Positions 1 through 64,000 of a stretch of DNA of 64,000 bases are shown one piece after another. How positions within the stretch are numbered: position 1 is the stretch's first letter; each line of letters starts with the position of its first letter. The notes below the pieces were generated by a model. That model was not told the DNA's origin, ran no database searches, and worked only from the letters and a program-made list of their open reading frames with translations. Made by a program: the position numbers and the translations under genes. The stretch spans positions 248,001 to 312,000 of the forward strand of contig JAKRSF010000003.1 in assembly GCA_022402445.1 (NCBI GenBank), in the 5' to 3' direction. The DNA comes from Cyanobacteriota bacterium (GTDB lineage: Bacteria > Cyanobacteriota > Cyanobacteriia > CACIAM-69d).

Positions 1-186
1 CACTTTTTGGTGGCCTAGTGTTGGTTCGATTCAGTTGATAAACGACGATCAGACCCTATTTCCATAGCTCGCGATCGCGGATCTGCTTTTCCTAATCCTG
101 GTTGGACCTGGGGGGCGAGATGCGATCGCTTTTTGATGGCTATTTTTTGATTATTTTTTTGATGGTCCAGGAGTGTACGGGTAACG
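1..186. other. mutM upstream region
   Basis: No gene is visible here. It contains an AT-rich run with repeated TTTTTTGAT motifs at about 131-165, just before mutM, which is a plausible promoter area. I could not fix -35/-10 boxes. Confidence 0.4.
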
Positions 187-1047
187 ATGCCGGAGCTGCC
201 GGAGGTGGAAACGGTGCGGCGGGGGTTGGCGGACACCACCGTCGGTTGGTCCCTTGAGGGGGGCGAGGTGTTGCTCGATCGCGCGATCGCGGCCCCCGCG
301 CCAGACCGTTTTCTCAAACATCTAACCGGTTGCCAAATCCATCAATGGCACCGGCGGGGCAAATATTTGCTGGGGGAACTGCGGCGGCAGGGCGGGCCGG
401 GGGGCTGGTTGGGGGTTCACCTGCGCATGACGGGGCAACTGCGCTGGCTCGATCGCACGGCCCCCCTCGGTCCCCACGATCGCGTGCGCCTCTGGACGGT
501 TCAGGGAAGCGCGGCGCGGGAACTGCGTTTTAGCGACATTCGCACCTTTGGGCGGCTGTGGTGGGTGCCGCCGGGAGTCGAGCCCGCCACGGTGATCACT
601 GGGCTGGCGAAGCTGGGGCCGGAGCCGTTTGATGGGGCATTCACGGGGGCTTATCTGAAAAAGTCCCTGGCGGGGCGATCGCGATCGCTCAAGGCGGCCC
701 TGCTGGATCAGGCATTGGTGGCGGGGCTGGGCAACATTTATGTGGATGAGGCGCTGTTTTTGAGCGGCCTGCACCCGGAAACCCCCGGCGCGGCCCTGAC
801 GGCGGCCCAGGGCGATCGCCTGCGGGACACCATCCGCAAAGTATTGACCGACAGCATCGCCGCCGGGGGCACCACCTTTAGCGATTTCATTTCCCTGACG
901 GGCGTCAATGGCAACTACGGCGGCGTCGCCTGGGTCTATCGGCGCACGGGCCAGCCCTGCCGGGTCTGCGGCACCGCGATCGCGCGGATCAAGATCGCCG
1001 GTCGCTCCAGCCACTTTTGCCCCCGCTGCCAACTGGCCCCAACCTGA
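187..1047 (+). CDS. mutM: Formamidopyrimidine-DNA glycosylase
   Basis: Base-excision repair enzyme that removes oxidised purines (8-oxoguanine, FapyG) and nicks the abasic site. The protein is 286 residues, close to the usual 270-290. It begins MPELPEVETV, so the catalytic Pro2 and Glu3 are present, and Lys59 matches the conserved beta-hairpin lysine. The C-terminal zinc finger is intact, with Cys258, Cys261, Cys278 and Cys281 and the DNA-contacting Arg273 in the hairpin. This start is fixed by the need for an N-terminal proline after Met removal. It is followed on the same strand by ndhO and mdh, with gaps that suggest a loose cluster rather than a tight operon. Confidence 0.97.
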   Translation: MPELPEVETVRRGLADTTVGWSLEGGEVLLDRAIAAPAPDRFLKHLTGCQIHQWHRRGKYLLGELRRQGGPGGWLGVHLRMTGQLRWLDRTAPLGPHDRVRLWTVQGSAARELRFSDIRTFGRLWWVPPGVEPATVITGLAKLGPEPFDGAFTGAYLKKSLAGRSRSLKAALLDQALVAGLGNIYVDEALFLSGLHPETPGAALTAAQGDRLRDTIRKVLTDSIAAGGTTFSDFISLTGVNGNYGGVAWVYRRTGQPCRVCGTAIARIKIAGRSSHFCPRCQLAPT

Positions 1048-1170
1048 GCGATCGCCTAGCCCATGACCTCGCCAACGGTCGAAACAAACTCTGTACAATA
1101 GCGGGACAGGTCGGTCGCCGCATCGCCGCGATCGCCGCACCTGCCACCCATTCACCTACCCACCGGATCG

Positions 1171-1386
1171 ATGTCAGTCAAAAAAGGGGCCGCCGTCCGC
1201 GCCATCCGCAGCCAACTCGAAAACAGCGTCGAAGCCCAGGCCAGCGACACCCGCTTTCCGCCGTACCTCTTTGAAACGCCGGGGGAAGTGCTCGAAGTCC
1301 GCGATGACTATGCCCTGGTGAAGTGGGGCCGCGTGCCCACGCCGAACATTTGGCTGCGGGTCGATCAGCTCGAAGTGTTTAGCTAG
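1171..1386 (+). CDS. ndhO: NAD(P)H-quinone oxidoreductase subunit O (NdhO)
   Basis: Small peripheral subunit of the cyanobacterial/chloroplast NDH-1 complex on the thylakoid membrane, which serves cyclic electron flow and respiration. The 71-residue protein starts MSVKKGAAVRAIR and contains the conserved core RFPPYLFETPGE, then YALVKWG, then a proline/tryptophan-rich PTPNIWLR end. Both the length and these motifs fit NdhO. I first considered PsaE, another small SH3-like subunit, but the LFETPGE and IWLR motifs belong to NdhO. It lies 39 bases upstream of mdh. Confidence 0.93.
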   Translation: MSVKKGAAVRAIRSQLENSVEAQASDTRFPPYLFETPGEVLEVRDDYALVKWGRVPTPNIWLRVDQLEVFS

Positions 1387-1448
1387 CCCTCCGCCCCTTC
1401 CCCGCGCGATCGCGCCCTTCCCCCATGGCCCCTCCCCCCGTTTCGCCC

Positions 1449-2381
1449 ATGCCCCGCGTCACCATCATCGGAGCCGGTCGGGTGGGCAGCACCCTCGCCC
1501 AGCGGCTGTTGGAACAGTACAACGTTGACGTGGTGCTGCTGGACATTGCCCCGGATCTGCCCAGGGCGATCGCGCTGGACCTGATGCAGGCGCGGGCCTT
1601 AGGAGGGCACGATCGCCAGATCATCGGCACCAACGACTATTGGGACACCGCCGGATCCGATGTGATCGTCATCGCCGCCGGTCTGCCGCGTAAACCGGGC
1701 ATGACCCGAGAGGATTTGATTAGCGTCAATGCCCGCATCGTCATCGACGCCACCCGCCAAGCCCTGGCGCGATCGCCCGAAGCCGCCCTCCTCGTCATCA
1801 CCAACCCCCTCGATGTGATGACCTACCTGGCATGGCGGGCCAGCGGTCTGCCGCCCCACCGGGTCATGGGCATGGCCGGGGTGCTCGACACGGCCCGGTT
1901 CCGCCACTTCATCGCCGAGGCCCTGGCCGTATCCTGGCACGATGTGAGCGCCCTAGTGATCGGCACCCACGGGGATACGATGGTGCCCCTGCCGCGCTAC
2001 GCCACGGTCCACGGTATTCCCCTGACGGAATTGTTGGAGGAGGAGGCGATCGCGGAGATTGTCCACCGCACCCAATTTGGCGGGGCCGAACTGGTCCAAC
2101 TATTCCGCAATGGCAGCGCCTACCAGGCCCCCGCCGCCGCCGCCGCCCAGATGGTGGCCTGTCTGTTGGGCCAGCGCCGCCAACTGTTGCCCGCTTCGGT
2201 GCCCCTCCAGGGGGCCTACGGCGTTGAGGATCTGTGCATTGGCGTGCCCATTTACCTGGGTGCCCAAGGGGTGGAGCAGGTGGTGGAACTGGACCTGACC
2301 AAGCCGGAGCGGGATGCCTTTGAGCGCTCCGTTACGGCGCTGCAAGAGGCCATCAAAACCGCCAGCTACTTGGTCGATTAG
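1449..2381 (+). CDS. mdh: Malate dehydrogenase (lactate/malate dehydrogenase family)
   Basis: NAD-dependent oxidoreductase interconverting malate and oxaloacetate. The chosen start gives MPRVTIIGAGRVGS, so the glycine-rich NAD loop follows at once. An in-frame ATG at 1425 would add eight proline-rich residues; neither start has a clear ribosome binding site. Further family landmarks are AAGLPRKPGMTR with the substrate-binding arginines, VITNPLDVMTY with the conserved Asn, and VIGTHGDTMVPL with the catalytic His. At 310 residues it has the length of the LDH-like bacterial malate dehydrogenases. Malate rather than lactate specificity is inferred from the arginine in the PRKPGMTR loop. Confidence 0.92.
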   Translation: MPRVTIIGAGRVGSTLAQRLLEQYNVDVVLLDIAPDLPRAIALDLMQARALGGHDRQIIGTNDYWDTAGSDVIVIAAGLPRKPGMTREDLISVNARIVIDATRQALARSPEAALLVITNPLDVMTYLAWRASGLPPHRVMGMAGVLDTARFRHFIAEALAVSWHDVSALVIGTHGDTMVPLPRYATVHGIPLTELLEEEAIAEIVHRTQFGGAELVQLFRNGSAYQAPAAAAAQMVACLLGQRRQLLPASVPLQGAYGVEDLCIGVPIYLGAQGVEQVVELDLTKPERDAFERSVTALQEAIKTASYLVD

Positions 2382-2426
2382 AGTGCATTCGGGTTTGAGG
2401 GATTCGGTCTCCCCAGGAGTGTAGCC

Positions 2427-2672
2427 ATGGCCGCCAAGCACCGGCGAGTTCAGTTCAATCCAGCGGTGCGGGAGTTTGTCTTGGATCGCGACGGTCACCG
2501 CTGCAACAGTTGCCAATGTCCAGGCAGCGTCGCCCCACTCGAAATTGATCACATCATCCCCCTCGCCCTCGGGGGCACCAACGACCTGAGCAATCTCCAA
2601 ATCCTGTGCAGTTCCTGTAATCGCCAAAAGCGCGATCGCCTTGATCCCCGCTTTCAACGGCGCTGGACTTGA
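2427..2672 (+). CDS. HNH endonuclease
   Basis: Small (81 residue) nuclease-fold protein. A CxxC pair (CNSC) is followed by the DHIIPL histidine strand, an asparagine in the NDLSNLQ turn, and a second CxxC pair (CSSC) and Asn-Arg. This is a complete HNH/zinc-ribbon module of the kind found in McrA-like proteins and free-standing HNH enzymes. A good ribosome binding site (AGGAG) sits about eight bases upstream of the ATG. There are no extra domains, so its substrate is unknown; it is not beside a methyltransferase or phage genes. It could be a repair or restriction-type nuclease. Confidence 0.88.
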   Translation: MAAKHRRVQFNPAVREFVLDRDGHRCNSCQCPGSVAPLEIDHIIPLALGGTNDLSNLQILCSSCNRQKRDRLDPRFQRRWT

Positions 2673-2716
2673 TTGGATTCAGGCGTGCCCCCTCGGCATC
2701 CTGCCCAAACCAGGGT

Positions 2717-3340
2717 TCAACCTAGATCAACACGGCGATAGAGGTCCGCGAGGGGAATTGCTAGGGTGGGCTGCTGGATCGCGATCGCGCCGTCGAGGTC
2801 CGTGCAGTCCACAAAACCCCAGCGTTGGTCATCTAGTTTTTCGTAATGTTCCACGCAGGGGCAATCTTGGCTGATTAAAAGATAGTGGCACAGGGTCGGA
2901 ATGGTGCGATAGACGCGGAACTTTTCGCCGCGATCGTAGGCTTCCGTACTGGGGGAAAGCACCTCAGCAATCAGTACCGGATTGAGGATTTCGTCGGTGC
3001 GATCGCCGTTGCCATCCTGATTAAAAACCGGCGCGCCATCGGTCACCATCACGTCAGGGTAGGTGCCCCGCTGCACTTCAGGAATCCACAGCCGCAGATC
3101 GCTATTAAACACCTCGCAATCGGAGTCCATCAGCAGCCGATCTAGCAGCACATACAGACATCCGGCAATGCGGCTGTGGTTGGCGGATCCTCCGGGCATT
3201 GGAACGATTTCCCCGTTGCGATATTCGTGGCGTTCTTCGGCGCTGGCTTCGCGCGATCGATAGTCATCAAGGCTATATCGGCGGTCGGTGGCAATAACCA
3301 TGGGCAGCTCCGGCGCGATCGCGGTGGCATCTGATCCCAT
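2717..3340 (-). CDS. Uma2 family (DUF820) endonuclease-like protein
   Basis: Member of the Uma2 family, which is hugely expanded in cyanobacteria and has a PD-(D/E)XK nuclease fold; the physiological role is unknown. The landmarks are YSLDDYRS near the N-terminus, YRNGEIVPMPGGSANHSRI, the first acidic site YPDVMV and the second VLIAEVLSPST. I chose the ATG at 3340 (MGSDATAIAPEL). The longer in-frame start at 3373 would overlap the pdhC terminator hairpin. The length of 207 residues is slightly over the usual 180-200. It stands alone, downstream of the pdhC terminator on the same strand. Confidence 0.87.
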   Translation of the reverse strand: MGSDATAIAPELPMVIATDRRYSLDDYRSREASAEERHEYRNGEIVPMPGGSANHSRIAGCLYVLLDRLLMDSDCEVFNSDLRLWIPEVQRGTYPDVMVTDGAPVFNQDGNGDRTDEILNPVLIAEVLSPSTEAYDRGEKFRVYRTIPTLCHYLLISQDCPCVEHYEKLDDQRWGFVDCTDLDGAIAIQQPTLAIPLADLYRRVDLG

Positions 3341-3371
3341 TATGGCCTGCCCCAAAAATAGCCATACCAAC

Positions 3372-3400
3372 AAAAAAAGGGCTGCACCACAATGCAGCCC
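3372..3400 (-). terminator. Rho-independent terminator of ilvN-pdhC
   Basis: Perfect 8-bp stem GGGCTGCA/TGCAGCCC with loop CCACAA. On the minus strand it is followed by seven T residues, 33 bases after the pdhC stop codon. Confidence 0.9.
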
Positions 3401-3432
3401 CCGAAAGTCCTTAAAGTCCTTATCGCGCCGTT

Positions 3433-4743
3433 CTACAGCGTCAAGGAAGCGGTTTGATTCTCGATCACATCCGCCAACTCCTTCAGGAACGACGCCGCAT
3501 CGGCCCCGTAAATAATGCGATGATCCGCCGTCAAATTCACCTGCATTTGCGTCTTCACGCCAAACATGCCATCCTTCGTCGCCACCACCTGCGGTTTAGA
3601 AGCGCCCACTGCCAAAATCGCCCCCTGACCGGGCGGCAAAATCGCATCAAAGCGATCCACCCCAAACATGCCCAGGTTCGACAGGGTGAATGTGCCGGTG
3701 GTGTACTCGTCCGGTTGCAGTTGCTTGGCCCGGGCGCGATCCACCAAATCCTTCCACTGGCGCGACAGGGAATACAAATCCGTCGCGTCGGCATTGCGCA
3801 GGACGGGGGTAATCAAACCGCCATCGGGCATCGCCACCGCCACCGCCACATTGATTTCGCTGCGGTACTGGATCGCATCGGGCGCGTAGGCCGCATTGAC
3901 AATGGGATATTTCCGCAGGGCCAGGGCCACGGCCTTCGCCAGGAGCGCCGTCATGGTGACGCCCTTGGACTTCACCTGTTTGTAGAGGGCGTCCAGTTTG
4001 TCGGTGGTGATGGTGTAGCCCACCCGGAAGACGGGCACCGACAGGCTTTGGTTCATGTTGTTGACCACGGCCTTCTGGAGGGTGGTCATGGCCTTGGCTT
4101 CGCCGGACAGGGGTGGCAGGGCCACGGGGGTCGCCGCGATCGCGGGAGCCGCCACAACGGGAGCCGCCACCGGAGCCGAAGCCGCCGGAGTCACCGCCGG
4201 AGCAACGGGGGCACGGCCAGCGGCCCGTTCCACATCTTCAGCGACGATGCGCCCGTGGGGACCGGACCCCACGAGACCCGTCAGATCTACCTTCAGTTCC
4301 TTAGCCAGTTTTCGGGCACGGGGGGACGCGATCGCGCGGCCATTGGTCCCCGCACTCGCCACCGGGGCAGACGCCGCCACGGGAGCCGGAGCCGCCGCAG
4401 CCACAGGGGCCGGAGCTGCCGCAGCCACGGGAGCCGGAGCCGCAGCAGCCGGAGCACCACTACCGAGGGACGCCGCCTTCGCCTTCGCCTCCTCGATTTC
4501 CGCCTCCGTTTCCGCAATCAGGGCGATCGTCTCCCCCACGGGCACCGCCGACCCCGCCTCCGAAATCACCACCGCCAGAAACCCTTCATTGAAGGATTCC
4601 ACGTCCATATCCGCCTTATCGGACTCGACGATCAAGATCGTTTCGCCCTTTTCCACCTTGTCGCCCGGAGCTTTTTCCCACGAGACGATCTTGCCTTCGG
4701 TCATCGTGGAGCTGAGGGCAGGCATGAAGACTTCGTGAATCAT
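3433..4743 (-). CDS. pdhC: Pyruvate dehydrogenase E2, dihydrolipoamide acetyltransferase
   Basis: E2 core of the pyruvate dehydrogenase complex; it transfers the acetyl group from lipoyl-lysine to CoA. The 436 residues show one N-terminal lipoyl domain (about 1-78) with the lipoylated lysine in VESDKADMDVE. A long Ala/Pro linker follows (about 90-130), then a peripheral-subunit-binding domain (SPRARKLAKELKVDL...GRIVAEDV, about 138-175). A second Ala/Pro linker leads to the catalytic domain, which ends with the DHRIIYGAD active site (His and Asp). It lies 86 bases downstream of ilvN and is followed by a strong terminator. E2 of the 2-oxoglutarate type is less likely in a cyanobacterium. Confidence 0.93.
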   Translation of the reverse strand: MIHEVFMPALSSTMTEGKIVSWEKAPGDKVEKGETILIVESDKADMDVESFNEGFLAVVISEAGSAVPVGETIALIAETEAEIEEAKAKAASLGSGAPAAAAPAPVAAAAPAPVAAAAPAPVAASAPVASAGTNGRAIASPRARKLAKELKVDLTGLVGSGPHGRIVAEDVERAAGRAPVAPAVTPAASAPVAAPVVAAPAIAATPVALPPLSGEAKAMTTLQKAVVNNMNQSLSVPVFRVGYTITTDKLDALYKQVKSKGVTMTALLAKAVALALRKYPIVNAAYAPDAIQYRSEINVAVAVAMPDGGLITPVLRNADATDLYSLSRQWKDLVDRARAKQLQPDEYTTGTFTLSNLGMFGVDRFDAILPPGQGAILAVGASKPQVVATKDGMFGVKTQMQVNLTADHRIIYGADAASFLKELADVIENQTASLTL

Positions 4744-4829
4744 GGGGCGCTCTACCAGGAACTTTCGGAGGTGTGTTGTGGAAATACCAAGGTCAGATTG
4801 TACCGCGCGATCGCCCCGGTGCGCGGGTT

Positions 4830-5360
4830 CTAGGGGAGCTGAACCACTTTGGCGGTATTGAGTTTGAGGGTTTCGGTATTGACGCCGGATTCGCGGGTGA
4901 GGGCAATTTTGCCGGTGCGGGCCACTTCGCGGATGCCGAACTTGCCCAGGACGCCCATGATGGCGACGAGTTTGCCCGGATCGCCCACCACCTCTAGGGT
5001 CAGGGAATCTTCACCAATATCGACGGCGCGGGCGCGGAACACCTGGGCCAGTTCGATGATTTCCGATCGCGTGGCGCTGGACGCATTGACCTTGAGCAGC
5101 ATCAATTCCCGTTCCACGCAGGGCAGTTCGGTGATGTCCTGCACCTTGATGACGTGGATGAGCTTATAGAGCTGCTTGACGATCTGTTCGATGATGCGAT
5201 CGTCGCCGGGGACGACCATGGTGATGCGCGAAATGTTGTTCTGTTCGGCGGGGCCGACGGCGAGGCTTTCGATATTGAAGCCGCGACGGGCAAATAGGCC
5301 GGCAATGCGCGTGAGGACGCCGGCTTCATCTTCGACAAGCACCGAGAGGGTGTGTTTCAT
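4830..5360 (-). CDS. ilvN: Acetolactate synthase small (regulatory) subunit
   Basis: Regulatory subunit of acetohydroxyacid synthase, the first common step of valine, leucine and isoleucine synthesis; it confers valine feedback inhibition. The N-terminal ACT domain is recognised by [37 protein letters not shown] (split here: ACT strand 1-10, [11 protein letters not shown] at about 29-39). A C-terminal ACT-like domain follows, with the [17 protein letters not shown] motif near the end. The 176-residue length matches the long-form IlvN/IlvH. It is co-directional with pdhC 86 bases downstream; both enzymes use pyruvate. Confidence 0.95.
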
Positions 5361-5462
5361 GGCTGCTGTTGGGGATCGGGCGGGGGGCGCTCAGGACGGG
5401 ACCAGGGGGCCAGGTCCGAAAACCCCGCAAACTTTTAACTTACCCGAAAGCTGCCCGAAATC

Positions 5463-6392
5463 TCATTTTGTTGTCTGGCTTGGATCCTTTGAATCGAGTT
5501 GGGCGAACCAGGTTTGCAGGAGGGGATTGATTTGATCGGGGGCTTCGTCGTGGGGGCAGTGGCCGAGGCCGGGGAGCATTCGGACTTCGGCGCGATCGCT
5601 CCATTGGCCCATTTGCTGTGCCAGTTTGGGGGGAATCATGCGATCGCCGTCGCCCCAGAGGATCAGGACGGGAATTTCGAGGCGGGGCAGCAGATCGCGC
5701 ATTTTCGGGCCAAATCGGGGGCTGCTCATGGTGCGGATAATTTGGGCAAAGGCATCGGCTGCGCCGCGATCGCGGGCCGGCGCGCTCAAAATTTCCACCA
5801 AATCCCCATCAATGGCGGCGCGATCGCAATAGGCCACCCCCGCCCAGCGCCGCACCACCGCCGGTCGCCGCACCCCATAGAAAATCGTCTTCAGGAGCCA
5901 CGGGGCCGCCACAAGCCGCTCGATGGCATTCACTAAAGGCATCACCGCCTTGGGAACCAAATCTTCACGGGCCGCCGGATCCGGCAAACTAATCGCCACC
6001 ACCGCCGCCGCCATGGCCGGGTGACGATCCGCCGCCGTCAGGGCCACCAACGAGCCGATGGAATTGCCCACGATCGCCACGGGCCGCCCCAGCATCTGCC
6101 GCCAAAACTCAAACACCTGATCCGCCCAGAAATAGGCATCATAGGCCCCCGTCGGCGGTTTACTCGACGCCCCAAAACCCACGAGATCCAGGGCATAAAC
6201 GGGCCGCTGGGCCGCGATCGCCGCCATATTGTGCCGCCAATGGCCCACCGACGCCCCAAACCCATGGATCAACAGCACCGGCGTTCGGCCCTCGCCCGCC
6301 TCCCCCTCCGGCCCCGGCAAAAACGCATAGCGCGATCGCCAGCCCCGCCACACCCAATCGCGCCACCGGCCCGTCGTCGTCCGCCAGGACAT
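5463..6392 (-). CDS. Alpha/beta fold hydrolase
   Basis: Hydrolase of the alpha/beta superfamily with an apparently complete catalytic triad. The oxyanion motif is LIHGFGASVGHW, the nucleophile elbow GNSIGS, the acid ILWGDGDRMIPP and the histidine GLGHCPHDEAP. The start at 6392 (MSWRTTTGRWRDW) was chosen because upstream in-frame starts at 6443 and 6413 only add low-complexity residues. Its cyanobacterial relatives are mostly annotated only as hydrolases, so the substrate is unknown. It is co-directional with ilvN, 102 bases away. Confidence 0.85.
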   Translation of the reverse strand: MSWRTTTGRWRDWVWRGWRSRYAFLPGPEGEAGEGRTPVLLIHGFGASVGHWRHNMAAIAAQRPVYALDLVGFGASSKPPTGAYDAYFWADQVFEFWRQMLGRPVAIVGNSIGSLVALTAADRHPAMAAAVVAISLPDPAAREDLVPKAVMPLVNAIERLVAAPWLLKTIFYGVRRPAVVRRWAGVAYCDRAAIDGDLVEILSAPARDRGAADAFAQIIRTMSSPRFGPKMRDLLPRLEIPVLILWGDGDRMIPPKLAQQMGQWSDRAEVRMLPGLGHCPHDEAPDQINPLLQTWFAQLDSKDPSQTTK

Positions 6393-6703
6393 TGTGCCCC
6401 CGTTCAAAACCATCCCACCGCCCCTTCTCTCCACCCTTCCCACTGTAGCCCCCGGCCCCCCAAACGCGGTTCAATGCAGCGATCGCTACAAAACCGCCCC
6501 GTCAAAGTCGTTTGCAAGTTGGAGAGTGGGACTAAAATGATCGAATGACTCCCGTCGCGATCGCCCCTGGGTCCATCGTGGCGGAATCCGCGATCGTCCC
6601 AGCGCACCCAGTACGGCCCTGATCGAGTCAATCAACCGCACCGCCGCGCCCGCGATCGCCTCAACTACCGTCTCAGTTTTTAAACGCCAATCTACGCCAA
6701 ACA
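6393..6703. other. Divergent intergenic region, hydrolase/infC
   Basis: No gene seen. A possible infC promoter is TTTGCA (6511-6516), 16 bases, TAAAAT (6533-6538). This match is weak and unsupported by other signals. Confidence 0.3.
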
Positions 6704-7264
6704 ATGCCAGCGATCGACAGACGCAGAAGACCTCAAAAGCAGAACCTTCCCCCCATCAACGGCAACATCCGCGCCTCGGAAGTGCGGGTCATCGGTGCCG
6801 ACGGCTCCCAGCTTGGCATCATGAGTCTCGCGGAAGGCTGCCGCCTCGCCGATGAGCAGGAACTCGACCTCGTGCTGATCAGCGACAAGGCCACCCCCCC
6901 CGTCTGCCGAATTGTCGATTACGGCAAATACAAATTCGAGCAGGAGAAAAAAGCCCGCGAAGCCAAGAAGAAGCAGCACACGGCCGACGTCAAGGAGGTC
7001 AAGATGCGCTACAAAATCGATCCCCACGACTACAACGTGCGCCTGCGGGCGGCGGAGCGGTTCCTCAAGGCGGGCGACAAGGTGAAGGCCACCATCACCT
7101 TCCGGGGGCGCGAAATCCAGCACGCTTCCCTGGCGGAAACCCTGCTCAAGAAGATGCAGGACGATCTCCAGGAGGTGGCCGAGGTGCAGCAGGCCCCCAA
7201 ACGGGAAGGACGCAACATGATGATGATGCTCTCCCCCAAGAAAAAGGACGAGAAGAAAAAGTAG
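6704..7264 (+). CDS. infC: Translation initiation factor IF-3
   Basis: Binds the 30S subunit and proofreads initiator tRNA and start codon choice. The N-terminal domain is clear ([26 protein letters not shown] in pieces, with [23 protein letters not shown] next). A lysine-rich linker of about 20 residues follows ([17 protein letters not shown]). The C-terminal domain carries the [16 protein letters not shown] and [14 protein letters not shown] motifs. At 186 residues it has the normal length. The start used is ATG at 6704; many bacterial infC genes use a rare AUU start for autoregulation, which is not the case here. Confidence 0.96.
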
Positions 7265-7390
7265 ACCACCGGTCACCGCGATCGCGCGATCGCCACCGTG
7301 GCCACCGCAGGGGTTAGCATCGGCGGGGATGGGATCAAGCGGGTCATCCCGCCGCCCCCATTCCCCATCAGACCAACGAGGGACTCGGGG

Positions 7391-10378
7391 ATGGACGCCA
7401 ACTATCAGAGCCTGCCACGCAGCAAGCCCCTGACGGCCCTGTTGCGCTGGCTGAACCTGCGCCCGGAAGAGGGGGAACGCACCTGGTTGATGTTCGCCTT
7501 CTATACGGTGACCACCGTAGGGCTCAGTTGGCTCGATAACAGCACGGCGGGCCTCTTTGTCGATCGCTACGGGGCGGTGGGTCTGCCGCTGATTTACCTA
7601 TGCAATGCCCTGCTGGGGTCCGCCCTGGGCATGGCCTATTCCTGGATGCAGCGCACTTTGCCCCTGCGGCAGGCGATCGTCACCATTCCCCTGGTGATTG
7701 CCCTGCCGCTGGTGCTGTTCCGCATGGGGCTGGGCATTGAGCATTTGGCGGCCATCACGGTGTTTATGATGCGCCTGTGGCTGGATGTGACCTATGTGCT
7801 CAATGACATCAACACGTCGATCACGGCCAATCAGCTTTTCAATATTCGCGAAATTAAGCGCACCTATCCCCTCATCAGTAGCGGGGTGCTGGTGGCGGAT
7901 GTCATTAGCGGTTTTTCCCTGCCTTTGCTGCTGAAGTGGGTGGGGCTGCAAAATGTGCTGCTGATGGCGGCGGCGATGATTGCCCTGGGCGGCGGCATTT
8001 TGTTCTACCTGAGCAAGACCTACCGTCAGGCGTTTCCCGATGCGCCGAGCCGTTTTTTGGAGGATGGCGGCGGCGGGGATTATTCGCCGAATCGGCGGCT
8101 CCAGGGGCCGCTGCGGAGCTATGCGGTGTGGCTGGTGGGCTTTTTTGTCCTGGCCCAGGTGCTGCAACTGTTGATTGAGTTCCAGTTCCTCAATCAGTTG
8201 GAGTTGCAGAATGAGGGCCGCACGGATGTGGCGGAGTCGATCGCGAGTTTCCTGGGTTTATTCAATGGGGTGCTGGGGCTGGCGGAGTTGATTACCCAGT
8301 GGTCCCTGTCGAGTCGGGCGATTGAGCGGTTTGGCCTGTTCCGGTCGGCGGCGGCGCAACCGGTGGCGATCGCGTTGGCGGCGGTGGCGTCCTTGGCGGG
8401 GGGCTTTGCCTGGTTTGGGGGCGTGTCGAGTTTGTTCATCGGCGCGATCGCGATCAAATTCGTCGATGAACTGCTGCGCTATACCCTCTTCGCCAGTGCG
8501 GGGCCGGTCCTGTTCCAGCCGGTGCCCGATAACGTCCGCAGTGCCCTGCAAGCGCGGGTGCGGGGTCTGTTTGAATACCTCTCGACGGGCCTCGGGGGCG
8601 GTTTGGTCCTGGGCACCGTGTGGGTGTGCGCCAACTGGCTCCCGGCGGCTTGGGCCTCGTTCCAAAGCTGGGTGTTTGTGGCCCAGATTGCGATTTTTGC
8701 CTCCCTGTGGCTGCTGGTGGTGTGGGGGCTGCGATCGCGCTATGTCAGCCTGTTGGTCCTAAGCGCAGAACGGGGGCGGCTCGGCGCGATCGACGTCGAT
8801 TCCAGTACCCTCAAACTCGCCGTCATCGAAGCCCTCGAACAACCGGGCACCACGATCGAAGACAAACAATCCTGCATCGAACTCCTCAGCCGCATCGACC
8901 CCGATAACGTCAGCGAAGTCCTCGCCCCCCTCCTGACCGCCCTGCCCACCAAGCTCCAGCGGCAAAGCCTCGACGTCATGCTCCAGCAGCCGAGGGCGGA
9001 ATATCTGACCCAGGTGCGCGCCCTCATCGTCCAGCAGCCCCCGCCGCCGGTCCTGGCCGGAGCCCTGCGCTACCTCTGGCTCACGGAGGAGGATCAGGAC
9101 GTGCGCCATCTCCAGCCCTACCTGCGGCCCGAGGTGGATCCCATGGTGCGCGGCACCGCCGCCTCCCTGATCATGCGGCGCGGCACCCCCGCCCAAAAGG
9201 CCGAAGCCACCAACAGCCTGCGGAAAATGCTCACCAGCAAGGAACCCCACGAGCGGGTCATGGGCTGCCGCGCCCTGGGGGAGGCGGACTATCTCCAGGC
9301 ATTGCGGCTGTATATCCCCAACCTGCTCCAGGATGAATCGTTGGAGGTGCGCTGCGCCCTGCTGGAGGTGATCGCCTCAGCGGGCCTGGAGGACTATTAC
9401 CCGGCCCTGTTGCAGGGGCTGGCCACCAAACCCACCCGGGAGGCGGCCTTCAAGGGGTTGGCGCGCCTGGGTAATGACGCCCTGCCGATGCTGCTGAAGG
9501 TGGCTGAGGACATTCAGCAGCCGGACATTATGCGGGTCCATGCGTGGCAGGCGGTGGGGCAAATCGGCACGGCGGATGCCCTGGATGCCCTGGTGTGGGG
9601 GACGTTTACGAACTGGGGCCAGAGTCGGCGCAATCTGCTGCGGATTTTGCTGAAAATTCCCCAGGAGGCGGGCATTGAGGGGGTGCTGGTGCGCATTGGC
9701 CGCAGCGGCGTGGAGACGTTGATTGATCAGGAGTTGCGCTTTGCGGGGCAGCTCTATGGGGCGCTGGTGGATCTGACGCCGGCGCGGCTGCCGGGATCGG
9801 AGGCGGATCTGCTGCGGCAGGCCCTGCGGGATGCGTTGGCGGATGGGCAGGAATGTTTGTTTCTGCTGATGAAGTTTTTGTATCCGTTGGGGTCGATCCA
9901 GGCGGCGTCGTTCAATTTGCGATCGGGCTCGAAGGAGAATGTGGCCCGTGGCTTGGAGATTCTGGACAATACGCTGGATATTCCCAATAAGCGGGCGGTG
10001 CTGAGCTTGTTGGATGCGGCGGACGATCGCGAGAAGCTGGAAAGTTTGGCGGATTTGATTGGCTACCAGCCGCTGCTGCCCCGCGATCGCGTGCGATGGC
10101 TGATTGATCTGCGGTTTTTCATGGCGGACTGGCCCCTGGCCTGCTGTTTCAACCTGGCGCGGCAGGCCCGCTGGAGCCTGACCAGTGAGCAGACGATCGC
10201 CTGTTTGAGGCATCCGAGGGGGTTTGTGCGCGAGGCGGTGCTGGCCTATCTGGCGGTGGCGTCCCAGCGGGCGCTGATGGAATGGTTGCCGCGCCTCCAG
10301 GGGGATCCCGATCGCCTGGTGGCGGCCCAGGTGAAGCAACTGATGGCGGAACTGGGCCTATCGCCGACGGGGGGCTAG
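7391..10378 (+). CDS. Transporter-like membrane protein fused to a HEAT-repeat domain
   Basis: Large two-part protein of 995 residues. Residues about 20-480 are strongly hydrophobic with roughly twelve predicted membrane segments, of the MFS/nucleotide-transporter (Npt-like) type. Residues about 500-995 form a soluble helical array of HEAT-like repeats, with units such as EVLAPLLTALPTKLQRQ, DPMVRGTAASLIMRRG and DESLEVRCALLEVIAS. ATG 7391 is chosen over an in-frame GTG at 7298 because the latter adds a Pro-rich unstructured tail. Related proteins in other bacteria are often associated with a cyclic-nucleotide-binding domain. Such a domain is encoded separately at 11466, beyond an opposite-strand xisHI pair. 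The substrate is unknown. Confidence 0.75.
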   Translation: MDANYQSLPRSKPLTALLRWLNLRPEEGERTWLMFAFYTVTTVGLSWLDNSTAGLFVDRYGAVGLPLIYLCNALLGSALGMAYSWMQRTLPLRQAIVTIPLVIALPLVLFRMGLGIEHLAAITVFMMRLWLDVTYVLNDINTSITANQLFNIREIKRTYPLISSGVLVADVISGFSLPLLLKWVGLQNVLLMAAAMIALGGGILFYLSKTYRQAFPDAPSRFLEDGGGGDYSPNRRLQGPLRSYAVWLVGFFVLAQVLQLLIEFQFLNQLELQNEGRTDVAESIASFLGLFNGVLGLAELITQWSLSSRAIERFGLFRSAAAQPVAIALAAVASLAGGFAWFGGVSSLFIGAIAIKFVDELLRYTLFASAGPVLFQPVPDNVRSALQARVRGLFEYLSTGLGGGLVLGTVWVCANWLPAAWASFQSWVFVAQIAIFASLWLLVVWGLRSRYVSLLVLSAERGRLGAIDVDSSTLKLAVIEALEQPGTTIEDKQSCIELLSRIDPDNVSEVLAPLLTALPTKLQRQSLDVMLQQPRAEYLTQVRALIVQQPPPPVLAGALRYLWLTEEDQDVRHLQPYLRPEVDPMVRGTAASLIMRRGTPAQKAEATNSLRKMLTSKEPHERVMGCRALGEADYLQALRLYIPNLLQDESLEVRCALLEVIASAGLEDYYPALLQGLATKPTREAAFKGLARLGNDALPMLLKVAEDIQQPDIMRVHAWQAVGQIGTADALDALVWGTFTNWGQSRRNLLRILLKIPQEAGIEGVLVRIGRSGVETLIDQELRFAGQLYGALVDLTPARLPGSEADLLRQALRDALADGQECLFLLMKFLYPLGSIQAASFNLRSGSKENVARGLEILDNTLDIPNKRAVLSLLDAADDREKLESLADLIGYQPLLPRDRVRWLIDLRFFMADWPLACCFNLARQARWSLTSEQTIACLRHPRGFVREAVLAYLAVASQRALMEWLPRLQGDPDRLVAAQVKQLMAELGLSPTGG

Positions 10379-10420
10379 GAGGGGCAGTAAGCATTGAGGC
10401 AGCAGCGTCATGGCTTACGG

Positions 10421-10756
10421 CTAGGCCACCCCCAGGCCCGCATATTCGCGCAACTCCGGGGGCTGTAGGCCCAAAACGATCGCGGCCCGCTCCACCCCGC
10501 GCTCCAAAAGGGCATCCGTCAGGGAACAGTCCGTTTGATTGCGCTGAATCCAAATTTTGCCGGCGCGAATTTCCAGATGAATGAGGCAGTTATAAATTCG
10601 CCGCTGGCCGTCCCAGCCCAAATCAATCAACAGATACCGATCCGCTGCCGGATCAAAAATTGTTTGTGATTCCACCTCTCCCCCCAAGGGAGAACCGGTG
10701 GCATAGTCCGCCAACAGTTCCTGAATGATTTGTCGATATTGCGCTAGTCGATCCAT
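10421..10756 (-). CDS. xisI: XisI-like protein
   Basis: XisI was named from the Nostoc/Anabaena fdxN element, where XisH and XisI are needed with the XisF recombinase for element excision. Homologues are common in cyanobacteria without such elements, so the general role is unknown. The 111-residue protein shows the family pattern MDRLAQYRQIIQELL, YLLIDLGWDGQRRIYNCLIHLEI, KIWIQRNQT and a C-terminal LVLGLQPPELREY-like end (IVLGLQPPELREY). It overlaps the end of xisH by 13 bases, so the two are translationally coupled. It is convergent with the transporter-HEAT gene. No recombinase gene is nearby. Confidence 0.9.
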   Translation of the reverse strand: MDRLAQYRQIIQELLADYATGSPLGGEVESQTIFDPAADRYLLIDLGWDGQRRIYNCLIHLEIRAGKIWIQRNQTDCSLTDALLERGVERAAIVLGLQPPELREYAGLGVA

Positions 10757-11160
10757 TGCAAAATCACCTCATCCTGCGGCCCATACACCATTAATTTGAG
10801 TCCATAGGTTTGAATAGCTAGCTGTGGCAAATCTCGACCAAAAAATGATTGGTAAGGAACAATCGGGACTGCCAAATAAAGCATTCGGTCGGGATCTAGC
10901 CGTTCAAGGGCCAAACGGTAATTGAGGAATTGCCCCAACGCCAAATGGAAGTCCAGCATGGCCGAATCATTTAGAAAACTTTTGATCTCTACGGCGATCT
11001 TTTTCCCAGTTCGCTGCGCCCCCAAAAGCTGCTGTGCCCCTAGATCGATTTCCAGGCGATCGCCCGCGCCAAATTCCAAACGCAGGGGATCATGGGTAAT
11101 CTCCCACGCCTGTTTTTCGAGACCTCGCCTAACGGCATTATGGAACTTATCCCTAGCCAT
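10744..11160 (-). CDS. xisH: XisH-like protein, nuclease-fold
   Basis: Partner of XisI. The 138-residue protein starts MARDKFHNAVRRGLEKQAW. It has the family motif RLEIDLGAQQLLGAQR, then KKIAVEIKSF, which looks like a PD-(D/E)XK active-site strand (Asp in IDLGA, Glu-x-Lys in EIK). FGRDLPQLAIQTYGLKLMVY lies near the end. The nuclease reading is inferred from these motifs. It is first in the xisH-xisI pair. The pair sits between two + strand genes that may belong together functionally and has fewer HIP1 sites than its surroundings, which suggests mobility. Confidence 0.9.
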   Translation of the reverse strand: MARDKFHNAVRRGLEKQAWEITHDPLRLEFGAGDRLEIDLGAQQLLGAQRTGKKIAVEIKSFLNDSAMLDFHLALGQFLNYRLALERLDPDRMLYLAVPIVPYQSFFGRDLPQLAIQTYGLKLMVYGPQDEVILQWID

Positions 11161-11465
11161 TAAAACTATTTAAATGCTCGTTAATCCAAGTCTGATTGTG
11201 AACTCAAATTGGAAATTGAATGGAGTAATCTCTGGAGGCAAAATTGGCCCGTCTATACTGTAACCGAAAGGCAATGGGGTCAATCGCGCCCGTAGACCTC
11301 AGCCAAGCGCCTAGGCTCTCCGCTGGGCTGTTAACCTCTCCCGCCGCTAGGATAAGATGTAAGGCTAGGAGGAGCCCGTCGTGCAGCCCTTGCTCCGCAA
11401 CACCGCTGTCCATGGCGCGCTGGCGATCGCCCGATGTGCCGTTTGCGTAGAATTGCTTAGCGCCC
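11161..11465. other. Divergent intergenic region, xisH/CNB gene
   Basis: About 300 bases with no convincing gene. Short promoter-like AT patches flank both ends (for example around 11205-11260). I see no terminator, RNA gene or repeat. Confidence 0.35.
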
Positions 11466-11948
11466 ATGCTCACTAGCGTCGATCGCCTGCTGTTTATTCG
11501 CGAGGTGCCCATCTTCAAGGAATTGAGGGATGAGTTTCTCGTGCGATTGGCGTCCTGTATGGATGAGCTGTCGTTCCCGGCCCACCAAACCATCTTCACC
11601 CAGGGGCAGGAGGGGCGATCGCTCTATATCGTCGTGTCCGGGCAGGTGCGGGTGCATTTGGCGGACGATCGCGAGCTGGCCAAACTGGGGAAAGGATCCT
11701 TTTTTGGCGAGATGGCCCTCTTCGATTCGGAGCCGCGATCGGCCTCGGTGACGACGTTGGAAACCTGCGAATGCCTGATGCTGACCCAGCAGCAACTCTA
11801 TGACGCCATCGACGAGACGCCGGACATTGCCGTGAATGTGATCCGTCTGCTGTCGCGCCGCATTCGCCAACTGAACGAAAAGCTGAACGAGAAGCGCGAT
11901 CGCGAGGCCGCCCGGGAAGTCCGCACCGCCCTGAAGCCAAAATCCTGA
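11466..11948 (+). CDS. Stand-alone cyclic-nucleotide-binding domain protein
   Basis: A 160-residue protein consisting of one cNMP-binding domain (about 18-135) with no DNA-binding helix-turn-helix, so it is not a CRP transcription factor. The phosphate-binding cassette is complete: GSFFGEMALFDSEPRSASV, with the Glu and Arg that contact the ribose and phosphate. The C-terminus is a charged helix (RRIRQLNEKLNEKRDREAAREV). The opening SVDRLLFIREVPIFKEL is typical of domains appended to larger proteins. It could serve the transporter-HEAT protein encoded upstream, or the adenylyl cyclase at 36893; both ideas are inference. An inverted repeat CCTGACCC/GGGTCAGG (11944-11951, 11985-11992) spans its stop codon. 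Confidence 0.87.
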   Translation: MLTSVDRLLFIREVPIFKELRDEFLVRLASCMDELSFPAHQTIFTQGQEGRSLYIVVSGQVRVHLADDRELAKLGKGSFFGEMALFDSEPRSASVTTLETCECLMLTQQQLYDAIDETPDIAVNVIRLLSRRIRQLNEKLNEKRDREAAREVRTALKPKS

Positions 11949-12045
11949 CCCCCTAAACACGAAAAAGCCCCCCGCGATCGCGAAGGGTCAGGCTCTAGAG
12001 AGAGCATCAGAAGCGACTCAAATCGGTTCGGGAAGGCGGGGCGAT

Positions 12046-12246
12046 CTAGCTCATGGTTGCGCCGCTGCGATCGTAGGACGCACGCACCGATCCCTCAATT
12101 TTTCCCTGAATGCAGCTCCAGTGGTGGACCGCCTCCTCGCCAAGCTCCATCCCTTCAATGGCGCGGCCCAGCATCGACTGCTGGCGGTTCTTGACGACGT
12201 GGTGGTGGCGCATCATCAGGACGCGGGCGCGATCGGATAGGTTCAT
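12046..12246 (-). CDS. gifA: Glutamine synthetase inactivating factor IF7-like
   Basis: Small basic protein (66 residues) matching my recollection of cyanobacterial IF7. It has an ARxLMMRHHxxxKNRQQSML block at residues 7-26 and a C-terminal ASYDRSGATMS. In Synechocystis, IF7 binds and inactivates glutamine synthetase type I when ammonium is plentiful, and its gene is repressed by NtcA. Here a perfect TGTA-N8-TACA site lies upstream, overlapping the likely promoter. The ribosome binding site (AGGAGG, about 8 bases before ATG) is strong. The length and basic character fit IF7 (about 65 residues). No glnA gene is in this window. Sequence recognition is from memory, but the promoter agrees independently. 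Confidence 0.85.
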   Translation of the reverse strand: MNLSDRARVLMMRHHHVVKNRQQSMLGRAIEGMELGEEAVHHWSCIQGKIEGSVRASYDRSGATMS

Positions 12247-12332
12247 GGCGGGATCCTCCTGGAGGAATAGTGAAATGCGGCTTAGGGGGACAACGGTTGG
12301 GTCCTTACAGCTTGGCTGGTCTCGATTGATTC

Positions 12333-12338
12333 ATTATA
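12333..12338 (-). promoter_or_regulatory. Probable gifA -10 box
   Basis: Perfect TATAAT on the minus strand (12338 to 12333) in an AT-rich patch, about 87 bases upstream of the gifA start codon. There is no good -35 hexamer at 17 bases; the NtcA site occupies that area. Confidence 0.65.
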
Positions 12339-12348
12339 AATAATTTTC

Positions 12349-12364
12349 TGTAGCTTAGGCTACA
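12349..12364 (-). promoter_or_regulatory. NtcA binding site upstream of gifA
   Basis: The sequence TGTAGCTTAGGCTACA is a perfect match to the NtcA consensus TGTA-N8-TACA and is almost fully palindromic. With a start site 6-7 bases after the TATAAT at 12338-12333, its centre falls near -30, where NtcA would block rather than activate transcription. The classic activating position is near -41.5. Confidence 0.82.
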
Positions 12365-12473
12365 TATTGAATTTTATTCATGGAACTTCACGAACTTTTG
12401 GGAAGGGATCGGCGCGATCGCGAAGTCCGCTAAGCTCTGGGGGTTGTGGTGGCGGCGTTTGCGGAGGATCGGC

Positions 12474-13328
12474 ATGGGGATCAAGGGGATCACGGAGGCC
12501 AGCCTGGAGGCGGGGGGCCGCACCTGGTTCTATCGGGAGGCGCTGCCGGAGCAGGACAACGGTCGGCCGCCGGTGGTGTTGCTCCATGGGCTGGTGTCCC
12601 AGAGCTATGGCTGGCGCAAGACCTTGCCGGAGTTGGCGGCGGCGGGTTTTAGGGCGATCGCGCCGGACTGGCTGGGCTGTGGTTTTTCCCAGAAGGTGGA
12701 TCGGCTGGACTTTAGCTACCGGCCCGAGGCACTGGCGGCGGCGTTGGGGGAGTGGATCGAGGCCATGGGGATCGGGCGTTTTTCCCTGGTGACCCAAGGG
12801 TTTCTGGGGACGGCGGGGTTGCTCTATGCCCTGGGGGCGCGCGATCGCGTGGAGCGGCTAGTCATCCTCAACGGGCCAGTTACGCCGGACGCAAAATTGC
12901 CCTGGAAGATGTCCCAACTGGCCATTCCCTTCGTGGGGGATATGTTGACCCAGGATCCCCTGTTGGTCGATCGCATCCTGGAGGGGGGAAGCCCGTACCA
13001 GGTGGCGGATGAGGATTTGGATGTGTACCGTCGCCCGTTCCTGAAAAGTTCCGATGCGGGGCGATCACTCCTGGCGATTGTGCAGCGGCTGGCGGTGCCG
13101 AAGGTGACCCAAACGGTGGCGGCGGGGTTTGCGTCCTGGGAGGGGCCGGTGCTGGTGCTCTGGGGCGATCGCGATCCCTGGACGCCGGTGGCCCAGGCGG
13201 AAGCCTTTACAAAAACCTTGCCCCAGGGGGAATTGGTGACCCTAGAGGAGGTGGGGCACTATCCCCAGGAGGACTGGCCGGAAAAGGTCAATGAGGCCCT
13301 GATTCTGTTCCTGCGGCGTCAGAATTAG
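12474..13328 (+). CDS. Alpha/beta hydrolase-fold protein lacking the usual nucleophile
   Basis: Looks like the haloalkane-dehalogenase/epoxide-hydrolase group: PPVVLLHGLVSQSYGWRKTLP, then APDWLGCGFS, an acid strand VLVLWGDRDPWTP and a histidine VTLEEVGHYPQEDWP. At the nucleophile elbow it reads VTQGFLGTAG. A Gly stands where Ser, Asp or Cys is expected (residue 109 from this start), so ordinary triad hydrolysis is doubtful. The start at 12474 has GGAGG six bases upstream; an in-frame ATG at 12444 does not. At 284 residues the length is normal. Its neighbour on the same strand is a FAD oxidoreductase 138 bases on. Confidence 0.82.
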   Translation: MGIKGITEASLEAGGRTWFYREALPEQDNGRPPVVLLHGLVSQSYGWRKTLPELAAAGFRAIAPDWLGCGFSQKVDRLDFSYRPEALAAALGEWIEAMGIGRFSLVTQGFLGTAGLLYALGARDRVERLVILNGPVTPDAKLPWKMSQLAIPFVGDMLTQDPLLVDRILEGGSPYQVADEDLDVYRRPFLKSSDAGRSLLAIVQRLAVPKVTQTVAAGFASWEGPVLVLWGDRDPWTPVAQAEAFTKTLPQGELVTLEEVGHYPQEDWPEKVNEALILFLRRQN

Positions 13329-13466
13329 CGGAAATCCGGGGGCGATCGCCGCTGGGGTTCTCCGCTGGCCCTTGGCATTCGCCCTTTGAATCGGATCATG
13401 AACTCCAGTTGAATTTCCCCCGGCGATCGCGCCAAGATGGAGCGATTCACCTGCCCCGTTGGCGCT

Positions 13467-14645
13467 ATGGCTTTATCGACGAAACCTCGGGTTGTCATCA
13501 TCGGTTGCGGCATCGTTGGGGCGACGATCGCCTACGAGCTAGGCCGGGGGGAGCAGTTTGATGTGACGGTGCTCGAACGGCAGCCCAAGGCCCCCGCGAT
13601 CGCCCCCGATGCGATCGCCACCTACCGCACCGGCACCCCCGGAGCCTTGGGGATGCTGATGGGGGTAGTGAGCCAAAAGGTCCAGGGGCGGGCTTGGGAC
13701 CTGCGGGAGGCCAGTCTGCGGCGCTTCCATACCCTGATCCCGGAACTGGAAAGCCTCACGGGCACCAAGGTGGCCCACAACGAAAATGGCCTCCTGAAGC
13801 TGTGCGGCCCCGACGGGGATCTGGCCCAGTGGGAGGCTTTGGCGGCCCAGCGCAAGGCCCAGGGCTGGCCCCTGGAGGTGTTGGGAACCGACGCGATCGC
13901 GGGCACCTATCCCCAGGTGTCCATGGAGGCATTGGGGGGGGTGTCCTTTGGCATCTACTCCCCCAAGGATTGGCAGGTGCAGCCCATTTCCCTGCTGACG
14001 GCCCTGGTGAATGGGGCGCGGCACCATGGGGTGAAATTTTCCTTTGGCACCACGGTGACGGCCCTCCATCCCCAGGTCGGCGGCATTCGGGTGGAGTTGG
14101 CGGATGCGGAAAAGGGGGCGGCTCCCCTGGCTCCCATCGGGGCGGATTGGATCGTGGTGGCGGCGGGGCTCGGCTCCAGCGCGATCGCGGCGACGGTGGA
14201 GGAAACGGCTTCCTTAAAATTGCAGCCGGTGTTGGGGCAGGCGGCGAAGTTCCAGTTGGATCGGCCCCTGGCGATGCGCGAACCGGCCATCACGGGGGAT
14301 GACGTGCATGTGGTGCCCATCGGCGGCGGCGGCTATTGGGTGGGGGCGACGGTGGAATTTGGCGGGGACGATCCGACGGCGGTGCCAGTGGCCGATCGCG
14401 ATCGCTGGCAAACGGTGCTGGATGCGGCGATCGCCCTGTGCCCGGATCTAGCTTCCGCGACGATTACCCAAACCTGGTCCGGCCTGCGGCCCCGCCCCGT
14501 CGGTCAACCGGCCCCGGTGATTGAACCGCTGCCATCGTGCGATCGCATCTGGCTGGCGACGGGCCACTATCGCAATGGGGTTCTCCTGGCACCGGCCACG
14601 GCGGAGGCGATCGCCACGGCCCTGCGACAGGCGGCCTTTGCCTAG
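13467..14645 (+). CDS. FAD-dependent oxidoreductase (DAO/glycine-oxidase family)
   Basis: Flavoprotein amine oxidase-like enzyme. The N-terminal FAD loop is RVVIIGCGIVGATIAYELG. A central substrate region and a second dinucleotide strand (ADWIVVAAGLGS) follow. The C-terminus has WSGLRPRPVGQPAPVIEPLPSCDRIWLATGHYRNGVLLAPATAEAI (noted in pieces), the typical FAD-closing segment of DadA/ThiO/SoxB proteins. The start at 13467 (MALSTKPRVV) places the FAD loop at residue 9; ATG 13437 adds ten residues. At 392 residues the length is typical. Substrate not determinable: a role in thiamin synthesis (ThiO) is possible, but no thi genes are nearby. Confidence 0.83.
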   Translation: MALSTKPRVVIIGCGIVGATIAYELGRGEQFDVTVLERQPKAPAIAPDAIATYRTGTPGALGMLMGVVSQKVQGRAWDLREASLRRFHTLIPELESLTGTKVAHNENGLLKLCGPDGDLAQWEALAAQRKAQGWPLEVLGTDAIAGTYPQVSMEALGGVSFGIYSPKDWQVQPISLLTALVNGARHHGVKFSFGTTVTALHPQVGGIRVELADAEKGAAPLAPIGADWIVVAAGLGSSAIAATVEETASLKLQPVLGQAAKFQLDRPLAMREPAITGDDVHVVPIGGGGYWVGATVEFGGDDPTAVPVADRDRWQTVLDAAIALCPDLASATITQTWSGLRPRPVGQPAPVIEPLPSCDRIWLATGHYRNGVLLAPATAEAIATALRQAAFA

Positions 14646-14696
14646 GGGACTTTGGGCGGTTGATTGTTGGGTTGGATTGATTGGATGGATGGGGCG

Positions 14697-15875
14697 TTAG
14701 CGTGATCGCGTGGACATCGCCTCCCCAGGGGATTGGGCCGGTAGGGTTTCCGCCGCCGCATCCAGCACCAGCCCCGGATCCTCGGGCGATCGCAGCACCG
14801 CCAGCGCCTCTTTTATGACAACCGCCGTCGGCACCGCCACAATCACCCCCAGCAGGCCCCCCACCCGCGCCCCGGTCAAAATCGCCACGAACACCCAAAA
14901 GGGATTCAGGCCCGTCACGCTCCCCAGCACCCGAGGGGCCACCAAATTCTCGATCACCTGCTGCACCAGCAGCGCCGCCGCCAGCGCCTGCAACGCCAAC
15001 GTAATGTTTTGCAGCGCCACCAAAAGCGTCACCACCGCAATGCCCACGGAGCCGCCAAAGGGCACCAGCGCCACCAACCCGATCGTCAGGCCAAACAGCA
15101 AACCAAAGGGAATTTTCAGCAGCACAAACATCACCGTCACCCCAACGCCGAGGCTCGTGGCATTGAGGATTTGGCCGATGAAATAGTTCTGAAAACTCGA
15201 TCGCAACGTGCGCGACACGCGATCGCGGGCGCGATCGGGCAGCCAATTAATCAAACTCTCCCAAATTTCATCACTGTGCTGCACCAGATAAAACGTCAGC
15301 ACCACCGTCAGCAGCACATCCAGCAGCCGCACCACCGTCAGCACCGTCACATTCAGGGCCAGGTTCAGGGTGCGCCCCGCCAGCCGCTGAAGCTCATCCT
15401 TGAGGCGATCATTAAATTGCGTAATTGCCCCATCGAGACTGATGGGCAGGCCAAAAATCTCCGCCCGCTCATTGAGGATCATCAACTGCTGCTGGCCCGA
15501 ATCAATCCACTCCGGCAGCCGCGCCACCAACTGCTGCGCCTGGGACACGGCCAACGGCACCAGGGTCACCCCCACGCCGATCACCAGGGACAGGGCAACG
15601 AGAAACACAAAAATTGACGCCGGCCCGCGCCGCACCCCCCGCTGGGACAGCCAGCCCACGGGATAGCTCAGGACGAACGACAGGAGCGCCGCCACGGTCA
15701 AAATTGCCAGCAGGGACTGGAAATAGCCAAAAATCGTCGCCAAGGCCCAGGCATTCAGCAGGGCGAGGGGGGCCACTAGGGCGATCGCCAAGGGCCGCGC
15801 CAGGGGACCGAGGGAACTCCACCACTGCCACAGTTTGCTCCTGCCGTTGGGAACCGACGACCCAAACTCTGCCAT
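14697..15875 (-). CDS. AI-2E family transporter (PerM-like)
   Basis: Multi-pass membrane protein of 392 residues with about eight hydrophobic segments: two near 25-80, a soluble amphipathic middle (about 95-210), and a cluster at 215-350. The middle contains ARLPEWIDSGQQQL, and the C-terminal half has the family signature GLVALVPFGGSVG and LAALLVQQVIENLVAPRVLG. Members export autoinducer-2 or act in Na+/H+ exchange; most cyanobacterial ones are uncharacterised. The ATG at 15875 (MAEFGSSVPNG) is used; a start at 15902 would add nine residues. It is convergent with the FAD oxidoreductase. Confidence 0.88.
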   Translation of the reverse strand: MAEFGSSVPNGRSKLWQWWSSLGPLARPLAIALVAPLALLNAWALATIFGYFQSLLAILTVAALLSFVLSYPVGWLSQRGVRRGPASIFVFLVALSLVIGVGVTLVPLAVSQAQQLVARLPEWIDSGQQQLMILNERAEIFGLPISLDGAITQFNDRLKDELQRLAGRTLNLALNVTVLTVVRLLDVLLTVVLTFYLVQHSDEIWESLINWLPDRARDRVSRTLRSSFQNYFIGQILNATSLGVGVTVMFVLLKIPFGLLFGLTIGLVALVPFGGSVGIAVVTLLVALQNITLALQALAAALLVQQVIENLVAPRVLGSVTGLNPFWVFVAILTGARVGGLLGVIVAVPTAVVIKEALAVLRSPEDPGLVLDAAAETLPAQSPGEAMSTRSR

Positions 15876-16018
15876 TGCAACGTTGCCCTCCGAGGCCCTC
15901 AAAGCTGGTTACATGCTATTACGGTCGGTCCCGTTCAGGCCGCGATCGCGGGGTCTTTTTAAGGTCTAGGGTTTCTACCCGGCCCCACGCCCAATCGCAA
16001 TCCCCTAAAACCGTTTCC

Positions 16019-16927
16019 CTAGGGTTGGCCCTGGGCCTTGCGTCCGGTGACCATGCCGTTGTTGCGGTACTGACGCTGGCGATCCTGGGCGGTGCTATGG
16101 CGCGGATCGTCCGGCGGAATGGTGGCCATCAGGTCCGCCGCCCGGTTCCAGCGATCGGCGACGCTGCGCCACTGTTCCGGGGTTTGGGCGTCCTGGCCCG
16201 CGATGACCGCCTGTTCCGCGAGGCGCACCGCCTGGGCAAAGGCATCGGCCTCCTGGGGGGCCGCTGGATTGGTGGGGGAAGATCCCTCCTCCAAGGCGGC
16301 GTCACTGCGGGGGCCGAACCATTCCAACTGCCATGCGGCGAAGCCCACCACCACTAAACTCACCGCTGCGCCGCCCACGACCCCCAGACCAAAGCTCGCC
16401 CGCCGCGATCGCCGCTTGGTGGGATCCGTCGATTCCAGGGACGGCAGTTCCAGGGTACGGCGGCGCTGGCGGATCTGCCGCAGGGTCCAGTAGAACCAAT
16501 TGGATCGCTTCAGGCGCAGATCGCAGGCCCACAGGAGCGAGTCCGGATCCCGCCGGATCGCCGCCAGCCACAGTAATTGCTGTTCCTCCACCAGCCGCGC
16601 ATAGACTTGCACCCGCTGAATGCCGCGCGGGGCCAACTCTTCCAGGACCCGCTGCACCCGCTCCACCGTCGGCTCCCGCTCCAGGTCCGGCGATCGCGCC
16701 TCACAGAGCAGTTGGAGAATGCCCCCTTCGAGAACCGCCCGGGTCCGCAACCCCAGGGGGGCAAGGCGCTCATTGAGTATCTGAACGATCGCGGCGATGC
16801 TGCCCCCACAGGCTTGGGTATACACATCATCAATCTGACTGGTGGTGTCCAAGCGATCGCGTTCCTGCCAATTACTGCCCACGGTCACTCGTTCTCGGGT
16901 GGATTCACCGGGCGATAGGTTCAGCAT
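16019..16927 (-). CDS. Cyanobacterial membrane-anchored protein with a duplicated small domain
   Basis: No known function. Residues about 30-105 form a compact alpha/beta module of the type IAAIVQILNERLAPLGLRTRAVLEGGILQLLCEA...IQRVQVYARLVEEQ, seen in many cyanobacterial proteins of unknown role. A basic stretch (WTLRQIRQRRRTLELP, KRRSRRASFG) precedes one hydrophobic segment, VVGGAAVSLVVVGFAAW. An Ala-rich extracytoplasmic tail of about 100 residues (EQAVIAGQDAQTPEQWRSVADRWNRAADLM) follows. ATG 16927 is used; TTG 16990 is an alternative. It is co-directional with metB, which ends upstream. Confidence 0.65.
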   Translation of the reverse strand: MLNLSPGESTRERVTVGSNWQERDRLDTTSQIDDVYTQACGGSIAAIVQILNERLAPLGLRTRAVLEGGILQLLCEARSPDLEREPTVERVQRVLEELAPRGIQRVQVYARLVEEQQLLWLAAIRRDPDSLLWACDLRLKRSNWFYWTLRQIRQRRRTLELPSLESTDPTKRRSRRASFGLGVVGGAAVSLVVVGFAAWQLEWFGPRSDAALEEGSSPTNPAAPQEADAFAQAVRLAEQAVIAGQDAQTPEQWRSVADRWNRAADLMATIPPDDPRHSTAQDRQRQYRNNGMVTGRKAQGQP

Positions 16928-17058
16928 GTTTTTAACATAATTCCTTATATTTACTGAGAGATTGCCAAAGACTGATCGCAACGGGGCCAATGCCGCGCGA
17001 TCGCGTGATCCCTACCCTTCCAAGGGCCATTGTCTCCCCAGGGGCCGATCAAGTTCCC

Positions 17059-18228
17059 TCAACTTTGGAGGGCGAGGGAGAGGGCGCGATCAAGATCCGC
17101 CGCCAAATCCTCCATTCGCTCTAGGCCCACGGACACCCGCAGCAGATTCTCGGGGGTGGTGCTATTTGGCCCTTCGAGGGAAGCGCGGTGCTCGATCAAA
17201 CTTTCGGTGCCCCCCAAGCTCGTGGCCCGCCCAAAAAGCTGGGTATGGGTCACCACCGCCTGGGCCGCCGCGCGATCGCCCCGCACCGCGATCGACAACA
17301 TGCCGCCAAAATCCGACATCTGCCGCGCCGCCACCACACAGCCCGGATGGGTCGCCAAGCCGGGATAATACACCCGCTCCACCGCCGGATGGGCCGCCCA
17401 GTGGCGAGCCAGGTAGCGGGCATTGTCGCAGTGGGCGCGCATCCGCAGGGGCAAGGTTTGCAAACTGCGCAGCAGCAGCCAACAGTCAAAGGGCGACGGC
17501 ACCGCCCCGGCCACCTGCTGAATTTGGCGCACCCGCCCGAAGGCCGGATGGTCCCCCTGGCCGATGACCGCCCCCCCGAGGACGTCCCCATGGCCCCCTA
17601 AATATTTAGTGGTGGAATGGACCACCAGATCGGCCCCCAACGCCAAGGGCCGCTGGAGGAGCGGGGTGGCCCAGGTGTTGTCGCACACCAGCAATGCGCC
17701 CACGTCCCGCGCGATCGCCGCGATCGCCACAATATCCGTCACCTTCAGCAGCGGATTCGAGGGGGTTTCCACCCAGATCAGGGCCACCGGAGCCGCCGTC
17801 GGGTCCATGGCCGCCGCCGCCACCGCCGCCAGATTATCCATATCCACAAAGGTGACCTCCAACCCCCAGGGAGCCAAGGTGTCGGTCATCACCAGCCGGG
17901 TGCCGTGGTAGCAATCTCGCGGCGCTAGGATCCGTCCCGGTCCGCCGATCGCCTGGAGGGCCGCATGGGTGGCGGCGGTGCCGGAACTGAAGGCGGCGGC
18001 GGCGGTGCCCCCTTCGAGCTGGGCCAGAACCCCTTCGAGGGTGCGGCGGTTGGGGTTATCCAAACGGCTATACACAAACCCCCTGGAGTACTCCCCCTGG
18101 TCATCCCGCGCGAAGGTGGTGCTCAGGTGGATGGGGGCCGCGATCGCGCCGGTGGTGGGGTCGGGGGTGCGGCCCGCATGGACGGCCAGGGTTTCTAGGT
18201 GGAGTGAGGAATTGGGAAGATCAGTCAT
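17059..18228 (-). CDS. metB: Cystathionine gamma-synthase/lyase family PLP enzyme
   Basis: Cys/Met-metabolism PLP enzyme of 389 residues. Landmarks are ETLAVHAGRTPDPTTGAIAAPIHLSTTF near the N-terminus (in pieces), YSRLDNPNRRTLEGVLAQLEGG, SSGTAATHAAL, the PLP-ring Asp in VCDNTWATPLLQRPL, and the PLP-binding Lys in HSTTKYLGGHGDVLGG. SLGGTESLIEHRAS lies near the C-terminus. The family includes cystathionine gamma-synthase, gamma-lyase and beta-lyase, which cannot be separated from sequence by eye. The symbol is given for the transsulfuration/methionine role most often assigned. A hairpin lies in its leader (18260-18285). Confidence 0.88.
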   Translation of the reverse strand: MTDLPNSSLHLETLAVHAGRTPDPTTGAIAAPIHLSTTFARDDQGEYSRGFVYSRLDNPNRRTLEGVLAQLEGGTAAAAFSSGTAATHAALQAIGGPGRILAPRDCYHGTRLVMTDTLAPWGLEVTFVDMDNLAAVAAAAMDPTAAPVALIWVETPSNPLLKVTDIVAIAAIARDVGALLVCDNTWATPLLQRPLALGADLVVHSTTKYLGGHGDVLGGAVIGQGDHPAFGRVRQIQQVAGAVPSPFDCWLLLRSLQTLPLRMRAHCDNARYLARHWAAHPAVERVYYPGLATHPGCVVAARQMSDFGGMLSIAVRGDRAAAQAVVTHTQLFGRATSLGGTESLIEHRASLEGPNSTTPENLLRVSVGLERMEDLAADLDRALSLALQS

Positions 18229-18640
18229 GGGGCGCAGATGGCGCAGTGTGCCGTAGTGGAAGCCCCTCAGGCGGGTGAGGGGCTTGGGGCCAAGTATGGC
18301 ACGGGGCGCGATCGCGGGGATTCACACTTGCCGTTGATGCGGTTCTTTCCGCCGATCCAGCGATGGCTAATCTAGGGATTGCCCGACCGGAATTGCCCTA
18401 ACAATTGATCTGATATTGATGATCTGATGCCTGATGGGCCTCTGAAGCTGGCCGTTAGTTTGATCAATGGATCGGGGGGTTTGAGGCGGCCTTGGGGGAT
18501 GCGGTTGAACTGCGTAATTTAATTGCGTTATTTGATGGGATTCGTGTCCTTGGTTGGCGGTCCAATGGGGTCGAGATTGAAGCGATCGCGGGCGACCATC
18601 GGCTGCCAAACATGGCCTAAGTCGGGGATTGCGCCCGCGT
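18229..18640. other. metB upstream region, about 410 bases without a gene
   Basis: Contains the hairpin described separately and an AT-richer stretch around 18400-18440 with the repeated word TGATCTGAT (two copies, one imperfect, near 18409 and 18420). I see no gene, RNA or terminator. Confidence 0.4.
18260..18285 (-). promoter_or_regulatory. Hairpin in the metB leader
   Basis: Perfect 10-bp stem AAGCCCCTCA/TGAGGGGCTT with a six-base loop (18270-18275), 32 bases upstream of the metB start codon. It has no T-run on either strand, so a plain terminator is unlikely. A 5'UTR control element is possible. Confidence 0.5.
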
Positions 18641-18850
18641 CTAGTCCTGGTTAGTCCAGCGGATGCGACCGCGCCGGACACTGTACAGGAGCCGGTCAAT
18701 GGCGCTGATTTCATCCTCATCCAAGCCCCCATCCAGGATGGCGGTGCGCAGGACGTGGCGATCTAGGGGGGTGAGTTGGTGGCTGGCGATGGACTCGACA
18801 AAAAGGTCCGCGATCGCGTTGGGCAGTAAGTTCACAGGACCGAAAACCAT
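18641..18850 (-). CDS. Small conserved cyanobacterial protein
   Basis: Unknown function, 69 residues, acidic to neutral. The middle LTPLDRHVLRTAILDGGLDEDE and the end AIDRLLYSVRRGRIRW have the look of short all-helical proteins that recur in cyanobacteria. No signal peptide or membrane segment. It stands alone. The start MVFGPVNLLPNAIADLF is the only suitable one. Confidence 0.65.
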   Translation of the reverse strand: MVFGPVNLLPNAIADLFVESIASHQLTPLDRHVLRTAILDGGLDEDEISAIDRLLYSVRRGRIRWTNQD

Positions 18851-19382
18851 AGCGGTGAATACAACTCATCTCGTGCTTTTTAGTATGCGGCCCTCGCTCG
18901 AATTCCCCTGCGATCGCGCGGCCCCCTCGGGGCGATCTTCCTCAATCCAGAGGTTGATATGAATTACGGAGGGCGGGGGATCGGCATTACGATGGTCCTG
19001 TGACGGCGATCGCAGACAGGTGCCTCACCCCCAGGGTTTCCCCCGCGAGGGGCAATCGCGGCGGGGCGATCGCGGCGGTCGCGTCTGCCGAACTTGACAA
19101 TATTTGTTAAAAGATTTGTTAAGAGGTCGGGGATTTGCATCCCCCCTAGGAAATGCGGGCTGGAACTTGACCGAACCATTTGGGGAGTGGTCCGGTCTAA
19201 CAACGCCAGTGGGAGACGCGATCGCGCGATCGTCCCCTTGGGCTTCACAACCGTCCCGATCAGGGGTTGGGGCCTTGGGGCCGCGCCGCCAGGGACATAA
19301 AAGGGGCTCCCACCCACGCCCGCCAGCAATCCGTCATCCGACCAATCGATTTAGACCAATCCTTAATCTTAAGCTCGCTCGC
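18851..19382. other. Long leader region of the RND efflux genes
   Basis: About 530 bases without a convincing gene. The in-frame extension of the adaptor gene (from 19104) has no family similarity and a composition unlike the mature protein, so I treat it as non-coding. It holds an AT-rich island with a TTGACA box and tandem TTGTTA words at 19094-19121. Confidence 0.5.
19094..19121 (+). promoter_or_regulatory. AT-rich promoter island with direct repeat
   Basis: A consensus TTGACA (19094-19099) is followed by two TTGTTA words (19104-19109 and 19116-19121), 12 bases apart. This is a rare AT-rich island in GC-rich DNA, about 260 bases before the adaptor start. The second word lies at a -10 distance (17-base spacer gives TGTTAA), a poor -10 match. 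Confidence 0.5.
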
Positions 19383-20867
19383 ATGGGGGAACGCATGGGG
19401 ACACAGCACAAAACACCGATGGGCCGAAGTTGCTACGGCTTCAATGCAAACGCAGGGGCAGGGGCAGGGGCAAGGCGATCGCCATCCCGTCGGTTTCAGC
19501 CCTGGTGGTGGGGCGGGGCGATCGCCCTGGCCATGGTGACCAGCGGCTGTGAGGGGGCGATTATTCCCCCCAGTGATGCCCAGGAGCGGCCCCCCGGCGG
19601 CCAGGGCGCGGCGGAGGGTCCCCCGGCGGTGGATGTGGCCACGGCGGCGACGGCCAATGGTCAGGAATTGCGGGACTATCTAGGCACCACGCGCCCCCAT
19701 CGGGAGGTGGCGGTGCGATCGCGCATGGAGGGTCCGCTGCTGGCCCTGACGGCGGATGTGGGGGATGCGGTGGGCCGGGGCCAGGTGTTGGCGCGGCTTG
19801 ACGATCGCCTCTTGGCCACGGAATCGTCGGAAAATGCCGCCGCGATCGCGGCCCTAGAGCTAGAGGTGTCCGCCGCCCAGGCCCAGGTGGGGGAAGCCCA
19901 GGCGCGGGTGGAAGAGGTGCGGGTTCAGGTGGGCCAAGCTCGGGCCGATGTGGCTCGCTTCAGTGACCTGGTGGGCGAGGGTGCCCTGCCGGAACGGGAG
20001 CTAGAGACGGCTAAATCTACCCTCGCGGGCCTAGAAAAATCCCTACAGGCGGCCCAGCAGCAGGTGCGCCAACAGCAGGACACCGTGGCCGTGGCCCGTA
20101 AACGGGTGGTGGCCCAGCGGGCGATCGCGGCGGGCTCCTCCGAGCGGCAAAGTTTTTCGGTGGTGCGATCGCCCATTTCCGGTCGGGTGCTGGCGCGGGT
20201 GCTCGAACCGGGCAGCCTCGCCCAACCGGGCAGCGAGATCCTCACCCTGGGGGACTTTAGTCAGCTTGAGATCGAAGTGCGCCTGACCGATCGCGATCTC
20301 GCCGCCGTCCGGCCGGGGTTGGCGGTGCAGGTGCGCCTGGATGCCTTCCCCGACGAAACCTTCACCGGGCGGGTGACGCGCATTTCCCCCACGGCGGATC
20401 CGGTGGCGCGCCAAATCCCCGTGGAGGTGACCATTCCCAATCCGGGGGGCCGCATTGGCGGTGGCCTGCTGGCGCGGGTGCAGTTTGCCCCCACCCAGGC
20501 GGCGCGGGTGGCTATTCCAGAACAGGCCCTGTCGGCGGGCAGTCAGCGGCGGGGCGGTCGAGGCGGGGCGGGGCAACCGATGGCGGCGCGCTCCACTGCC
20601 CCCAATCCCAGTGCGTCCAATGGGGCGACCGGGGGTTCCAATGCCGCCGGAGCCGCCACCACCGGCCAAGTGTTTTTGGTGCAGGGGGAGGGGGATAGCG
20701 CGATCGTGGTGCCCCAAACGGTTCAACTGGGCGATCGCAGCCGGGGCCAGGTGGAAATCCTCTCGGGTCTGCAACCGGGCGATCGCTATGTCCTGCGCAG
20801 TAGCGGGCCGCTCCAGGGGGGCGATCGCGTGCGCCTGAGTTTCATCTCCCAAACGGCAAATCCCTAG
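19383..20867 (+). CDS. RND efflux periplasmic adaptor (membrane fusion protein)
   Basis: HlyD/AcrA-type adaptor linking an inner-membrane RND pump to the outer membrane. Residues about 35-57 are hydrophobic (WWWGGAIALAMVTSGC) with a lipobox-like VTSGC, so it may be lipid-anchored. A biotinyl-lipoyl half (VGDAVGRGQVLARLDDRLLAT) follows. A long heptad-rich coiled coil (about 150-240, AAIAALELEVSAAQAQVGEAQ... QAAQQQVRQQQDTVAVARKR) leads to the second lipoyl half (VVRSPISGRVLARVLEPGSLAQPGS). A beta-barrel domain with GRVTRISPTADPVARQIPVEV comes next. It has an unusual Gly/Ala/Ser-rich insertion at about 385-430. ATG 19383 or 19395 is the start. Confidence 0.9.
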   Translation: MGERMGTQHKTPMGRSCYGFNANAGAGAGARRSPSRRFQPWWWGGAIALAMVTSGCEGAIIPPSDAQERPPGGQGAAEGPPAVDVATAATANGQELRDYLGTTRPHREVAVRSRMEGPLLALTADVGDAVGRGQVLARLDDRLLATESSENAAAIAALELEVSAAQAQVGEAQARVEEVRVQVGQARADVARFSDLVGEGALPERELETAKSTLAGLEKSLQAAQQQVRQQQDTVAVARKRVVAQRAIAAGSSERQSFSVVRSPISGRVLARVLEPGSLAQPGSEILTLGDFSQLEIEVRLTDRDLAAVRPGLAVQVRLDAFPDETFTGRVTRISPTADPVARQIPVEVTIPNPGGRIGGGLLARVQFAPTQAARVAIPEQALSAGSQRRGGRGGAGQPMAARSTAPNPSASNGATGGSNAAGAATTGQVFLVQGEGDSAIVVPQTVQLGDRSRGQVEILSGLQPGDRYVLRSSGPLQGGDRVRLSFISQTANP

Positions 20868-20872
20868 GCCGT

Positions 20873-20913
20873 CAGCCAGATAGCCAGATAGCCAGATAGG
20901 GGGTTTAAACCCC
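20873..20913. repeat. Short tandem repeat and palindrome between adaptor and pump genes
   Basis: Three copies of an 8-base unit (AGCCAGAT) lie just after the adaptor stop codon, followed by the 14-bp perfect palindrome GGGGTTTAAACCCC (20900-20913). A regulatory or processing role is not established. Confidence 0.5.
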
Positions 20914-20970
20914 TTGTCCCAACGGCTCCATAGCCCTTCCGATCGTCGTTAGCCCCGTACCCCCAGGATC

Positions 20971-23900
20971 ATGTTCGATCGCCTCGCCCCCCGCTTCAGC
21001 ATCAGTGCCCTGTCGATCCGCCGCCACATTGCCACCCTCGCGATCGCCGTCGCCGCGATCGTCATGGGTGCGGTGTTTGTGGCGGATATGTCCGTCGATC
21101 TACTGCCGTCGATTACCTATCCCCGCATCGGTTTGCGGGCCAATGCCCCCGGTCTTGCTCCGGATGTGGCGATCGATGAGGTCACCCGCCCCCTCGAAGA
21201 GGCCCTTTCCGCCACGGAGGGCGTCGTCCAGATCTACTCCCAAACCCGCGAGGGCAGCATCAGCCTCGATCTATTTTTTGAGCCGGGGGGCAACCTCGAC
21301 CAGGCCCTCAACGATGCCACCGCCGCCTTCAACCGGGCGCGGGGCCGCTTGCCGGATGTGGTGGAGGATGCTCGCCTATTCAAATTTGACCCGTCCCAAC
21401 TGCCGGTCTATGAATTTGCCCTGACGTCCCCGAGCCTCGATTCCACCGCCCTGCGCACCTTTGCCGATGAAACCCTCGCCCGGGAGCTCAATGTGGTGGC
21501 GGGGGTGGCGTCGGTGGACGTGTCCGGCGGCCTGCGCGAAGAGGTGAATGTCCTGCTGGATCTAGAGCGAATGCAGACGGCGGGGGTGGGCCTCGGGGAT
21601 GTGCTCGACAAGCTGGAGGCGGAAAACCAGGATGTGTCCGGGGGACGGCTGCTGGGGGGGGGCAATGAACCGTTGACCCGGGCCATGGGCCGTTTCCGCA
21701 GTGCGGAGGAGCTGGCCCAGGTGTCGTTCCCGGTGGGTACCATTGCGGCGGCGGATGAGGGGGCGATCGCGACGCGGCGGGTGGATTTGGCGGAGGTGGC
21801 GGACATCATCGACGGCTCCGAGGAGCAGCAGGTGTCGGTCTATCTCGATGGCCTCCCGGCGGTGAAGGTGAGCGTCCAGAAGCAGCCGGATGCCAATACG
21901 ATCGCCGTGGTGGAGGCGGTGACGGCGCGGATCGAGCAAATGCGGGCCGATGGGCTGATTCCTGCGGAGGCGGACCTGATCGCAACCCTGGATGAGTCGA
22001 TTTTTATTCGCAATGCGATCGCGAATGTGATTTCGTCGGGGCTAATTGGGACGGCCCTGGCGGCGATCGCGGTGCTGCTGTTCCTCGGGTCGCTGCGCCA
22101 GACCATCATCATCGTCACGGCGATCCCGTTGGCGACGCTGATGGCGGTGATTTTGATGCGTTTCGCGGGCCTGAGCCTGAATGTCTTTAGCCTCGGGGGG
22201 TTGGCCCTGGGGGTGGGCATTGTGGTGGATAACTCGATCGTGATGCTGGAAACCATCGTCGAAGGGACCGCCCCGACGGGCGATCGCCACCCGGATCCGG
22301 AGGAAATCGTGGACCGGGCGATCGCCAGCAGCCAGTCGGTGGAATCGGCCCTGATCGCCTCCACCAGCACCAACCTGGTGTCCGTCCTGCCGTTCCTATT
22401 TATTGGTGGGTTTCTATCGCTCCTGTTCGGCGAATTGATTTTGACCATCAGTTTTGCCGTCGGGGCCTCGATCGTCGTGGCCGTCACGATCGTGCCGGTG
22501 ATGGCATCGCGGCTGCTGGCGGTGCGCTGGCGCAGTGGCATCCATCGCCTGTGGCCGTTGCAGAAATTTGAGGCGGGGGTGCAGGTGACGGCGGCGGCCT
22601 ACCGGCGGATGCTGCGGCTGGCCCTGCGCTATCGATTGGTGGTGGTGGGGGCCGTGGCGGCGCTGCTCCTGTCCAGTAGCGCCACCGCGATCGCGCGGAT
22701 CCCCCAGGAAATCCTGCCCAGCATCGCCACGGGCCAGGTGGAACTGTCGGCCCAATTTCCCCCCGGCACCCCCCTGGCGGACAACGAACGGGTGATGGAG
22801 CGGATCGATGAACTGCTCCTGGCCCACCCGGCCACCGCCAGCGCCTTCACCACCGTGGGGGGATCCCTCTTTGGCAGTAATGTCAGCCAAAACTCCCTGC
22901 GCAGCCGCAGCACCATTTCCCTGGCACCGGGCAGTGACCCGAGGCGCTACATCACCGACATCGAGCAGGCGATCGCCGAGCTGAATCTGGTGGATGTGCG
23001 GGTGCGGCTACGGCCCGGTTCCGTGCGGGGGTTGATTTTGACCAACTCCCCCGTGCGCGGCGCGGATCTGGATGTGATTCTGCAAGGTCCCGCCAACGGC
23101 ACCCTGCCCGCCGCCGGTCGTCAGGTGCTCGAAGCCCTCGATCGCCAAGCCACCACCATCAGCTTCCGGCCCGATGCGGAGGATGCCCAGCCGGAAATCC
23201 AAATCCGCCCGGATCTTGATCGCCTCGCGGATCTGGATCTGTCGATCGCGGATGTGGGGCGCACCCTAGAAACAGCCATTTCCGGACGGGTGGCCACCCA
23301 GCTACAGCGGGGCGATCGCCTGGTGGATGTGCGGGTGCGGCTGGATCGCGATCGCGTCGATAGCCCCGAACGCATTGCCGAATTGCCCCTCTTTGCCACC
23401 GGCAACCGCCCCGTCACCATCGGCGATGTGGCCACCCTGGGCCTGGGCACCGCGCCGGGGGAAATCCAGCGCATCAACCAGCGCAATGTGTTCATCCTCT
23501 CCGGCACCCTCAATGAAGGGGCCAACCTCAGCGCCGCGATCGCGGAAGTGGACGGCATTTTGGCCGGTTTAGAGCTGCCCGAAGGGGTCAGCCGCATCCC
23601 CAGCCCCGCCGCCGCCAGTAATCAGCAGGTGCAAACGGCCCTGCCGGTGCTGGGGGGCCTCGCCGCCTTCCTGGTGCTGGTGGTCCTGGCGGTGCAGTAC
23701 AACTCCCTGATCGACCCGTTCATCATCCTGTTCGCCGTGCCGCTGGCGGTGGCGGGGGGCATTTTGGGGCTTTATGTGACCCAGACCGCCATTGGGGCCA
23801 CCGTCGTGGTGGGGGCGGTGCTGCTGGTGGGGATTGTGGTGAATAACGCGATCGTCCTGGTGGAGCTGGCGAACCAACTGCGGGAAACCCATAACCTCAG

Positions 23901-24255
23901 CCGCTATGAAGCGATTTTGCAGGCATCTCCCCAGCGGCTCCGGCCCATTTTGATGACGACCGTGACAACGGTTTTGGGCATGTTGCCCCTGGCGATGGGC
24001 CAAGGGGAGGGGGGTGAATTCTTGCAGCCGTTGGGGATTGTGGTCTTTTCGGGCCTGTCCCTCTCGACGGTGCTGACCCTGTTCATTGTGCCGTGCCTCT
24101 ATCTGCTGCTCCATTCGGGCCTCGGGTCCGGGCGGCCCCCCCGCGATCGGGGCAACGCCCCCACCCATCGCGCCTACGACGACGGCCTCACCACTCCGGA
24201 GCCGCTCCCCGCGATCGCCCTAGACGACCACCCCATCCAACCCTCCGACGCCTAA
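20971..24255 (+). CDS. RND efflux permease (AcrB/HAE1-like)
   Basis: Proton-driven inner-membrane pump of 1094 residues, near the normal 1030-1080. The first membrane helix follows the start (ISALSIRRHIATLAIAVAAIVMG). Two large periplasmic loops alternate with two clusters of membrane segments: about 340-550 and 880-1050. In the fourth helix it has GIVVDNSIVMLE, the position of the AcrB proton-relay aspartates; here Asp is followed by Asn rather than a second Asp. The C-terminal cluster has FAVPLAVAGGILGLYVTQTAIG and GIVVNNAIVLVELAN. It is encoded 103 bases after the adaptor, so they are probably co-transcribed. No TolC-type gene is adjacent. Confidence 0.93.
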   Translation: MFDRLAPRFSISALSIRRHIATLAIAVAAIVMGAVFVADMSVDLLPSITYPRIGLRANAPGLAPDVAIDEVTRPLEEALSATEGVVQIYSQTREGSISLDLFFEPGGNLDQALNDATAAFNRARGRLPDVVEDARLFKFDPSQLPVYEFALTSPSLDSTALRTFADETLARELNVVAGVASVDVSGGLREEVNVLLDLERMQTAGVGLGDVLDKLEAENQDVSGGRLLGGGNEPLTRAMGRFRSAEELAQVSFPVGTIAAADEGAIATRRVDLAEVADIIDGSEEQQVSVYLDGLPAVKVSVQKQPDANTIAVVEAVTARIEQMRADGLIPAEADLIATLDESIFIRNAIANVISSGLIGTALAAIAVLLFLGSLRQTIIIVTAIPLATLMAVILMRFAGLSLNVFSLGGLALGVGIVVDNSIVMLETIVEGTAPTGDRHPDPEEIVDRAIASSQSVESALIASTSTNLVSVLPFLFIGGFLSLLFGELILTISFAVGASIVVAVTIVPVMASRLLAVRWRSGIHRLWPLQKFEAGVQVTAAAYRRMLRLALRYRLVVVGAVAALLLSSSATAIARIPQEILPSIATGQVELSAQFPPGTPLADNERVMERIDELLLAHPATASAFTTVGGSLFGSNVSQNSLRSRSTISLAPGSDPRRYITDIEQAIAELNLVDVRVRLRPGSVRGLILTNSPVRGADLDVILQGPANGTLPAAGRQVLEALDRQATTISFRPDAEDAQPEIQIRPDLDRLADLDLSIADVGRTLETAISGRVATQLQRGDRLVDVRVRLDRDRVDSPERIAELPLFATGNRPVTIGDVATLGLGTAPGEIQRINQRNVFILSGTLNEGANLSAAIAEVDGILAGLELPEGVSRIPSPAAASNQQVQTALPVLGGLAAFLVLVVLAVQYNSLIDPFIILFAVPLAVAGGILGLYVTQTAIGATVVVGAVLLVGIVVNNAIVLVELANQLRETHNLSRYEAILQASPQRLRPILMTTVTTVLGMLPLAMGQGEGGEFLQPLGIVVFSGLSLSTVLTLFIVPCLYLLLHSGLGSGRPPRDRGNAPTHRAYDDGLTTPEPLPAIALDDHPIQPSDA

Positions 24256-24269
24256 ACCCCGCCATTCAT

Positions 24270-24410
24270 CGTAGGGGCGGGGTTCCCCCGCCCAGCCCCC
24301 ACCCGCCTTGCCCAGCCCTGTTCCAAAAATTGAAGCGGTTTGGGGGCGATCGCGGGGGAGCGGGGTTGAAGCGATCGCGGGGGAGCGGGTTGGGAAACCC
24401 AACCCCTACG
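24270..24410. repeat. MITE-like element with terminal inverted repeats
   Basis: Bounded by 8-bp perfect terminal inverted repeats CGTAGGGG (24270-24277) and CCCCTACG (24403-24410). Inside, the unit GCGATCGCGGGGGAGCGGG occurs twice with a 25-base period (24346-24364 and 24371-24389). The right end folds as GGGTT-GGGAAACCC-AACCC. A related GGGGGC...ACCCGGCCCCC hairpin occurs at about 31014-31042. Confidence 0.6.
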
Positions 24411-24436
24411 GTCAAACGAGAAAAAAACAGCCATAG

Positions 24437-24480
24437 AAAATCCCCCGGCCTCCTGAACTTCGAGGAAACCGGGGGATTTT
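24437..24480. terminator. Bidirectional terminator between RND pump and dnaK
   Basis: Inverted repeat AAAATCCCCCGG (24437-24448) and CCGGGGGATTTT (24469-24480), a 12-bp stem with extra inner pairing. A/T tracts at both outer ends let it serve convergent transcripts from either side. Confidence 0.88.
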
Positions 24481-24559
24481 GATTGGTTTTCATTGATTTT
24501 GGTAACCCTGGCGGACAGGATCGTCGCCCCAGGGATTACCGGTTACGACAGCTTACGGA

Positions 24560-26449
24560 CTACTTATCCGAAAACTCCGCATCAATCACATCATCCCCAT
24601 CCCCAGCGGGACCAGGGCCACCGGGAGCCGCGCCCCCTTCAGCCGCCCCCGCCTGTTGATAGACATCGCTACCAATCTGGTACAGGGTCTGTTGCAGCGT
24701 CGTCATCTTCTCCTTCATGGCGTCATAGTCCTCCGACGCGATCGCCTCGCGCAGGGCAGCAATCTCCGCCTCCGCCTTAGCCTTCGCCTCCGCAGGCACC
24801 TTATCGCCCAGCTCGCTCAACTGCTTTTCAGCCTGGTAGGACAAAGAATCCGACTGGTTCTTGAGATCAATGCGTTCCCGGCGCTCGCGATCGGCACCCG
24901 CATTCGCCTCCGCATCCTTCACCATCTTCTCCACCTCATCATTCGGCAGCGTCGAAGCCCCCGTGATGCTGATGGACTGCTCCTTACCGGTACCCTTATC
25001 CTTCGCCGTCACATTCAAAATGCCGTTGGCGTCGATATCAAAGGTCACCTCAATCTGCGGCACCCCACGCGGCGCAGGGGGAATCCCATCGAGGCGGAAC
25101 GTCCCCAGACTCTTGTTGTCGGCGGACATTTCCCGCTCCCCTTGCAGAATGTGGATCTCCACATTGCTCTGGCCATCCGCCGCCGTCGAAAACACCTCCG
25201 ACTTCTTGGTGGGGATCGTCGTGTTCCGGGGAATGATCTTCGTCATCACGCCGCCCAGGGTTTCCACCCCCAGCGACAGGGGCGTCACATCCAGCAGCAG
25301 GATGTCCTTCACCTCGCCCGCCAGCACGCCCGCCTGAATGGCAGCCCCCACGGCCACCACCTCATCCGGGTTCACGCTCTGGTTCGGAGCCTTGCCGAGG
25401 ACTTTTTCCACCACCTGCTGGACGGCGGGAATGCGGGTGGAACCACCCACCAGCACCACCTCATCCACATCGCTCTTGCTGAGCTTGGCGTCCCGCAGGG
25501 CATTCTCGACGGGGATGCGGCAACGGTTGATCAGATCCGCCGCCAATTCCTCAAACTTGGCCCGGGTCAGGGTCAGTTCCAGGTGCTTGGGGCCGTCCTG
25601 GGTGGCGGTGATGAAGGGGAGGTTGATTTCCGCTTGGGTGACGCTGGACAGTTCGATCTTGGCCTTTTCGGCGGCTTCCGTCAGGCGCTGGAGGGCCTGC
25701 TTGTCCTTGCGCAGGTCGATGCCTTCGGCCTTTATGAACTCGCCGGCCATGTGGTCCACGATCGCCTTGTCGAAGTCATCACCGCCCAGGTGGGTATCGC
25801 CGGAGGTGGACAGCACTTCAAACACGCCATCGCCCACCTCGAGGATGGACACGTCGAAGGTGCCGCCGCCGAGGTCAAAGACGAGGATGGTTTCGTTTTC
25901 TTTCTTATCGAGACCGTAGGCCAGGGCGGCGGCGGTGGGCTCGTTGATGATCCGCAGCACTTCCACCCCGGCGATGCGGCCGGCGTCCTTGGTGGCTTGG
26001 CGCTGGGAGTCGTTGAAGTAGGCGGGAACGGTGATGACCGCCTGGGTGACCTTTTCGCCGATGTATTTACTGGCGTCTTCGACGAGCTTTCGCAGGACTT
26101 CCGCCGACACCTGTTCCGGGGCGAACTGCTCCCCTTTGGCGGGGCAGTCGAGCTTGACGCTGCCGTTGACGTTGAGAACTTTGTAGGGAACTTCTTCGGT
26201 TTCGTGGGTCACTTCGTCGAAGCGGTTCCCGATGAAGCGTTTCACGGAGTAGAAGGTGTTGCCAGGGTTCATGACCGCTTGGCGTTTGGCGATTTGTCCG
26301 ACGAGCTTGTCGCCATTTTTGGTGTAAGCAACGACGGAGGGGGTGGTGCGGCCGCCTTCGGCGTTGGCGATGACGGTGGGCTTGCCCCCTTCCATCACGG
26401 CAACGACGGAGTTCGTCGTCCCGAGGTCGATTCCGACTACTTTCGCCAT
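24560..26449 (-). CDS. dnaK: Chaperone DnaK (Hsp70)
   Basis: ATP-dependent Hsp70 chaperone, 629 residues. The nucleotide-binding domain (1-385) starts [22 protein letters not shown] and contains the phosphate loops [12 protein letters not shown] and [11 protein letters not shown] and the linker [16 protein letters not shown]. The substrate-binding domain and helical lid follow. The end is a Gly-rich tail and [11 protein letters not shown], typical of the housekeeping cyanobacterial DnaK (DnaK2 type) rather than the longer forms. There is no dnaJ or grpE beside it. I saw no CIRCE-type inverted repeat upstream. Confidence 0.98.
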
Positions 26450-26910
26450 GGGTGGTTTGACTCCAATGCTCTAATTGCTGGACTGGTACTGAACTGAGGT
26501 CTCGGTGGGTGATCTGCCGTTGGCGCGGGGCTTTGGGCAGGTCCACGGGATCGGGAAGGATCGGGTGAGGAATTCTGTTGATGTGGGACGAGCTGGCCGC
26601 CGGGATGGGTGGCGATCGCGGTCTTGATCGAACGAATATTTACCTATGTCTATAGTGGGAGACGGGCGGGGGGCTATGAAGGGGGGGTTACCGAACCTGG
26701 CTTAGTCGGTTCTGGGCCGCGATCGCGGTGGGGATCGGTTGGAATTTGCCGCTCCATTGCTGCTGAATTGCCATGAAAAAGGGCCGCGCGATCGCACGGC
26801 CCTCTGGTCTGAATCTTTGGCCTGCATCTCTGGCCTGATCTGTCCTAGGATTTCGCCGATACTTGGGGCGATTTGGACGAGCAGGGCTGGATGGATCGGC
26901 GCTAAATGGC
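26450..26910. other. Region between psb27 and dnaK, about 460 bases
   Basis: Non-coding apart from short meaningless reading frames. An AT-rich patch (about 26624-26655) carries promoter-like words upstream of dnaK on the minus strand. The psb27 terminator lies at 26776-26803. Confidence 0.5.
26776..26803 (-). terminator. Terminator of psb27
   Basis: Stem GGGCCG/CGGCCC with a loop that contains the octamer GCGATCGC. On the minus strand it is followed by five T residues, about 110 bases past the psb27 stop codon. A HIP1 octamer in a terminator loop is notable. Confidence 0.72.
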
Positions 26911-27315
26911 CTAGGCTCCCCGCTCCAGGGACATCTCCACCTGGCGGAACTCCTGTAGGAGGCGCTTTTTGAGCTTTTCGGGCACGGGGCGGTTTGGATA
27001 GGCGCTGTAGTGGGCCGCGAGGGAGTTGAGGGCGGTGCGCATGGTGGTGAAAGAACCGAGGCCCGTCACGCGGCTATCGCGGCGGTAGTGGGAGGCGAAG
27101 GAGTTGATGCGGGCGCGCGCTTCGGCCTGGGCGGGGCGTTTGGCCGGGTCGTCCTCCGGTAGGTCGATCGCGGTGCGGAGGCTGTCGATCAAGGCCATGG
27201 TGTCGTTGCGATAGTTACCGCTGACGCCGTTGGCGGAGTCGCCTGCGGCGCAGCCAGTCAGGCCAATGGAGACGGCGAGAACCAATGCCAGCAGCCCGGA
27301 GAAAAGTCGTTTCAT
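26911..27315 (-). CDS. psb27: Photosystem II assembly lipoprotein Psb27
   Basis: Lumenal assembly factor that binds CP43 in photosystem II repair intermediates and prevents premature manganese-cluster formation. The 134-residue precursor has a lipoprotein signal (MKRLFSGLLALVLAVSIGLTGC), with Cys22 as the lipidated residue. The mature four-helix domain shows the conserved GNYRNDTMALIDSLRTAIDLP, INSFASHYRRD, GLGSFTTMRTALNSLAAHY and RLLQEFRQVE in order. Length and motifs fit. It is divergent from bioB. Confidence 0.95.
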   Translation of the reverse strand: MKRLFSGLLALVLAVSIGLTGCAAGDSANGVSGNYRNDTMALIDSLRTAIDLPEDDPAKRPAQAEARARINSFASHYRRDSRVTGLGSFTTMRTALNSLAAHYSAYPNRPVPEKLKKRLLQEFRQVEMSLERGA

Positions 27316-27635
27316 AACCCTTGGGATGTCCTAAAGATGGTCGTGCGGAGGGGCGATCGCGCTGAAGTTCGGGCTAGATTGCCCGGACATGGTGGCCCGT
27401 TGGGTGGGGGGTCAAATCCCATCCTTGGCTGTGCCCGTGCCAGGGTCTATCCTACCGTGGCGGGGGGCCTGGGGCGATCGCCGTGGCCCCGTGGGCGGCG
27501 GTGGCCGGGTGATACAATGGCGGGGCGTTTGGGGTTGATGGGGGCCGCCTAGACAGGGCCGCCAAAGGCCGCCAGCGCATAGCCTCGGGCATTCCGGGGC
27601 GCATCCCGAGATCAGAGGCAATTTGAGGCAAGTTC
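27316..27635. other. Divergent intergenic region, psb27/bioB
   Basis: No gene seen. It includes a candidate extended -10 box for bioB, annotated separately. Confidence 0.4.
27510..27518 (+). promoter_or_regulatory. Candidate extended -10 box of bioB
   Basis: TGATACAAT fits the extended -10 form TG-N-TACAAT, about 115 bases upstream of the bioB ATG. There is no recognisable -35 hexamer. Confidence 0.45.
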
Positions 27636-28760
27636 ATGGTTCAGGCTCCCCCCTCGGCAAAGGGTCCGATCGCCAGCGCGATCGCTCCGGTGACTGGTGC
27701 TTCGGCGACGGTAAATCTCCTTTCGGGGGGGGCGCTGGAGGCGTGGCTCGGGGATCTGGGCGATCGCATCATTGCCGGTGAACGGATCGATCGCGCGACG
27801 GCGTTGGCCCTCACGGCGATCGAGGGGGAGGAAGACATTTTGCGGCTGTGCGCGGCGGCCAACCGGGTGCGCGAAGCCTGCTGCGGCAATGTGGTGGACC
27901 TGTGCAGCATCGGCAATGTGAAGTCCGGCTCCTGTTCGGAAAATTGCTCCTTCTGCGCCCAGTCGGCCCACCATCCGGGGGAGGATTCGCCGGTCTATGG
28001 CCTCAAGTCGCCCGATGAGATCGTGGCGCAAGCTAAGGCGGCGGCGGCGGCGGGGGCCAAGCGGTTTTGCATGGTCAGCCAGGGGCGCGGTCCCCTCTAT
28101 GGCGGCCAGCAGGGCAAGGAGTTTGAGGTGATTTTGGAGACGGTGCGCCGCATTATCGATGAGGCCGACATCAAGCCCTGCTGTGCCCTGGGGGAGGTGA
28201 GCCCGGACCAGGCGATCGCCCTGCGGGAGGCGGGGGTGACGCGCTACAACCACAATCTGGAGTCGTCGGAGCATTTCTTCCCCCAGGTGGCGAGTACCCA
28301 TTCCTGGCGCGATCGCGTGCGGACGATTGAAACCCTGAAGGCGGCGGGCATTGAAGCATGTACCGGCGGCATTTTGGGCATGGGCGAATCCTGGGAGGAC
28401 CGGGTGGATATGGCCCTGGCCCTGCGGGAGTTGGAGGTGGAGTCGGTGCCGCTGAATTTGCTCAATCCGCGACCGGGAACGCCCATGGGCGATCGCCCGA
28501 AGCTGGATCCCTATGAGGCCCTGAAGGCGATCGCGATTTTCCGCCTGGTGCTGCCGGAGCAGATCATTCGCTATGCGGGGGGCCGCGAGGTGGTGATGGG
28601 CGAGCTGCAAAGCTTGGGCCTGCAAGCGGGGATCAATGCGATGCTGGTGGGCAATTATCTGACCACGCTGGGCCAGCCGCCGGAGCGCGATCGCGAGATG
28701 CTGGCATCCCTGGGTCTGGAGGGGGGCGAAGCGCCGGTGCCGGGCCGCGATCGCCCTTAA
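27636..28760 (+). CDS. bioB: Biotin synthase
   Basis: Radical-SAM enzyme that inserts sulfur into dethiobiotin, the last step of biotin synthesis. The 374-residue protein has the CxxxCxxC cluster in SCSENCSFCAQSAHH. RFCMVSQGRGP, LGEVSPDQAIALREAGVTRYNHNLES and CTGGILGMGESWEDRV follow, then a C-terminal GGREVVMGELQSLGLQAG-type region with the [2Fe-2S] arginine. An N-terminal extension of about 25 Ala/Pro-rich residues is probably unstructured. It is 63 bases upstream of bioY, so biotin synthesis and uptake appear to be co-transcribed. Confidence 0.96.
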   Translation: MVQAPPSAKGPIASAIAPVTGASATVNLLSGGALEAWLGDLGDRIIAGERIDRATALALTAIEGEEDILRLCAAANRVREACCGNVVDLCSIGNVKSGSCSENCSFCAQSAHHPGEDSPVYGLKSPDEIVAQAKAAAAAGAKRFCMVSQGRGPLYGGQQGKEFEVILETVRRIIDEADIKPCCALGEVSPDQAIALREAGVTRYNHNLESSEHFFPQVASTHSWRDRVRTIETLKAAGIEACTGGILGMGESWEDRVDMALALRELEVESVPLNLLNPRPGTPMGDRPKLDPYEALKAIAIFRLVLPEQIIRYAGGREVVMGELQSLGLQAGINAMLVGNYLTTLGQPPERDREMLASLGLEGGEAPVPGRDRP

Positions 28761-28823
28761 GCCCTAAGGACATTGGCCCTTGAAGCCTGATTTGCCAGGA
28801 TCCTCCTCGCTCAAGGGCTGCCT

Positions 28824-29492
28824 ATGGTTGGCCTAACGGATTTGCTATGGGCCTTCGCGGGGCTGATCCTGACGATTTTTGGCACGTTCCTGGAGGCGTT
28901 TTCCACCACGCCCCCCTGGCAATGGTTCCAGGAGGGCGGTTTTGTGGCCCAGTCGCTGGGGGTGCGCTTCCAAGTGGGGGCGGTGCTGCTGACGGGCTGT
29001 TTGGGGGGGCCGCAGGCGGGGGCGATCGCCCAGATTGCCTATCTGGGGCTGGGGTTGGCGGGGCTGCCGATTTTTGAAAATGGCGGCGGTTTTGGCTATG
29101 TGCAGGCCCTGAGTTTTGGCTATTTACTGGGGTTTGTGCCCGGTGGCTGGCTCTGTGGCTGGCTGGCCCATCCGCCTCGGAGCCGCGATCGCCCCATCCC
29201 TAGCCGTCCCCCCAGACCGGAGGCCCCCCGTCCGCATCGACCCGCGCCCCAACGGCGATCGCCCCTGGCCCCGACGGCCCCTCGGGTTTCCCTAGAGCGG
29301 CTGGCCCTGGCGGCGGTGGCGGGTTTGGCGACCATCCACGGGGTGGGACTAACCTGGCTGCTGCTGTTCCACGGGGGGCGGTTTGGGGAGGCCGCGATCG
29401 CCTATTCCCTCAAACCCCTGCCGGGACAGGCGGTAATTTTGTGCGCCGCCGTCACCCTCGCGGCCCTGGTCCGCCGCCTGCTGCTATCGTGA
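28824..29492 (+). CDS. bioY: Biotin transporter BioY (ECF S component)
   Basis: Membrane substrate-binding subunit for biotin uptake. The typical BioY sequence GARLGVRFQ-like core (SLGVRFQVGAVLLTGCLGGPQAGAIAQIAYLGLGLAGLPIFENGGGF, given in pieces) and the YLLGFVPGGWLCGWL segment are present. A second half of about 60 residues carries two more membrane segments. Residues 117-154 are an unusual Arg/Pro-rich insert (HPPRSRDRPIPSRPPRPEAP...), which probably forms a cytosolic loop and lengthens the protein to 222 residues (normally about 190). No ECF ATPase genes are adjacent; BioY can work alone or with shared ECF modules. It overlaps no neighbour and precedes lspA. Confidence 0.9.
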   Translation: MVGLTDLLWAFAGLILTIFGTFLEAFSTTPPWQWFQEGGFVAQSLGVRFQVGAVLLTGCLGGPQAGAIAQIAYLGLGLAGLPIFENGGGFGYVQALSFGYLLGFVPGGWLCGWLAHPPRSRDRPIPSRPPRPEAPRPHRPAPQRRSPLAPTAPRVSLERLALAAVAGLATIHGVGLTWLLLFHGGRFGEAAIAYSLKPLPGQAVILCAAVTLAALVRRLLLS

Positions 29493-29558
29493 AAATTCGT
29501 CGCCCCTTGATCCCGACTGGATCGCCCCCCATCCGTACCGTTGTGGTTTTGCTGATCT

Positions 29559-30026
29559 ATGCCCCTTAGAAATCCTTGGTTTTGGATCGCCGCGATCGCC
29601 AGCTATGGCCTGGATCGCGCCACAAAGGAATGGGTTGTCCACCATTTCACCCTGGGCGAGACCTGGCCCCTGTGGGGGAATGTGTTTCACCTGACCTATG
29701 TGACCAACCCTGGGGCCGCCTTCAGCCTCTTGCAGGGCTGGGGGGGGCTGCGGTGGCTGTCGTTGGGGGTGAGCTTGGCCCTGATGGGGCTGGCCTGGTT
29801 TGGGCCGAGGCTGATCCGCTGGGAGCAGGTGGGCTATGGCCTGGTGCTGGGGGGGGCGCTGGGGAATGGCCTTGATCGGTTTTTGACGGGGGAGGTGGTG
29901 GATTTTTTTGATCTGCGCTTGATCCGTTTTCCAATCTTTAATGTGGCGGATATCTCGATCAATCTGGGGATCCTTTGCCTCATTCTGGTGATGTGGCAGC
30001 AGAGCCGCCCGGAGCGATCGCGCTGA
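29559..30026 (+). CDS. lspA: Lipoprotein signal peptidase (signal peptidase II)
   Basis: Cleaves signal peptides of prolipoproteins at the membrane, acting after lipid attachment; targets here include Psb27, the DsbA-like protein and the PilP-like lipoprotein. The 155-residue protein has four hydrophobic segments. It contains TNPGAAFSLL and the catalytic Asp pair in GNGLDR and FNVADI with the VVDFFDLR turn. Length and motif order are normal. It lies 66 bases after bioY on the same strand and 129 before the DsbA-like gene. Confidence 0.95.
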   Translation: MPLRNPWFWIAAIASYGLDRATKEWVVHHFTLGETWPLWGNVFHLTYVTNPGAAFSLLQGWGGLRWLSLGVSLALMGLAWFGPRLIRWEQVGYGLVLGGALGNGLDRFLTGEVVDFFDLRLIRFPIFNVADISINLGILCLILVMWQQSRPERSR

Positions 30027-30155
30027 AGGCGATCGCCTTGAATGGTTGCCCTGAATTTCTGGGGGCTGGGGCCGCGATCGCGGCGGGCTCCGTTGGGGTT
30101 AATTGTTTGAACTTGGTTAGTTGAGTTGACGGGTTAACGGGGGTTGTTGGCTTTG

Positions 30156-30983
30156 ATGATGAATCAGTGGTGGATGCGCCGGGTGGTCCGGCCTGTGGTT
30201 TTGGGGTGGCGGCGGTCCTGGCAATGGCTGTCCGGGTCAGCGCTGCTGGCGACGGCGACGGCGCTGCTGCTGGTGGCTTGCCAAACGTCGGCGGTGTCGG
30301 CCAATGGCGAGGTGCGGGTGGATGCGGACTTTGAGGCGAAGGTGCTGGAGGTGATCCGCAAAAATCCAGAAGCAATCCTCAATTCCGTCACGGAATATAA
30401 CCGTCAGCAGGCGGCAAACCGTCAGCAGGCGCGGGTGGATTTTGTCAATCTGGTGAAGACGGACCCGAAGGCCGCGATCGCGGGGTCGCCAGTAACTGGT
30501 GCGCCGGTGGGCAATTCGGTGGTGCTGATTGAATTTTCTGACTTTGAATGTCCCTTCTGTCGCCGTGCCCAGGGGCCGCTGAAGCAGTTCGCGCAGGAAT
30601 ATGGCGATCGCGTCACCTTCACGTTCAAGCATTTCCCCCTGACGAATATCCACGATGAGGCGCTCCCGGCGGCCTATGCGTCCTGGGCGGCCCAGCAGCA
30701 GGGCAAGTTCTGGGAGTACCACGATGCCCTCTTTGAAAACCAGAACCGTTTGGGGGAGGCGCTCTACACGGAAATTGCCCAAACCCTGAATCTGGATCTG
30801 GGGCGGTTCAACCGCGATCGCCAGGGGGACGCGGCCCAAAAGGCAATTCAGGCGGATCTGGATCTGGCAACCACCCTGAACCTCCAGGGGACGCCGACGT
30901 TTTTGATGAATGGCGAACCCCTCGATGGCCCCCCGAGTTTGGATGCCTTCAAGGGGGCCTACGAACGGGCGCGGGGGAATTAG
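30156..30983 (+). CDS. DsbA-like thiol oxidoreductase, lipoprotein
   Basis: Extracytoplasmic disulfide oxidoreductase. The N-terminus has a charged region and a lipobox (LLVAC at about residue 42), so it is probably a membrane-anchored lipoprotein. A helical spacer (about 60-95, with DFEAKVLEVIRKNPEAILNSV) leads to the thioredoxin-like domain. Its active site CPFC is in EFSDFECPFCRRAQ, and LQGTPTFLMNG carries the conserved cis-Pro loop. TTG 30144 is a less likely alternative start. It follows lspA. The family is often called DsbA/Tyrosinase-cluster thioredoxin; a target is unknown. Confidence 0.9.
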   Translation: MMNQWWMRRVVRPVVLGWRRSWQWLSGSALLATATALLLVACQTSAVSANGEVRVDADFEAKVLEVIRKNPEAILNSVTEYNRQQAANRQQARVDFVNLVKTDPKAAIAGSPVTGAPVGNSVVLIEFSDFECPFCRRAQGPLKQFAQEYGDRVTFTFKHFPLTNIHDEALPAAYASWAAQQQGKFWEYHDALFENQNRLGEALYTEIAQTLNLDLGRFNRDRQGDAAQKAIQADLDLATTLNLQGTPTFLMNGEPLDGPPSLDAFKGAYERARGN

Positions 30984-31013
30984 GGAACGGTCCTGGGGTA
31001 ATTAATTGGCGGG

Positions 31014-31042
31014 GGCTGGGTGGGGAAACCCGGCCCCCACGG
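31014..31042. repeat. GC-rich hairpin repeat related to the 24270-24410 element
   Basis: GGGGGCTGGGT-loop-ACCCGGCCCCC folds to a stem of about 11 bp with one G-T pair. It lies between convergent genes and could act as a terminator or be part of a dispersed repeat family. Confidence 0.5.
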
Positions 31043-31046
31043 CGGT

Positions 31047-31379
31047 TTACGGCTGGGCCTGCTGTTGCTGCTGTTGCCGCTGCTGCTGCTCTTGGATGCG
31101 CTGGTTTTGCAGCCGCTGGAAGGCTTCCACCTCGGGGCTGAGGCGGCGATCCTGCTGGCTGCGGAATTCCTCGGGGCTTTGGCCGCTATTGGATTGGATT
31201 TGGCGCATCAGTTCCGCCGGGGTCAGGTTGAGGCCCGGTGCGATCGCCCGGGGGTCGCGATCGGTGGGGTTGGTGTTTTGCAGGGGGTCGCCCGGATTGA
31301 ATTGGGCCTGGGCCACCGGGGAGAAGATACTCAACAGCGCGATCGCGATCGCGCCGCCGGCCAGTCGAGTCAAGATCAT
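31047..31379 (-). CDS. Small secreted Gln-rich protein
   Basis: Unknown function, 110 residues. The N-terminus is a clear Sec signal peptide (MILTRLAGGAIAIALLSIFSPVAQA, cut after AQA). The mature part is polar with the phrase FNPGDPLQNTNPTDRDPRAI and LTPAELMRQIQSNSG, ending in a tract of Gln/Arg repeats (QEQQQRQQQQQQAQP). It lies 64 bases from the DsbA-like gene stop (convergent) and is the only gene of its type here. It is probably an envelope protein; glutamine expansion is caused by CAG/CAA repeats. Confidence 0.68.
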   Translation of the reverse strand: MILTRLAGGAIAIALLSIFSPVAQAQFNPGDPLQNTNPTDRDPRAIAPGLNLTPAELMRQIQSNSGQSPEEFRSQQDRRLSPEVEAFQRLQNQRIQEQQQRQQQQQQAQP

Positions 31380-31466
31380 GGCTTTAGGGACAAAAAATTA
31401 GGAACAGCAGATAACGAATGGCAGATGGGCCTACGGCGATCTTAGATCAATCGCCCAATTCGCAAC

Positions 31467-32342
31467 CTAGGCCATCCGCCGCCGCAGCAACGGCTGCACC
31501 AACAGCAGCGCCGCCACGTCAAAGGCAACCAGCACCGCGATCGCGGCCCCGAAGCCAACGGATCCAAAGGGAGCCTCCATCACCACCGAGCCCAGATTCC
31601 AGCCCTCGTGGAGATAGACATAGCGAATCGGCTCGATCGCGTAGCTCAAGGGATTTAGGGCCGCAATCCACCGCAGCCAAACGGGCATGAACGACAGGGG
31701 AGCCAAGGCCGTACTGGCAAACAACAGGGGCAAATTGGTCACGAAAATCGCCGCGATCAGCTCCACATGGCCCGGTAGGGCAAAGGCCAGCCCCAGGGAA
31801 ATGGCCGTCACCCCCAGCACCAGCAGCAGCACGATCGTCACCACCACCGCCAGCCCCGCCACTCCGGGCAGGCCGGACCCCAAAAATGCCCCCGCCGCCA
31901 CGATCGCCGCCGCCTGAAGCAGGGTCAGCGTGGCAATGAACAGGGCCGACGCCGCCACAATCGAGAATCGCGACGCCAGCGGAGCCACCAGCAGCCGATT
32001 GAGAAAACCAAATTCCCGATCAAACATCACCGGCAACCCGGCATTGAGCGCCCCCCCAAAGGCGGTGAACACAATGATCCCCGCCCCGAGGAATTGGCCG
32101 TAATTGGTGCCCGCGCCAAACAAATCCGGCGGCACGTTCTGGAACAGCGCCCCAAACAAAATCAGCCACATCAGCGGCTGAATAATGCCCGCCACCAACG
32201 TGGTCGGTCGCCGTTGCAGTTGGATGAACAGCCGCCGGGTCATGGCGACGGTTTCTTGCACAAAATCCGCGATCGGTGAGGCCGTATCCTCCGCTGCGAT
32301 CGCCGCAAACTGAACAGGGGGAGGCGTCACGGAACTGCTCAT
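31467..32342 (-). CDS. ABC-2 type transporter permease (DrrB-like)
   Basis: Integral membrane partner of the ATPase encoded just upstream (on the minus strand). The 291 residues contain about six hydrophobic segments. The ABC-2 permease features are TTLVAGIIQPLMWLILFGALF, a FDREFGFLNRLLVAPLASRF coupling-helix region, and ISLGLAFALPGHVELIAAI near the middle. The C-terminus is WIAALNPLSYAIEPIRYVY, typical of DrrB/ABC-2 drug or lipid exporters. Substrate unknown. The gap to the ATPase gene is about 90 bases. Confidence 0.9.
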   Translation of the reverse strand: MSSSVTPPPVQFAAIAAEDTASPIADFVQETVAMTRRLFIQLQRRPTTLVAGIIQPLMWLILFGALFQNVPPDLFGAGTNYGQFLGAGIIVFTAFGGALNAGLPVMFDREFGFLNRLLVAPLASRFSIVAASALFIATLTLLQAAAIVAAGAFLGSGLPGVAGLAVVVTIVLLLVLGVTAISLGLAFALPGHVELIAAIFVTNLPLLFASTALAPLSFMPVWLRWIAALNPLSYAIEPIRYVYLHEGWNLGSVVMEAPFGSVGFGAAIAVLVAFDVAALLLVQPLLRRRMA

Positions 32343-32432
32343 GGCTTTGGAGATGAATGGGTGTGAACAGATTTAGAGGGGGCGTTGGATGCGGTTTTGA
32401 TCGGCTTTAGCAGTCCTGTCCCGCCGAGGGAA

Positions 32433-33452
32433 CTACCGCATATTTTGCTTGCGCTCCAGCTTCGGATCCCGCCGGCCCACGGCGGCCAATTCCGCATCCA
32501 GGAGGGTTTGGCCCGTCGCGGCGAGGTAGACGTCATCCAAACTGGGGCGGGCCTGGGCGATGCCAAAGACGGGCAGATCGGCCCCGGCAAGGGTGGCTTG
32601 GATGGACGCGATCGCGTCGCTGCGGGACTCCACCACCAGATTGAGGGAATTCCCCTGGGCACCGTTGACGATCGCCTCGCGCACCCAGGGCAGGGCCGTC
32701 AGGAGGGCTTTGGCATGGGCCGCCTCCGCCTCGGGCGTGAATTCCCGGATCCGCAGGGTGATGCGATCGCCCCCGACCCGATCCTTGAGTTCATTGGGCG
32801 TGCCCTGGGCAATGACGCGGCCCCGGTCAATAATCGCCACGCGATCGGCCAGGGCATCCACCTCCTCGAGGTAGTGGCTGGCGATCAACACCGTGGTGCC
32901 CAAGGACGGCAACCGCCGCAGGAAATCCCACACCACCCGGCGGCTTTCGATATCCAGGCCCACGGTCGGCTCATCCAGCACCAGCACCGCTGGCCCATGG
33001 AGCAGGCCCGCCGCCAGATCGAGCCGTTTGCGGATGCCGCCGGAATAGGTGCCGGTTTTGCGATCAATCCAGTCCCCGAGGCCCAGCAGATCCACGACGG
33101 ATTCGATGCGATCGCGGCCCTTCTGCTTAGGCAAATGGTACAAATCCGCCTGCAATTGCAGCATTTCGCGCCCCGTCAGCACCTTATCGAGGGCCACCTC
33201 CTGGGCGACATACCCCAACAGTTTACGAGCGGCGCGGGGCTGGGCGATCGCGGAAATGCCCGCCACCTCGATCTCCCCCTGATCCGGCTGGGCCAGGGTG
33301 CAGAGGCAACGCATCGTCGTGGTTTTGCCCGCCCCATTGGGACCGAGCAGCCCAAAAATTTCCCCCGGCTCCACCTGGAGCGACACATCTTCGACGGCGG
33401 TGGTTTGGCCGTAGCGCTTTTGGAGATTGCGGATCGAAATCGCAGGAGCCAT
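32433..33452 (-). CDS. ABC transporter ATPase (DrrA-like)
   Basis: ATP-hydrolysing subunit of the ABC-2 exporter. Motifs in order: Walker A GPNGAGKTTT, Q-loop VAQEVALD, signature YSGGIRKRLDLA, Walker B VLVLDEPTVGLD and a switch histidine in VLIASHYLEEVDAL. The C-terminal domain (about 240-339) is typical of DrrA-like proteins. Start 33452 (MAPAISIRNLQKRYGQ) is preferred over an in-frame start at 33554 that adds 34 residues. It lies just upstream of the permease. Confidence 0.92.
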   Translation of the reverse strand: MAPAISIRNLQKRYGQTTAVEDVSLQVEPGEIFGLLGPNGAGKTTTMRCLCTLAQPDQGEIEVAGISAIAQPRAARKLLGYVAQEVALDKVLTGREMLQLQADLYHLPKQKGRDRIESVVDLLGLGDWIDRKTGTYSGGIRKRLDLAAGLLHGPAVLVLDEPTVGLDIESRRVVWDFLRRLPSLGTTVLIASHYLEEVDALADRVAIIDRGRVIAQGTPNELKDRVGGDRITLRIREFTPEAEAAHAKALLTALPWVREAIVNGAQGNSLNLVVESRSDAIASIQATLAGADLPVFGIAQARPSLDDVYLAATGQTLLDAELAAVGRRDPKLERKQNMR

Positions 33453-33598
33453 CGTCACCGGATCCAAAGACCTACTTCTGAATCTGACAGCCCCATTATG
33501 ACGCGCCTCGGCCACCGGAGCGATCGCCATCTGCGCGCCCAGTACCGCCCCCATCTCTCCAGGATTTCTCCCCAGCCCCTCCCCCTAGGGCAATCTCT

Positions 33599-34699
33599 CT
33601 AGGCCGTATGGAAACGCTTGCGTAGGAGTTGGGTTTTGAGGCCCATTTCGATCACTTCCAATAATTTGGTCATGCCAGTGGTGTTGACCATTTCTGGATT
33701 GATGCCTAATTTCTTGGCGGAATGGATGGCCTTTTCCGTGAGGGAATGGCTGGCGTAGCCCGTGACGATCACCACTAAATCGGCGCTGGCGATGTGGCTT
33801 TCCCCCTGTTGGGCCAGGTTCACGCCATCCTGGGCCGTGTACCATTGCAAGTCCACTTTGGAGTCCCGCAGGCGATTTTTGACGGCGGTTTGGAGGCGAT
33901 CGTGGCCCCCAAAGATGACCACTTTTCCTTCGAGGTAGGCGTAGGGGTTGGGGCGTTTTTCCGAGGGGCGGTGGCGTACGCGGGGCTGCACGTCGGGGGC
34001 GCGATCCACCCGCGATCGGTTCTCCATCGCCTTGTTGTAGATGAAGGTGAGGGTCTGTTCGTGGGTGCCGCGCAGTTTGGCAACGGGGCCTTCTTCGCTA
34101 TGGAGGTTGATCTGATCCATGAGGGCTTCAACCACCTCATCGAGGCCATCGATCGCCTTGAGTTCGTCCACATAGCCCTTGAGGGCGATCGCGGCATCGG
34201 TGGCGCTAAAAAAGTCCTCCTGCTCACGAATCATCTCTAATAAATCTTGCTTGAGGCCGGTTCTCCACTCTCGCATTCGTTCGGCGTTACGCGATTCCAG
34301 GAGCCGTTCTTCTTGTAATAAAAGCTGGAGGTCTGCCTTTTCTTCGGCCAATTTTGGGGCCAATTCCAACTGCTCTAGGATCGTGCTTTCCCGTTCTTCC
34401 AGTTGCCGTCGGGTGGGGCTATCGGCAAATTCTTCGAGGGGTAGTTTTGCCAGGGCACCTTGGACGGTTTCCAGGAGGCCGTTGAGTTTTCGTTCCAGGT
34501 CGGCGAGGGCCTGTTGATAATAGTCGTCTCGCTGTTTTTCGAGCCGTTTGGCTTCAATTTCCAGTTCCGCTTGGGCCACTAGACTTTCAATGGAACTGGC
34601 CAATTCGCCGAGATCTTCTAGGTTCATGGGGTTGGGAGTGGGGGTGAATGGGGGGGCGATCGCGCGATCGCGGCTTAAAAGTTCTAGATCATGATTCAT
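33599..34699 (-). CDS. Coiled-coil protein with C-terminal DUF2325 domain
   Basis: Unknown function, 366 residues. Residues about 30-160 form long charged coiled coil (EIEAKRLEKQRDDYYQQALADLERKL, EERESTILEQLELAPKLAEEKADLQLLLQEE). A middle helical region has DEVVEALMDQINLHSEEG. The C-terminal domain (about 255-360) shows EGKVVIFGGHDRLQTAVKNRL, WYTAQDG and SADLVVIVTGYASHSL, the pattern I recall for DUF2325. An ATG at 34627 would give a shorter protein, but the longer start has an AGGA Shine-Dalgarno eight bases upstream. It precedes the ABC exporter genes on the same strand, possibly as the first gene. Confidence 0.72.
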   Translation of the reverse strand: MNHDLELLSRDRAIAPPFTPTPNPMNLEDLGELASSIESLVAQAELEIEAKRLEKQRDDYYQQALADLERKLNGLLETVQGALAKLPLEEFADSPTRRQLEERESTILEQLELAPKLAEEKADLQLLLQEERLLESRNAERMREWRTGLKQDLLEMIREQEDFFSATDAAIALKGYVDELKAIDGLDEVVEALMDQINLHSEEGPVAKLRGTHEQTLTFIYNKAMENRSRVDRAPDVQPRVRHRPSEKRPNPYAYLEGKVVIFGGHDRLQTAVKNRLRDSKVDLQWYTAQDGVNLAQQGESHIASADLVVIVTGYASHSLTEKAIHSAKKLGINPEMVNTTGMTKLLEVIEMGLKTQLLRKRFHTA

Positions 34700-34947
34700 C
34701 CTATCGTTAGAATTTCACCGACGGCAGTAATCGCGCCCAGGGCTTGGGGGGCGCGCAAGGCCGGTGGGGGCGTCGCGATCGCGGTGGGGATCGCTAAGAT
34801 ATGCCAGAAGAGCGGCCCAGGAAGGCCCACAGCCCGGAGCCTCGGCGGTGCAACGGGACCGGGACCAGGGGCAGCCCTGGGACGATTTCAGGGGGCAGTT
34901 CGGCGGCCCCAAGGGTCGAAAAACGGCATTGTTAGGGAATCACAGCC

Positions 34948-36153
34948 ATGCGATATCGGAGATTTGGACGGACGGAATTGGCGATGCCGGTGTTTTCCTG
35001 CGGCGGGATGCGCTATCAGCAGTCCTGGAAGGATTTGGCGGCCCACGAGATCCAGCCGACGGAGCAGGAAAATGTGGCGGCGACCCTGCGGCGGGCGATC
35101 GCGGTGGGGATTAACCACATCGAGACGGCGCGGTTCTATGGATCGTCGGAGTTGCAGGTGGGCTGGGTGCTGCCGGAGCTGCCGCGCGATCGCCTGATCC
35201 TACAAACGAAGGTGGCTCCCCAGGAGGATGTGGGGGCGTTCCGGCAGCAGTTGGAGCGATCGCTGACGCTGCTGGGGGTCGATCGCCTGGATCTGCTGGG
35301 CATCCACGGCATTAACCAGCGGGAGCATCTGGACTGGACCCTGCGATCGGGCGGCTGCATGGAGGTGGTGCGGGAGTTTCAGGCGGCGGGCCACATCGGC
35401 CATGTGGGCTTCTCGACCCATGGGCCGCTGGAGGTGATCCTGGCGGCGATCGCGTCGGATCAGTTTGATTACGTCAATTTGCACTGGTACTACATCCAGC
35501 AGACCAATTGGCCCGCGATCGTGGCGGCCCAGGCCCACGACATGGGGGTCTTTATCATTAGCCCATCCAATAAGGGGGGCAACCTCTACGAGCCGCCGCC
35601 GAAGCTGGTGGACCTGTGCGCGCCCCTGAGTCCGATGGTGTTCAATAATCTGTTTTGCCTGAGCCATTCGGAGGTCCATACCCTGAGCATTGGGGCGGCG
35701 CGGCCGGAGGATTTTGATGAACATCTCAAAACCCTGGAGGTTTTAGATCGCGCCGATGAACTCCTGCCGCCGATCCTAGAGCGCCTGGAGAATGCGGCGA
35801 TCGCGGCCTTTGATCAGGAATTTGGTCCCGGCGAGGGGCGGCAGTGGCTGCGATCGTGGCATCGGGGCCTGCCGGATCCGGCGGACCACCCCGAACACGT
35901 CAGCATTAAAACCATGGTGTGGCTGTGGAATTTGGTCAAAGCCTTCGACATGGTGGGCTATGGCGCGGCCCGCTATAACCTGCTCAATAATGGGGGCCAT
36001 TGGTTCCCTGGCACCCGGGCCGATCAGTTGGATCCGGCGGCGATCGCCCCCCTAGTCAGCGACAGCCCCCACCGCGATCGCCTCCTGCCGATTTTGCAGG
36101 AAACCCACGATCTGCTGGCGGGGGTGCCGGTGCAGCGCCTGTCGCAATCTTGA
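34948..36153 (+). CDS. Aldo/keto reductase
   Basis: NADPH-type aldo/keto reductase with a TIM barrel (residues about 1-290). Catalytic tetrad candidates are Asp in GINHIETARFYGSSE (or preceding strand), Tyr in RFYGSSE, Lys in LILQTKV and His in LLGIHGIN. The longer 401-residue form continues with a helical C-terminus, as in cyanobacterial enzymes that end in a [4Fe-4S] cluster. I saw no CxxCxxC cluster here, so the cluster-binding variant is unlikely. Substrate unknown. It is 73 bases upstream of apt, on the same strand. Confidence 0.86.
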   Translation: MRYRRFGRTELAMPVFSCGGMRYQQSWKDLAAHEIQPTEQENVAATLRRAIAVGINHIETARFYGSSELQVGWVLPELPRDRLILQTKVAPQEDVGAFRQQLERSLTLLGVDRLDLLGIHGINQREHLDWTLRSGGCMEVVREFQAAGHIGHVGFSTHGPLEVILAAIASDQFDYVNLHWYYIQQTNWPAIVAAQAHDMGVFIISPSNKGGNLYEPPPKLVDLCAPLSPMVFNNLFCLSHSEVHTLSIGAARPEDFDEHLKTLEVLDRADELLPPILERLENAAIAAFDQEFGPGEGRQWLRSWHRGLPDPADHPEHVSIKTMVWLWNLVKAFDMVGYGAARYNLLNNGGHWFPGTRADQLDPAAIAPLVSDSPHRDRLLPILQETHDLLAGVPVQRLSQS

Positions 36154-36226
36154 GCTTGGGGTGATCGGGGGCGCGATCGCGCAACCTTGCCCCCCCACCC
36201 CTCCGAGTCCACCCATCCAATGCCCT

Positions 36227-36742
36227 ATGGACCTCAAATCATTCATCCGCGATATCCCCGATTTCCCAAAGACGGGGATTTTATTCCGCGACATTTCGCC
36301 CTTGCTGGGCAATCCCGATGCGTTTTCCTTCGCGATCGACGGCCTCGCCAAACTGTGCCATACCTGGCAACCCCAGGTGGTGGCGGGCATTGAATCGCGC
36401 GGGTTTATCTTCGGTGTGGCCCTGGCCGGTAGCCTCAAATTGCCCTTTGTGCCCCTGCGTAAACCCGGAAAATTGCCGGGGGAAACCCTGAAGCTGGCGT
36501 ACGATCTCGAATACGGCTCCGATGCCCTCGAGGTGCAGCGCGATGCCCTGGCGGCGGGCCAACGGGCGATCGTGGTGGATGACCTGATCGCCACGGGGGG
36601 CACGGCCAAGGCGGCGGGGGAACTGGTGCGCCAAACGGGGGCAGAGTTGGTGGGCTATGGCTTTGCCATCGAGCTGGCGGATCTGGGGGGGCGCGATCGC
36701 CTGGTGGATGCCCCGGTGCGATCGCTCCTGCGCTACGACTAG
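36227..36742 (+). CDS. apt: Adenine phosphoribosyltransferase
   Basis: Purine salvage enzyme making AMP from adenine and PRPP. The 171 residues show MDLKSFIRDIPDFPKTGILFRDISPLLG (in pieces), GIESRGFIFGVALA, FVPLRKPGKLP and the PRPP-binding loop IVVDDLIATGGTAKAA. Length and motif order are exactly those of bacterial Apt. The ATG at 36227 is chosen; an in-frame start at 36161 would add a Pro-rich tail. It is followed by the cyclase gene on the same strand, 150 bases on. Confidence 0.95.
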   Translation: MDLKSFIRDIPDFPKTGILFRDISPLLGNPDAFSFAIDGLAKLCHTWQPQVVAGIESRGFIFGVALAGSLKLPFVPLRKPGKLPGETLKLAYDLEYGSDALEVQRDALAAGQRAIVVDDLIATGGTAKAAGELVRQTGAELVGYGFAIELADLGGRDRLVDAPVRSLLRYD

Positions 36743-36892
36743 GGAGACCGGGGGAAGGATAGGCTAGGGGCGGGGGAGGTTTCTCATCCATGGCCCCCCG
36801 CGATCGCGGCGTCCCGGTATCGATGAGTTGTCCCATTCTTTTGCAGCCCGTACCCCGTGAACGCTCCGCCGCCGCCAACCCTGCCCCCTTCG

Positions 36893-39061
36893 ATGCCCCG
36901 ATGGCGGCCAGTGGGGTCGTTTCTGGCGTCGGTGCTGGTGGTGGCGCTGGCCTATGGGGGGGCGGCGCTGCTGGCGGTGAACCTGCCGGGGGTGCAAACC
37001 ATTGGCGCGTCGGTGTGGCCCGCTTCGGGCATCGCGATCGCGGCGCTGCTGCTGGGGGGCAAACGGCTTTGGATTGCCATTCCCCTGGGCACCCAGCTCT
37101 TTGACTGGCTCGATCCGAGCCCCACCTACTGGATTTTGGGGATTTTGGGCATCGCTGGAGCCACAGGACAGGCGCTGATTGCCCATTGGCTTCTGAAGCG
37201 TGTTGGTTTTGATCGCCACTTTCGGCGGGCCAGTGATGCCCTCAAATTTTTACTCCTCGCGGCCCTGGGGGCGACGCAAATTAGCTGCACCTGCGGAACC
37301 CTGGCCCTGGTGCTGCAAGGGCTAATTCCGGTGGAGGAATATTGGTCCGTCCGCAGTAGCTGGTGGCTGGGGGACACGATGGGGGTGCTGATTTTTGCGC
37401 CGCTGATCCTTCAGGTGGCCGCCGCCCTGCGCCCGGATGCCGCGACGCCCCGCTCCCCCTGGCCGAGCGATCGCCCCCGCCGGTTCGTCCTGGGGATTTT
37501 GCTGGGCCTGGCGATCGCCACCACCGTTGCTGTTTTCCTCAGCCGCGTCAATGCGGATCTGGGGGACTATCCCATTGAATACATTCCCGTCCTGTTCGTC
37601 CTGTGGATTGCCATTCAGTTTGATCGGCGGCTGGCGGTTCTCACTTCATTTCTGGTGGCGGTCATCGCGATCGGCGGCAGTTCCCAGGGGCGCGGGCCGT
37701 TTTTTGCCCCCAAAAAAGTCATCATCGACGGGCAAGTCCAGGTCATTGAACAGGTGCTAACCCAAGGGGGCGAAACCCAAGGGGAGGCACGAATTTTGCA
37801 ACTGCAAGCGTTTTTAGGGGTCACGACTTCTACGGCCCTGCTCCTCTCATCGGCCCTCGGGGAACAGCGGGAGGCGGCGCGATCGCTCCGGCACAATGAA
37901 CGGAAATATCGCGAACTGGTGCAAAATGCCAACAGCATCATCATTAAACTGGATCGCGACGGCAAGATCGTCTTTTTCAATGAATTTGCCCAGGACTTTT
38001 TCGGCTACTCAGAATCAGAAATTCTAGGCCAAAGTCCCATGGGAACGATTATCCCCATGACGGAAAGTACTGGGCGAGATTTAAACGAATTCTTTAACCA
38101 TTTGCTTAAGCAGCCAGAGCAATTTAGCCATGCCGAGAACGAAAACCAACGGCGCAATGGCGATCGCGTCTGGGTCACCTGGTCCAACAAACCCATCTTT
38201 GATGAGGCGGGCCAATTTGAAGGCATCCTCTGCATCGGCACCGACACCACCGAACAGCGACGCATTTCCCAGGAACTCAAACTGCTCAATGAACAGCTAG
38301 AAACCCGCGTAGCAGAGCGGACCCAAGCCCTCCAGCAGCAGCAGGAAAAGGCAGAATATTTATTGCTCAATATCCTACCCAAACCCATCGCTGATCGCCT
38401 TAGCCAAGACGTTTTTCCCATCGCCGATTTATTTGACGATGTAACCGTTCTCTTCGCCGATATTGTTGACTTCACCAGCTTTGCGGCGGAGCGATCGCCC
38501 CTGGAGGTGGTGGAGCGGCTCAACGGCATTTTCTCCTGCTTTGATCGCCTAGCGGAAGTCTACGGCCTCGAAAAAATCAAGACCATTGGTGATGCCTACA
38601 TGGCCGTGGGTGGTCTGCCGGTCCCCCGTGACGATCATGCGGCCGATGTGGCGGATATGGCCCTGGCGATGCAGCGCGCGATCGGCGACTATCGCAAGCC
38701 GGACGGTAGCCCCTTTCAGGTACGCATTGGCATCCATGCGGGCAGCGCCGTGGCGGGCACCATTGGCCTCAAAAAATTCATCTATGACCTGTGGGGCGAT
38801 ACGGTCAATGTGGCGAGCCGCATGGAATCCACCGGGCAGGCCAATGCAATTCAGGTGTCCGAAGAGGTCTATGGGCGGCTGCGCGATCGCTATCACCTAG
38901 AGCTTCGGGGCCGGATCAGCGTCAAGGGACGGGGCACCATGACAACCTATTGGCTCTTGGGTAAGCATGGCGACGAAGCCCTAGGAAACGGTCACTTTAA
39001 TAGTCCCTCTCCAGCGGCGAGTAATGGCGCAGTTTCTCCGTCTTCGGGACTTTTCTCCTAG
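36893..39061 (+). CDS. Membrane sensor adenylyl cyclase (MASE1-PAS-class III cyclase)
   Basis: Makes cAMP from ATP in response to a membrane or PAS signal. Residues about 5-320 form a MASE1-like membrane sensor with about eight hydrophobic segments (starting VGSFLASVLVVALAYGGAALL). A PAS domain follows (about 330-455, ERKYRELVQNANSIIIKLDRDGK). A short coiled coil (RVAERTQALQQQQEK) leads to the cyclase domain (about 510-700). That domain has VTVLFADIVDFTSF (two metal Asp), EKIKTIGDAYMAVGG (adenine-selecting Lys), YDLWGDTVNVASRM (adenine-selecting Asp; transition-state Asn and Arg) and GIHAGSAVAG. These residues favour adenylyl over guanylyl cyclase. The GTG at 36857 is an alternative start. 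The end is 18 bases from the convergent KGK cluster. Confidence 0.88.
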   Translation: MPRWRPVGSFLASVLVVALAYGGAALLAVNLPGVQTIGASVWPASGIAIAALLLGGKRLWIAIPLGTQLFDWLDPSPTYWILGILGIAGATGQALIAHWLLKRVGFDRHFRRASDALKFLLLAALGATQISCTCGTLALVLQGLIPVEEYWSVRSSWWLGDTMGVLIFAPLILQVAAALRPDAATPRSPWPSDRPRRFVLGILLGLAIATTVAVFLSRVNADLGDYPIEYIPVLFVLWIAIQFDRRLAVLTSFLVAVIAIGGSSQGRGPFFAPKKVIIDGQVQVIEQVLTQGGETQGEARILQLQAFLGVTTSTALLLSSALGEQREAARSLRHNERKYRELVQNANSIIIKLDRDGKIVFFNEFAQDFFGYSESEILGQSPMGTIIPMTESTGRDLNEFFNHLLKQPEQFSHAENENQRRNGDRVWVTWSNKPIFDEAGQFEGILCIGTDTTEQRRISQELKLLNEQLETRVAERTQALQQQQEKAEYLLLNILPKPIADRLSQDVFPIADLFDDVTVLFADIVDFTSFAAERSPLEVVERLNGIFSCFDRLAEVYGLEKIKTIGDAYMAVGGLPVPRDDHAADVADMALAMQRAIGDYRKPDGSPFQVRIGIHAGSAVAGTIGLKKFIYDLWGDTVNVASRMESTGQANAIQVSEEVYGRLRDRYHLELRGRISVKGRGTMTTYWLLGKHGDEALGNGHFNSPSPAASNGAVSPSSGLFS

Positions 39062-39079
39062 AAGTTTCATCAGCTAGAA

Positions 39080-39394
39080 TCAAGAATCTCCTAGGCTTCG
39101 GATATCATCAAGGGGCGATTCATTAGCAGGGAGAGATTGTTCATCCTCCTCAACCAAAACTTCGATTGAGATTTTGATTTTTCCCCTGCGCCAAGGTTGC
39201 ATCGGCTCCAAAATCCAGCATGGATGACCATCTTCCATTATGAACTTACCGCCATAGCCATAGGAATTGAGTGCGCGCCGAATAGTCGCTTTCATATCCT
39301 GCCATCGACTCAATTCTTCAGAGGGTTGTTCGGAGTTGTTTGGGTCGTCCTTGAGAGAGACGATTGTCAAGTCATCCAAGTCTTTCTTTTTCAT
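39080..39394 (-). CDS. KGK-family-like small protein, copy 5
   Basis: Last and most divergent of five small paralogues (104 residues). It keeps the core pattern GHPCWILE...WRRGKIKISIEV and the tail ESPLDDIRSLGDS. The N-terminus (LDDLTIVSL) fits the other copies loosely. No membrane segment or signal peptide. An overlapping ATG 10 bases upstream (39404) in another frame begins with the same ten bases ATGAAAAAGA, so the local start sequence is duplicated. The gene ends 18 bases from the cyclase stop codon on the other strand. Function unknown. Confidence 0.68.
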   Translation of the reverse strand: MKKKDLDDLTIVSLKDDPNNSEQPSEELSRWQDMKATIRRALNSYGYGGKFIMEDGHPCWILEPMQPWRRGKIKISIEVLVEEDEQSLPANESPLDDIRSLGDS

Positions 39395-39433
39395 TCTTTT
39401 TCATTAAGTAAGCTTGCCTCAATCTCTAGCATT

Positions 39434-39819
39434 TTACTCGTTAGATAGACGCCTAATTTCGTCCAACGGAGAGTCTTCCGTTGTTCCAGTTAGGAGAGCA
39501 CATCAACGGTTTCCTCTTCTGGAGGGGCTGGGCAAAATTCTAGGATCAGGCGCACTCGTCCGCTCTGCCATGCGCGATCGCCAAAACGCAGCACATTGCA
39601 AGGCACCCCTTCGCCATCAAACCAAGCGCACTGATCAGAGTTCCAAAAAACTCTAAAATTAGCGTTTGACCAATTTGAATAGTTTGCCAAAATGCTGCCT
39701 ATTCGCGTGCAAAACTCTCTGACTGTAAAAGTCTGATTGCCAATACACAGTCTAAAGTCATTGTGAACATTTACCACTTCGTCAATATCGAGAGAGGAAA
39801 ACTTATCATCAGAATCCAT
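39434..39819 (-). CDS. KGK-family-like small protein, copy 4, frameshifted tail
   Basis: The main frame (39490-39819, 109 residues) gives a standard paralogue: KFSSLDIDEVV near the start, GVPCNVLRFGDRAWQSGRVRLILEFCPA in the core. It then stops after EEETVDVLS. In the -1 frame the same DNA continues to a stop at 39434 and encodes TEDSPLDEIRRLSNE, the conserved family tail. One base has therefore been lost somewhere between about 39530 and 39480, or there is a -1 translational frameshift. No classic slippery heptamer is visible at the junction, so a mutation or sequencing error is more likely. Confidence 0.7.
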
Positions 39820-39871
39820 TATTGTTTCACCGCTGCTTGAAGGTTTTCGACTTATTGAGCGTAAATTGGCG

Positions 39872-40228
39872 CTACTCTTGAGGATTAGAAAGCTGACGAA
39901 TTGAATCTAGGGGTGAAGGCTCATCGCTTCTCGGCTGGTGAGGCATTTCCAACGACTCTTCATCAGACTCATCTGGACAGAACTCTAGCGTGAAGCGAAT
40001 ATGACCACTTTGCCAAGAACGCTGTCCAAAACGCCATGCTCTACAGGGCATCCCTTGTTCCTCCAAAAGAGCATAGTGATGTCCGCCCAAGGAGCTTTTG
40101 AATGTCTGCTGAAAGGCAACCAGAAATTCTTGAACAGTGCAGGTTAAATTGACTCTACTCAATTTAAATTCATCTGAAATTCCTAGCACTTCATCCGGAT
40201 CTAGGGCTTTGAAATCTGGTTCGCTCAT
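39872..40228 (-). CDS. KGK-family-like small protein, copy 3
   Basis: Third of five tandem paralogues, 118 residues from the ATG at 40228 (MSEPDFKALDPDEVLGI). Core: GMPCRAWRFGQRSWQSGHIRFTLEFCPD. Tail: DEPSPLDSIRQLSNPQE, preceded by an acidic stretch. The family resembles the cyanobacterial KGK domain (Pfam KGK, function unknown), recognised from memory. It starts ten bases after the stop of copy 2, so they are in one transcription unit. There is no predicted membrane segment. Confidence 0.75.
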   Translation of the reverse strand: MSEPDFKALDPDEVLGISDEFKLSRVNLTCTVQEFLVAFQQTFKSSLGGHHYALLEEQGMPCRAWRFGQRSWQSGHIRFTLEFCPDESDEESLEMPHQPRSDEPSPLDSIRQLSNPQE

Positions 40229-40238
40229 GAGTTTCCAG

Positions 40239-40625
40239 TTATTGAGAATCAGAAAATTGGCGAATGTCGTCAAGGGGTGATGTCTCAGTGGGAGAAGCGC
40301 TTTCGGTCAATTCTACATCGTCGGGAAGAAATTCCAGAGTTAGACGCACTCGACCAGAGCACCACTGGTGGGAGCCGAACTGCAAAATCTTGCAAGGAAC
40401 GCCTGCCTCAGAAAACCAGCCATTCCGCTCCTCATTCCACTCCTGTACAGGATGCTCAAGGCCGTAGTTTTCAACTAAGTCCGCATGTTCCTTGAGGGGG
40501 CTTTGCAAGGATGCGATAATATCCTGAGCCCTTGCGATTTCGTGTCCCAACACAAGCTGTGCCTGAAGGGGAACCGCGATAGGCTCGTCGCGATGAACGG
40601 TTTGGAATTCTTTTGGTTGATTCAT
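40239..40625 (-). CDS. KGK-family-like small protein, copy 2
   Basis: Second of the five, 128 residues from ATG 40625 (MNQPKEFQTVHRDEP). It has a longer N-terminal region with QAQLVLGHEIARAQDIIASLQSP, then the core GVPCKILQFGSHQWCSGRVRLTLEFLPD and the tail TETSPLDDIRQFSDSQ. In this copy the first residue after Trp is Cys instead of Gln (WCSG versus WQSG). It starts ten bases after the stop of copy 1. No recognised catalytic motif. Confidence 0.75.
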   Translation of the reverse strand: MNQPKEFQTVHRDEPIAVPLQAQLVLGHEIARAQDIIASLQSPLKEHADLVENYGLEHPVQEWNEERNGWFSEAGVPCKILQFGSHQWCSGRVRLTLEFLPDDVELTESASPTETSPLDDIRQFSDSQ

Positions 40626-40635
40626 AACTTCAAGC

Positions 40636-40929
40636 TCAGGAAGAAATTTCTCGAATATCGTCCAATGGCGATGGTGGATCAACAGATTGCGATTGATCTG
40701 GCACAAAAACAATTTCAATTTTCAGATGGCCAGACTGCCAACCGCCGCCAGCTTCTTTCAGAACTTGGCATGGCAATCCTTGACTTAAAATTAGCCTTTG
40801 GCGTGCATGAAAGTGCCGTGTCATATTGTCATACATCTCTCCAAACAAAAAGGTTTTTGATGGAATGGAATGGCCCACATAGGGCTGCTCAACACTTACA
40901 ACGTCCTTTGAGTTTAGGGGCTCGGGCAT
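40636..40929 (-). CDS. KGK-family-like small protein, copy 1
   Basis: First and shortest of the five (97 residues), from ATG 40929 with an upstream GAGGAG about 10 bases away. It begins MPEPLNSKDVVSVEQPYVGHS. The core is GLPCQVLKEAGGGWQSGHLKIEIVFVPD and the tail PPSPLDDIREISS. It lies 29 bases after the stop codon of the dynamin-like gene, in the same direction, so it is probably in the same operon. The role is unknown; the shared tail looks like a docking peptide (inference). Confidence 0.74.
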   Translation of the reverse strand: MPEPLNSKDVVSVEQPYVGHSIPSKTFLFGEMYDNMTRHFHARQRLILSQGLPCQVLKEAGGGWQSGHLKIEIVFVPDQSQSVDPPSPLDDIREISS

Positions 40930-40958
40930 TTCTACAACTCTCCTCGTTACGCAAACCT

Positions 40959-43370
40959 TCAAATTTCTACTAGGGGCAAAGCTAGCCGATCGCACCCTGC
41001 CGCCGTCAGAACCTGATCTACCACCTCAATTGCTCCATTGTAGGTTGCGATCGCATCTTCGAGAGCCTGCTGCTGTCCTTCTAGGGCATCCAGTTGGGCC
41101 TGGGCCTCCTGTTCAAGAACCTTTTCCAAATGCTTGCGCGCCCGCCCATAAAGCTGCACTACGATGGCTTGATATTCCGTCGCCAACTCCAGCACATCTC
41201 GCTTTAGCGTTTGATGCACCGCTTGACGAAATGTGCTTTTAATCGTCTTCGTCACCTTCGGCTCAAAATCCAACTTGAGGAGTTGTCGAACCGCCGGTTC
41301 CGCCAAAGCCATGGATGCCCCATCAAAGCTGGTGGCCGCCTGCACCAAAACCTGCTGAAACTGAAAGAGGGATGGCGTATTTTCCTTATAGAATTCTGGA
41401 TTTTCGCGCACGTAGCGATCGCACTCCGTACTCGCCGCACTTCTCAACTCCAGCCGCACGCGATCGCCCACCGCCCGCAGACGTTCCAGAAATTCCGCAT
41501 CATCACCCACCAAACGACAAAGATCGCGGTAATAAGGTCGGTGCATAATTCGATCAATCAACATCGCAAATAAATTGGTAATAATTCGCTCCGTTTCCCT
41601 CACTAGGATTTCTTCTAATTCGTTGGCAAGGTGGTAAAACGCCTCGACTAAAATCGCCAGTAGCGGTGCAGTGGAGTTGCGAGGATGGGCCAAGGTTGCC
41701 CGACGATAGGCCGCCTCCACCGAAAAATTAGAGAGCAACGCATCTAGGCGTTGAACCATGTGGATTTGTAGGCTCCTAAAATCCTCCTCGAATGCTTCGC
41801 AGTGGTTCGTAACGATCGCGTTGATTTCTTCACTAAGATGCTGGTGCAAATCCCGCGCGATCGCGAGGAGGTCCTGATTGAGCTGTTCCAGTTGCCGCGC
41901 CTGCAATCCTTCAATTTCGCGTGGTTGACAGCTTAGCTCGCGCCAACGATCTTCATAGCTACGTTTAAGATTTGAGCAGATCGGCAATAGATCATCCGCT
42001 AAATTCTTAAAGAGCTGGGGACGCTTCTCTGTCTGAAGATAATTGAGAATCGCTTCACTGAATTCTTCAATACCACTATCTTCAATCAATTGTTCAATCA
42101 AGGCAGATCCATAGGTCTGGAGAATGCGCAGGTAATTATCATTCTGGCTTTCGTAGTTGTTGACCGAAATCCGAAAACGATCCGTCGGCAGCTTCCCTGA
42201 ACTGGAGCAGTATCGATTGAACTCATAAACAAACTGAGGTGTTTCTTCCTCCTCCCCAAGGGCCTGACCTTCATTGGAGAAGAGACCATCAAGTCCGTAG
42301 TGATTGCTCTCACCCGTTTTTCGCAGCAAACTCCCATAGAAGCCGAGAAGAGCGCTGGTCTGAAACGTGCGAAAATTTCCGGAGAACTGACTCGATAGGA
42401 GCGCCTCAAAACGCTGTCGGCGCTGGGAGTTATACCAGGTTTCGTCCACGCGATTGAAAACAAAAAAGACGCGATCGCGGATACCTGCATTGCGGCTGAT
42501 CATTTCGAGGAGGCGCGTTTCTTCACGGCTCATTTCCCCAGCGGCGGCAGGTTTGAGCACGGCCACCACGGCAGAGGTATCCGGATCCATAATCTTGCGA
42601 TCAGTCAGTTCCACATCCCGCTGCACGGGCGCATCAATGCCCGGTAAATCCACCAAAACGTTGCCATCCTCCAGCAGGGGATGGTGACAGTAATATTCGA
42701 TGCGCTTCAGAACCGCACTGTTGTAACCGCGCCGCGCATAGGCCGCTGCTTCACGCAGGTGACCAAACTGGAAATCTTCCATGGCATAGGTACGGTGCTG
42801 GCGGGGATCAATGCGATCGCGGTTTGCCTGCCATCCCTCGATCAGGAGCCGTAGGGCATTGGCCCGCTTCGCCCGCTCTGACCTCGCCTCGCCCCCCTCC
42901 TGCTGAATGATGGCCGTACATGCCTGGGCGATCGCGCCCCCCCGCTCCGGCTCCGTTTCCGTCAGGGCGGTCCCCAACGCCGCAGGCAACCCCAAGGCCG
43001 TCACAAGCAGACGCGCCTCTTCCACCAGCTCCATCCCACTCGCAAACGTTAGGACCACCCGTTCCTGGTCGGGCTTCGCATAGGCGATATAGCATTCCGT
43101 GCCTGTGGCGTGGCCCTCGGCGCTGTAGAGCAGTTCCCGTCCCAGAAGGGCATTAATCAGCATGGATTTGCCTGCACTGAAGGCCCCAGCAAAGGCAATT
43201 TCAAAGGTGGGCGAGATCGCCTTGCGCAGGGACGCCCGCACCGCCGCATCATCAAGCCCGTGGGGACGCTCTAGGTCATGGGCACAGCGCAGCAGGGTTT
43301 CGACGGCGGATTCCAAGGAAGGGTTGCCGCTGGCTGAGGTGGCGATCGCGGCGGGGGAGTCGTCAGACAT
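40959..43370 (-). CDS. Dynamin-like GTPase
   Basis: Bacterial dynamin-like protein of 803 residues (from ATG 43370). The GTPase motifs are G1 GAFSAGKS (62-69), G3 DLPGID (241-246) and G4 NRVD (306-309, close to the NKxD consensus). A long helical region follows, with heptad-like segments (EIEGLQARQLEQLNQDLLAIARDLHQHLSEE and KHLEKVLEQEAQAQLDALEGQQQALEDAI in pieces), as in the stalk of dynamins. Known bacterial members remodel membranes or protect them under stress or phage attack. It is followed by five small tandem paralogues and is divergent from a repeat protein. It is not paired with a second dynamin, which many bacterial loci have. Confidence 0.88.
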   Translation of the reverse strand: MSDDSPAAIATSASGNPSLESAVETLLRCAHDLERPHGLDDAAVRASLRKAISPTFEIAFAGAFSAGKSMLINALLGRELLYSAEGHATGTECYIAYAKPDQERVVLTFASGMELVEEARLLVTALGLPAALGTALTETEPERGGAIAQACTAIIQQEGGEARSERAKRANALRLLIEGWQANRDRIDPRQHRTYAMEDFQFGHLREAAAYARRGYNSAVLKRIEYYCHHPLLEDGNVLVDLPGIDAPVQRDVELTDRKIMDPDTSAVVAVLKPAAAGEMSREETRLLEMISRNAGIRDRVFFVFNRVDETWYNSQRRQRFEALLSSQFSGNFRTFQTSALLGFYGSLLRKTGESNHYGLDGLFSNEGQALGEEEETPQFVYEFNRYCSSSGKLPTDRFRISVNNYESQNDNYLRILQTYGSALIEQLIEDSGIEEFSEAILNYLQTEKRPQLFKNLADDLLPICSNLKRSYEDRWRELSCQPREIEGLQARQLEQLNQDLLAIARDLHQHLSEEINAIVTNHCEAFEEDFRSLQIHMVQRLDALLSNFSVEAAYRRATLAHPRNSTAPLLAILVEAFYHLANELEEILVRETERIITNLFAMLIDRIMHRPYYRDLCRLVGDDAEFLERLRAVGDRVRLELRSAASTECDRYVRENPEFYKENTPSLFQFQQVLVQAATSFDGASMALAEPAVRQLLKLDFEPKVTKTIKSTFRQAVHQTLKRDVLELATEYQAIVVQLYGRARKHLEKVLEQEAQAQLDALEGQQQALEDAIATYNGAIEVVDQVLTAAGCDRLALPLVEI

Positions 43371-43719
43371 GGTGGGAAAAGAACTTAAAAGAGACTTATA
43401 ACCTAGTCTGCCACAATTAAGAACCAGGCGACCAAGCCACGGAGGGGCATTCATAGGCCCATCGCGCGATCGCGCGCCCCCTCACCAAACCCGTTCCCAA
43501 ACCGTAAACTTCCGTAAATTTACGGGGAACTCTTTTGGCCTTGCGATAGTCTAACTCAAGCAAGCGGACAAAAGTATCTTGTAAAAAACTAAAAAATTCT
43601 GCTTTTTACCACAACTAAAGGATCTATTCCTTAGGGGTGGAGTGAATCTGGGCTTTAGTGTCAAGTCCATGGGAGCCCGCTGACTGCGGTGCCTATGACC
43701 TTTTCTGGAGAGACCTTGG
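43371..43719. other. Divergent intergenic region, dynamin-like/repeat protein
   Basis: No gene. AT-rich patches (about 43555-43640) and the palindrome at 43512-43525 make this a likely two-way promoter region. A TGGAGAG ribosome-binding-type stretch precedes the repeat protein start. Confidence 0.55.
43512..43525. promoter_or_regulatory. Palindromic candidate operator
   Basis: Perfect 14-bp palindrome CCGTAAATTTACGG, preceded by a third CCGTAAA word ten bases upstream (43502-43508). One helical turn between words fits a dimer-binding site. The cognate regulator is unknown. Confidence 0.55.
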
Positions 43720-44778
43720 ATGAACGCGATCGCGAACTACCAACGCTGGGACGTGTCCTTTGATGAGGCATTTTATCTGCAAACCAACCCTGATGTGGCC
43801 GCCGCCGTTGCCGCTGGAGCCATTCCGTCTGGGGCAGTTCATTTTGTCAACTTTGGCGTTAAGGAAGGACGCATTGGCAAACCGGGCCAACTCTACGATG
43901 AAGCCACCTACCTAGCTGAAAATCCCGATGTGGCCGCCGCTGTTTCCGCTGGGGCTTTCGTCAGTGGCTTCGAGCACTTTGCCCTCTTTGGTCGCCAAGA
44001 AGGCCGCACCTTTTCGCCCTATTTCGACGAGGAATGGTACCGAAAACGCTATCCCGATGTGGAAGCCGCGATCCAATCGGGGGCGTTCGCCAGCGCTTTT
44101 GATCACTACCTAGCCTTTGGGCGCAATCCATCGGAACGGCGCAGCATCTCGCCCCTCAATGAATTTATCTACCTGCGCAGGAATCCTGATGTCGCCAACG
44201 CCGTTGACACCGATCTGTTCTTTTCAGGACAACAGCACTATGAGCAAAATGGCCGCGCGGAGGGGCGTTCAGTAAATATTACCGGCACTCAAGGCAATGA
44301 TAATTTAGTCGCAAGTGACAATGGGGATGTCCTGACGGGGGTTGCAGTCGGTGTGCGCCAAGGGCGGAACCCTGAACCCCAGGCCCAAAACTTTTCAACC
44401 TATGATTCGGTTGGTCGCGGTGAGATTGATACCCTCACGGGGGGAGCCGGACCCGATGTCTTCATTTTGGCCGGTCTGTTTCCGTCGGGGGGGGTCGGTA
44501 ATCTAATTGCTCCTTGGAGCTTTTACATTGCCAATGATCTAGCGCTCGCGGATCAGGACTATGCGGAAATCCGCAATTTTGATCCTACCCAGGATCGCAT
44601 TATGGTTTCGGGCGTGATTACGGTGGACATTGGCAATGACGCGGCCATTTTTTCACGGCGCGGCCCGTCCCCCGGTAACGTGGATCTGGTCAGTCGGGTC
44701 ATTGGGGTTGGGGCCGACCAATTGCAGGGGGCCTTCATCGATCCATTCGGGGGATCAAGCAGCGCACTAAGGGGCTAA
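43720..44778 (+). CDS. Repeat protein with RTX-like C-terminus
   Basis: 352 residues with four repeats of about 40 residues: xYLxxNPDVAxAVxAGxxxSxxxHFxxFGxxEGR at about 14-53, 58-97, 101-140 and 145-184. This repeat recurs in cyanobacterial and proteobacterial secreted calcium-binding proteins. The C-terminal half (GTQGNDNLVASDNGDVLTG, DTLTGGAGPDVFILAG) is RTX-like, with Gly/Asp turns. No Sec signal peptide is visible, which would fit type I secretion, but no type I secretion genes are nearby. It is divergent from the dynamin-like gene and may be controlled by the palindrome at 43512-43525. Confidence 0.78.
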   Translation: MNAIANYQRWDVSFDEAFYLQTNPDVAAAVAAGAIPSGAVHFVNFGVKEGRIGKPGQLYDEATYLAENPDVAAAVSAGAFVSGFEHFALFGRQEGRTFSPYFDEEWYRKRYPDVEAAIQSGAFASAFDHYLAFGRNPSERRSISPLNEFIYLRRNPDVANAVDTDLFFSGQQHYEQNGRAEGRSVNITGTQGNDNLVASDNGDVLTGVAVGVRQGRNPEPQAQNFSTYDSVGRGEIDTLTGGAGPDVFILAGLFPSGGVGNLIAPWSFYIANDLALADQDYAEIRNFDPTQDRIMVSGVITVDIGNDAAIFSRRGPSPGNVDLVSRVIGVGADQLQGAFIDPFGGSSSALRG

Positions 44779-44803
44779 TTTGCAATGGCCTGGGGCACAC
44801 CAA

Positions 44804-44834
44804 ATCGGGGGAATGCTTTAAAAGTTCCCCCGAT
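44804..44834. terminator. Convergent hairpin terminator, repeat protein/dxs
   Basis: Perfect 10-bp stem ATCGGGGGAA/TTCCCCCGAT with an 11-base loop. T-runs are short, so efficiency is uncertain. It lies between the repeat protein stop codon and the dxs stop codon. Confidence 0.6.
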
Positions 44835-44869
44835 CTGTCCCGCCGCAATCATCAATTTGCGTTGGGGCT

Positions 44870-46786
44870 TTAGATGCCTGCCGCCGCGATCGCCTGCCGG
44901 TCAAAGCTAAAACGCTTCAGGATCCGTTCCGCGATTTGGGGGCTCGTCAGACCCAGACTGGCCTTCGACTCATCCGGCGTGGCATGGTCCACCAAAATAT
45001 CGGGCACGCCAACGCGATCGACCTGGACCGTGACCCCCGCCTCCGCCAGGGCCTCTAGGACCGCCGAGCCAAAGCCCCCCATCAGGCAGCCCTCTTCGAG
45101 GGTGACCACCTTGCCGATGCGCTCCGCCAGGGGCAGAATCAGTTCCGTGTCGAGGGGTTTGACGAAGCGGGCATTGATGACCGTCGCCTCGACGCCATGC
45201 TCACTCAGGATTTCCGCCACCTGCAGGGCCGGATAGACCATGGTGCCGTAGCCCACCAGCAGCAGATCATCGCCCGATCGCAGCAGTTCCCCTTTGCCCA
45301 CCGGGAGCGCCTCCCAGCCCTCATCCAGGAGGGGCACCCCCTGGCCGCTGCCCCGGGGATAGCGCACGGCGATGGGGCCGTCCGTGTAACCGATGCCGGT
45401 GGCGAGAAGCTGTTGCAATTCCGCCTCGTCCTTCGGAGCCGCGATCGCCATATTCGGGATGCAGCGCAGGTAGGCAATGTCATACATCCCCTGGTGGGTG
45501 GGGCCATCCGCGCCGACGATACCCGCGCGATCGAGGCAGAAGAACACGGGCAGATTTTGGATGCACACGTCATGGACGATCTGATCAAAGGCCCGCTGCA
45601 GGAACGTGGAATAGATCGCCACCACCGGGCGCATCCCCTCGCAGGCGAGGCCCGCCGCCAGGGTCACCGCGTGCTGTTCCGCGATGCCCACGTCCACATA
45701 CTGTTTCGGCAGCTTCGCCTGGAATTTATCCAGGCCCGTCCCCGTCGCCATGGCGGCCGTGATGGCAACGATGCGGGAGTCATCCTCAGCCATCTTGGTG
45801 AGGGTATGGGCAAATACCTTGGCGTAGGCGGGGGGTTTGGGTTTATTGGACGGTTTAGCTTTGCCGGTGGCCAGATCGAAGGGATTCTGGGCGTGGTAAC
45901 CCACCTGGTCTTTCTCCGCGATCGCGTAGCCCTTGCCCTTCGTCGTCGCCACATGGACCAGCACCGGCCCCTTTTGTTTGTGGCCCTCGCGGAAAATTTC
46001 AATCAACTCCTTGAGATTGTGGCCATCCACCGGCCCCATATAGGTAAAGCCCAACTCCTCAAACACGGCCCCCACCTTCGAGACCGCCAGGCGCTTCATG
46101 CCCTCCTTCACCCGCTCCAGCTCCGGCGAGAGGGATTCCCCCAAAAAGGGCAAATGCTTGAACTGCTCCTCTAGGTTATCCGTGAGGAACTGCATTGGCG
46201 GGCTAAGGCGCATTTTGTTGAGATAGCGCGGAATTGCCCCCACGTTCGGCGAAATGGACATTTCGTTGTCATTGAGCACCACCATCAAATTGGTGTCCGG
46301 CATGTGCCCCGCGTGGTTGATCGCCTCCAGGGCCATGCCCCCGGTCAAGGCCCCATCCCCAATGACGGCCACGGTTTTATAGTCTTCCCCCTTCAGATCC
46401 CGCGCCAGGGCCATCCCCAGGGCGGCGGAGATGCTGGTGGAGGCGTGGCCCGCCCCGAAATGGTCAAAGGAGCTTTCGCAGCGCTTGAGGTAGCCCGCCA
46501 CGCCGTCCTTCTGCCGAAGGGTATGAAATTGCTCATAGCGCCCGGTGATCAGCTTGTGGGGATAGGCTTGGTGGCCCACGTCCCAGGTGACCTTATCGCG
46601 ATCGAGGTCTAGGGTTTGATACAGGGCGAGGGTCAGTTCCACCACCCCAAGCCCTGGCCCCAAATGGCCGCCGCTGGTGGCCACCGTTTGCAGGTGCTTT
46701 TCGCGGATCTGGCGGGCGATTTCCTCCAGTTGGGGGATCGAGAGGCCGTGGAGCTGATTGGGATGAGTAATTTCACTTAGATGCAT
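44870..46786 (-). CDS. dxs: 1-deoxy-D-xylulose-5-phosphate synthase
   Basis: First enzyme of the MEP isoprenoid pathway, which feeds carotenoids, chlorophyll phytol and quinones; it condenses pyruvate and glyceraldehyde 3-phosphate using thiamin diphosphate. At 638 residues it has the normal length. Motifs: [18 protein letters not shown] near the N-terminus, TPP/Mg site [15 protein letters not shown], the catalytic Glu region [12 protein letters not shown], and the DRAG signature in [16 protein letters not shown]. The end [14 protein letters not shown] is typical. It stands alone, convergent with the repeat protein. Confidence 0.98.
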
Positions 46787-47389
46787 GGCGCTTGCGGTTG
46801 CTCTGGGGCGTTGTTCGGTTATGGTTTGTTTCTGAACTGTAACGAATTGGGGGCAATGGCAGGGGGCGATCGCGGGCGATTGGGGGAGCGATCGCGCGAT
46901 GGGCCTTCGGAGGGGGGCTGATGGCTGATCTCAGGATCGTTTCATTGGGGCCGGTCAGGGGCGATCGTCGCGCAATGTTTTTTTACAACGTTCTTTAGAC
47001 TTCGCAACGGCGCGATCGCGGCAGGGCGGGCAAGGGAGAAGACCCCAGGGCCGTGTAGAATGCTCTATGGGATTCGGGCTGAGCATCCTCAGCCGCCCTT
47101 GGCTGGCTTGAGCGATCGCATTGCTCCCAGGGGGTTGGCGCTAGCCGATCGCCCCTTTGACGCATTGCGAGCCGCGCACACCGATCGATGGCGGGTACCC
47201 ATCGGGGCATTGCCTTAAACTTCACCCTCGAAGGTTTGGAAACGCCCCCGCAGGTGCCAAAGGCCAGTCTCGGCTTCACCCGCTCCGGTTGAGAAAAGAC
47301 GCCAAGTTTTCAGTATCCCGGCTATCATATCCAGTTTCTTTCCATTGACCCGCACGCCATTTAGAGACTTTTAGAGACTGAGGTTAACC
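46787..47389. other. Divergent intergenic region, dxs/psbO, about 600 bases
   Basis: The longest gene-free region here. It contains a run resembling the HLR1 light-response motif (TTTACA...TTTAGA, 46982-46999). I did not recognise an RNA gene in the GC-rich part (about 47040-47290), though its short inverted repeats would be worth testing. There is a reading frame on the minus strand (46995-47279), but it has no family character. Confidence 0.4.
46982..47001. promoter_or_regulatory. HLR1-like RpaB motif (weak)
   Basis: TTTACAAC-GTTC-TTTAGACT compared with the RpaB HLR1 pattern of two (G/T)TTACA(T/A)(T/A) words four bases apart. The second word has C to G at its fifth base, and the flanking bases fit only in part. 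It lies 195 bases before the dxs start and about 390 before psbO. Confidence 0.25.
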
Positions 47390-48217
47390 ATGAGATTCCG
47401 AGCTACGATCGCGGCGTTTTTGGCCCTGTGCCTGAGCTTTGCGCTCTCGGCCTGCGGTGGCGACATGGCGGCGAGCGATCGCCCGTTGACCTACGAAGAC
47501 ATCATGAATACGGGGTTGGCAAATAACTGCCCGACGATCGATTCCGTCACCCGTGGCACGATTCCCCTCGATTCAAGCAAGGGCTACCGCATCGAAAAGC
47601 TCTGCCTGCAACCGACGAGCTACTACGTGAAGGAAGAGGGCACCAAGCGCCGTGAGGCGACCTTTGTGGAAGGGCGCGTCCTGACCCGCAAGACCAGCAG
47701 CCTCGATCAGGTGTCCGGTACGCTCCAGGTCAATGGCGATGGCTCCTTGAAGTTCATCGAAGAGGATGGGTTTGACTTCCAGGCCACCACGGTGCTGTTG
47801 CCCGGTGGCGAAGAGGTGCCGTTCCTGTTCACGATCAAGCAACTGGTGGCGAGCACCCAACCGGGGTCGGCGGCCATCACCTCCTCGACGGACTTTGAAG
47901 GGAGCTTCCGGGTGCCGTCCTATCGCGGTGCGTCCTTCCTCGATCCGAAGGGTCGCGGCCTCAAGAGTGGCTATGACAATGCGGTGGCTCTGCCGGCCCA
48001 GGCCGATAGCGATGAGCTGGCGAAGGAGAACGTGAAGCGCTATGACGTAGGCGATGGCAAGATCTCCCTCCAGGTGACGAAGGTGGATGGCGATACGAAC
48101 GAGATTTCTGGCACGTTCGTTAGCTACCAGCCCTCCGATACGGATATGGGTTCTAAGAAGCCCCAGGATATGAAGATTGTGGGGACGTTCTACGCGATCG
48201 TGGATGAGGCGGCCTAG
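47390..48217 (+). CDS. psbO: Photosystem II manganese-stabilising protein PsbO
   Basis: Extrinsic 33-kDa subunit on the lumenal side of photosystem II that stabilises the oxygen-evolving manganese cluster. The precursor has 275 residues with an N-terminal export signal (MRFRATIAAFLALCLSFALSAC); LSAC at 19-22 looks like a lipobox. Mature landmarks: LTYEDIMNTGLANNCPTID, the Cys pair (CPTID and KLCLQP), FLFTIKQLVAS, EGSFRVPSYRGASFLDPKGRG in pieces, GKISLQVTKVDG and GTFVSYQPSDTDMG. It is transcribed toward sigF. Very high expression is expected in the cell. Confidence 0.98.
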   Translation: MRFRATIAAFLALCLSFALSACGGDMAASDRPLTYEDIMNTGLANNCPTIDSVTRGTIPLDSSKGYRIEKLCLQPTSYYVKEEGTKRREATFVEGRVLTRKTSSLDQVSGTLQVNGDGSLKFIEEDGFDFQATTVLLPGGEEVPFLFTIKQLVASTQPGSAAITSSTDFEGSFRVPSYRGASFLDPKGRGLKSGYDNAVALPAQADSDELAKENVKRYDVGDGKISLQVTKVDGDTNEISGTFVSYQPSDTDMGSKKPQDMKIVGTFYAIVDEAA

Positions 48218-48622
48218 GGCGTTTCCTTGACTGATCCTGAAAACATCCTGATCCGATAGCCCGCTTCCCTGCCGCTTGGGGGGGGCGTATGGGCACCGCG
48301 CGATCGCGCTTCCCTAAACCATGGGGGGCGCGATTTGCGTTTTTTAAGGTCTTTCTAGGGGTGGTTGATGGTGGGTTGGGCACCGGGGCGATCGCCCGTT
48401 CATCAAAACTTCATAGAACTCCCCCCATTCCCCCGTCATAACTTTGACCAAGCTTTACAGTGGGTCTGACCCCCCGGAGGGGCAATCGGATATGCTAGAA
48501 GCGTTCCCTCCGGGACCGGCCTCGCCCCCGCGCATCATGGCGAGCGCCCCCGCTGTATTTGAGTTCGTTTAGAGTCCGTCGATCCGCTGATCTGTCCCCA
48601 TTGATCTATCGTCACGAGCGCC
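48218..48622. other. Region between psbO and sigF, about 400 bases
   Basis: No gene or clear RNA. There are AT-richer stretches around 48405-48460 that could hold a sigF promoter, for example TATGCT at 48492-48497, without a matched -35 box. Confidence 0.35.
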
Positions 48623-49414
48623 ATGATTGCATCCACCTCCGCAGCCGCCGTCAAGGATCTCAAGAACAAGACTTGGGAACTGCTGGGTCGATATCGCGAT
48701 GAACCGACCACTGCCCTGCGCAACCGGCTGGTGGAGTTGAATATTGGCCTGGTGCGTAAGGAGGCCCACCATTGGGCGGCCCAGTGCCAGGAAAGCTACG
48801 ATGACCTGCTCCAGATCGGTAGCCTGGGGCTGATCCGCGCGATCGAACGCTTTGATGCCTCCAAGGGCACCGCCTTTAGTTCCTTCGCCCTGCCCTACAT
48901 TCGCGGCGAAATTCAGCACTATTTGCGCGATCGCAGCACTTCCATCCGCATCCCCCGCCGCTGGCTCGAACTCCACCAGCAGTCCCTGGCGGTGGTGCGG
49001 GATCTGCGCGATCGCCTGGGCCGCCAACCCCTTGATAACGAAATCGCGATCGCCCTCAGCATCGAACCCCACGAATGGCACCAGATCCAACTGGCCTGCC
49101 AGAACCGCTCCCCCCTGAGCCTTGACGCCCCCGTCCGCGCCCACGAAGACGAAACCGCCAGCCTCGGCGAAACCGTCCCCGATCGCAAATACCACAGCTT
49201 TCAGCTCGCCGAAGAGGATCGGATGCGGCTGCAACAGGCCCTCGTCGGCCTCGAATCCCGCACCCGCGAGATCCTAGAATTCGTCTTCCTGCACGACCTC
49301 ACCCAAAAAGAAGTGGCCGAACAGATGGGCATCAGCGCCGTCACCGTCTCCCGGCGGGTGCGCAAGGGCCTCGATTCCCTCAAGGTCCTTATGGGCAAAG
49401 GGGACGACGACTAA
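48623..49414 (+). CDS. sigF: Group 3 RNA polymerase sigma factor, SigF type
   Basis: Alternative sigma factor of 263 residues. Region 2 has DDLLQIGSLGLIRAIERFDASKGTAFSSFALPYIRGEIQHYLRDR (in pieces), typical of SigF/SigB-type factors. Region 3 follows, and region 4 is RTREILEFVFLHDLTQKEVAEQMGISAVTVSRRVRKGL with its helix-turn-helix. In Synechocystis SigF controls type IV pili and motility. Here the next gene encodes a PilP-like lipoprotein, which agrees. An RsbW-type anti-sigma kinase lies at 62838, also on this chromosome segment but not adjacent; a partnership is only a possibility. Confidence 0.93.
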   Translation: MIASTSAAAVKDLKNKTWELLGRYRDEPTTALRNRLVELNIGLVRKEAHHWAAQCQESYDDLLQIGSLGLIRAIERFDASKGTAFSSFALPYIRGEIQHYLRDRSTSIRIPRRWLELHQQSLAVVRDLRDRLGRQPLDNEIAIALSIEPHEWHQIQLACQNRSPLSLDAPVRAHEDETASLGETVPDRKYHSFQLAEEDRMRLQQALVGLESRTREILEFVFLHDLTQKEVAEQMGISAVTVSRRVRKGLDSLKVLMGKGDDD

Positions 49415-49493
49415 GGCGACGACAGGGAACCCTAGCGGTTAGAATGCTTGGCATCCACCCCTTGGCAGCGACAACATTCCAGGAGAGCAGGCC

Positions 49494-50465
49494 ATGTCCC
49501 AACTCGCGAAACTGGCGATCGCCGGTTTACTGGCTGCCCTAACGGCCGCCTGCGGTTCACCCGCCGGTGATGGTGCCGGAGAAGCAGGCACCGGGGCAGC
49601 GGAAACGGAAACGGCCCAAACGCCAGGGGCGGAGGCGGGAGAAACGGCTGAAGCACCCCAGGTGGCCGAAGCGCCGGTCAGCGCCGACTTTGATAGCCCA
49701 ACGGTGCCCGGTCGCGCCAATGACGTGCCCGGTGTTTCCCAGCTCATCACCCCCACGGATCTCAACGCCCGCACCCGTCAGGCCGAAGCCGAAGCGGCCA
49801 AAAACCGCCAGGGCAACCGCCGCGATCCCTTCGCCGTGCCCCTACAGGTGCGCCCCAACGTCAGCATTGACCCGAGCCGCCAGCAGCAACAGCAACAGCA
49901 GCAGCAGGCAACCCAGAGTGACATCGCCATCCCTAGCGCCATTTCCCAGCGGCGAGTGGTGCCCGATACGGATGTGGAAGGGCGTGGCTTCCGGGGCTTT
50001 CCGCCGCCGGCGTTGGGAACCCCTGCCCGCCCTCGCCCCGCAACGCCCCCGGCGGCCCAGGGCAGCGGTAATCAAGCTAGCCGCAGCGGCGGGACGGGCA
50101 CCGGCCAAACGACAACCGGGACTGGTCCCGTGGCCGCTGATCTCAATACGCCGCCCCAGCCGGTGACGCCCCAGCCGACGGAGGCCCAGGCGATTCGGGT
50201 GACGGGCATTGCCCAGGTGGGCAGTAGCTATCGGGTGATTGTGGAGGTGCCCGGTGAGACGGCCCGCTATGTGTCCGTGGGCGATCGCATCGCCGGGGGC
50301 CAAGTGCTGGTGAAGCGGGTGGATTTTGATCGTCTGCTGGATCCGGTGGTGATTTTGGAACAATTTGGCCAAGAGGTGGCCAAGGCCGTGGGTGAGGCGG
50401 CCCCCGCCCAGCAGCAGGCTACCCCCCCGGCGGCAGAATCCCCGGAGCGCGCCCGGACCTCCTAG
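49494..50465 (+). CDS. PilP-like lipoprotein, Ala/Pro/Gln-rich
   Basis: Predicted lipoprotein of 323 residues: lipobox ALTAAC, Cys20. The middle is low complexity (Glu/Ala/Gly-rich, then a nine-Gln tract coded by CAG/CAA repeats at about 49880-49906). RDPFAVPLQVRP resembles the conserved DPF motif of PilP. The C-terminal part (about 240-300) reads VTGIAQVGSSYRVIVEVPGETARYVSVGDRIAGGQVLVKRV, close in pattern to the PilP beta-domain. Downstream of sigF, this suggests a pilus assembly role (inference). Other envelope proteins could share these features. Confidence 0.58.
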   Translation: MSQLAKLAIAGLLAALTAACGSPAGDGAGEAGTGAAETETAQTPGAEAGETAEAPQVAEAPVSADFDSPTVPGRANDVPGVSQLITPTDLNARTRQAEAEAAKNRQGNRRDPFAVPLQVRPNVSIDPSRQQQQQQQQQATQSDIAIPSAISQRRVVPDTDVEGRGFRGFPPPALGTPARPRPATPPAAQGSGNQASRSGGTGTGQTTTGTGPVAADLNTPPQPVTPQPTEAQAIRVTGIAQVGSSYRVIVEVPGETARYVSVGDRIAGGQVLVKRVDFDRLLDPVVILEQFGQEVAKAVGEAAPAQQQATPPAAESPERARTS

Positions 50466-50616
50466 GCATTAGCCACGTTCCATCGGCGACAATGGCCCCA
50501 GCCGCAAAACGGGCGACGATGAATCTCGCCGCGTTTGGCAACCCCTTGCTAGGCTAGGGGCGTTCCTTTTGGGGGGAACTTGTCTTCTTCCCATGGCGCT
50601 TGGTTTGGAGAAGATT

Positions 50617-51135
50617 ATGGAGTTGTTGAGGAAAGTTGGTGGGGCATGGGCCGGGGCGATCGCCGCCGGGGCCGTGCTAGCGGTGGGTGCTGGGTCCGTG
50701 GCGGCCCAGGAAACGTGGCCGCCCGGATTCTATCGGCGCACCAATGAAACGACCGTGCGCTGGCTCTCGCCCGATGGGCGGCTGATGTGTCGGGTGATGA
50801 ACACGGCCCAGATGGATGCCTTTGGGGGCGATGGGGTGGTGCGGGTGGTGGGTCCGAAGGCGGGCTTCATGGCGGGCCGCCGGGATACGGGCATTTGTCC
50901 CTGGCCCGATGGCATCTACCGGGAGCAGCGCTGGCGCAATATCTGGCAGTTGCTCTATTCCGTGGGCAATAACCGCTTCTACTGCAACATCACGACGCGG
51001 GAGCAGTTGAATGCCTACGATTTGCTCGATGAGGCTACGTCGCCCATTGTGATGACGGTGCCGAATACGTCGCGGCTGGGGTGGCGGCGCACCTGGCGCG
51101 GGGATTGCGTTTGGCCGGAACCGAGCAGTAATTAG
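50617..51135 (+). CDS. Secreted protein with conserved Cys and Trp residues
   Basis: Unknown function, 172 residues from ATG 50617 (an in-frame start at 50569 exists). A Sec signal peptide covers about 1-31 (VGGAWAGAIAAGAVLAVGAGSVAAQ). The mature part has WPPGFYRRTNETTVRWLSPDGRLMCRVMNTAQMDAFGG in pieces, ICPWPDGIYREQRWRN, RFYCNITTREQLNAYDLL and GDCVWPEPSS. Its four Cys (LMCR, GICP, FYCN, GDCV) could form two disulfides. No known family recognised. It follows the PilP-like gene by about 150 bases. Confidence 0.7.
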   Translation: MELLRKVGGAWAGAIAAGAVLAVGAGSVAAQETWPPGFYRRTNETTVRWLSPDGRLMCRVMNTAQMDAFGGDGVVRVVGPKAGFMAGRRDTGICPWPDGIYREQRWRNIWQLLYSVGNNRFYCNITTREQLNAYDLLDEATSPIVMTVPNTSRLGWRRTWRGDCVWPEPSSN

Positions 51136-51157
51136 GCGATCGCGCGATCGCGCCCTT

Positions 51158-53686
51158 CTAGGTCAAGATTGCGCCGCCGAGGAGCCGCCGATAGCGCTGC
51201 TGGAGTTCCTGGGCAATGCGGGGATAGGGGGCCAGGGTCGGGTCCTCTTGGATCAGGGCTTCGGCGGTGGTGCGGGCGGTTTCGAGGATGTCGCGATCGT
51301 CAATGAGGCTGGCGAGGGCGAGATCCGGCAGGCCCGACTGGCGAGTTCCTAACACTTCGCCGGGGCCACGAAACCGCAGGTCCATTTCTGAGATGAAAAA
51401 GCCGTCCTGGGATTGGGCTAGCACTTCGAGGCGCTGGCGCGACAGGTCGGTTTTGCCGCCGTTGATCAGCAGGCAGTAGGATTTGGCATCGCCGCGCCCG
51501 ACGCGCCCCCGCAGTTGGTGCAGTTGCGATAGGCCGAACCGTTCCGCATGTTCGATCGCCATGACGGTGGCATTGGGCACATCGACCCCCACTTCGATCA
51601 CGGTGGTGGAGACGAGGATTTGGGTGGCGCGATCGCGGAATTGCGTCAGGGCGGCGTCCTTGTCGGCGGAGGCCATGCGCCCGTGGAGTAGGCCGATCGC
51701 GAATTCGGGAAACACCACCTCCGAAAGGCGTTGGTGTTCCTCGATCGCGGATTTGAGATCGAGCTTTTCCGATTCTTCCACCAGGGGCAAAATCACGTAG
51801 ACCTGTCGGCCCTGGGCAATTTCGCGCCGCATCAGGTCATAGGCCGCCGGGCGATCGCTCGCCGAGATCACCGTCGTTTGGATCGGCTGGCGACCGGGGG
51901 GCAGCTCATCAATCTGGCTCACATCCAAATCCCCGTGGATCGTCAGGGACAGGGTGCGCGGGATCGGCGTCGCCGTCATGGACAGCACATGGGGTTGGAC
52001 GCCCTTCTGTTGCAGCCGCGCCCGCTGGGCCACGCCAAACCGATGCTGCTCGTCAATGACCACCAGGCCAAGCCGCTGGAATTCCACCGGATCTTGGATC
52101 AGGGCGTGGGTGCCCACCAGGACGGGCAATTCACCGCTGGCGAGCTGCTGATGGATTTCCCGGCGTTTTTTGGTGCGGGTGGACCCCGTGAGCAGTTCCA
52201 CGGGCAAATGGAGCAAATTAAACCAGCCCACTAATTTTCGGTAATGCTGTTCCGCCAACACCTCCGTGGGGGCCATGAGGGCAGCTTGATAGCCCGCCTG
52301 GAGGGCCGCCAAAATGGCGATGACGGCGACGACGGTTTTGCCGGACCCCACATCCCCCTGGACGAGGCGGTTCATGGGGGCGGGCCGCTGCAAATCGCTG
52401 AGGATTTCGCCGACGACGCGCCGTTGGGCGGCGGTGAGTTGGAAGGGGAGGATGTCGTAAAAGCGCTCGATTAGTTCCCCCGTGGGGGCGAGGATGACGT
52501 TGGTGGTGGTTTGGCGCTGCTGGTGTCGCCGTTGCAGAAGCCCCAGTTGCAGGTAGAAAAATTCGTCGAACACTAACCGGCGGCGGGCGGCGGCGAGGGT
52601 GGCATCGTCGGGGGGATAGTGGATGGCGGCGATCGCGTCGGCGACGGGGATGACTTCGGCGCGATCGCGCAGGGTTCGGGGCAAGGTTTCCGGCACCCGC
52701 TGGGCCGAGGGCAACACCGCCGCCACCGCCCGCCGCACCGCATCCGCCGTGAGCCCCTCCGTGAGGCCATAGATCGGCACCACCCGCCCCACGGTCATGG
52801 ACGCGATCGCACCGTCCGGGCGATCGAGCACCTCCAGTTCCGGATTGTCGATCGTGACGCCGTATTTACTCACCTTTGCCAGCCCCGACGCCGCCACCGT
52901 CACCCCCGGCGCGTAGGTTCGCTTTTGCATCTGCTGCCATTTCACCGACGCAAACCGCGCCCCGGCAAAGAATTTACTCAGGCGCAGTTGGCCGGTGCGA
53001 TCGCGCAGGATCAGCTCAAAAATGGTGAGTTTGGGATTTTTCGGGCTGGTGAAGCAGTTGCAGCGGCGCACGGTGCCAATGACCGTCACCGTTTCGCCCC
53101 CCTCCAGCCGAGAAATATCCACCTGACGGGCATAGTCCAGGTAGTCGCGGGGGTAGTAGTGCAGCAAATCCGCCACATTCAGCAGACCCAGACTCCCGAG
53201 GCGCTGGGCGAGCCGGGGGCCGATCGCCGTCACCTTCCCCAGGGGCGTATCTAGATCATAAATTCGGGGGGCGGTGCTGCCGTGGCTGCGGCCCGGATCG
53301 CTGATGAGGGTGGCGATCGCCTGGGTCTTGGGCCGTTTTGCCTCTCCATAGCTGGCGGTGGTTTCGTGGGCCTGGGCGCTCGGGCCGCTGCCGGAATGGG
53401 ATGGGCGATCGCGCGATCGCTGGACCCGGTGCAAAAACTGGCGCGTCTGGGCCACCAAATGCTGCCGTCCCGTCAGGGGCAATTCCCCATAGGCCGCAAA
53501 GCGCTGGGCCAACTCCCGCCACTGGCGACGATCGTCCGCCGGGAGACCGGGGGGCAACTGGCCCAAACTCAGGCACAGAAACTCACTGAAGCGATATTGA
53601 TTGCCCATCAAGTCCCCAAAGCCCCGTTCCGCTTCCACGGCCAAGGCCCGTTGCAGGCGCATCCAAGGGGGGACTTCAGGGTTCAC
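51158..53686 (-). CDS. recG: ATP-dependent DNA helicase RecG
   Basis: Rescues stalled replication forks by branch migration. The 842-residue protein has an N-terminal OB-type wedge domain (about 170-320, with YYPRDYLDYARQVDISRLEGGETVTVIGTVRRC). The helicase motifs are: Walker A GDVGSGKTVVAVIA, Ia MAPTEVLAEQH, II VIDEQHRFGV, III SMTATPIPRTL, IV VIEVGVDVPNATVM, and VI QLHQLRGRVGRG. The C-terminus is GPGEVLGTRQSGLP. An N-terminal extension of about 120 residues precedes the wedge, longer than E. coli RecG, as is common in cyanobacteria. Confidence 0.96.
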   Translation of the reverse strand: MNPEVPPWMRLQRALAVEAERGFGDLMGNQYRFSEFLCLSLGQLPPGLPADDRRQWRELAQRFAAYGELPLTGRQHLVAQTRQFLHRVQRSRDRPSHSGSGPSAQAHETTASYGEAKRPKTQAIATLISDPGRSHGSTAPRIYDLDTPLGKVTAIGPRLAQRLGSLGLLNVADLLHYYPRDYLDYARQVDISRLEGGETVTVIGTVRRCNCFTSPKNPKLTIFELILRDRTGQLRLSKFFAGARFASVKWQQMQKRTYAPGVTVAASGLAKVSKYGVTIDNPELEVLDRPDGAIASMTVGRVVPIYGLTEGLTADAVRRAVAAVLPSAQRVPETLPRTLRDRAEVIPVADAIAAIHYPPDDATLAAARRRLVFDEFFYLQLGLLQRRHQQRQTTTNVILAPTGELIERFYDILPFQLTAAQRRVVGEILSDLQRPAPMNRLVQGDVGSGKTVVAVIAILAALQAGYQAALMAPTEVLAEQHYRKLVGWFNLLHLPVELLTGSTRTKKRREIHQQLASGELPVLVGTHALIQDPVEFQRLGLVVIDEQHRFGVAQRARLQQKGVQPHVLSMTATPIPRTLSLTIHGDLDVSQIDELPPGRQPIQTTVISASDRPAAYDLMRREIAQGRQVYVILPLVEESEKLDLKSAIEEHQRLSEVVFPEFAIGLLHGRMASADKDAALTQFRDRATQILVSTTVIEVGVDVPNATVMAIEHAERFGLSQLHQLRGRVGRGDAKSYCLLINGGKTDLSRQRLEVLAQSQDGFFISEMDLRFRGPGEVLGTRQSGLPDLALASLIDDRDILETARTTAEALIQEDPTLAPYPRIAQELQQRYRRLLGGAILT

Positions 53687-53865
53687 GGACTTTTCTGGCG
53701 CAGGCGGCGGCGAGGGAACAACCGCCTCGTATGGGGCATCTTAGCGATCTTCGTTCCCCCATGGAGCCAATTGATCTAAAATTCACGCCCGTGCCCTGGG
53801 GGAATCCGCGATCGCGCAGCAGGATCCCCAACCCCAGATCTCAAATCTCAATCTCAGGTCAGAAC

Positions 53866-54957
53866 CTAGGTCAGGGCTTCTGCCGCCGACGGGGGGCGAT
53901 CGCACGCCTCGATATTCTCCGTCGCCTCCCAGACCTTGCCATCGATCGCCATCTGCTCAATCGAACTCGCCAGCCGCAGCGCCCGCAGGGCCTGTTCCCC
54001 CCCCACCGACGGCTCCGTTTGGCCGCGCACACAGTGGGCAAAATGGTCCAATTCCGCGTACAGGGGCTCAATATTCGTCGTATAGACCTTTTCGATCAGG
54101 CCATCCTGGCGATAGAGCACCTGACCGTAATCCGTCGTACTCGTGGCCGTCGTTTGGCGGTGGATCAAAATCTCATGGTTGAGAAAATCCGCCTCCACCA
54201 GGGAATTTTTGCAGTGGGCCGCAATGCGCCGGATTTTGCGGTGGGTCACCTTGCTCGCCGTCACCGTCGCCACCACCCCATTGGCAAACCGCAGCGTCGC
54301 CGTCACATAGTCCAAATAGGCCGACTCCGGCGCGCGGCTGCCCGTGGCCGCCAGTTGCACCACCGGGGAATTGGCCAGATCCAGCAGCAAATCAATGTCG
54401 TGGATCATCAAATCCAGCACCACCGACACGTCATTGGCGCGATCGCTGTAGGGACTCATGCGGTGGGCCTCTAGGGCCAGGGTTTGTTCCCCCTGGAGGA
54501 TATTGCCCAACTCCTTAAAGGCCGGATTGAACCGCTCAATGTGCCCCACCTGGAGCAAGCAATTGGCCTCCGCCGCCGCATTCACCAACGACTCCGCCTC
54601 AGCGATGCTCGCCGCGATCGGCTTCTCGATGAGCACATGGACCCCCGCCGCAAAGCAGGCCATGCCCACGGCGTAGTGGAGGCGCGTCGGCACCGCGATA
54701 CAAACCGCGTCCACCAGGGGGAGCAGATCCCCATAATCTTCAAAAAAACGAACGCGATGCTTACTGGCAAGTTCTAATCCCCGCTCCACATTGACATCCG
54801 CGATGCCGATAAATTCCACATCCTTGAGCATGGAGAGGATGCGGGCGTGGTGTTGCCCCATGTTGCCGACGCCGATGACGCCAATGCGAAGGGGGGTGAG
54901 GGGCGATCGCTGCACGGGTGGGGTTGGGTTCGAGGCGGGATGGGGGCCGTTTTGCAC
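53866..54957 (-). CDS. Gfo/Idh/MocA family oxidoreductase
   Basis: NAD(P)-dependent dehydrogenase of 363 residues. The N-terminal Rossmann motif is RIGVIGVGNMGQHHARIL, then EKPIAASIAEAESLV, the signature EKP motif with the catalytic Lys. The C-terminal domain includes RAPESAYLDYVTATLRFANGVVATVTASKV. Family members include UDP-GlcNAc 3-dehydrogenases and inositol dehydrogenases; the substrate cannot be chosen from sequence. It begins on the minus strand about 370 bases from queC. Confidence 0.88.
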   Translation of the reverse strand: MQNGPHPASNPTPPVQRSPLTPLRIGVIGVGNMGQHHARILSMLKDVEFIGIADVNVERGLELASKHRVRFFEDYGDLLPLVDAVCIAVPTRLHYAVGMACFAAGVHVLIEKPIAASIAEAESLVNAAAEANCLLQVGHIERFNPAFKELGNILQGEQTLALEAHRMSPYSDRANDVSVVLDLMIHDIDLLLDLANSPVVQLAATGSRAPESAYLDYVTATLRFANGVVATVTASKVTHRKIRRIAAHCKNSLVEADFLNHEILIHRQTTATSTTDYGQVLYRQDGLIEKVYTTNIEPLYAELDHFAHCVRGQTEPSVGGEQALRALRLASSIEQMAIDGKVWEATENIEACDRPPSAAEALT

Positions 54958-55324
54958 GCTCGATGATCCTGGGCGAGATCGGGGGGGATCATGGCCCGCT
55001 TAGCTGTTGGGAACCGGCGATAGACGGGCTCATCCTACCATAGGGCGTTTGGAGACCCATGGGGGGGATCGGCGCTCGGGGACGGGGGGAAATGGCATTG
55101 AACCGGCAAGGATGCGGAAGTCTCGCCATAATACTCAAGGGATTTGATAGGCATTTAATCCCGGTGCAGTCCGGCGGCGATCGCCGGTGGCAAAGGCCGA
55201 TTCAGCGCTGGGGGGTTCGATGGGGGATAGTTGTCCATGGTTTTGAACCTTGGGGCTATCCCGCTAGAACATCGGCCTAGCTAGGGCATCGGTCTGGGAC
55301 ATCTGTGGAGTGGAGAGGGTAAGG
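54958..55324. other. Divergent intergenic region, oxidoreductase/queC
   Basis: No gene recognised; one + strand reading frame (55059-55280) has no family character. No riboswitch (such as preQ1) was recognised upstream of queC, although I cannot rule out a divergent one. Confidence 0.35.
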
Positions 55325-56107
55325 ATGGTTGGTGGTGGTGTGGGCCTAGGGGAGGGCACGGCGGCGGCGATCGCGGCGGAGGGGCCGCTGGGGGAGGCCG
55401 GGGGACCGCTGGCGGCGCGGCCAAAGGCGGTGGTGCTGCTGTCGGGGGGGTTGGATTCTTCGACGGTGCTGTTCCAGGCGCGGGCGGATGGCTACGATTG
55501 CTATGCCCTGTCGTTTGACTACCAGCAGCGCCATCGGCGGGAGTTGGTGGCGGCGGCGATGATTGCCCAGGTGGGGGGGGCGCTGGCCCATCAGGTGGTG
55601 CGCTTTGATCTGACCCAGTGGGGGGGCTCGGCCCTGACGGATAGCGCGATCGCGGTGCCGGAGGATCGGCCGGTGGCGACGATGGGGGCTGGGATCCCGA
55701 TTACCTACGTGCCGGCGCGCAATACGATTTTTTTGAGCTTTGCCCTGGCCTATGGGGAGGCGATCGCGGCGGAGCGGGTGTATGTGGGGGTCAATGCCCT
55801 GGACTATTCGGGCTATCCGGACTGTCGGCCTGACTATTTGGCGGCGATGGGGGAGGTGTTTCGCCTGGGGACGCGCCAGGGCCGCGAGGGGCAGCCGATG
55901 ACGATCGCGGCTCCGTTGGTGGAATTGCGCAAGACGGAAATTATTCAACTGGGCGATCGCCTGGGGGTGCCCTGGGAACAAACCTGGTCCTGCTATGGCG
56001 GCGGCAGCCTGTCCTGCGGCCGGTGCGATGCCTGTCGGCTGCGGCTGGCGGCCTTTGCGGAACTGGGGCGCGAGGATCCTTTGCCCTATGAGACCCGTGC
56101 CCTCTAG
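55325..56107 (+). CDS. queC: 7-cyano-7-deazaguanine synthase
   Basis: Makes preQ0, a precursor of queuosine in tRNA, from 7-carboxy-7-deazaguanine, ATP and ammonia. The PP-loop SGGLDSST follows an Ala/Gly-rich N-terminal extension of about 30 residues. Later come ALSFDYQQRHRRE, YVPARNTIFLSFALAYGEA, GVNALDYSGYPDCRPDYL and the C-terminal zinc site WSCYGGGSLSCGRCDACRLR (Cys residues at 4 positions). ATG 55325 has GGAG about nine bases upstream. The coding region overlaps the next gene by about 20 bases. Confidence 0.95.
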   Translation: MVGGGVGLGEGTAAAIAAEGPLGEAGGPLAARPKAVVLLSGGLDSSTVLFQARADGYDCYALSFDYQQRHRRELVAAAMIAQVGGALAHQVVRFDLTQWGGSALTDSAIAVPEDRPVATMGAGIPITYVPARNTIFLSFALAYGEAIAAERVYVGVNALDYSGYPDCRPDYLAAMGEVFRLGTRQGREGQPMTIAAPLVELRKTEIIQLGDRLGVPWEQTWSCYGGGSLSCGRCDACRLRLAAFAELGREDPLPYETRAL

Positions 56108-58685
56108 GATTGGGGGCCGGACTGGGGGCCGGATCGGCAGGCGATTCCTCGGGATGACCCTGGGGACGGTACTCGGATTGATGCCCGCCGCGATCGCCCT
56201 TCCCTTGCCCCCATTAACGGCCTTGGCCCCGTCTGCCGTAGCATCTGAGTCTGATTCCGCTGCCCTTTCGCCCCCTGTGCCCATGCACCTGTCTTGGCAA
56301 AATCCCCCGGAACCGATTGGCCGTTTGTTGGATACCCCCACGCCGCCGGATCTGTTCCTCGCGCCGGGGGGCCGCCACGGTCTCGAAATGGCTCGCCCCC
56401 CCATGCCCACCCTGGCGGATTTGGCCCAACCGGAGGTGGCGGTGGGGGGCATTAAACTCAATCCCCAGACCAATGGCCCCGCCTCCCCCTATAGCTACAA
56501 TGCCCTGACGGTGGTGGATCTGCCGTCGGGCGATCGCCGTCCCGTGGCCCTGCCCGATCGCATCCGTGTCAATTTCCTGCGCTGGTCTCCGGAGGGCGAT
56601 CGCGCGGCCTTTGTGCGCACGACGGATCAGGGGCTGGAACTGTGGGTTTTGGAGCTGGCCACCGCGATCGCGCGGCCCGTCACCGGCCCCATCCTCAACG
56701 GCACCTACGGCAACCCCTGCTCCTGGCTCCCCAACGGGGCGGGCTTTGTCTGCAAAACCATACCGGGCGATCGCGGCGCACCCCCCAACGGCGGCCCCAT
56801 CCCCGACGGCCCCACGGTGGAAGAAAACCTAGGCCGCAAGGCCCCCACCCGCACCTACCAAAACCTGCTGAGCGATCGCCAGGACGAGGCCCTCTTCGAG
56901 TACTACCTCACCTCCCAGCTTGAGCGCATTGACCTAGACGGAAACCGCACCCCCCTGGGCAGCCCCGCGATCATTGACGAGGTGGTGCCCTCGCCGGACG
57001 GGCGCTATCTGCTGCTGGAAACCCTCCACCGGCCCTTTTCCTACCAGGTGCCCGCCAGCCGTTTTCCGAAACGCATCACCGCGATCGCCACGGCCACCGG
57101 GGAGCCCGTATTTGAGGTGGCCCAACTGCCCCTGGCGGACGATGTGCCCGTGCAGTTCAACGCCGTGCGGCGGGGGCGGCGGGATGTGGGCTGGCGCAGT
57201 GACCACCCGGCGACGCTCTATTGGGTCGAAGCCCTCGACGATGGCGACGCCACCCAACCGGCCCCCCACCGGGATGCGGTCTATCTCCTGCCCGCCCCCT
57301 TTGATCACCCCCCCCAGGAACTGTGGCGATCGCAATATCGCTACGCGGGCATTCTCTGGGGCCGCGAGCGCCTCGCCCTGGCCTATGAGTGGTGGTACGA
57401 CCAGCGGCTGCTGCGCCTGTGGCAACTGGATCCGAGCCAACCGGGCAGCGCCACCCTCGTGAGCGATCGCAACTACCAAGACGCCTACAGCGACCTGGGG
57501 GAACCGCTCCTGGAACCCGGCCCCCACGGCCGCCCGGTCCTGCGGCTGGCCGCCGATGGGGAAAGTTTATATTTCGCGGGGCGCGGCGTCTCCCCGACGG
57601 GGGTTTATCCGTTCCTCGATCGCCGCCATCTGCCCTCGGGCACCGTCGAGCGCCTGTGGCAGTCCGCCGATCCCCACTACGAAACCGTCGTGGATTTGCT
57701 CGATCGCGACGGCCAGCGCTTAATAACCCGTCGCCAATCCGTCACCGAGCCCCCTAACTACTGGCTGCGCGATCGCACCGGCGGCGAGCCCCAGCCCCTG
57801 ACCCACCAGGGGGATCCCATGCCGGAATTTGCGGGCCTCCAGAAGGAAATCTTGCAGTACGAGCGGGCCGATGGGGTGGCCCTCTCGGGAACCCTGTACT
57901 TGCCTCCCGGCCATGACCGCGATCGCGACGGCCCCCTGCCCACGGTCCTGTGGGTCTACCCGGAAGAGCACGCCGATCGCGACACCGCCGGTCAGGTGCT
58001 CCAGTCCCCCAACACCTTCAGTCGGCCCCGCCACGATTCGATCCTGTTCCTGCTGCTGCGCGGCTACGCCATCCTCCTGGCCCCCTCCCTGCCGATCGTC
58101 GGGGAAAACGGCGACCAACCCAACGACACCTACATCGAACAACTGGTGGCCGGGGCCGAAGCGGCTGTCAATACCCTCGTGGAGCGCGGCATTAGCGATC
58201 GCGATCGCCTCATCGTCGGCGGCCATTCCTACGGAGCCTTCACCGTCGCCCACCTGCTGGCCCACACGGACCTGTTCCGGGCCGGCATCGCCCGCAGCGG
58301 AGCCTACAACCGCACCTTGACCCCCTTCGGCTTCCAGGGGGAGCAGCGCACCTTCTGGGAAGCGCCGGATACCTACACCCGCCTGTCCCCCTTCACCCAC
58401 GCGGACAAAATCAACGAACCGCTCCTGCTGATCCACGGGGAAAGGGACAGCAATCCCGGCACCTACCCCATCCAGAGCGAGCGGATGTACGAAGCCCTGC
58501 GCGGCCTCGGGGGCACCGTCCGCCTGGTGAAACTGCCCCTGGAGGACCATGGTTACCGATCGCGCGAAGCCATCGGCCATGTGCTCTGGGAAATGCTGCG
58601 CTGGTGCGATCGCTACGCCGCCCCTCGGGATCTGGCCTCCAGCGCCACGGCGACGGACCCGGTGGAAGCGGCCCCCAAACCTTGA
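56088..58685 (+). CDS. S9 family peptidase, glutamyl endopeptidase (CGEP)-like
   Basis: Prolyl oligopeptidase-type serine peptidase with an export signal (MRPVPSRIGG...RRFLGMTLGTVLGLMPAAIA). At 865 residues it is a large member. An N-terminal beta-propeller-like region (about 100-580) precedes the alpha/beta hydrolase domain (about 610-850). The active-site pieces are GGHSYGAF (Ser), RDSNPGTYPIQSERMY (Asp region) and LEDHGYRSREA (His). The stretch IARSGAYNRTLTPFGFQGEQRTFWEA closely matches chloroplast glutamyl endopeptidase. Start 56088 overlaps queC by about 20 bases; 56154 is a possible later start. Confidence 0.85.
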   Translation: MRPVPSRIGGRTGGRIGRRFLGMTLGTVLGLMPAAIALPLPPLTALAPSAVASESDSAALSPPVPMHLSWQNPPEPIGRLLDTPTPPDLFLAPGGRHGLEMARPPMPTLADLAQPEVAVGGIKLNPQTNGPASPYSYNALTVVDLPSGDRRPVALPDRIRVNFLRWSPEGDRAAFVRTTDQGLELWVLELATAIARPVTGPILNGTYGNPCSWLPNGAGFVCKTIPGDRGAPPNGGPIPDGPTVEENLGRKAPTRTYQNLLSDRQDEALFEYYLTSQLERIDLDGNRTPLGSPAIIDEVVPSPDGRYLLLETLHRPFSYQVPASRFPKRITAIATATGEPVFEVAQLPLADDVPVQFNAVRRGRRDVGWRSDHPATLYWVEALDDGDATQPAPHRDAVYLLPAPFDHPPQELWRSQYRYAGILWGRERLALAYEWWYDQRLLRLWQLDPSQPGSATLVSDRNYQDAYSDLGEPLLEPGPHGRPVLRLAADGESLYFAGRGVSPTGVYPFLDRRHLPSGTVERLWQSADPHYETVVDLLDRDGQRLITRRQSVTEPPNYWLRDRTGGEPQPLTHQGDPMPEFAGLQKEILQYERADGVALSGTLYLPPGHDRDRDGPLPTVLWVYPEEHADRDTAGQVLQSPNTFSRPRHDSILFLLLRGYAILLAPSLPIVGENGDQPNDTYIEQLVAGAEAAVNTLVERGISDRDRLIVGGHSYGAFTVAHLLAHTDLFRAGIARSGAYNRTLTPFGFQGEQRTFWEAPDTYTRLSPFTHADKINEPLLLIHGERDSNPGTYPIQSERMYEALRGLGGTVRLVKLPLEDHGYRSREAIGHVLWEMLRWCDRYAAPRDLASSATATDPVEAAPKP

Positions 58686-58794
58686 GGGAACTCATGTACC
58701 GGAATGTTCGCCTAAAAACCGTGGCTATAATGCCGACAAACCGGTTTTTGCGCCGGTCGATCCTACGCCGAACGTCCAGAGGAGTGCCAATTCC

Positions 58795-59577
58795 ATGACC
58801 ACCCCCCACCGTTTCTACGGTCTCGCCGCCACCGCCGCGATCGCCACCGCCGCGATCGCCACCGCCGCGATCGCCACCCCCGCGATCGCCACGGAAATCA
58901 CCCCCTCCCCCGAAGCCAGCCCCACCGAAGCTAGCCTCACGGAGGCCCTGGCCCCCACCGCCCTTGACCACTTCGAGGCCAGCGCCGCCGCCACCCGCGC
59001 CGACGCCCTCACCCCCACGGATTCCCCCTGGCAGCAGGCCACCCTTCGCCTAGATGCCACCCCCACGGACAGCCCCGAAGCCCGCCGCTTTGAGGTGGCC
59101 CAAGCGCCCTACCGCAACTCCGCCGGTCGCCGCAATAGCGCCAAATTCAGCTACACCGGCATCGGTGGCGCGATCGGCATCAGCGACGACGAGGACGAAA
59201 CCAACCTGGGTGAAGGGGGCTTTTCGATCCTGGGTAAAACCGGCCTCAGCGAGCGGTTCTCGATCCACAGTGCCAGCGTCCTCGGCGACAACAGCGTGTC
59301 CACCTTCGCCCTGACCGCCGACTTCCCCATCTACACCGAAGGGTCCGTCGAGGAGCGTTCCGTCTCCCTGGTGCCCTTTGTGGGGGCGGGCATTGCCCTC
59401 AATAACCTGTTCAAGGACGATAGCCAGGTGGGCTTTGTCCTGACGGGCGGCGTGGATGTGCCCATTGCCTACCGCCTGACGGCCACGGGCCGCGTCGTGA
59501 GCGCCTTCTTCGGGGATAGCACCGATTTGGCGATCGCCCTGGGCATTGGCTACACCTACACGGGCTTCTTCAAGTAG
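58795..59577 (+). CDS. Probable outer-membrane beta-barrel protein
   Basis: Unknown function, 260 residues from ATG 58795 with AGAGGAG upstream. The signal peptide core is made of tandem repeats (AAIATAAIATAAIATPAIA), encoded by the HIP1 repeat at 58831-58890. After an acidic Thr/Pro/Ala-rich linker (about 30-100), the domain YNFSAKFSYTGIG-like (SAKFSYTGIGGAIGISDDEDE, given in pieces) and later YRLTATGRVVSAFFGDSTDLAIALGIGYTYTGFFK has alternating hydrophobic residues and ends in aromatic residues. This suits a small beta-barrel in the outer membrane. A terminator follows at 59658. Confidence 0.68.
   Translation: MTTPHRFYGLAATAAIATAAIATAAIATPAIATEITPSPEASPTEASLTEALAPTALDHFEASAAATRADALTPTDSPWQQATLRLDATPTDSPEARRFEVAQAPYRNSAGRRNSAKFSYTGIGGAIGISDDEDETNLGEGGFSILGKTGLSERFSIHSASVLGDNSVSTFALTADFPIYTEGSVEERSVSLVPFVGAGIALNNLFKDDSQVGFVLTGGVDVPIAYRLTATGRVVSAFFGDSTDLAIALGIGYTYTGFFK
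58831..58890 (+). repeat. Tandem HIP1 repeat, four 15-base units
   Basis: Unit ACCGCCGCGATCGCC at 58831-58845, 58846-58860, 58861-58875 and 58876-58890 (fourth unit has one G to C change). Each contains GCGATCGC. It encodes the TAAIA repeats of the signal peptide core. Confidence 0.92.
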
Positions 59578-59657
59578 CGATCGCGGTGGACCGGCGAGGG
59601 ACCGTAGGCAAGGCAACGCCTTCAGATCGCCCACGCCGCCCAACCGATCCAACCCGA

Positions 59658-59683
59658 GGGGGCTCTCGCGCGGCCCCCTTTTT
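59658..59683 (+). terminator. Terminator after the outer-membrane protein gene
   Basis: Stem GGGGGC/GCCCCC with a nine-base loop followed by TTTTT (59679-59683), about 80 bases past the stop codon. Confidence 0.8.
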
Positions 59684-59690
59684 GCTGGCC

Positions 59691-59741
59691 TCCAAAATAC
59701 AAATCCAAAACACAAGTCCAAAACACAAGCTCAAAACAAAG
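59691..59741. repeat. 13-base tandem repeat
   Basis: TCCAAAACACAAG occurs twice exactly (59704-59716, 59717-59729) with degenerate copies on both sides. Too few and too unlike spacers for CRISPR. Followed by the stem-loop GGGTGTA/TACACCC (59741-59747, 59757-59763). Confidence 0.7.
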
Positions 59742-59865
59742 GGTGTAGCCCTGTGGTACACCCCTGTGGATCGTGTGATTGAGTTGGTTGATTTTCCGGG
59801 GAACCGGAGGGGAACCGGGGCGATCGCGGCCCGAAGCGACATCTTAGGCGATCGCCCTTGGCCCC

Positions 59866-60048
59866 CTAGAGCCGGTGGGCGTAGAGACCGGGGGCATAGG
59901 CTTCAATCACCCGGGCCGTGAAGGCGCAGGTGACCATTAAATAATCACAGGTGGGGCACTGAACCCGCACCACATGGCGATCGCGGCCATATGATCGCTC
60001 CGCCTGGTGGCCACAGTTCGGACAGTAAATTGATTCAATGACAGACAT
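59866..60048 (-). CDS. Zinc-ribbon protein of 60 residues
   Basis: Small protein with two CxxC pairs, CPNC near residue 9 and CPTC near residue 31, separated by GHQAERSYGRDRHVVRVQ. A hydrophobic tail follows (DYLMVTCAFTARVIEAYAPGLYAHRL). The pairing of CPNCGxxxE and CPTCDY is that of a zinc ribbon conserved in cyanobacteria, often placed beside PriA-like annotations in databases; function not established. It begins MSVIESIY and has no partner. Confidence 0.65.
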   Translation of the reverse strand: MSVIESIYCPNCGHQAERSYGRDRHVVRVQCPTCDYLMVTCAFTARVIEAYAPGLYAHRL

Positions 60049-60596
60049 GACTAAAAACCCCTATTTCTGAAAATCCAGACCAACGAACACTTCAGCAATC
60101 CAACGCCAATCGCCTGCGGTTTCCCCGTCACCCCTAGGCCCTAATGGTTTGATCAAATGGTTTAGCCGATGGGCTGGACCGATTTAGATCCTAAGTTTAG
60201 GGCCTTAATTTCAAGGCCAGAGTGAAGGGGATCACTGCACGGGGCGGCTTGGCGGTGTAACGGTCGGAGGATCGAATGGACCATGGAGCCCATGGGCTAA
60301 CGGATCATCAAAACGATCATCAATATGCATGGACCGGGGGCCACTGGTGATAATTTCCAGCGGCCCCTGCTGTTTCTATTGTTGCGGGAGATTTGAAAAG
60401 ATGAGCTTATTCTTAAGATTATTTTGCCTTTTGCGTTGGGTTGCCTGATGGGCGGGCTGAGATGGCCGTTTCCTGGAATTTGGGCTGGATTTTTGCGATC
60501 CCTTTGGGGATGGGATCAATTCTAGGGTTGGGCTGAAATGGAATAGTTTTGTATCAAAGGCAACGAATCAATCGTTTTTATGGGTTTTAAGAAGGA
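60049..60596. other. Region of about 550 bases without a gene
   Basis: AT-richer than the surroundings. Contains a GC-rich hairpin with one mismatch, GGGGCC-A-CTGG/CCAG-C-GGCCCC (60337-60367), not followed by a T-run on the + strand. Nothing else recognised. Confidence 0.4.
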
Positions 60597-61865
60597 TTAA
60601 ATGGGGTCGGAGGAGGGGCGATCGCGGGTTTCGTGCAATAGGTGCCAGGGCAAGGTGCGATCGCGGGCGAGTTCCTGGGCGATGGCGGCGGCCCCGTGGC
60701 GGTTGATGTGGCTGGGGTCGGCGAAGCGATCGCGGGCGTCGGGCCACAGGAGCAGGTAGTCTAGCACGCGGCCTCCGTTGGGGGGGAAGGTGGCGGCGAG
60801 GTATTGGTTAAATTGCTGTTCGTAGCCGAGGCGGACGGGATCGAGGTAGTCGCGGCTCAGGGGCAGGTTGATGAAGGCGAGGGTGATGCCGCGCGATCGC
60901 GTGTGGTTGAGCAAACGGCGGGCGGCCTGATCCTGGGGGCCATCGAGGCGGAAGGGGACGTAGCTGCCGTCATATTGCCCCGCCACCTTAGGGAATTGGG
61001 CGTAGTAGCGGGCGGGATCGAACCGGCGGGGATCGGCCAAAAAGCCGGTGGGGGTGAGGGGGTCCATGGCGAAACGGCGCGGATCCACGGGGGCGATCGC
61101 GGGGGGTTCGAGGGCGCGCAGGGTGATGGTGTCCTGGCAGGGGACGGTGCGGGTGAGGGCTCGCTGGGCGCGATCGAGCAGCCGTCCGCCCACGGGGGAC
61201 CAGCCCTCAATGGGGCAGCCCGCCGCGATCGCGTAGGTGCCGATGCCCAGGGCGGCGAACCGTTCTCCGAGGTCCGGCGGGGGGGCGGGGGTGGGGCGCT
61301 GGCCGGTGGCGACGGCGCGATGGCCCGCTGAGGAGGCGATCGCCGCGAAGGTCAGATCAGGCCGTCCGGCATTGAAGGCGCGGGAGCCATCGCCCCAGAG
61401 AATCAGGCGCGGGGCGCGATCGGGGGGCAGCAGTTCCCGCACCACCCAATCCACCACCTGGGCCGTGGCTCCGTTGATGCTGAAGTTATAGATCCGCAAA
61501 TTGCCGTGGCCCTGGCGGGCGAGTTCCTGGGTCAGCACGTCGGGATCAATGCCCTGGAGCGATCGCGAACTGCCCACAATCAGCACATCGGGGCGACCGA
61601 CGCGGCTGAGGTACTGCAAATATTGCTCAAGCTGTTGCCCCAGGCGCGGGCTGCCAAAGTCGGGCAGGGGCTCGGAGGTGGCGGCGCGGCTCAGTTGGGG
61701 GCTTGGGCTGTGGGGTACGTTGGCGCTGGTGTTGGCTTGGGCGGCGAGGGGAATGCTGATCCCCAGGGCGATCGCCGTGAGGCGGATCCCGAGGTTGATC
61801 CCCAGGCGGCACCGCGATCGCGGCAACCCAGCGCCCAGGGGCAGAGAACGAATATCCATGGCCAT
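60597..61865 (-). CDS. DUF1574-like SGNH-type exported protein
   Basis: Exported protein of about 422 residues. The N-terminus has a hydrophobic signal (LGINLGIRLTAIALGISIPLAAQA). The SGNH-like start motif is VLIVGSSRSLQGIDP, and the C-terminal motif FADPSHINRHGAAAIAQELA has the Asp-x-x-His of SGNH hydrolases. The family (called DUF1574 in my recollection) is found in cyanobacterial and leptospiral envelope proteins and may act in polysaccharide acylation. Starts at 61865 and 61859 are both in frame. The coiled-coil gene at 61871 ends six bases before it, so these two are co-transcribed. Confidence 0.65.
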   Translation of the reverse strand: MAMDIRSLPLGAGLPRSRCRLGINLGIRLTAIALGISIPLAAQANTSANVPHSPSPQLSRAATSEPLPDFGSPRLGQQLEQYLQYLSRVGRPDVLIVGSSRSLQGIDPDVLTQELARQGHGNLRIYNFSINGATAQVVDWVVRELLPPDRAPRLILWGDGSRAFNAGRPDLTFAAIASSAGHRAVATGQRPTPAPPPDLGERFAALGIGTYAIAAGCPIEGWSPVGGRLLDRAQRALTRTVPCQDTITLRALEPPAIAPVDPRRFAMDPLTPTGFLADPRRFDPARYYAQFPKVAGQYDGSYVPFRLDGPQDQAARRLLNHTRSRGITLAFINLPLSRDYLDPVRLGYEQQFNQYLAATFPPNGGRVLDYLLLWPDARDRFADPSHINRHGAAAIAQELARDRTLPWHLLHETRDRPSSDPI

Positions 61866-61870
61866 AACTT

Positions 61871-62374
61871 TCAACTGCCCCACCGGCCCAACAACCACCC
61901 CGCCAGCAGCCCCAGCCCCCCGAAGCGCACCGCCTGCCAGAACCATTCCCGCAGGGCCGCTTCAATGGGCAGCCGTTCCAGGAGGGCCAGATCCAGGCGC
62001 TGCTGCTCCCGCTGGAGGTGTTTGAGTTCCGCCGCGAGCTGCTGCCGCCGTTCGCGATCGCGGGTGGCCGCCAGGGCAGGGCGAATGGTTTCGATGCGCT
62101 GATCCCCGCCCTGTCGCCGTTCCCAAAGCACCTGGGATCGGCCAAAGCGATCGCGCAGATCCGCCACCGACGTCTCCAGGGCCGTCAACTCCGCCCCAAA
62201 GGTTTGGCAAAATTCCAGCAAATCCGACGGGTCCGGGGCCGCCGCATCGGTGGTGGACCCTGGGGGGGTAGAGGGGTTGGGATCAGACTCAGGGGTGGGT
62301 CGAGGCAAGGGAGAAAACCGGCATCGGTCCGGCGCGATCGCGGCAGTCAAGGGCAACGCAAGGGAGATTTCCAA
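61871..62374 (-). CDS. Coiled-coil membrane protein
   Basis: Unknown function, 167 residues. A Pro-rich start (CRFSPLPRPTPESDPNPSTPPGS) precedes a helical, charged stretch with heptad character (TALETSVADLRDRFGRSQVLWERRQGGDQRIETIRPALAATRDRERRQQLAAELKHLQREQQRL, given in pieces). It ends in a hydrophobic segment (FGGLGLLAGWLLGRWGS) as a C-terminal membrane anchor. Tight spacing to the DUF1574-like gene suggests they act together in the envelope (inference). Confidence 0.68.
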   Translation of the reverse strand: MEISLALPLTAAIAPDRCRFSPLPRPTPESDPNPSTPPGSTTDAAAPDPSDLLEFCQTFGAELTALETSVADLRDRFGRSQVLWERRQGGDQRIETIRPALAATRDRERRQQLAAELKHLQREQQRLDLALLERLPIEAALREWFWQAVRFGGLGLLAGWLLGRWGS

Positions 62375-62436
62375 GCTTTAGTATAGGAAAGTCCCAGACC
62401 TGCCCCCCAGCTTCCCTCCATCCCCACACGATCCCC

Positions 62437-62790
62437 ATGGCCCAGCTTGAGCTTTCCCCCTCGGTCCAGGTCCGCCTAGCGGCCCCCGTCTCCCCCCACG
62501 CCCAGCGCCCCTGCCAAGACCTCAGCGATCTAGAACTGGCTCAGGTACTCGCCGCCCGCCTCGCGATCGCGGAAACCAACTGGCACCAGGCCAAGGGCAA
62601 ACGATCACTCCGGGCACGGGAACAGGCCGCCGCCGCGATCGTCTATCTGCTGCGGGGCAACGATGCGGAAGCCCGCGATCGCCTCCAGCAGGCCATGGGC
62701 TGGCTCGACGGCACCCTCACCGCCCCCCCCTGCCCCACCCACGGCACGCGATCGCCCAAACCCTCAAAAAAAGCTAACGAAAAAAGCTAA
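62437..62790 (+). CDS. Small conserved cyanobacterial protein
   Basis: Unknown function, 117 residues. The central helical part LSDLELAQVLAARLAIAETNWHQAKGKRSLRAREQAAAAIVYLLRGNDAEARDRLQQAMGWLDGTL (in pieces) recurs in cyanobacteria, then a CPTHG end. No signal peptide. It is divergent from the coiled-coil gene and convergent with the anti-sigma kinase; the intergenic gap of 62 bases on its left may hold both promoters. Confidence 0.68.
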   Translation: MAQLELSPSVQVRLAAPVSPHAQRPCQDLSDLELAQVLAARLAIAETNWHQAKGKRSLRAREQAAAAIVYLLRGNDAEARDRLQQAMGWLDGTLTAPPCPTHGTRSPKPSKKANEKS

Positions 62791-62837
62791 TGCCTGATCC
62801 CCGGTGATCGCCCCCCGATCCCCGAAGTTTTGATCCC

Positions 62838-63407
62838 CTAGCGGGCCAGCGCCTCACAGCGTTCCCGCAGACGCGCCGCCCAACTATCCCAGGGCAACCG
62901 CACCGGACCCGCCTCCACCGCCGCCCCCTCGCCATCGATCGCCTCATCCGCCGCCAAAGCCTTGTACAAACGCAGCTCCCGGCCACAGTCGCTCCACTGC
63001 ACCCCATCAAACACCTGGCGCAGAATGAACAGCCCCCGGCCACATTCCCAGTCATCGCAGGGCAGCGCAAAGGGATCATCCAGCACCTCCGCGATCGCCC
63101 CGGCATCCTCCGAAGCCGCGATCGCCGAGCAGCAGTGGGGCGTCTCAAACCCACAGCCCTGGTCCGTAATCACCCACCAATAGCCCTCGCACATGGTCAT
63201 GAAGCGCACATAGACCTGCTTGCTAGGATCCAAACAATTGCCGTGCTTCGCCGCATTCACCAGCGCCTCCTGTAACCCCAGCCGCACCTGATCCCGCCAG
63301 GGGGGTGGCACATCCGCCGTCAGTAGATCCAGAACCGGACAAAGATGGAGCGTTGAGGCAAAGCTCAATTTGCGCCACGGCCGCCGTACCGAACGGGAAA
63401 GTATCAT
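62838..63407 (-). CDS. Anti-sigma regulatory factor, RsbW-type Ser/Thr kinase
   Basis: HATPase-domain serine kinase that controls a sigma factor by binding it, or phosphorylates its antagonist. Motifs: the N-box LQEALVNAAKHGN, the G1-box VITDQGCGFE, and a Gly-rich lid (ECGRGLFILRQVFD). At 189 residues from ATG 63407 it is longer than usual (about 150) because of a charged C-terminus. TTG 63494 is an alternative start. The target is unknown; sigF at 48623 is a possible partner since group 3 factors are the normal clients (inference). No anti-anti-sigma gene is adjacent. Confidence 0.85.
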   Translation of the reverse strand: MILSRSVRRPWRKLSFASTLHLCPVLDLLTADVPPPWRDQVRLGLQEALVNAAKHGNCLDPSKQVYVRFMTMCEGYWWVITDQGCGFETPHCCSAIAASEDAGAIAEVLDDPFALPCDDWECGRGLFILRQVFDGVQWSDCGRELRLYKALAADEAIDGEGAAVEAGPVRLPWDSWAARLRERCEALAR

Positions 63408-64000
63408 AGGGGGTTCGCCAAAAGCTTGACCGCTCCGCATCCCCAATGGCGCAATCGCGTCACCACCGGCCCCGAAAAATTCGGCAGCACCCAAGGGACC
63501 GACCTAAATATGCGCACTTGATGGGGGTGCGATCGCCGACTCCCAGCGGAATCGGACCATTCAAACATCAGACCAGAAGTAGGCGTAACCAGCCCCAAAC
63601 GGCAACCCTTAAGCAGCGCAAATGGGGGTAATTACGCTGAATCCATTGTATCGGACCTAGCGGTTATCTCAACACCCCCATCGCCCCCAAAACGGGGCCA
63701 TCGCCCCTTCAATTCACCCCAAAAATAAAGGCAATCCCCCCAACGAAGGGCCATCACCCCCAGGCGATTCACCCCAGTCATTTCAGAAACTTTTAGGTTG
63801 TTTTAATCCCCCAACGGGGACAAGGACGGATCAAAGGATGGATCAATCGATCGATGGCACAACCTGGACTCCTCAGGGATGCGCCGCCCGCGATCACCAC
63901 CCCCAGCACCCATCGCCCCCCACCCACCATCCCCACCAACAAAATGGCCCCGCATTAACCGGAATGAACCGCAATTAACCGGGGCCAAAGGCCATCATCA
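63408..64000. other. Right end of window, no gene recognised
   Basis: Low-complexity, C-rich sequence with repeated ATTCACCCCA words (about 63711-63721 and 63767-63776). Short minus-strand reading frames are not gene-like. Possibly the upstream region of a gene outside the window. Confidence 0.4.

What the first reader, a model, noticed from the sequence alone, without database searches (positions are those of the whole stretch)
39080..43370. Dynamin-like GTPase followed by five tandem KGK-like small proteins
Seen: a complete dynamin-like GTPase gene (40959-43370, minus strand) is followed in the same direction by five small paralogues at 40929, 40625, 40228, 39819 and 39394, with gaps of ten bases in two cases. 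All share GxPC...WxxG(R/H/K)(V/I/L)(R/K) and end in SPLD(D/E/S)IR. Known: bacterial dynamins act on membranes; KGK is an uncharacterised cyanobacterial family. Inference: the small proteins may be partners, adaptors or decoys of the GTPase, since a shared short tail looks like a docking peptide. Divergence between the five suggests different ligands. I know no published link between these families.
Basis: partly seen in the sequence, partly recalled or inferred. Interest (0 to 1): 0.88.

Follow-up and report, generated by a model that had tools for sequence, protein, structure and literature searches.

The report
Dynamin operon with tagged partner proteins
A cyanobacterial membrane-remodelling GTPase is followed by five small KGK proteins that, as in many relatives, share a short end-tag; that pairing was already published, but relatives show the tag is specific to the system, sometimes sits on the GTPase itself, and is inherited together with a small DNA-cutting (HNH) enzyme that nobody seems to have reported.

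Summary
Observation: real, with one correction. The dynamin-like GTPase (DLP) and five same-strand KGK (PF08872) genes are there, but the fourth KGK's SPLDEIR tail lies out of frame behind its stop codon. Interpretation: the DLP-KGK link is already published ('KGK clade' of cyanobacterial DLPs; SynDLP of Synechocystis belongs to it), so 'no published link' is wrong.

New here: (1) In 195 genomes, 95/95 DLP-linked KGK matches are downstream on the same strand. The tail S-P-L-D-[DE]-[IL]-R marks DLP-associated KGKs; 0/28 listed KGKs from DLP-less genomes carry it. (2) The tail is found at the C-terminus of the DLP itself in two lineages, so it behaves as a module-wide tag rather than simply a peptide for the dynamin. 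(3) A small HNH nuclease is co-inherited with this DLP (62/70 DLP genomes versus 5/125 others), usually right after the KGKs; in this window it sits 37 kb away at 2427-2672. (4) This DLP has lost both cysteines of the disulfide described in SynDLP.

Best reading: a three-part DLP + tail-tagged KGK + HNH module. The tail as docking tag is inferred; the role (stress repair or defence) is open. No physical interaction was tested.

The parts
40959..43370 (-). Dynamin-like GTPase of the KGK clade (SynDLP type), 803 aa; P-loop GAFSAGKSMLINALL
   Evidence: Dynamin_N 1.4e-15; SynDLP/Slr0869 7zw6 E 6e-245; both BSE cysteines absent
40636..40929 (-). KGK1, 97 aa, ends SPLDDIREISS
   Evidence: PF08872 36.2 bits
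40239..40625 (-). KGK2, 128 aa, ends SPLDDIRQFSDSQ
   Evidence: PF08872 52.4 bits
39872..40228 (-). KGK3, 118 aa, ends SPLDSIRQLSNPQE
   Evidence: PF08872 43.7 bits; AlphaFold model pLDDT 81
39490..39819 (-). KGK4, 109 aa, stops before the tail
   Evidence: PF08872 35.7 bits, match ends at profile position 100
39453..39472 (-). Out-of-frame SPLDEIR tail remnant of KGK4, behind its stop codon
   Evidence: sequence; pattern hit G000:C6:287453-287472
39080..39394 (-). KGK5, 104 aa, ends SPLDDIRSLGDS
   Evidence: PF08872 33.8 bits
2427..2672 (+). Small HNH nuclease (81 aa), homologue of the one that follows DLP/KGK in relatives; here displaced about 37 kb
   Evidence: HNH_5 60.4 bits; best own-genome match of the HNH profile

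Best explanation
The locus is the operon-like core of a co-inherited cyanobacterial module with three kinds of protein: a SynDLP-type dynamin that remodels membranes, one to seven KGK proteins, and a small HNH nuclease. I think the KGKs are partner or adaptor subunits: a folded core with a variable N-terminal half, then an acidic flexible linker, then the tag S-P-L-D-[DE]-[IL]-R, by which they are gathered into one assembly. As the dynamin itself bears the tag in two lineages, the tag receptor is more likely a shared module component, or the dynamin acting in trans, than a site served only by KGKs. Shown: gene order, co-inheritance, tag specificity, tag on some dynamins. Inferred: physical docking, receptor identity, active nuclease, the role (membrane or stress response; possibly defence).
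For: 95/95 linked KGK matches downstream on the same strand in 40 genomes, 92 with profile matches reaching the tail; tail genomes versus DLP genomes Fisher 5e-20. The four apparent exceptions in DLP-less genomes lack SPLD[DE]IR when read. Tail conserved in 129 of 143 distinct linked KGK ORFs: L 128/129, D 127/129, R 128/129. DLPs ending SPLDDLRQQMNLNS or ELDSILDDLR. HNH in 62/70 DLP genomes versus 5/125 (Fisher 1e-35), 49 linked copies all downstream on the same strand, within-family CMH p 1e-10. Conserved neighbours across 21 loci are only DLP, KGK and HNH, apart from antisense reading of the DLP and features of a few loci. KGK-HNH pairs away from the DLP in two genomes. Synechocystis slr0868-slr0871 rise together 6-16 fold in a lexA mutant (PMC4759255).
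Against: No interaction was measured or modelled. The tail is poorly ordered in the model of a KGK and disordered in that of a tail-bearing DLP (pLDDT 28-38). Many DLP genomes have HNH but no detected KGK, so KGKs are dispensable. Species are not independent; only family strata were used. KGK4 has lost its in-frame tail.
Confidence: 0.6

Rival explanations
1. One reading: each KGK docks by its tail directly onto the dynamin and acts as adaptor or regulator of its GTPase; the HNH gene is a bystander.
For: KGK/tail co-distribution with the DLP; KGK directly downstream, gaps of 10-29 nt.
Against: The tail sits on the DLP itself in two lineages; HNH tracks the DLP more closely than KGK does.
Confidence: 0.3
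2. The module is an anti-phage or anti-foreign-DNA system: the dynamin guards or seals membranes, KGKs are sensors or adaptors diversifying in an arms race, and HNH cuts DNA.
For: HNH co-inheritance; tandem, divergent and decaying KGK copies; a B. subtilis dynamin is linked to phage resistance (cited in PMC10104851).
Against: No PADLOC system match: the DLP hits LeoA/LeoBC mostly at the P-loop, HNH only generic nucleases. Mostly single copy per genome. No challenge data.
Confidence: 0.25
3. A membrane-stress operon: the genes are merely co-regulated (LexA-type stress control) and the tail is a turnover or localisation signal read by a general cell factor such as a protease.
For: lexA-dependent expression of slr0868-0871; SynDLP proposed in thylakoid repair (PMC9950537); tail near the C-terminus.
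Against: No protein outside KGKs in 21 genomes carried the full tail pattern (the DLP variant SPLDDLR is not covered by that pattern), unlike a general degradation tag.
Confidence: 0.2
4. Clustering is historical only: tandem duplication beside an unrelated gene, without functional coupling.
For: KGKs of other types live without a DLP.
Against: Same order and strand across many families; tail specificity; HNH retained in DLP genomes even when unlinked.
Confidence: 0.05

Closest known systems
KGK clade of cyanobacterial dynamin-like proteins, with SynDLP (Slr0869, PDB 7zw6) (PMC5827413, PMC10104851)
   Same: Homologous DLP (E 6e-245), extended P-loop GxxxxGKSxLINALL, KGK gene downstream.
   Different: Five tandem KGKs; both cysteines of the SynDLP C8-C777 disulfide are missing at the aligned positions (Asn and Val787); no HNH gene adjacent (it lies 37 kb off). 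The papers do not mention HNH in the text searched.
Pfam KGK domain PF08872
   Same: All five pass the gathering score.
   Different: Other members lack the SPLD tail and are not tied to a DLP.
Eleos (LeoA/LeoBC) dynamin-like defence system (PADLOC)
   Same: A dynamin-type GTPase.
   Different: Only weak matches, mostly around the P-loop; no second large GTPase partner; KGK and HNH instead.
Tandem A/B dynamins of Nostoc (NpBDLP) (PMC5827413)
   Same: Cyanobacterial dynamin with a linked partner gene.
   Different: The partner there is a second dynamin, not KGK/HNH.

Membership tests
KGK-clade cyanobacterial DLP (SynDLP type) | Dynamin GTPase domain with extended P-loop GxxxxGKS/TxL/INALL/I | tested here: met
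   Dynamin_N 58.1 bits versus cut-off 27; GAFSAGKSMLINALL in the sequence; motif definition
KGK-clade cyanobacterial DLP (SynDLP type) | Closest by sequence to SynDLP | tested here: met
   7zw6 E 6e-245, next unrelated PDB hit 6e-5
KGK-clade cyanobacterial DLP (SynDLP type) | KGK-domain gene encoded downstream | tested here: met
   five, same strand
KGK-clade cyanobacterial DLP (SynDLP type) | BSE disulfide cysteines (reported as conserved in the clade; not what defines it) | tested here: not met
   Asn and Val787 at the aligned positions; 104 of 113 DLPs have both, 6 lack both including this one
Pfam KGK PF08872 | Score above gathering cut-off | tested here: met
   33.8-52.4 versus 25.6 bits
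HNH nuclease (HNH_5 PF14279), window 2427-2672 | Score above cut-off, Cys4 and DH...N...N motif residues | tested here: met
   60.4 versus 27.5 bits; alignment A2; catalysis not testable here
Eleos (LeoBCA) defence system | LeoA plus LeoBC GTPases matched over their length | tested here: not met
   best LeoA stretch 26 residues around the P-loop; no partner

The most novel reading that the evidence does not exclude
SynDLP-type dynamins work as part of an undescribed three-part system (dynamin, tail-tagged KGK adaptors, HNH nuclease) joined by one linear tag, coupling membrane remodelling to DNA cleavage, for instance in phage or foreign-DNA exclusion.
Probability: 0.3. Interest if true: 0.85.

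Novelty: new variant of a known kind. Interest (0 to 1): 0.6.

Why it matters
SynDLP is a structurally solved bacterial dynamin without a known cellular job, and KGK is a family without function. A conserved tag shared by both, and a nuclease co-inherited with them, turn 'what does SynDLP do' into direct tests: tail pull-downs, HNH/KGK deletions, DNA and phage challenge. If the nuclease link is functional, the membrane-only view of this dynamin clade needs revision.

Tried and rejected
Redox idea (KGK GxPC cysteine exchanging with the DLP BSE disulfide): the window DLP lacks both BSE cysteines while all five KGKs keep theirs, and other KGKs have Gly or Ala there; dropped. KGK fold: AlphaFold model (pLDDT 81) has no significant Foldseek hit (best E 1.7) and only middling VIA-align matches (Z 4.5 to MDM2); not interpreted, and no claim of a new fold. 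Tail docking in cis: a tail-bearing Okeania DLP was modelled; the tail is disordered. Dynamin-KGK complex modelling was not available. Defence systems: no PADLOC assignment. RNA families: none in 38900-43700. Promoter and terminator scans at chance level. Tetrarepeat KGK protein as a fourth partner: adjacent in four loci only and pairs with GvpL/GvpF elsewhere; only a weak 56-residue match in this genome. The Synechocystis 6803 locus itself was not in the sampled genomes (nearest 75% identity).

Full report
OBSERVATION. The minus strand carries a DLP (40959-43370) and five KGK ORFs behind it. All five pass Pfam KGK's gathering score. Distances in coding order are 29, 10, 10, 52 and 95 nt, as in an operon. 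The statement that all five end in SPLD(D/E/S)IR fails for KGK4: its frame stops at ...EETVDVLS and SPLDEIR follows in another frame (39453-39472). The genome has a sixth KGK with an in-frame tail on another contig.

WHAT THE DYNAMIN IS. The only close solved relative is SynDLP, Slr0869 of Synechocystis PCC 6803 (E 6e-245). Jilly et al. 2018 (PMC5827413) defined a 'KGK clade' of cyanobacterial DLPs because a KGK gene typically follows; Gewehr et al. 2023 (PMC10104851) put SynDLP in it. SynDLP has a C8-C777 disulfide in its BSE domain, reported as conserved in the clade. In my alignment of 113 DLPs, 104 have both cysteines, 6 lack both, 3 lack one. The window protein is one of those lacking both (Asn at the N-terminal position, Val787). 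The joint loss fits a paired bond; this species has a natural variant without it.

KGK-DLP LINKAGE. In 195 genomes of the class, 70 encode this DLP and 86 a KGK at E 1e-5 or better. Of the 150 listed KGK matches, 95 lie near a DLP (within 6 kb downstream), all downstream on the same strand, in 40 genomes, 1-7 copies each. The same order recurs in named loci from Limnothrix, Oscillatoria, Okeania, Nostoc, Calothrix, Xenococcus and others. The list was cut at 150 rows, so weak KGKs are missed.

THE TAIL. 92 of 95 linked KGK matches reach the tail part of the profile. In the 24 listed DLP-less genomes with a KGK, 24 of 28 matches do not, and the four that seemed to (G099, G123, G133, G180) belong to a different KGK type ending in acidic DDIY/DEDY-like stretches. 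So no listed KGK from a DLP-less genome has the tail; for 24 of them this rests on profile ends only. In 143 distinct linked KGK ORFs the consensus is S-P-L-D-[DE]-[IL]-R with L, D and R nearly invariant in the 129 that have it, 2-15 residues before the C-terminus. A DNA pattern for SPLD[DE]IR found nothing but KGK genes in 21 genomes. Unlinked tail-bearing KGKs occur, in the listed data, only in genomes that also hold the DLP.

THE TAIL ON THE DYNAMIN. Five Okeania DLPs end ...SPLDDL[RK]xxMNLNS, and DLPs of a second genus (family f5) end ...ELD[SG]ILDDLR although the linker before it has diverged. In Trichodesmium, close to Okeania, a stop codon cuts the tail off and the remnant is decaying. 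So the tail is a tag that can sit on either protein. A model of a tail-bearing DLP leaves the tail disordered (pLDDT 28-38), which neither proves nor excludes binding in trans.

THE HNH GENE. Downstream of DLP/KGK, on the same strand, 16 of 20 first-round relatives have an 80-residue HNH protein; apart from antisense ORFs and features of a few loci, only DLP, KGK and HNH are conserved across the 21 neighbourhoods. With a 12-sequence profile, 62 of 70 DLP genomes hold it (98 bits or more) against 5 of 125 others (Fisher 1e-35); 49 copies are linked, all downstream on the same strand. Stratified by family, using only genomes whose family was shown, the association remains (CMH p 1e-10). Several DLP genomes keep HNH at a distant place; the window genome is one (2427-2672, plus strand, after a malate dehydrogenase-like ORF). 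In two genomes a KGK-HNH pair sits apart from the DLP. I found no paper on this link in the library searched, which lacks most subscription journals.

REGULATION. RNA-seq of a Synechocystis lexA mutant (PMC4759255) shows slr0868, slr0869 (SynDLP), slr0870 and slr0871 all raised 6-16 fold. Which of these are KGK or HNH was not verified; the nearest relative sampled (75% identical DLP) has DLP, three KGKs and HNH in a row.

MECHANISM. Shown: operon-like order, co-inheritance, tag specificity, tag on some dynamins. Inferred: the KGKs are partner subunits gathered by the tag through a flexible acidic linker; HNH is an active nuclease and part of the same process. Role: membrane/stress response or defence, undecided. 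Limits: no complex prediction, no experiments, phylogeny handled only by family strata, gene calls from stop-to-stop ORFs.

Noticed in passing
L061:5045-6547, L063:3366-5051, L089:4250-6559, L090:3717-5195: A 500-770 aa protein with four KGK-like repeats (no SPLD tail) is followed by a GvpL/GvpF gas-vesicle protein; the pair also occurs without the DLP.
   Followed up: partly
L083-L086, L184, L185, L190, L191: A distinct KGK type with acidic tyrosine-rich C-terminus (e.g. DDIY...DEDY), not linked to this DLP; in L184/L185 it neighbours a tilS-like gene.
   Followed up: partly
L087:4100-5027: Three tandem KGK ORFs without the tail in a genome without this DLP.
   Followed up: no
L066:6606-7183: A KGK whose core and tail (EFPLDDIRKAMNQ) are separated by what looks like an inserted repeat sequence.
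   Followed up: no
L126 and L121, just after the DLP stop codon: Trichodesmium DLPs lost the tail by a stop codon; the remnant downstream is decaying.
   Followed up: partly
window 43720-44778 (+): Protein with repeated NPDVAAAV...SG..HF..FG..EGR units, divergent from the DLP.
   Followed up: no
window 36857-39061 (+): Membrane sensor/adenylate-cyclase-like ORF that ends only 18 bases from the KGK5 stop, convergent with the operon.
   Followed up: no
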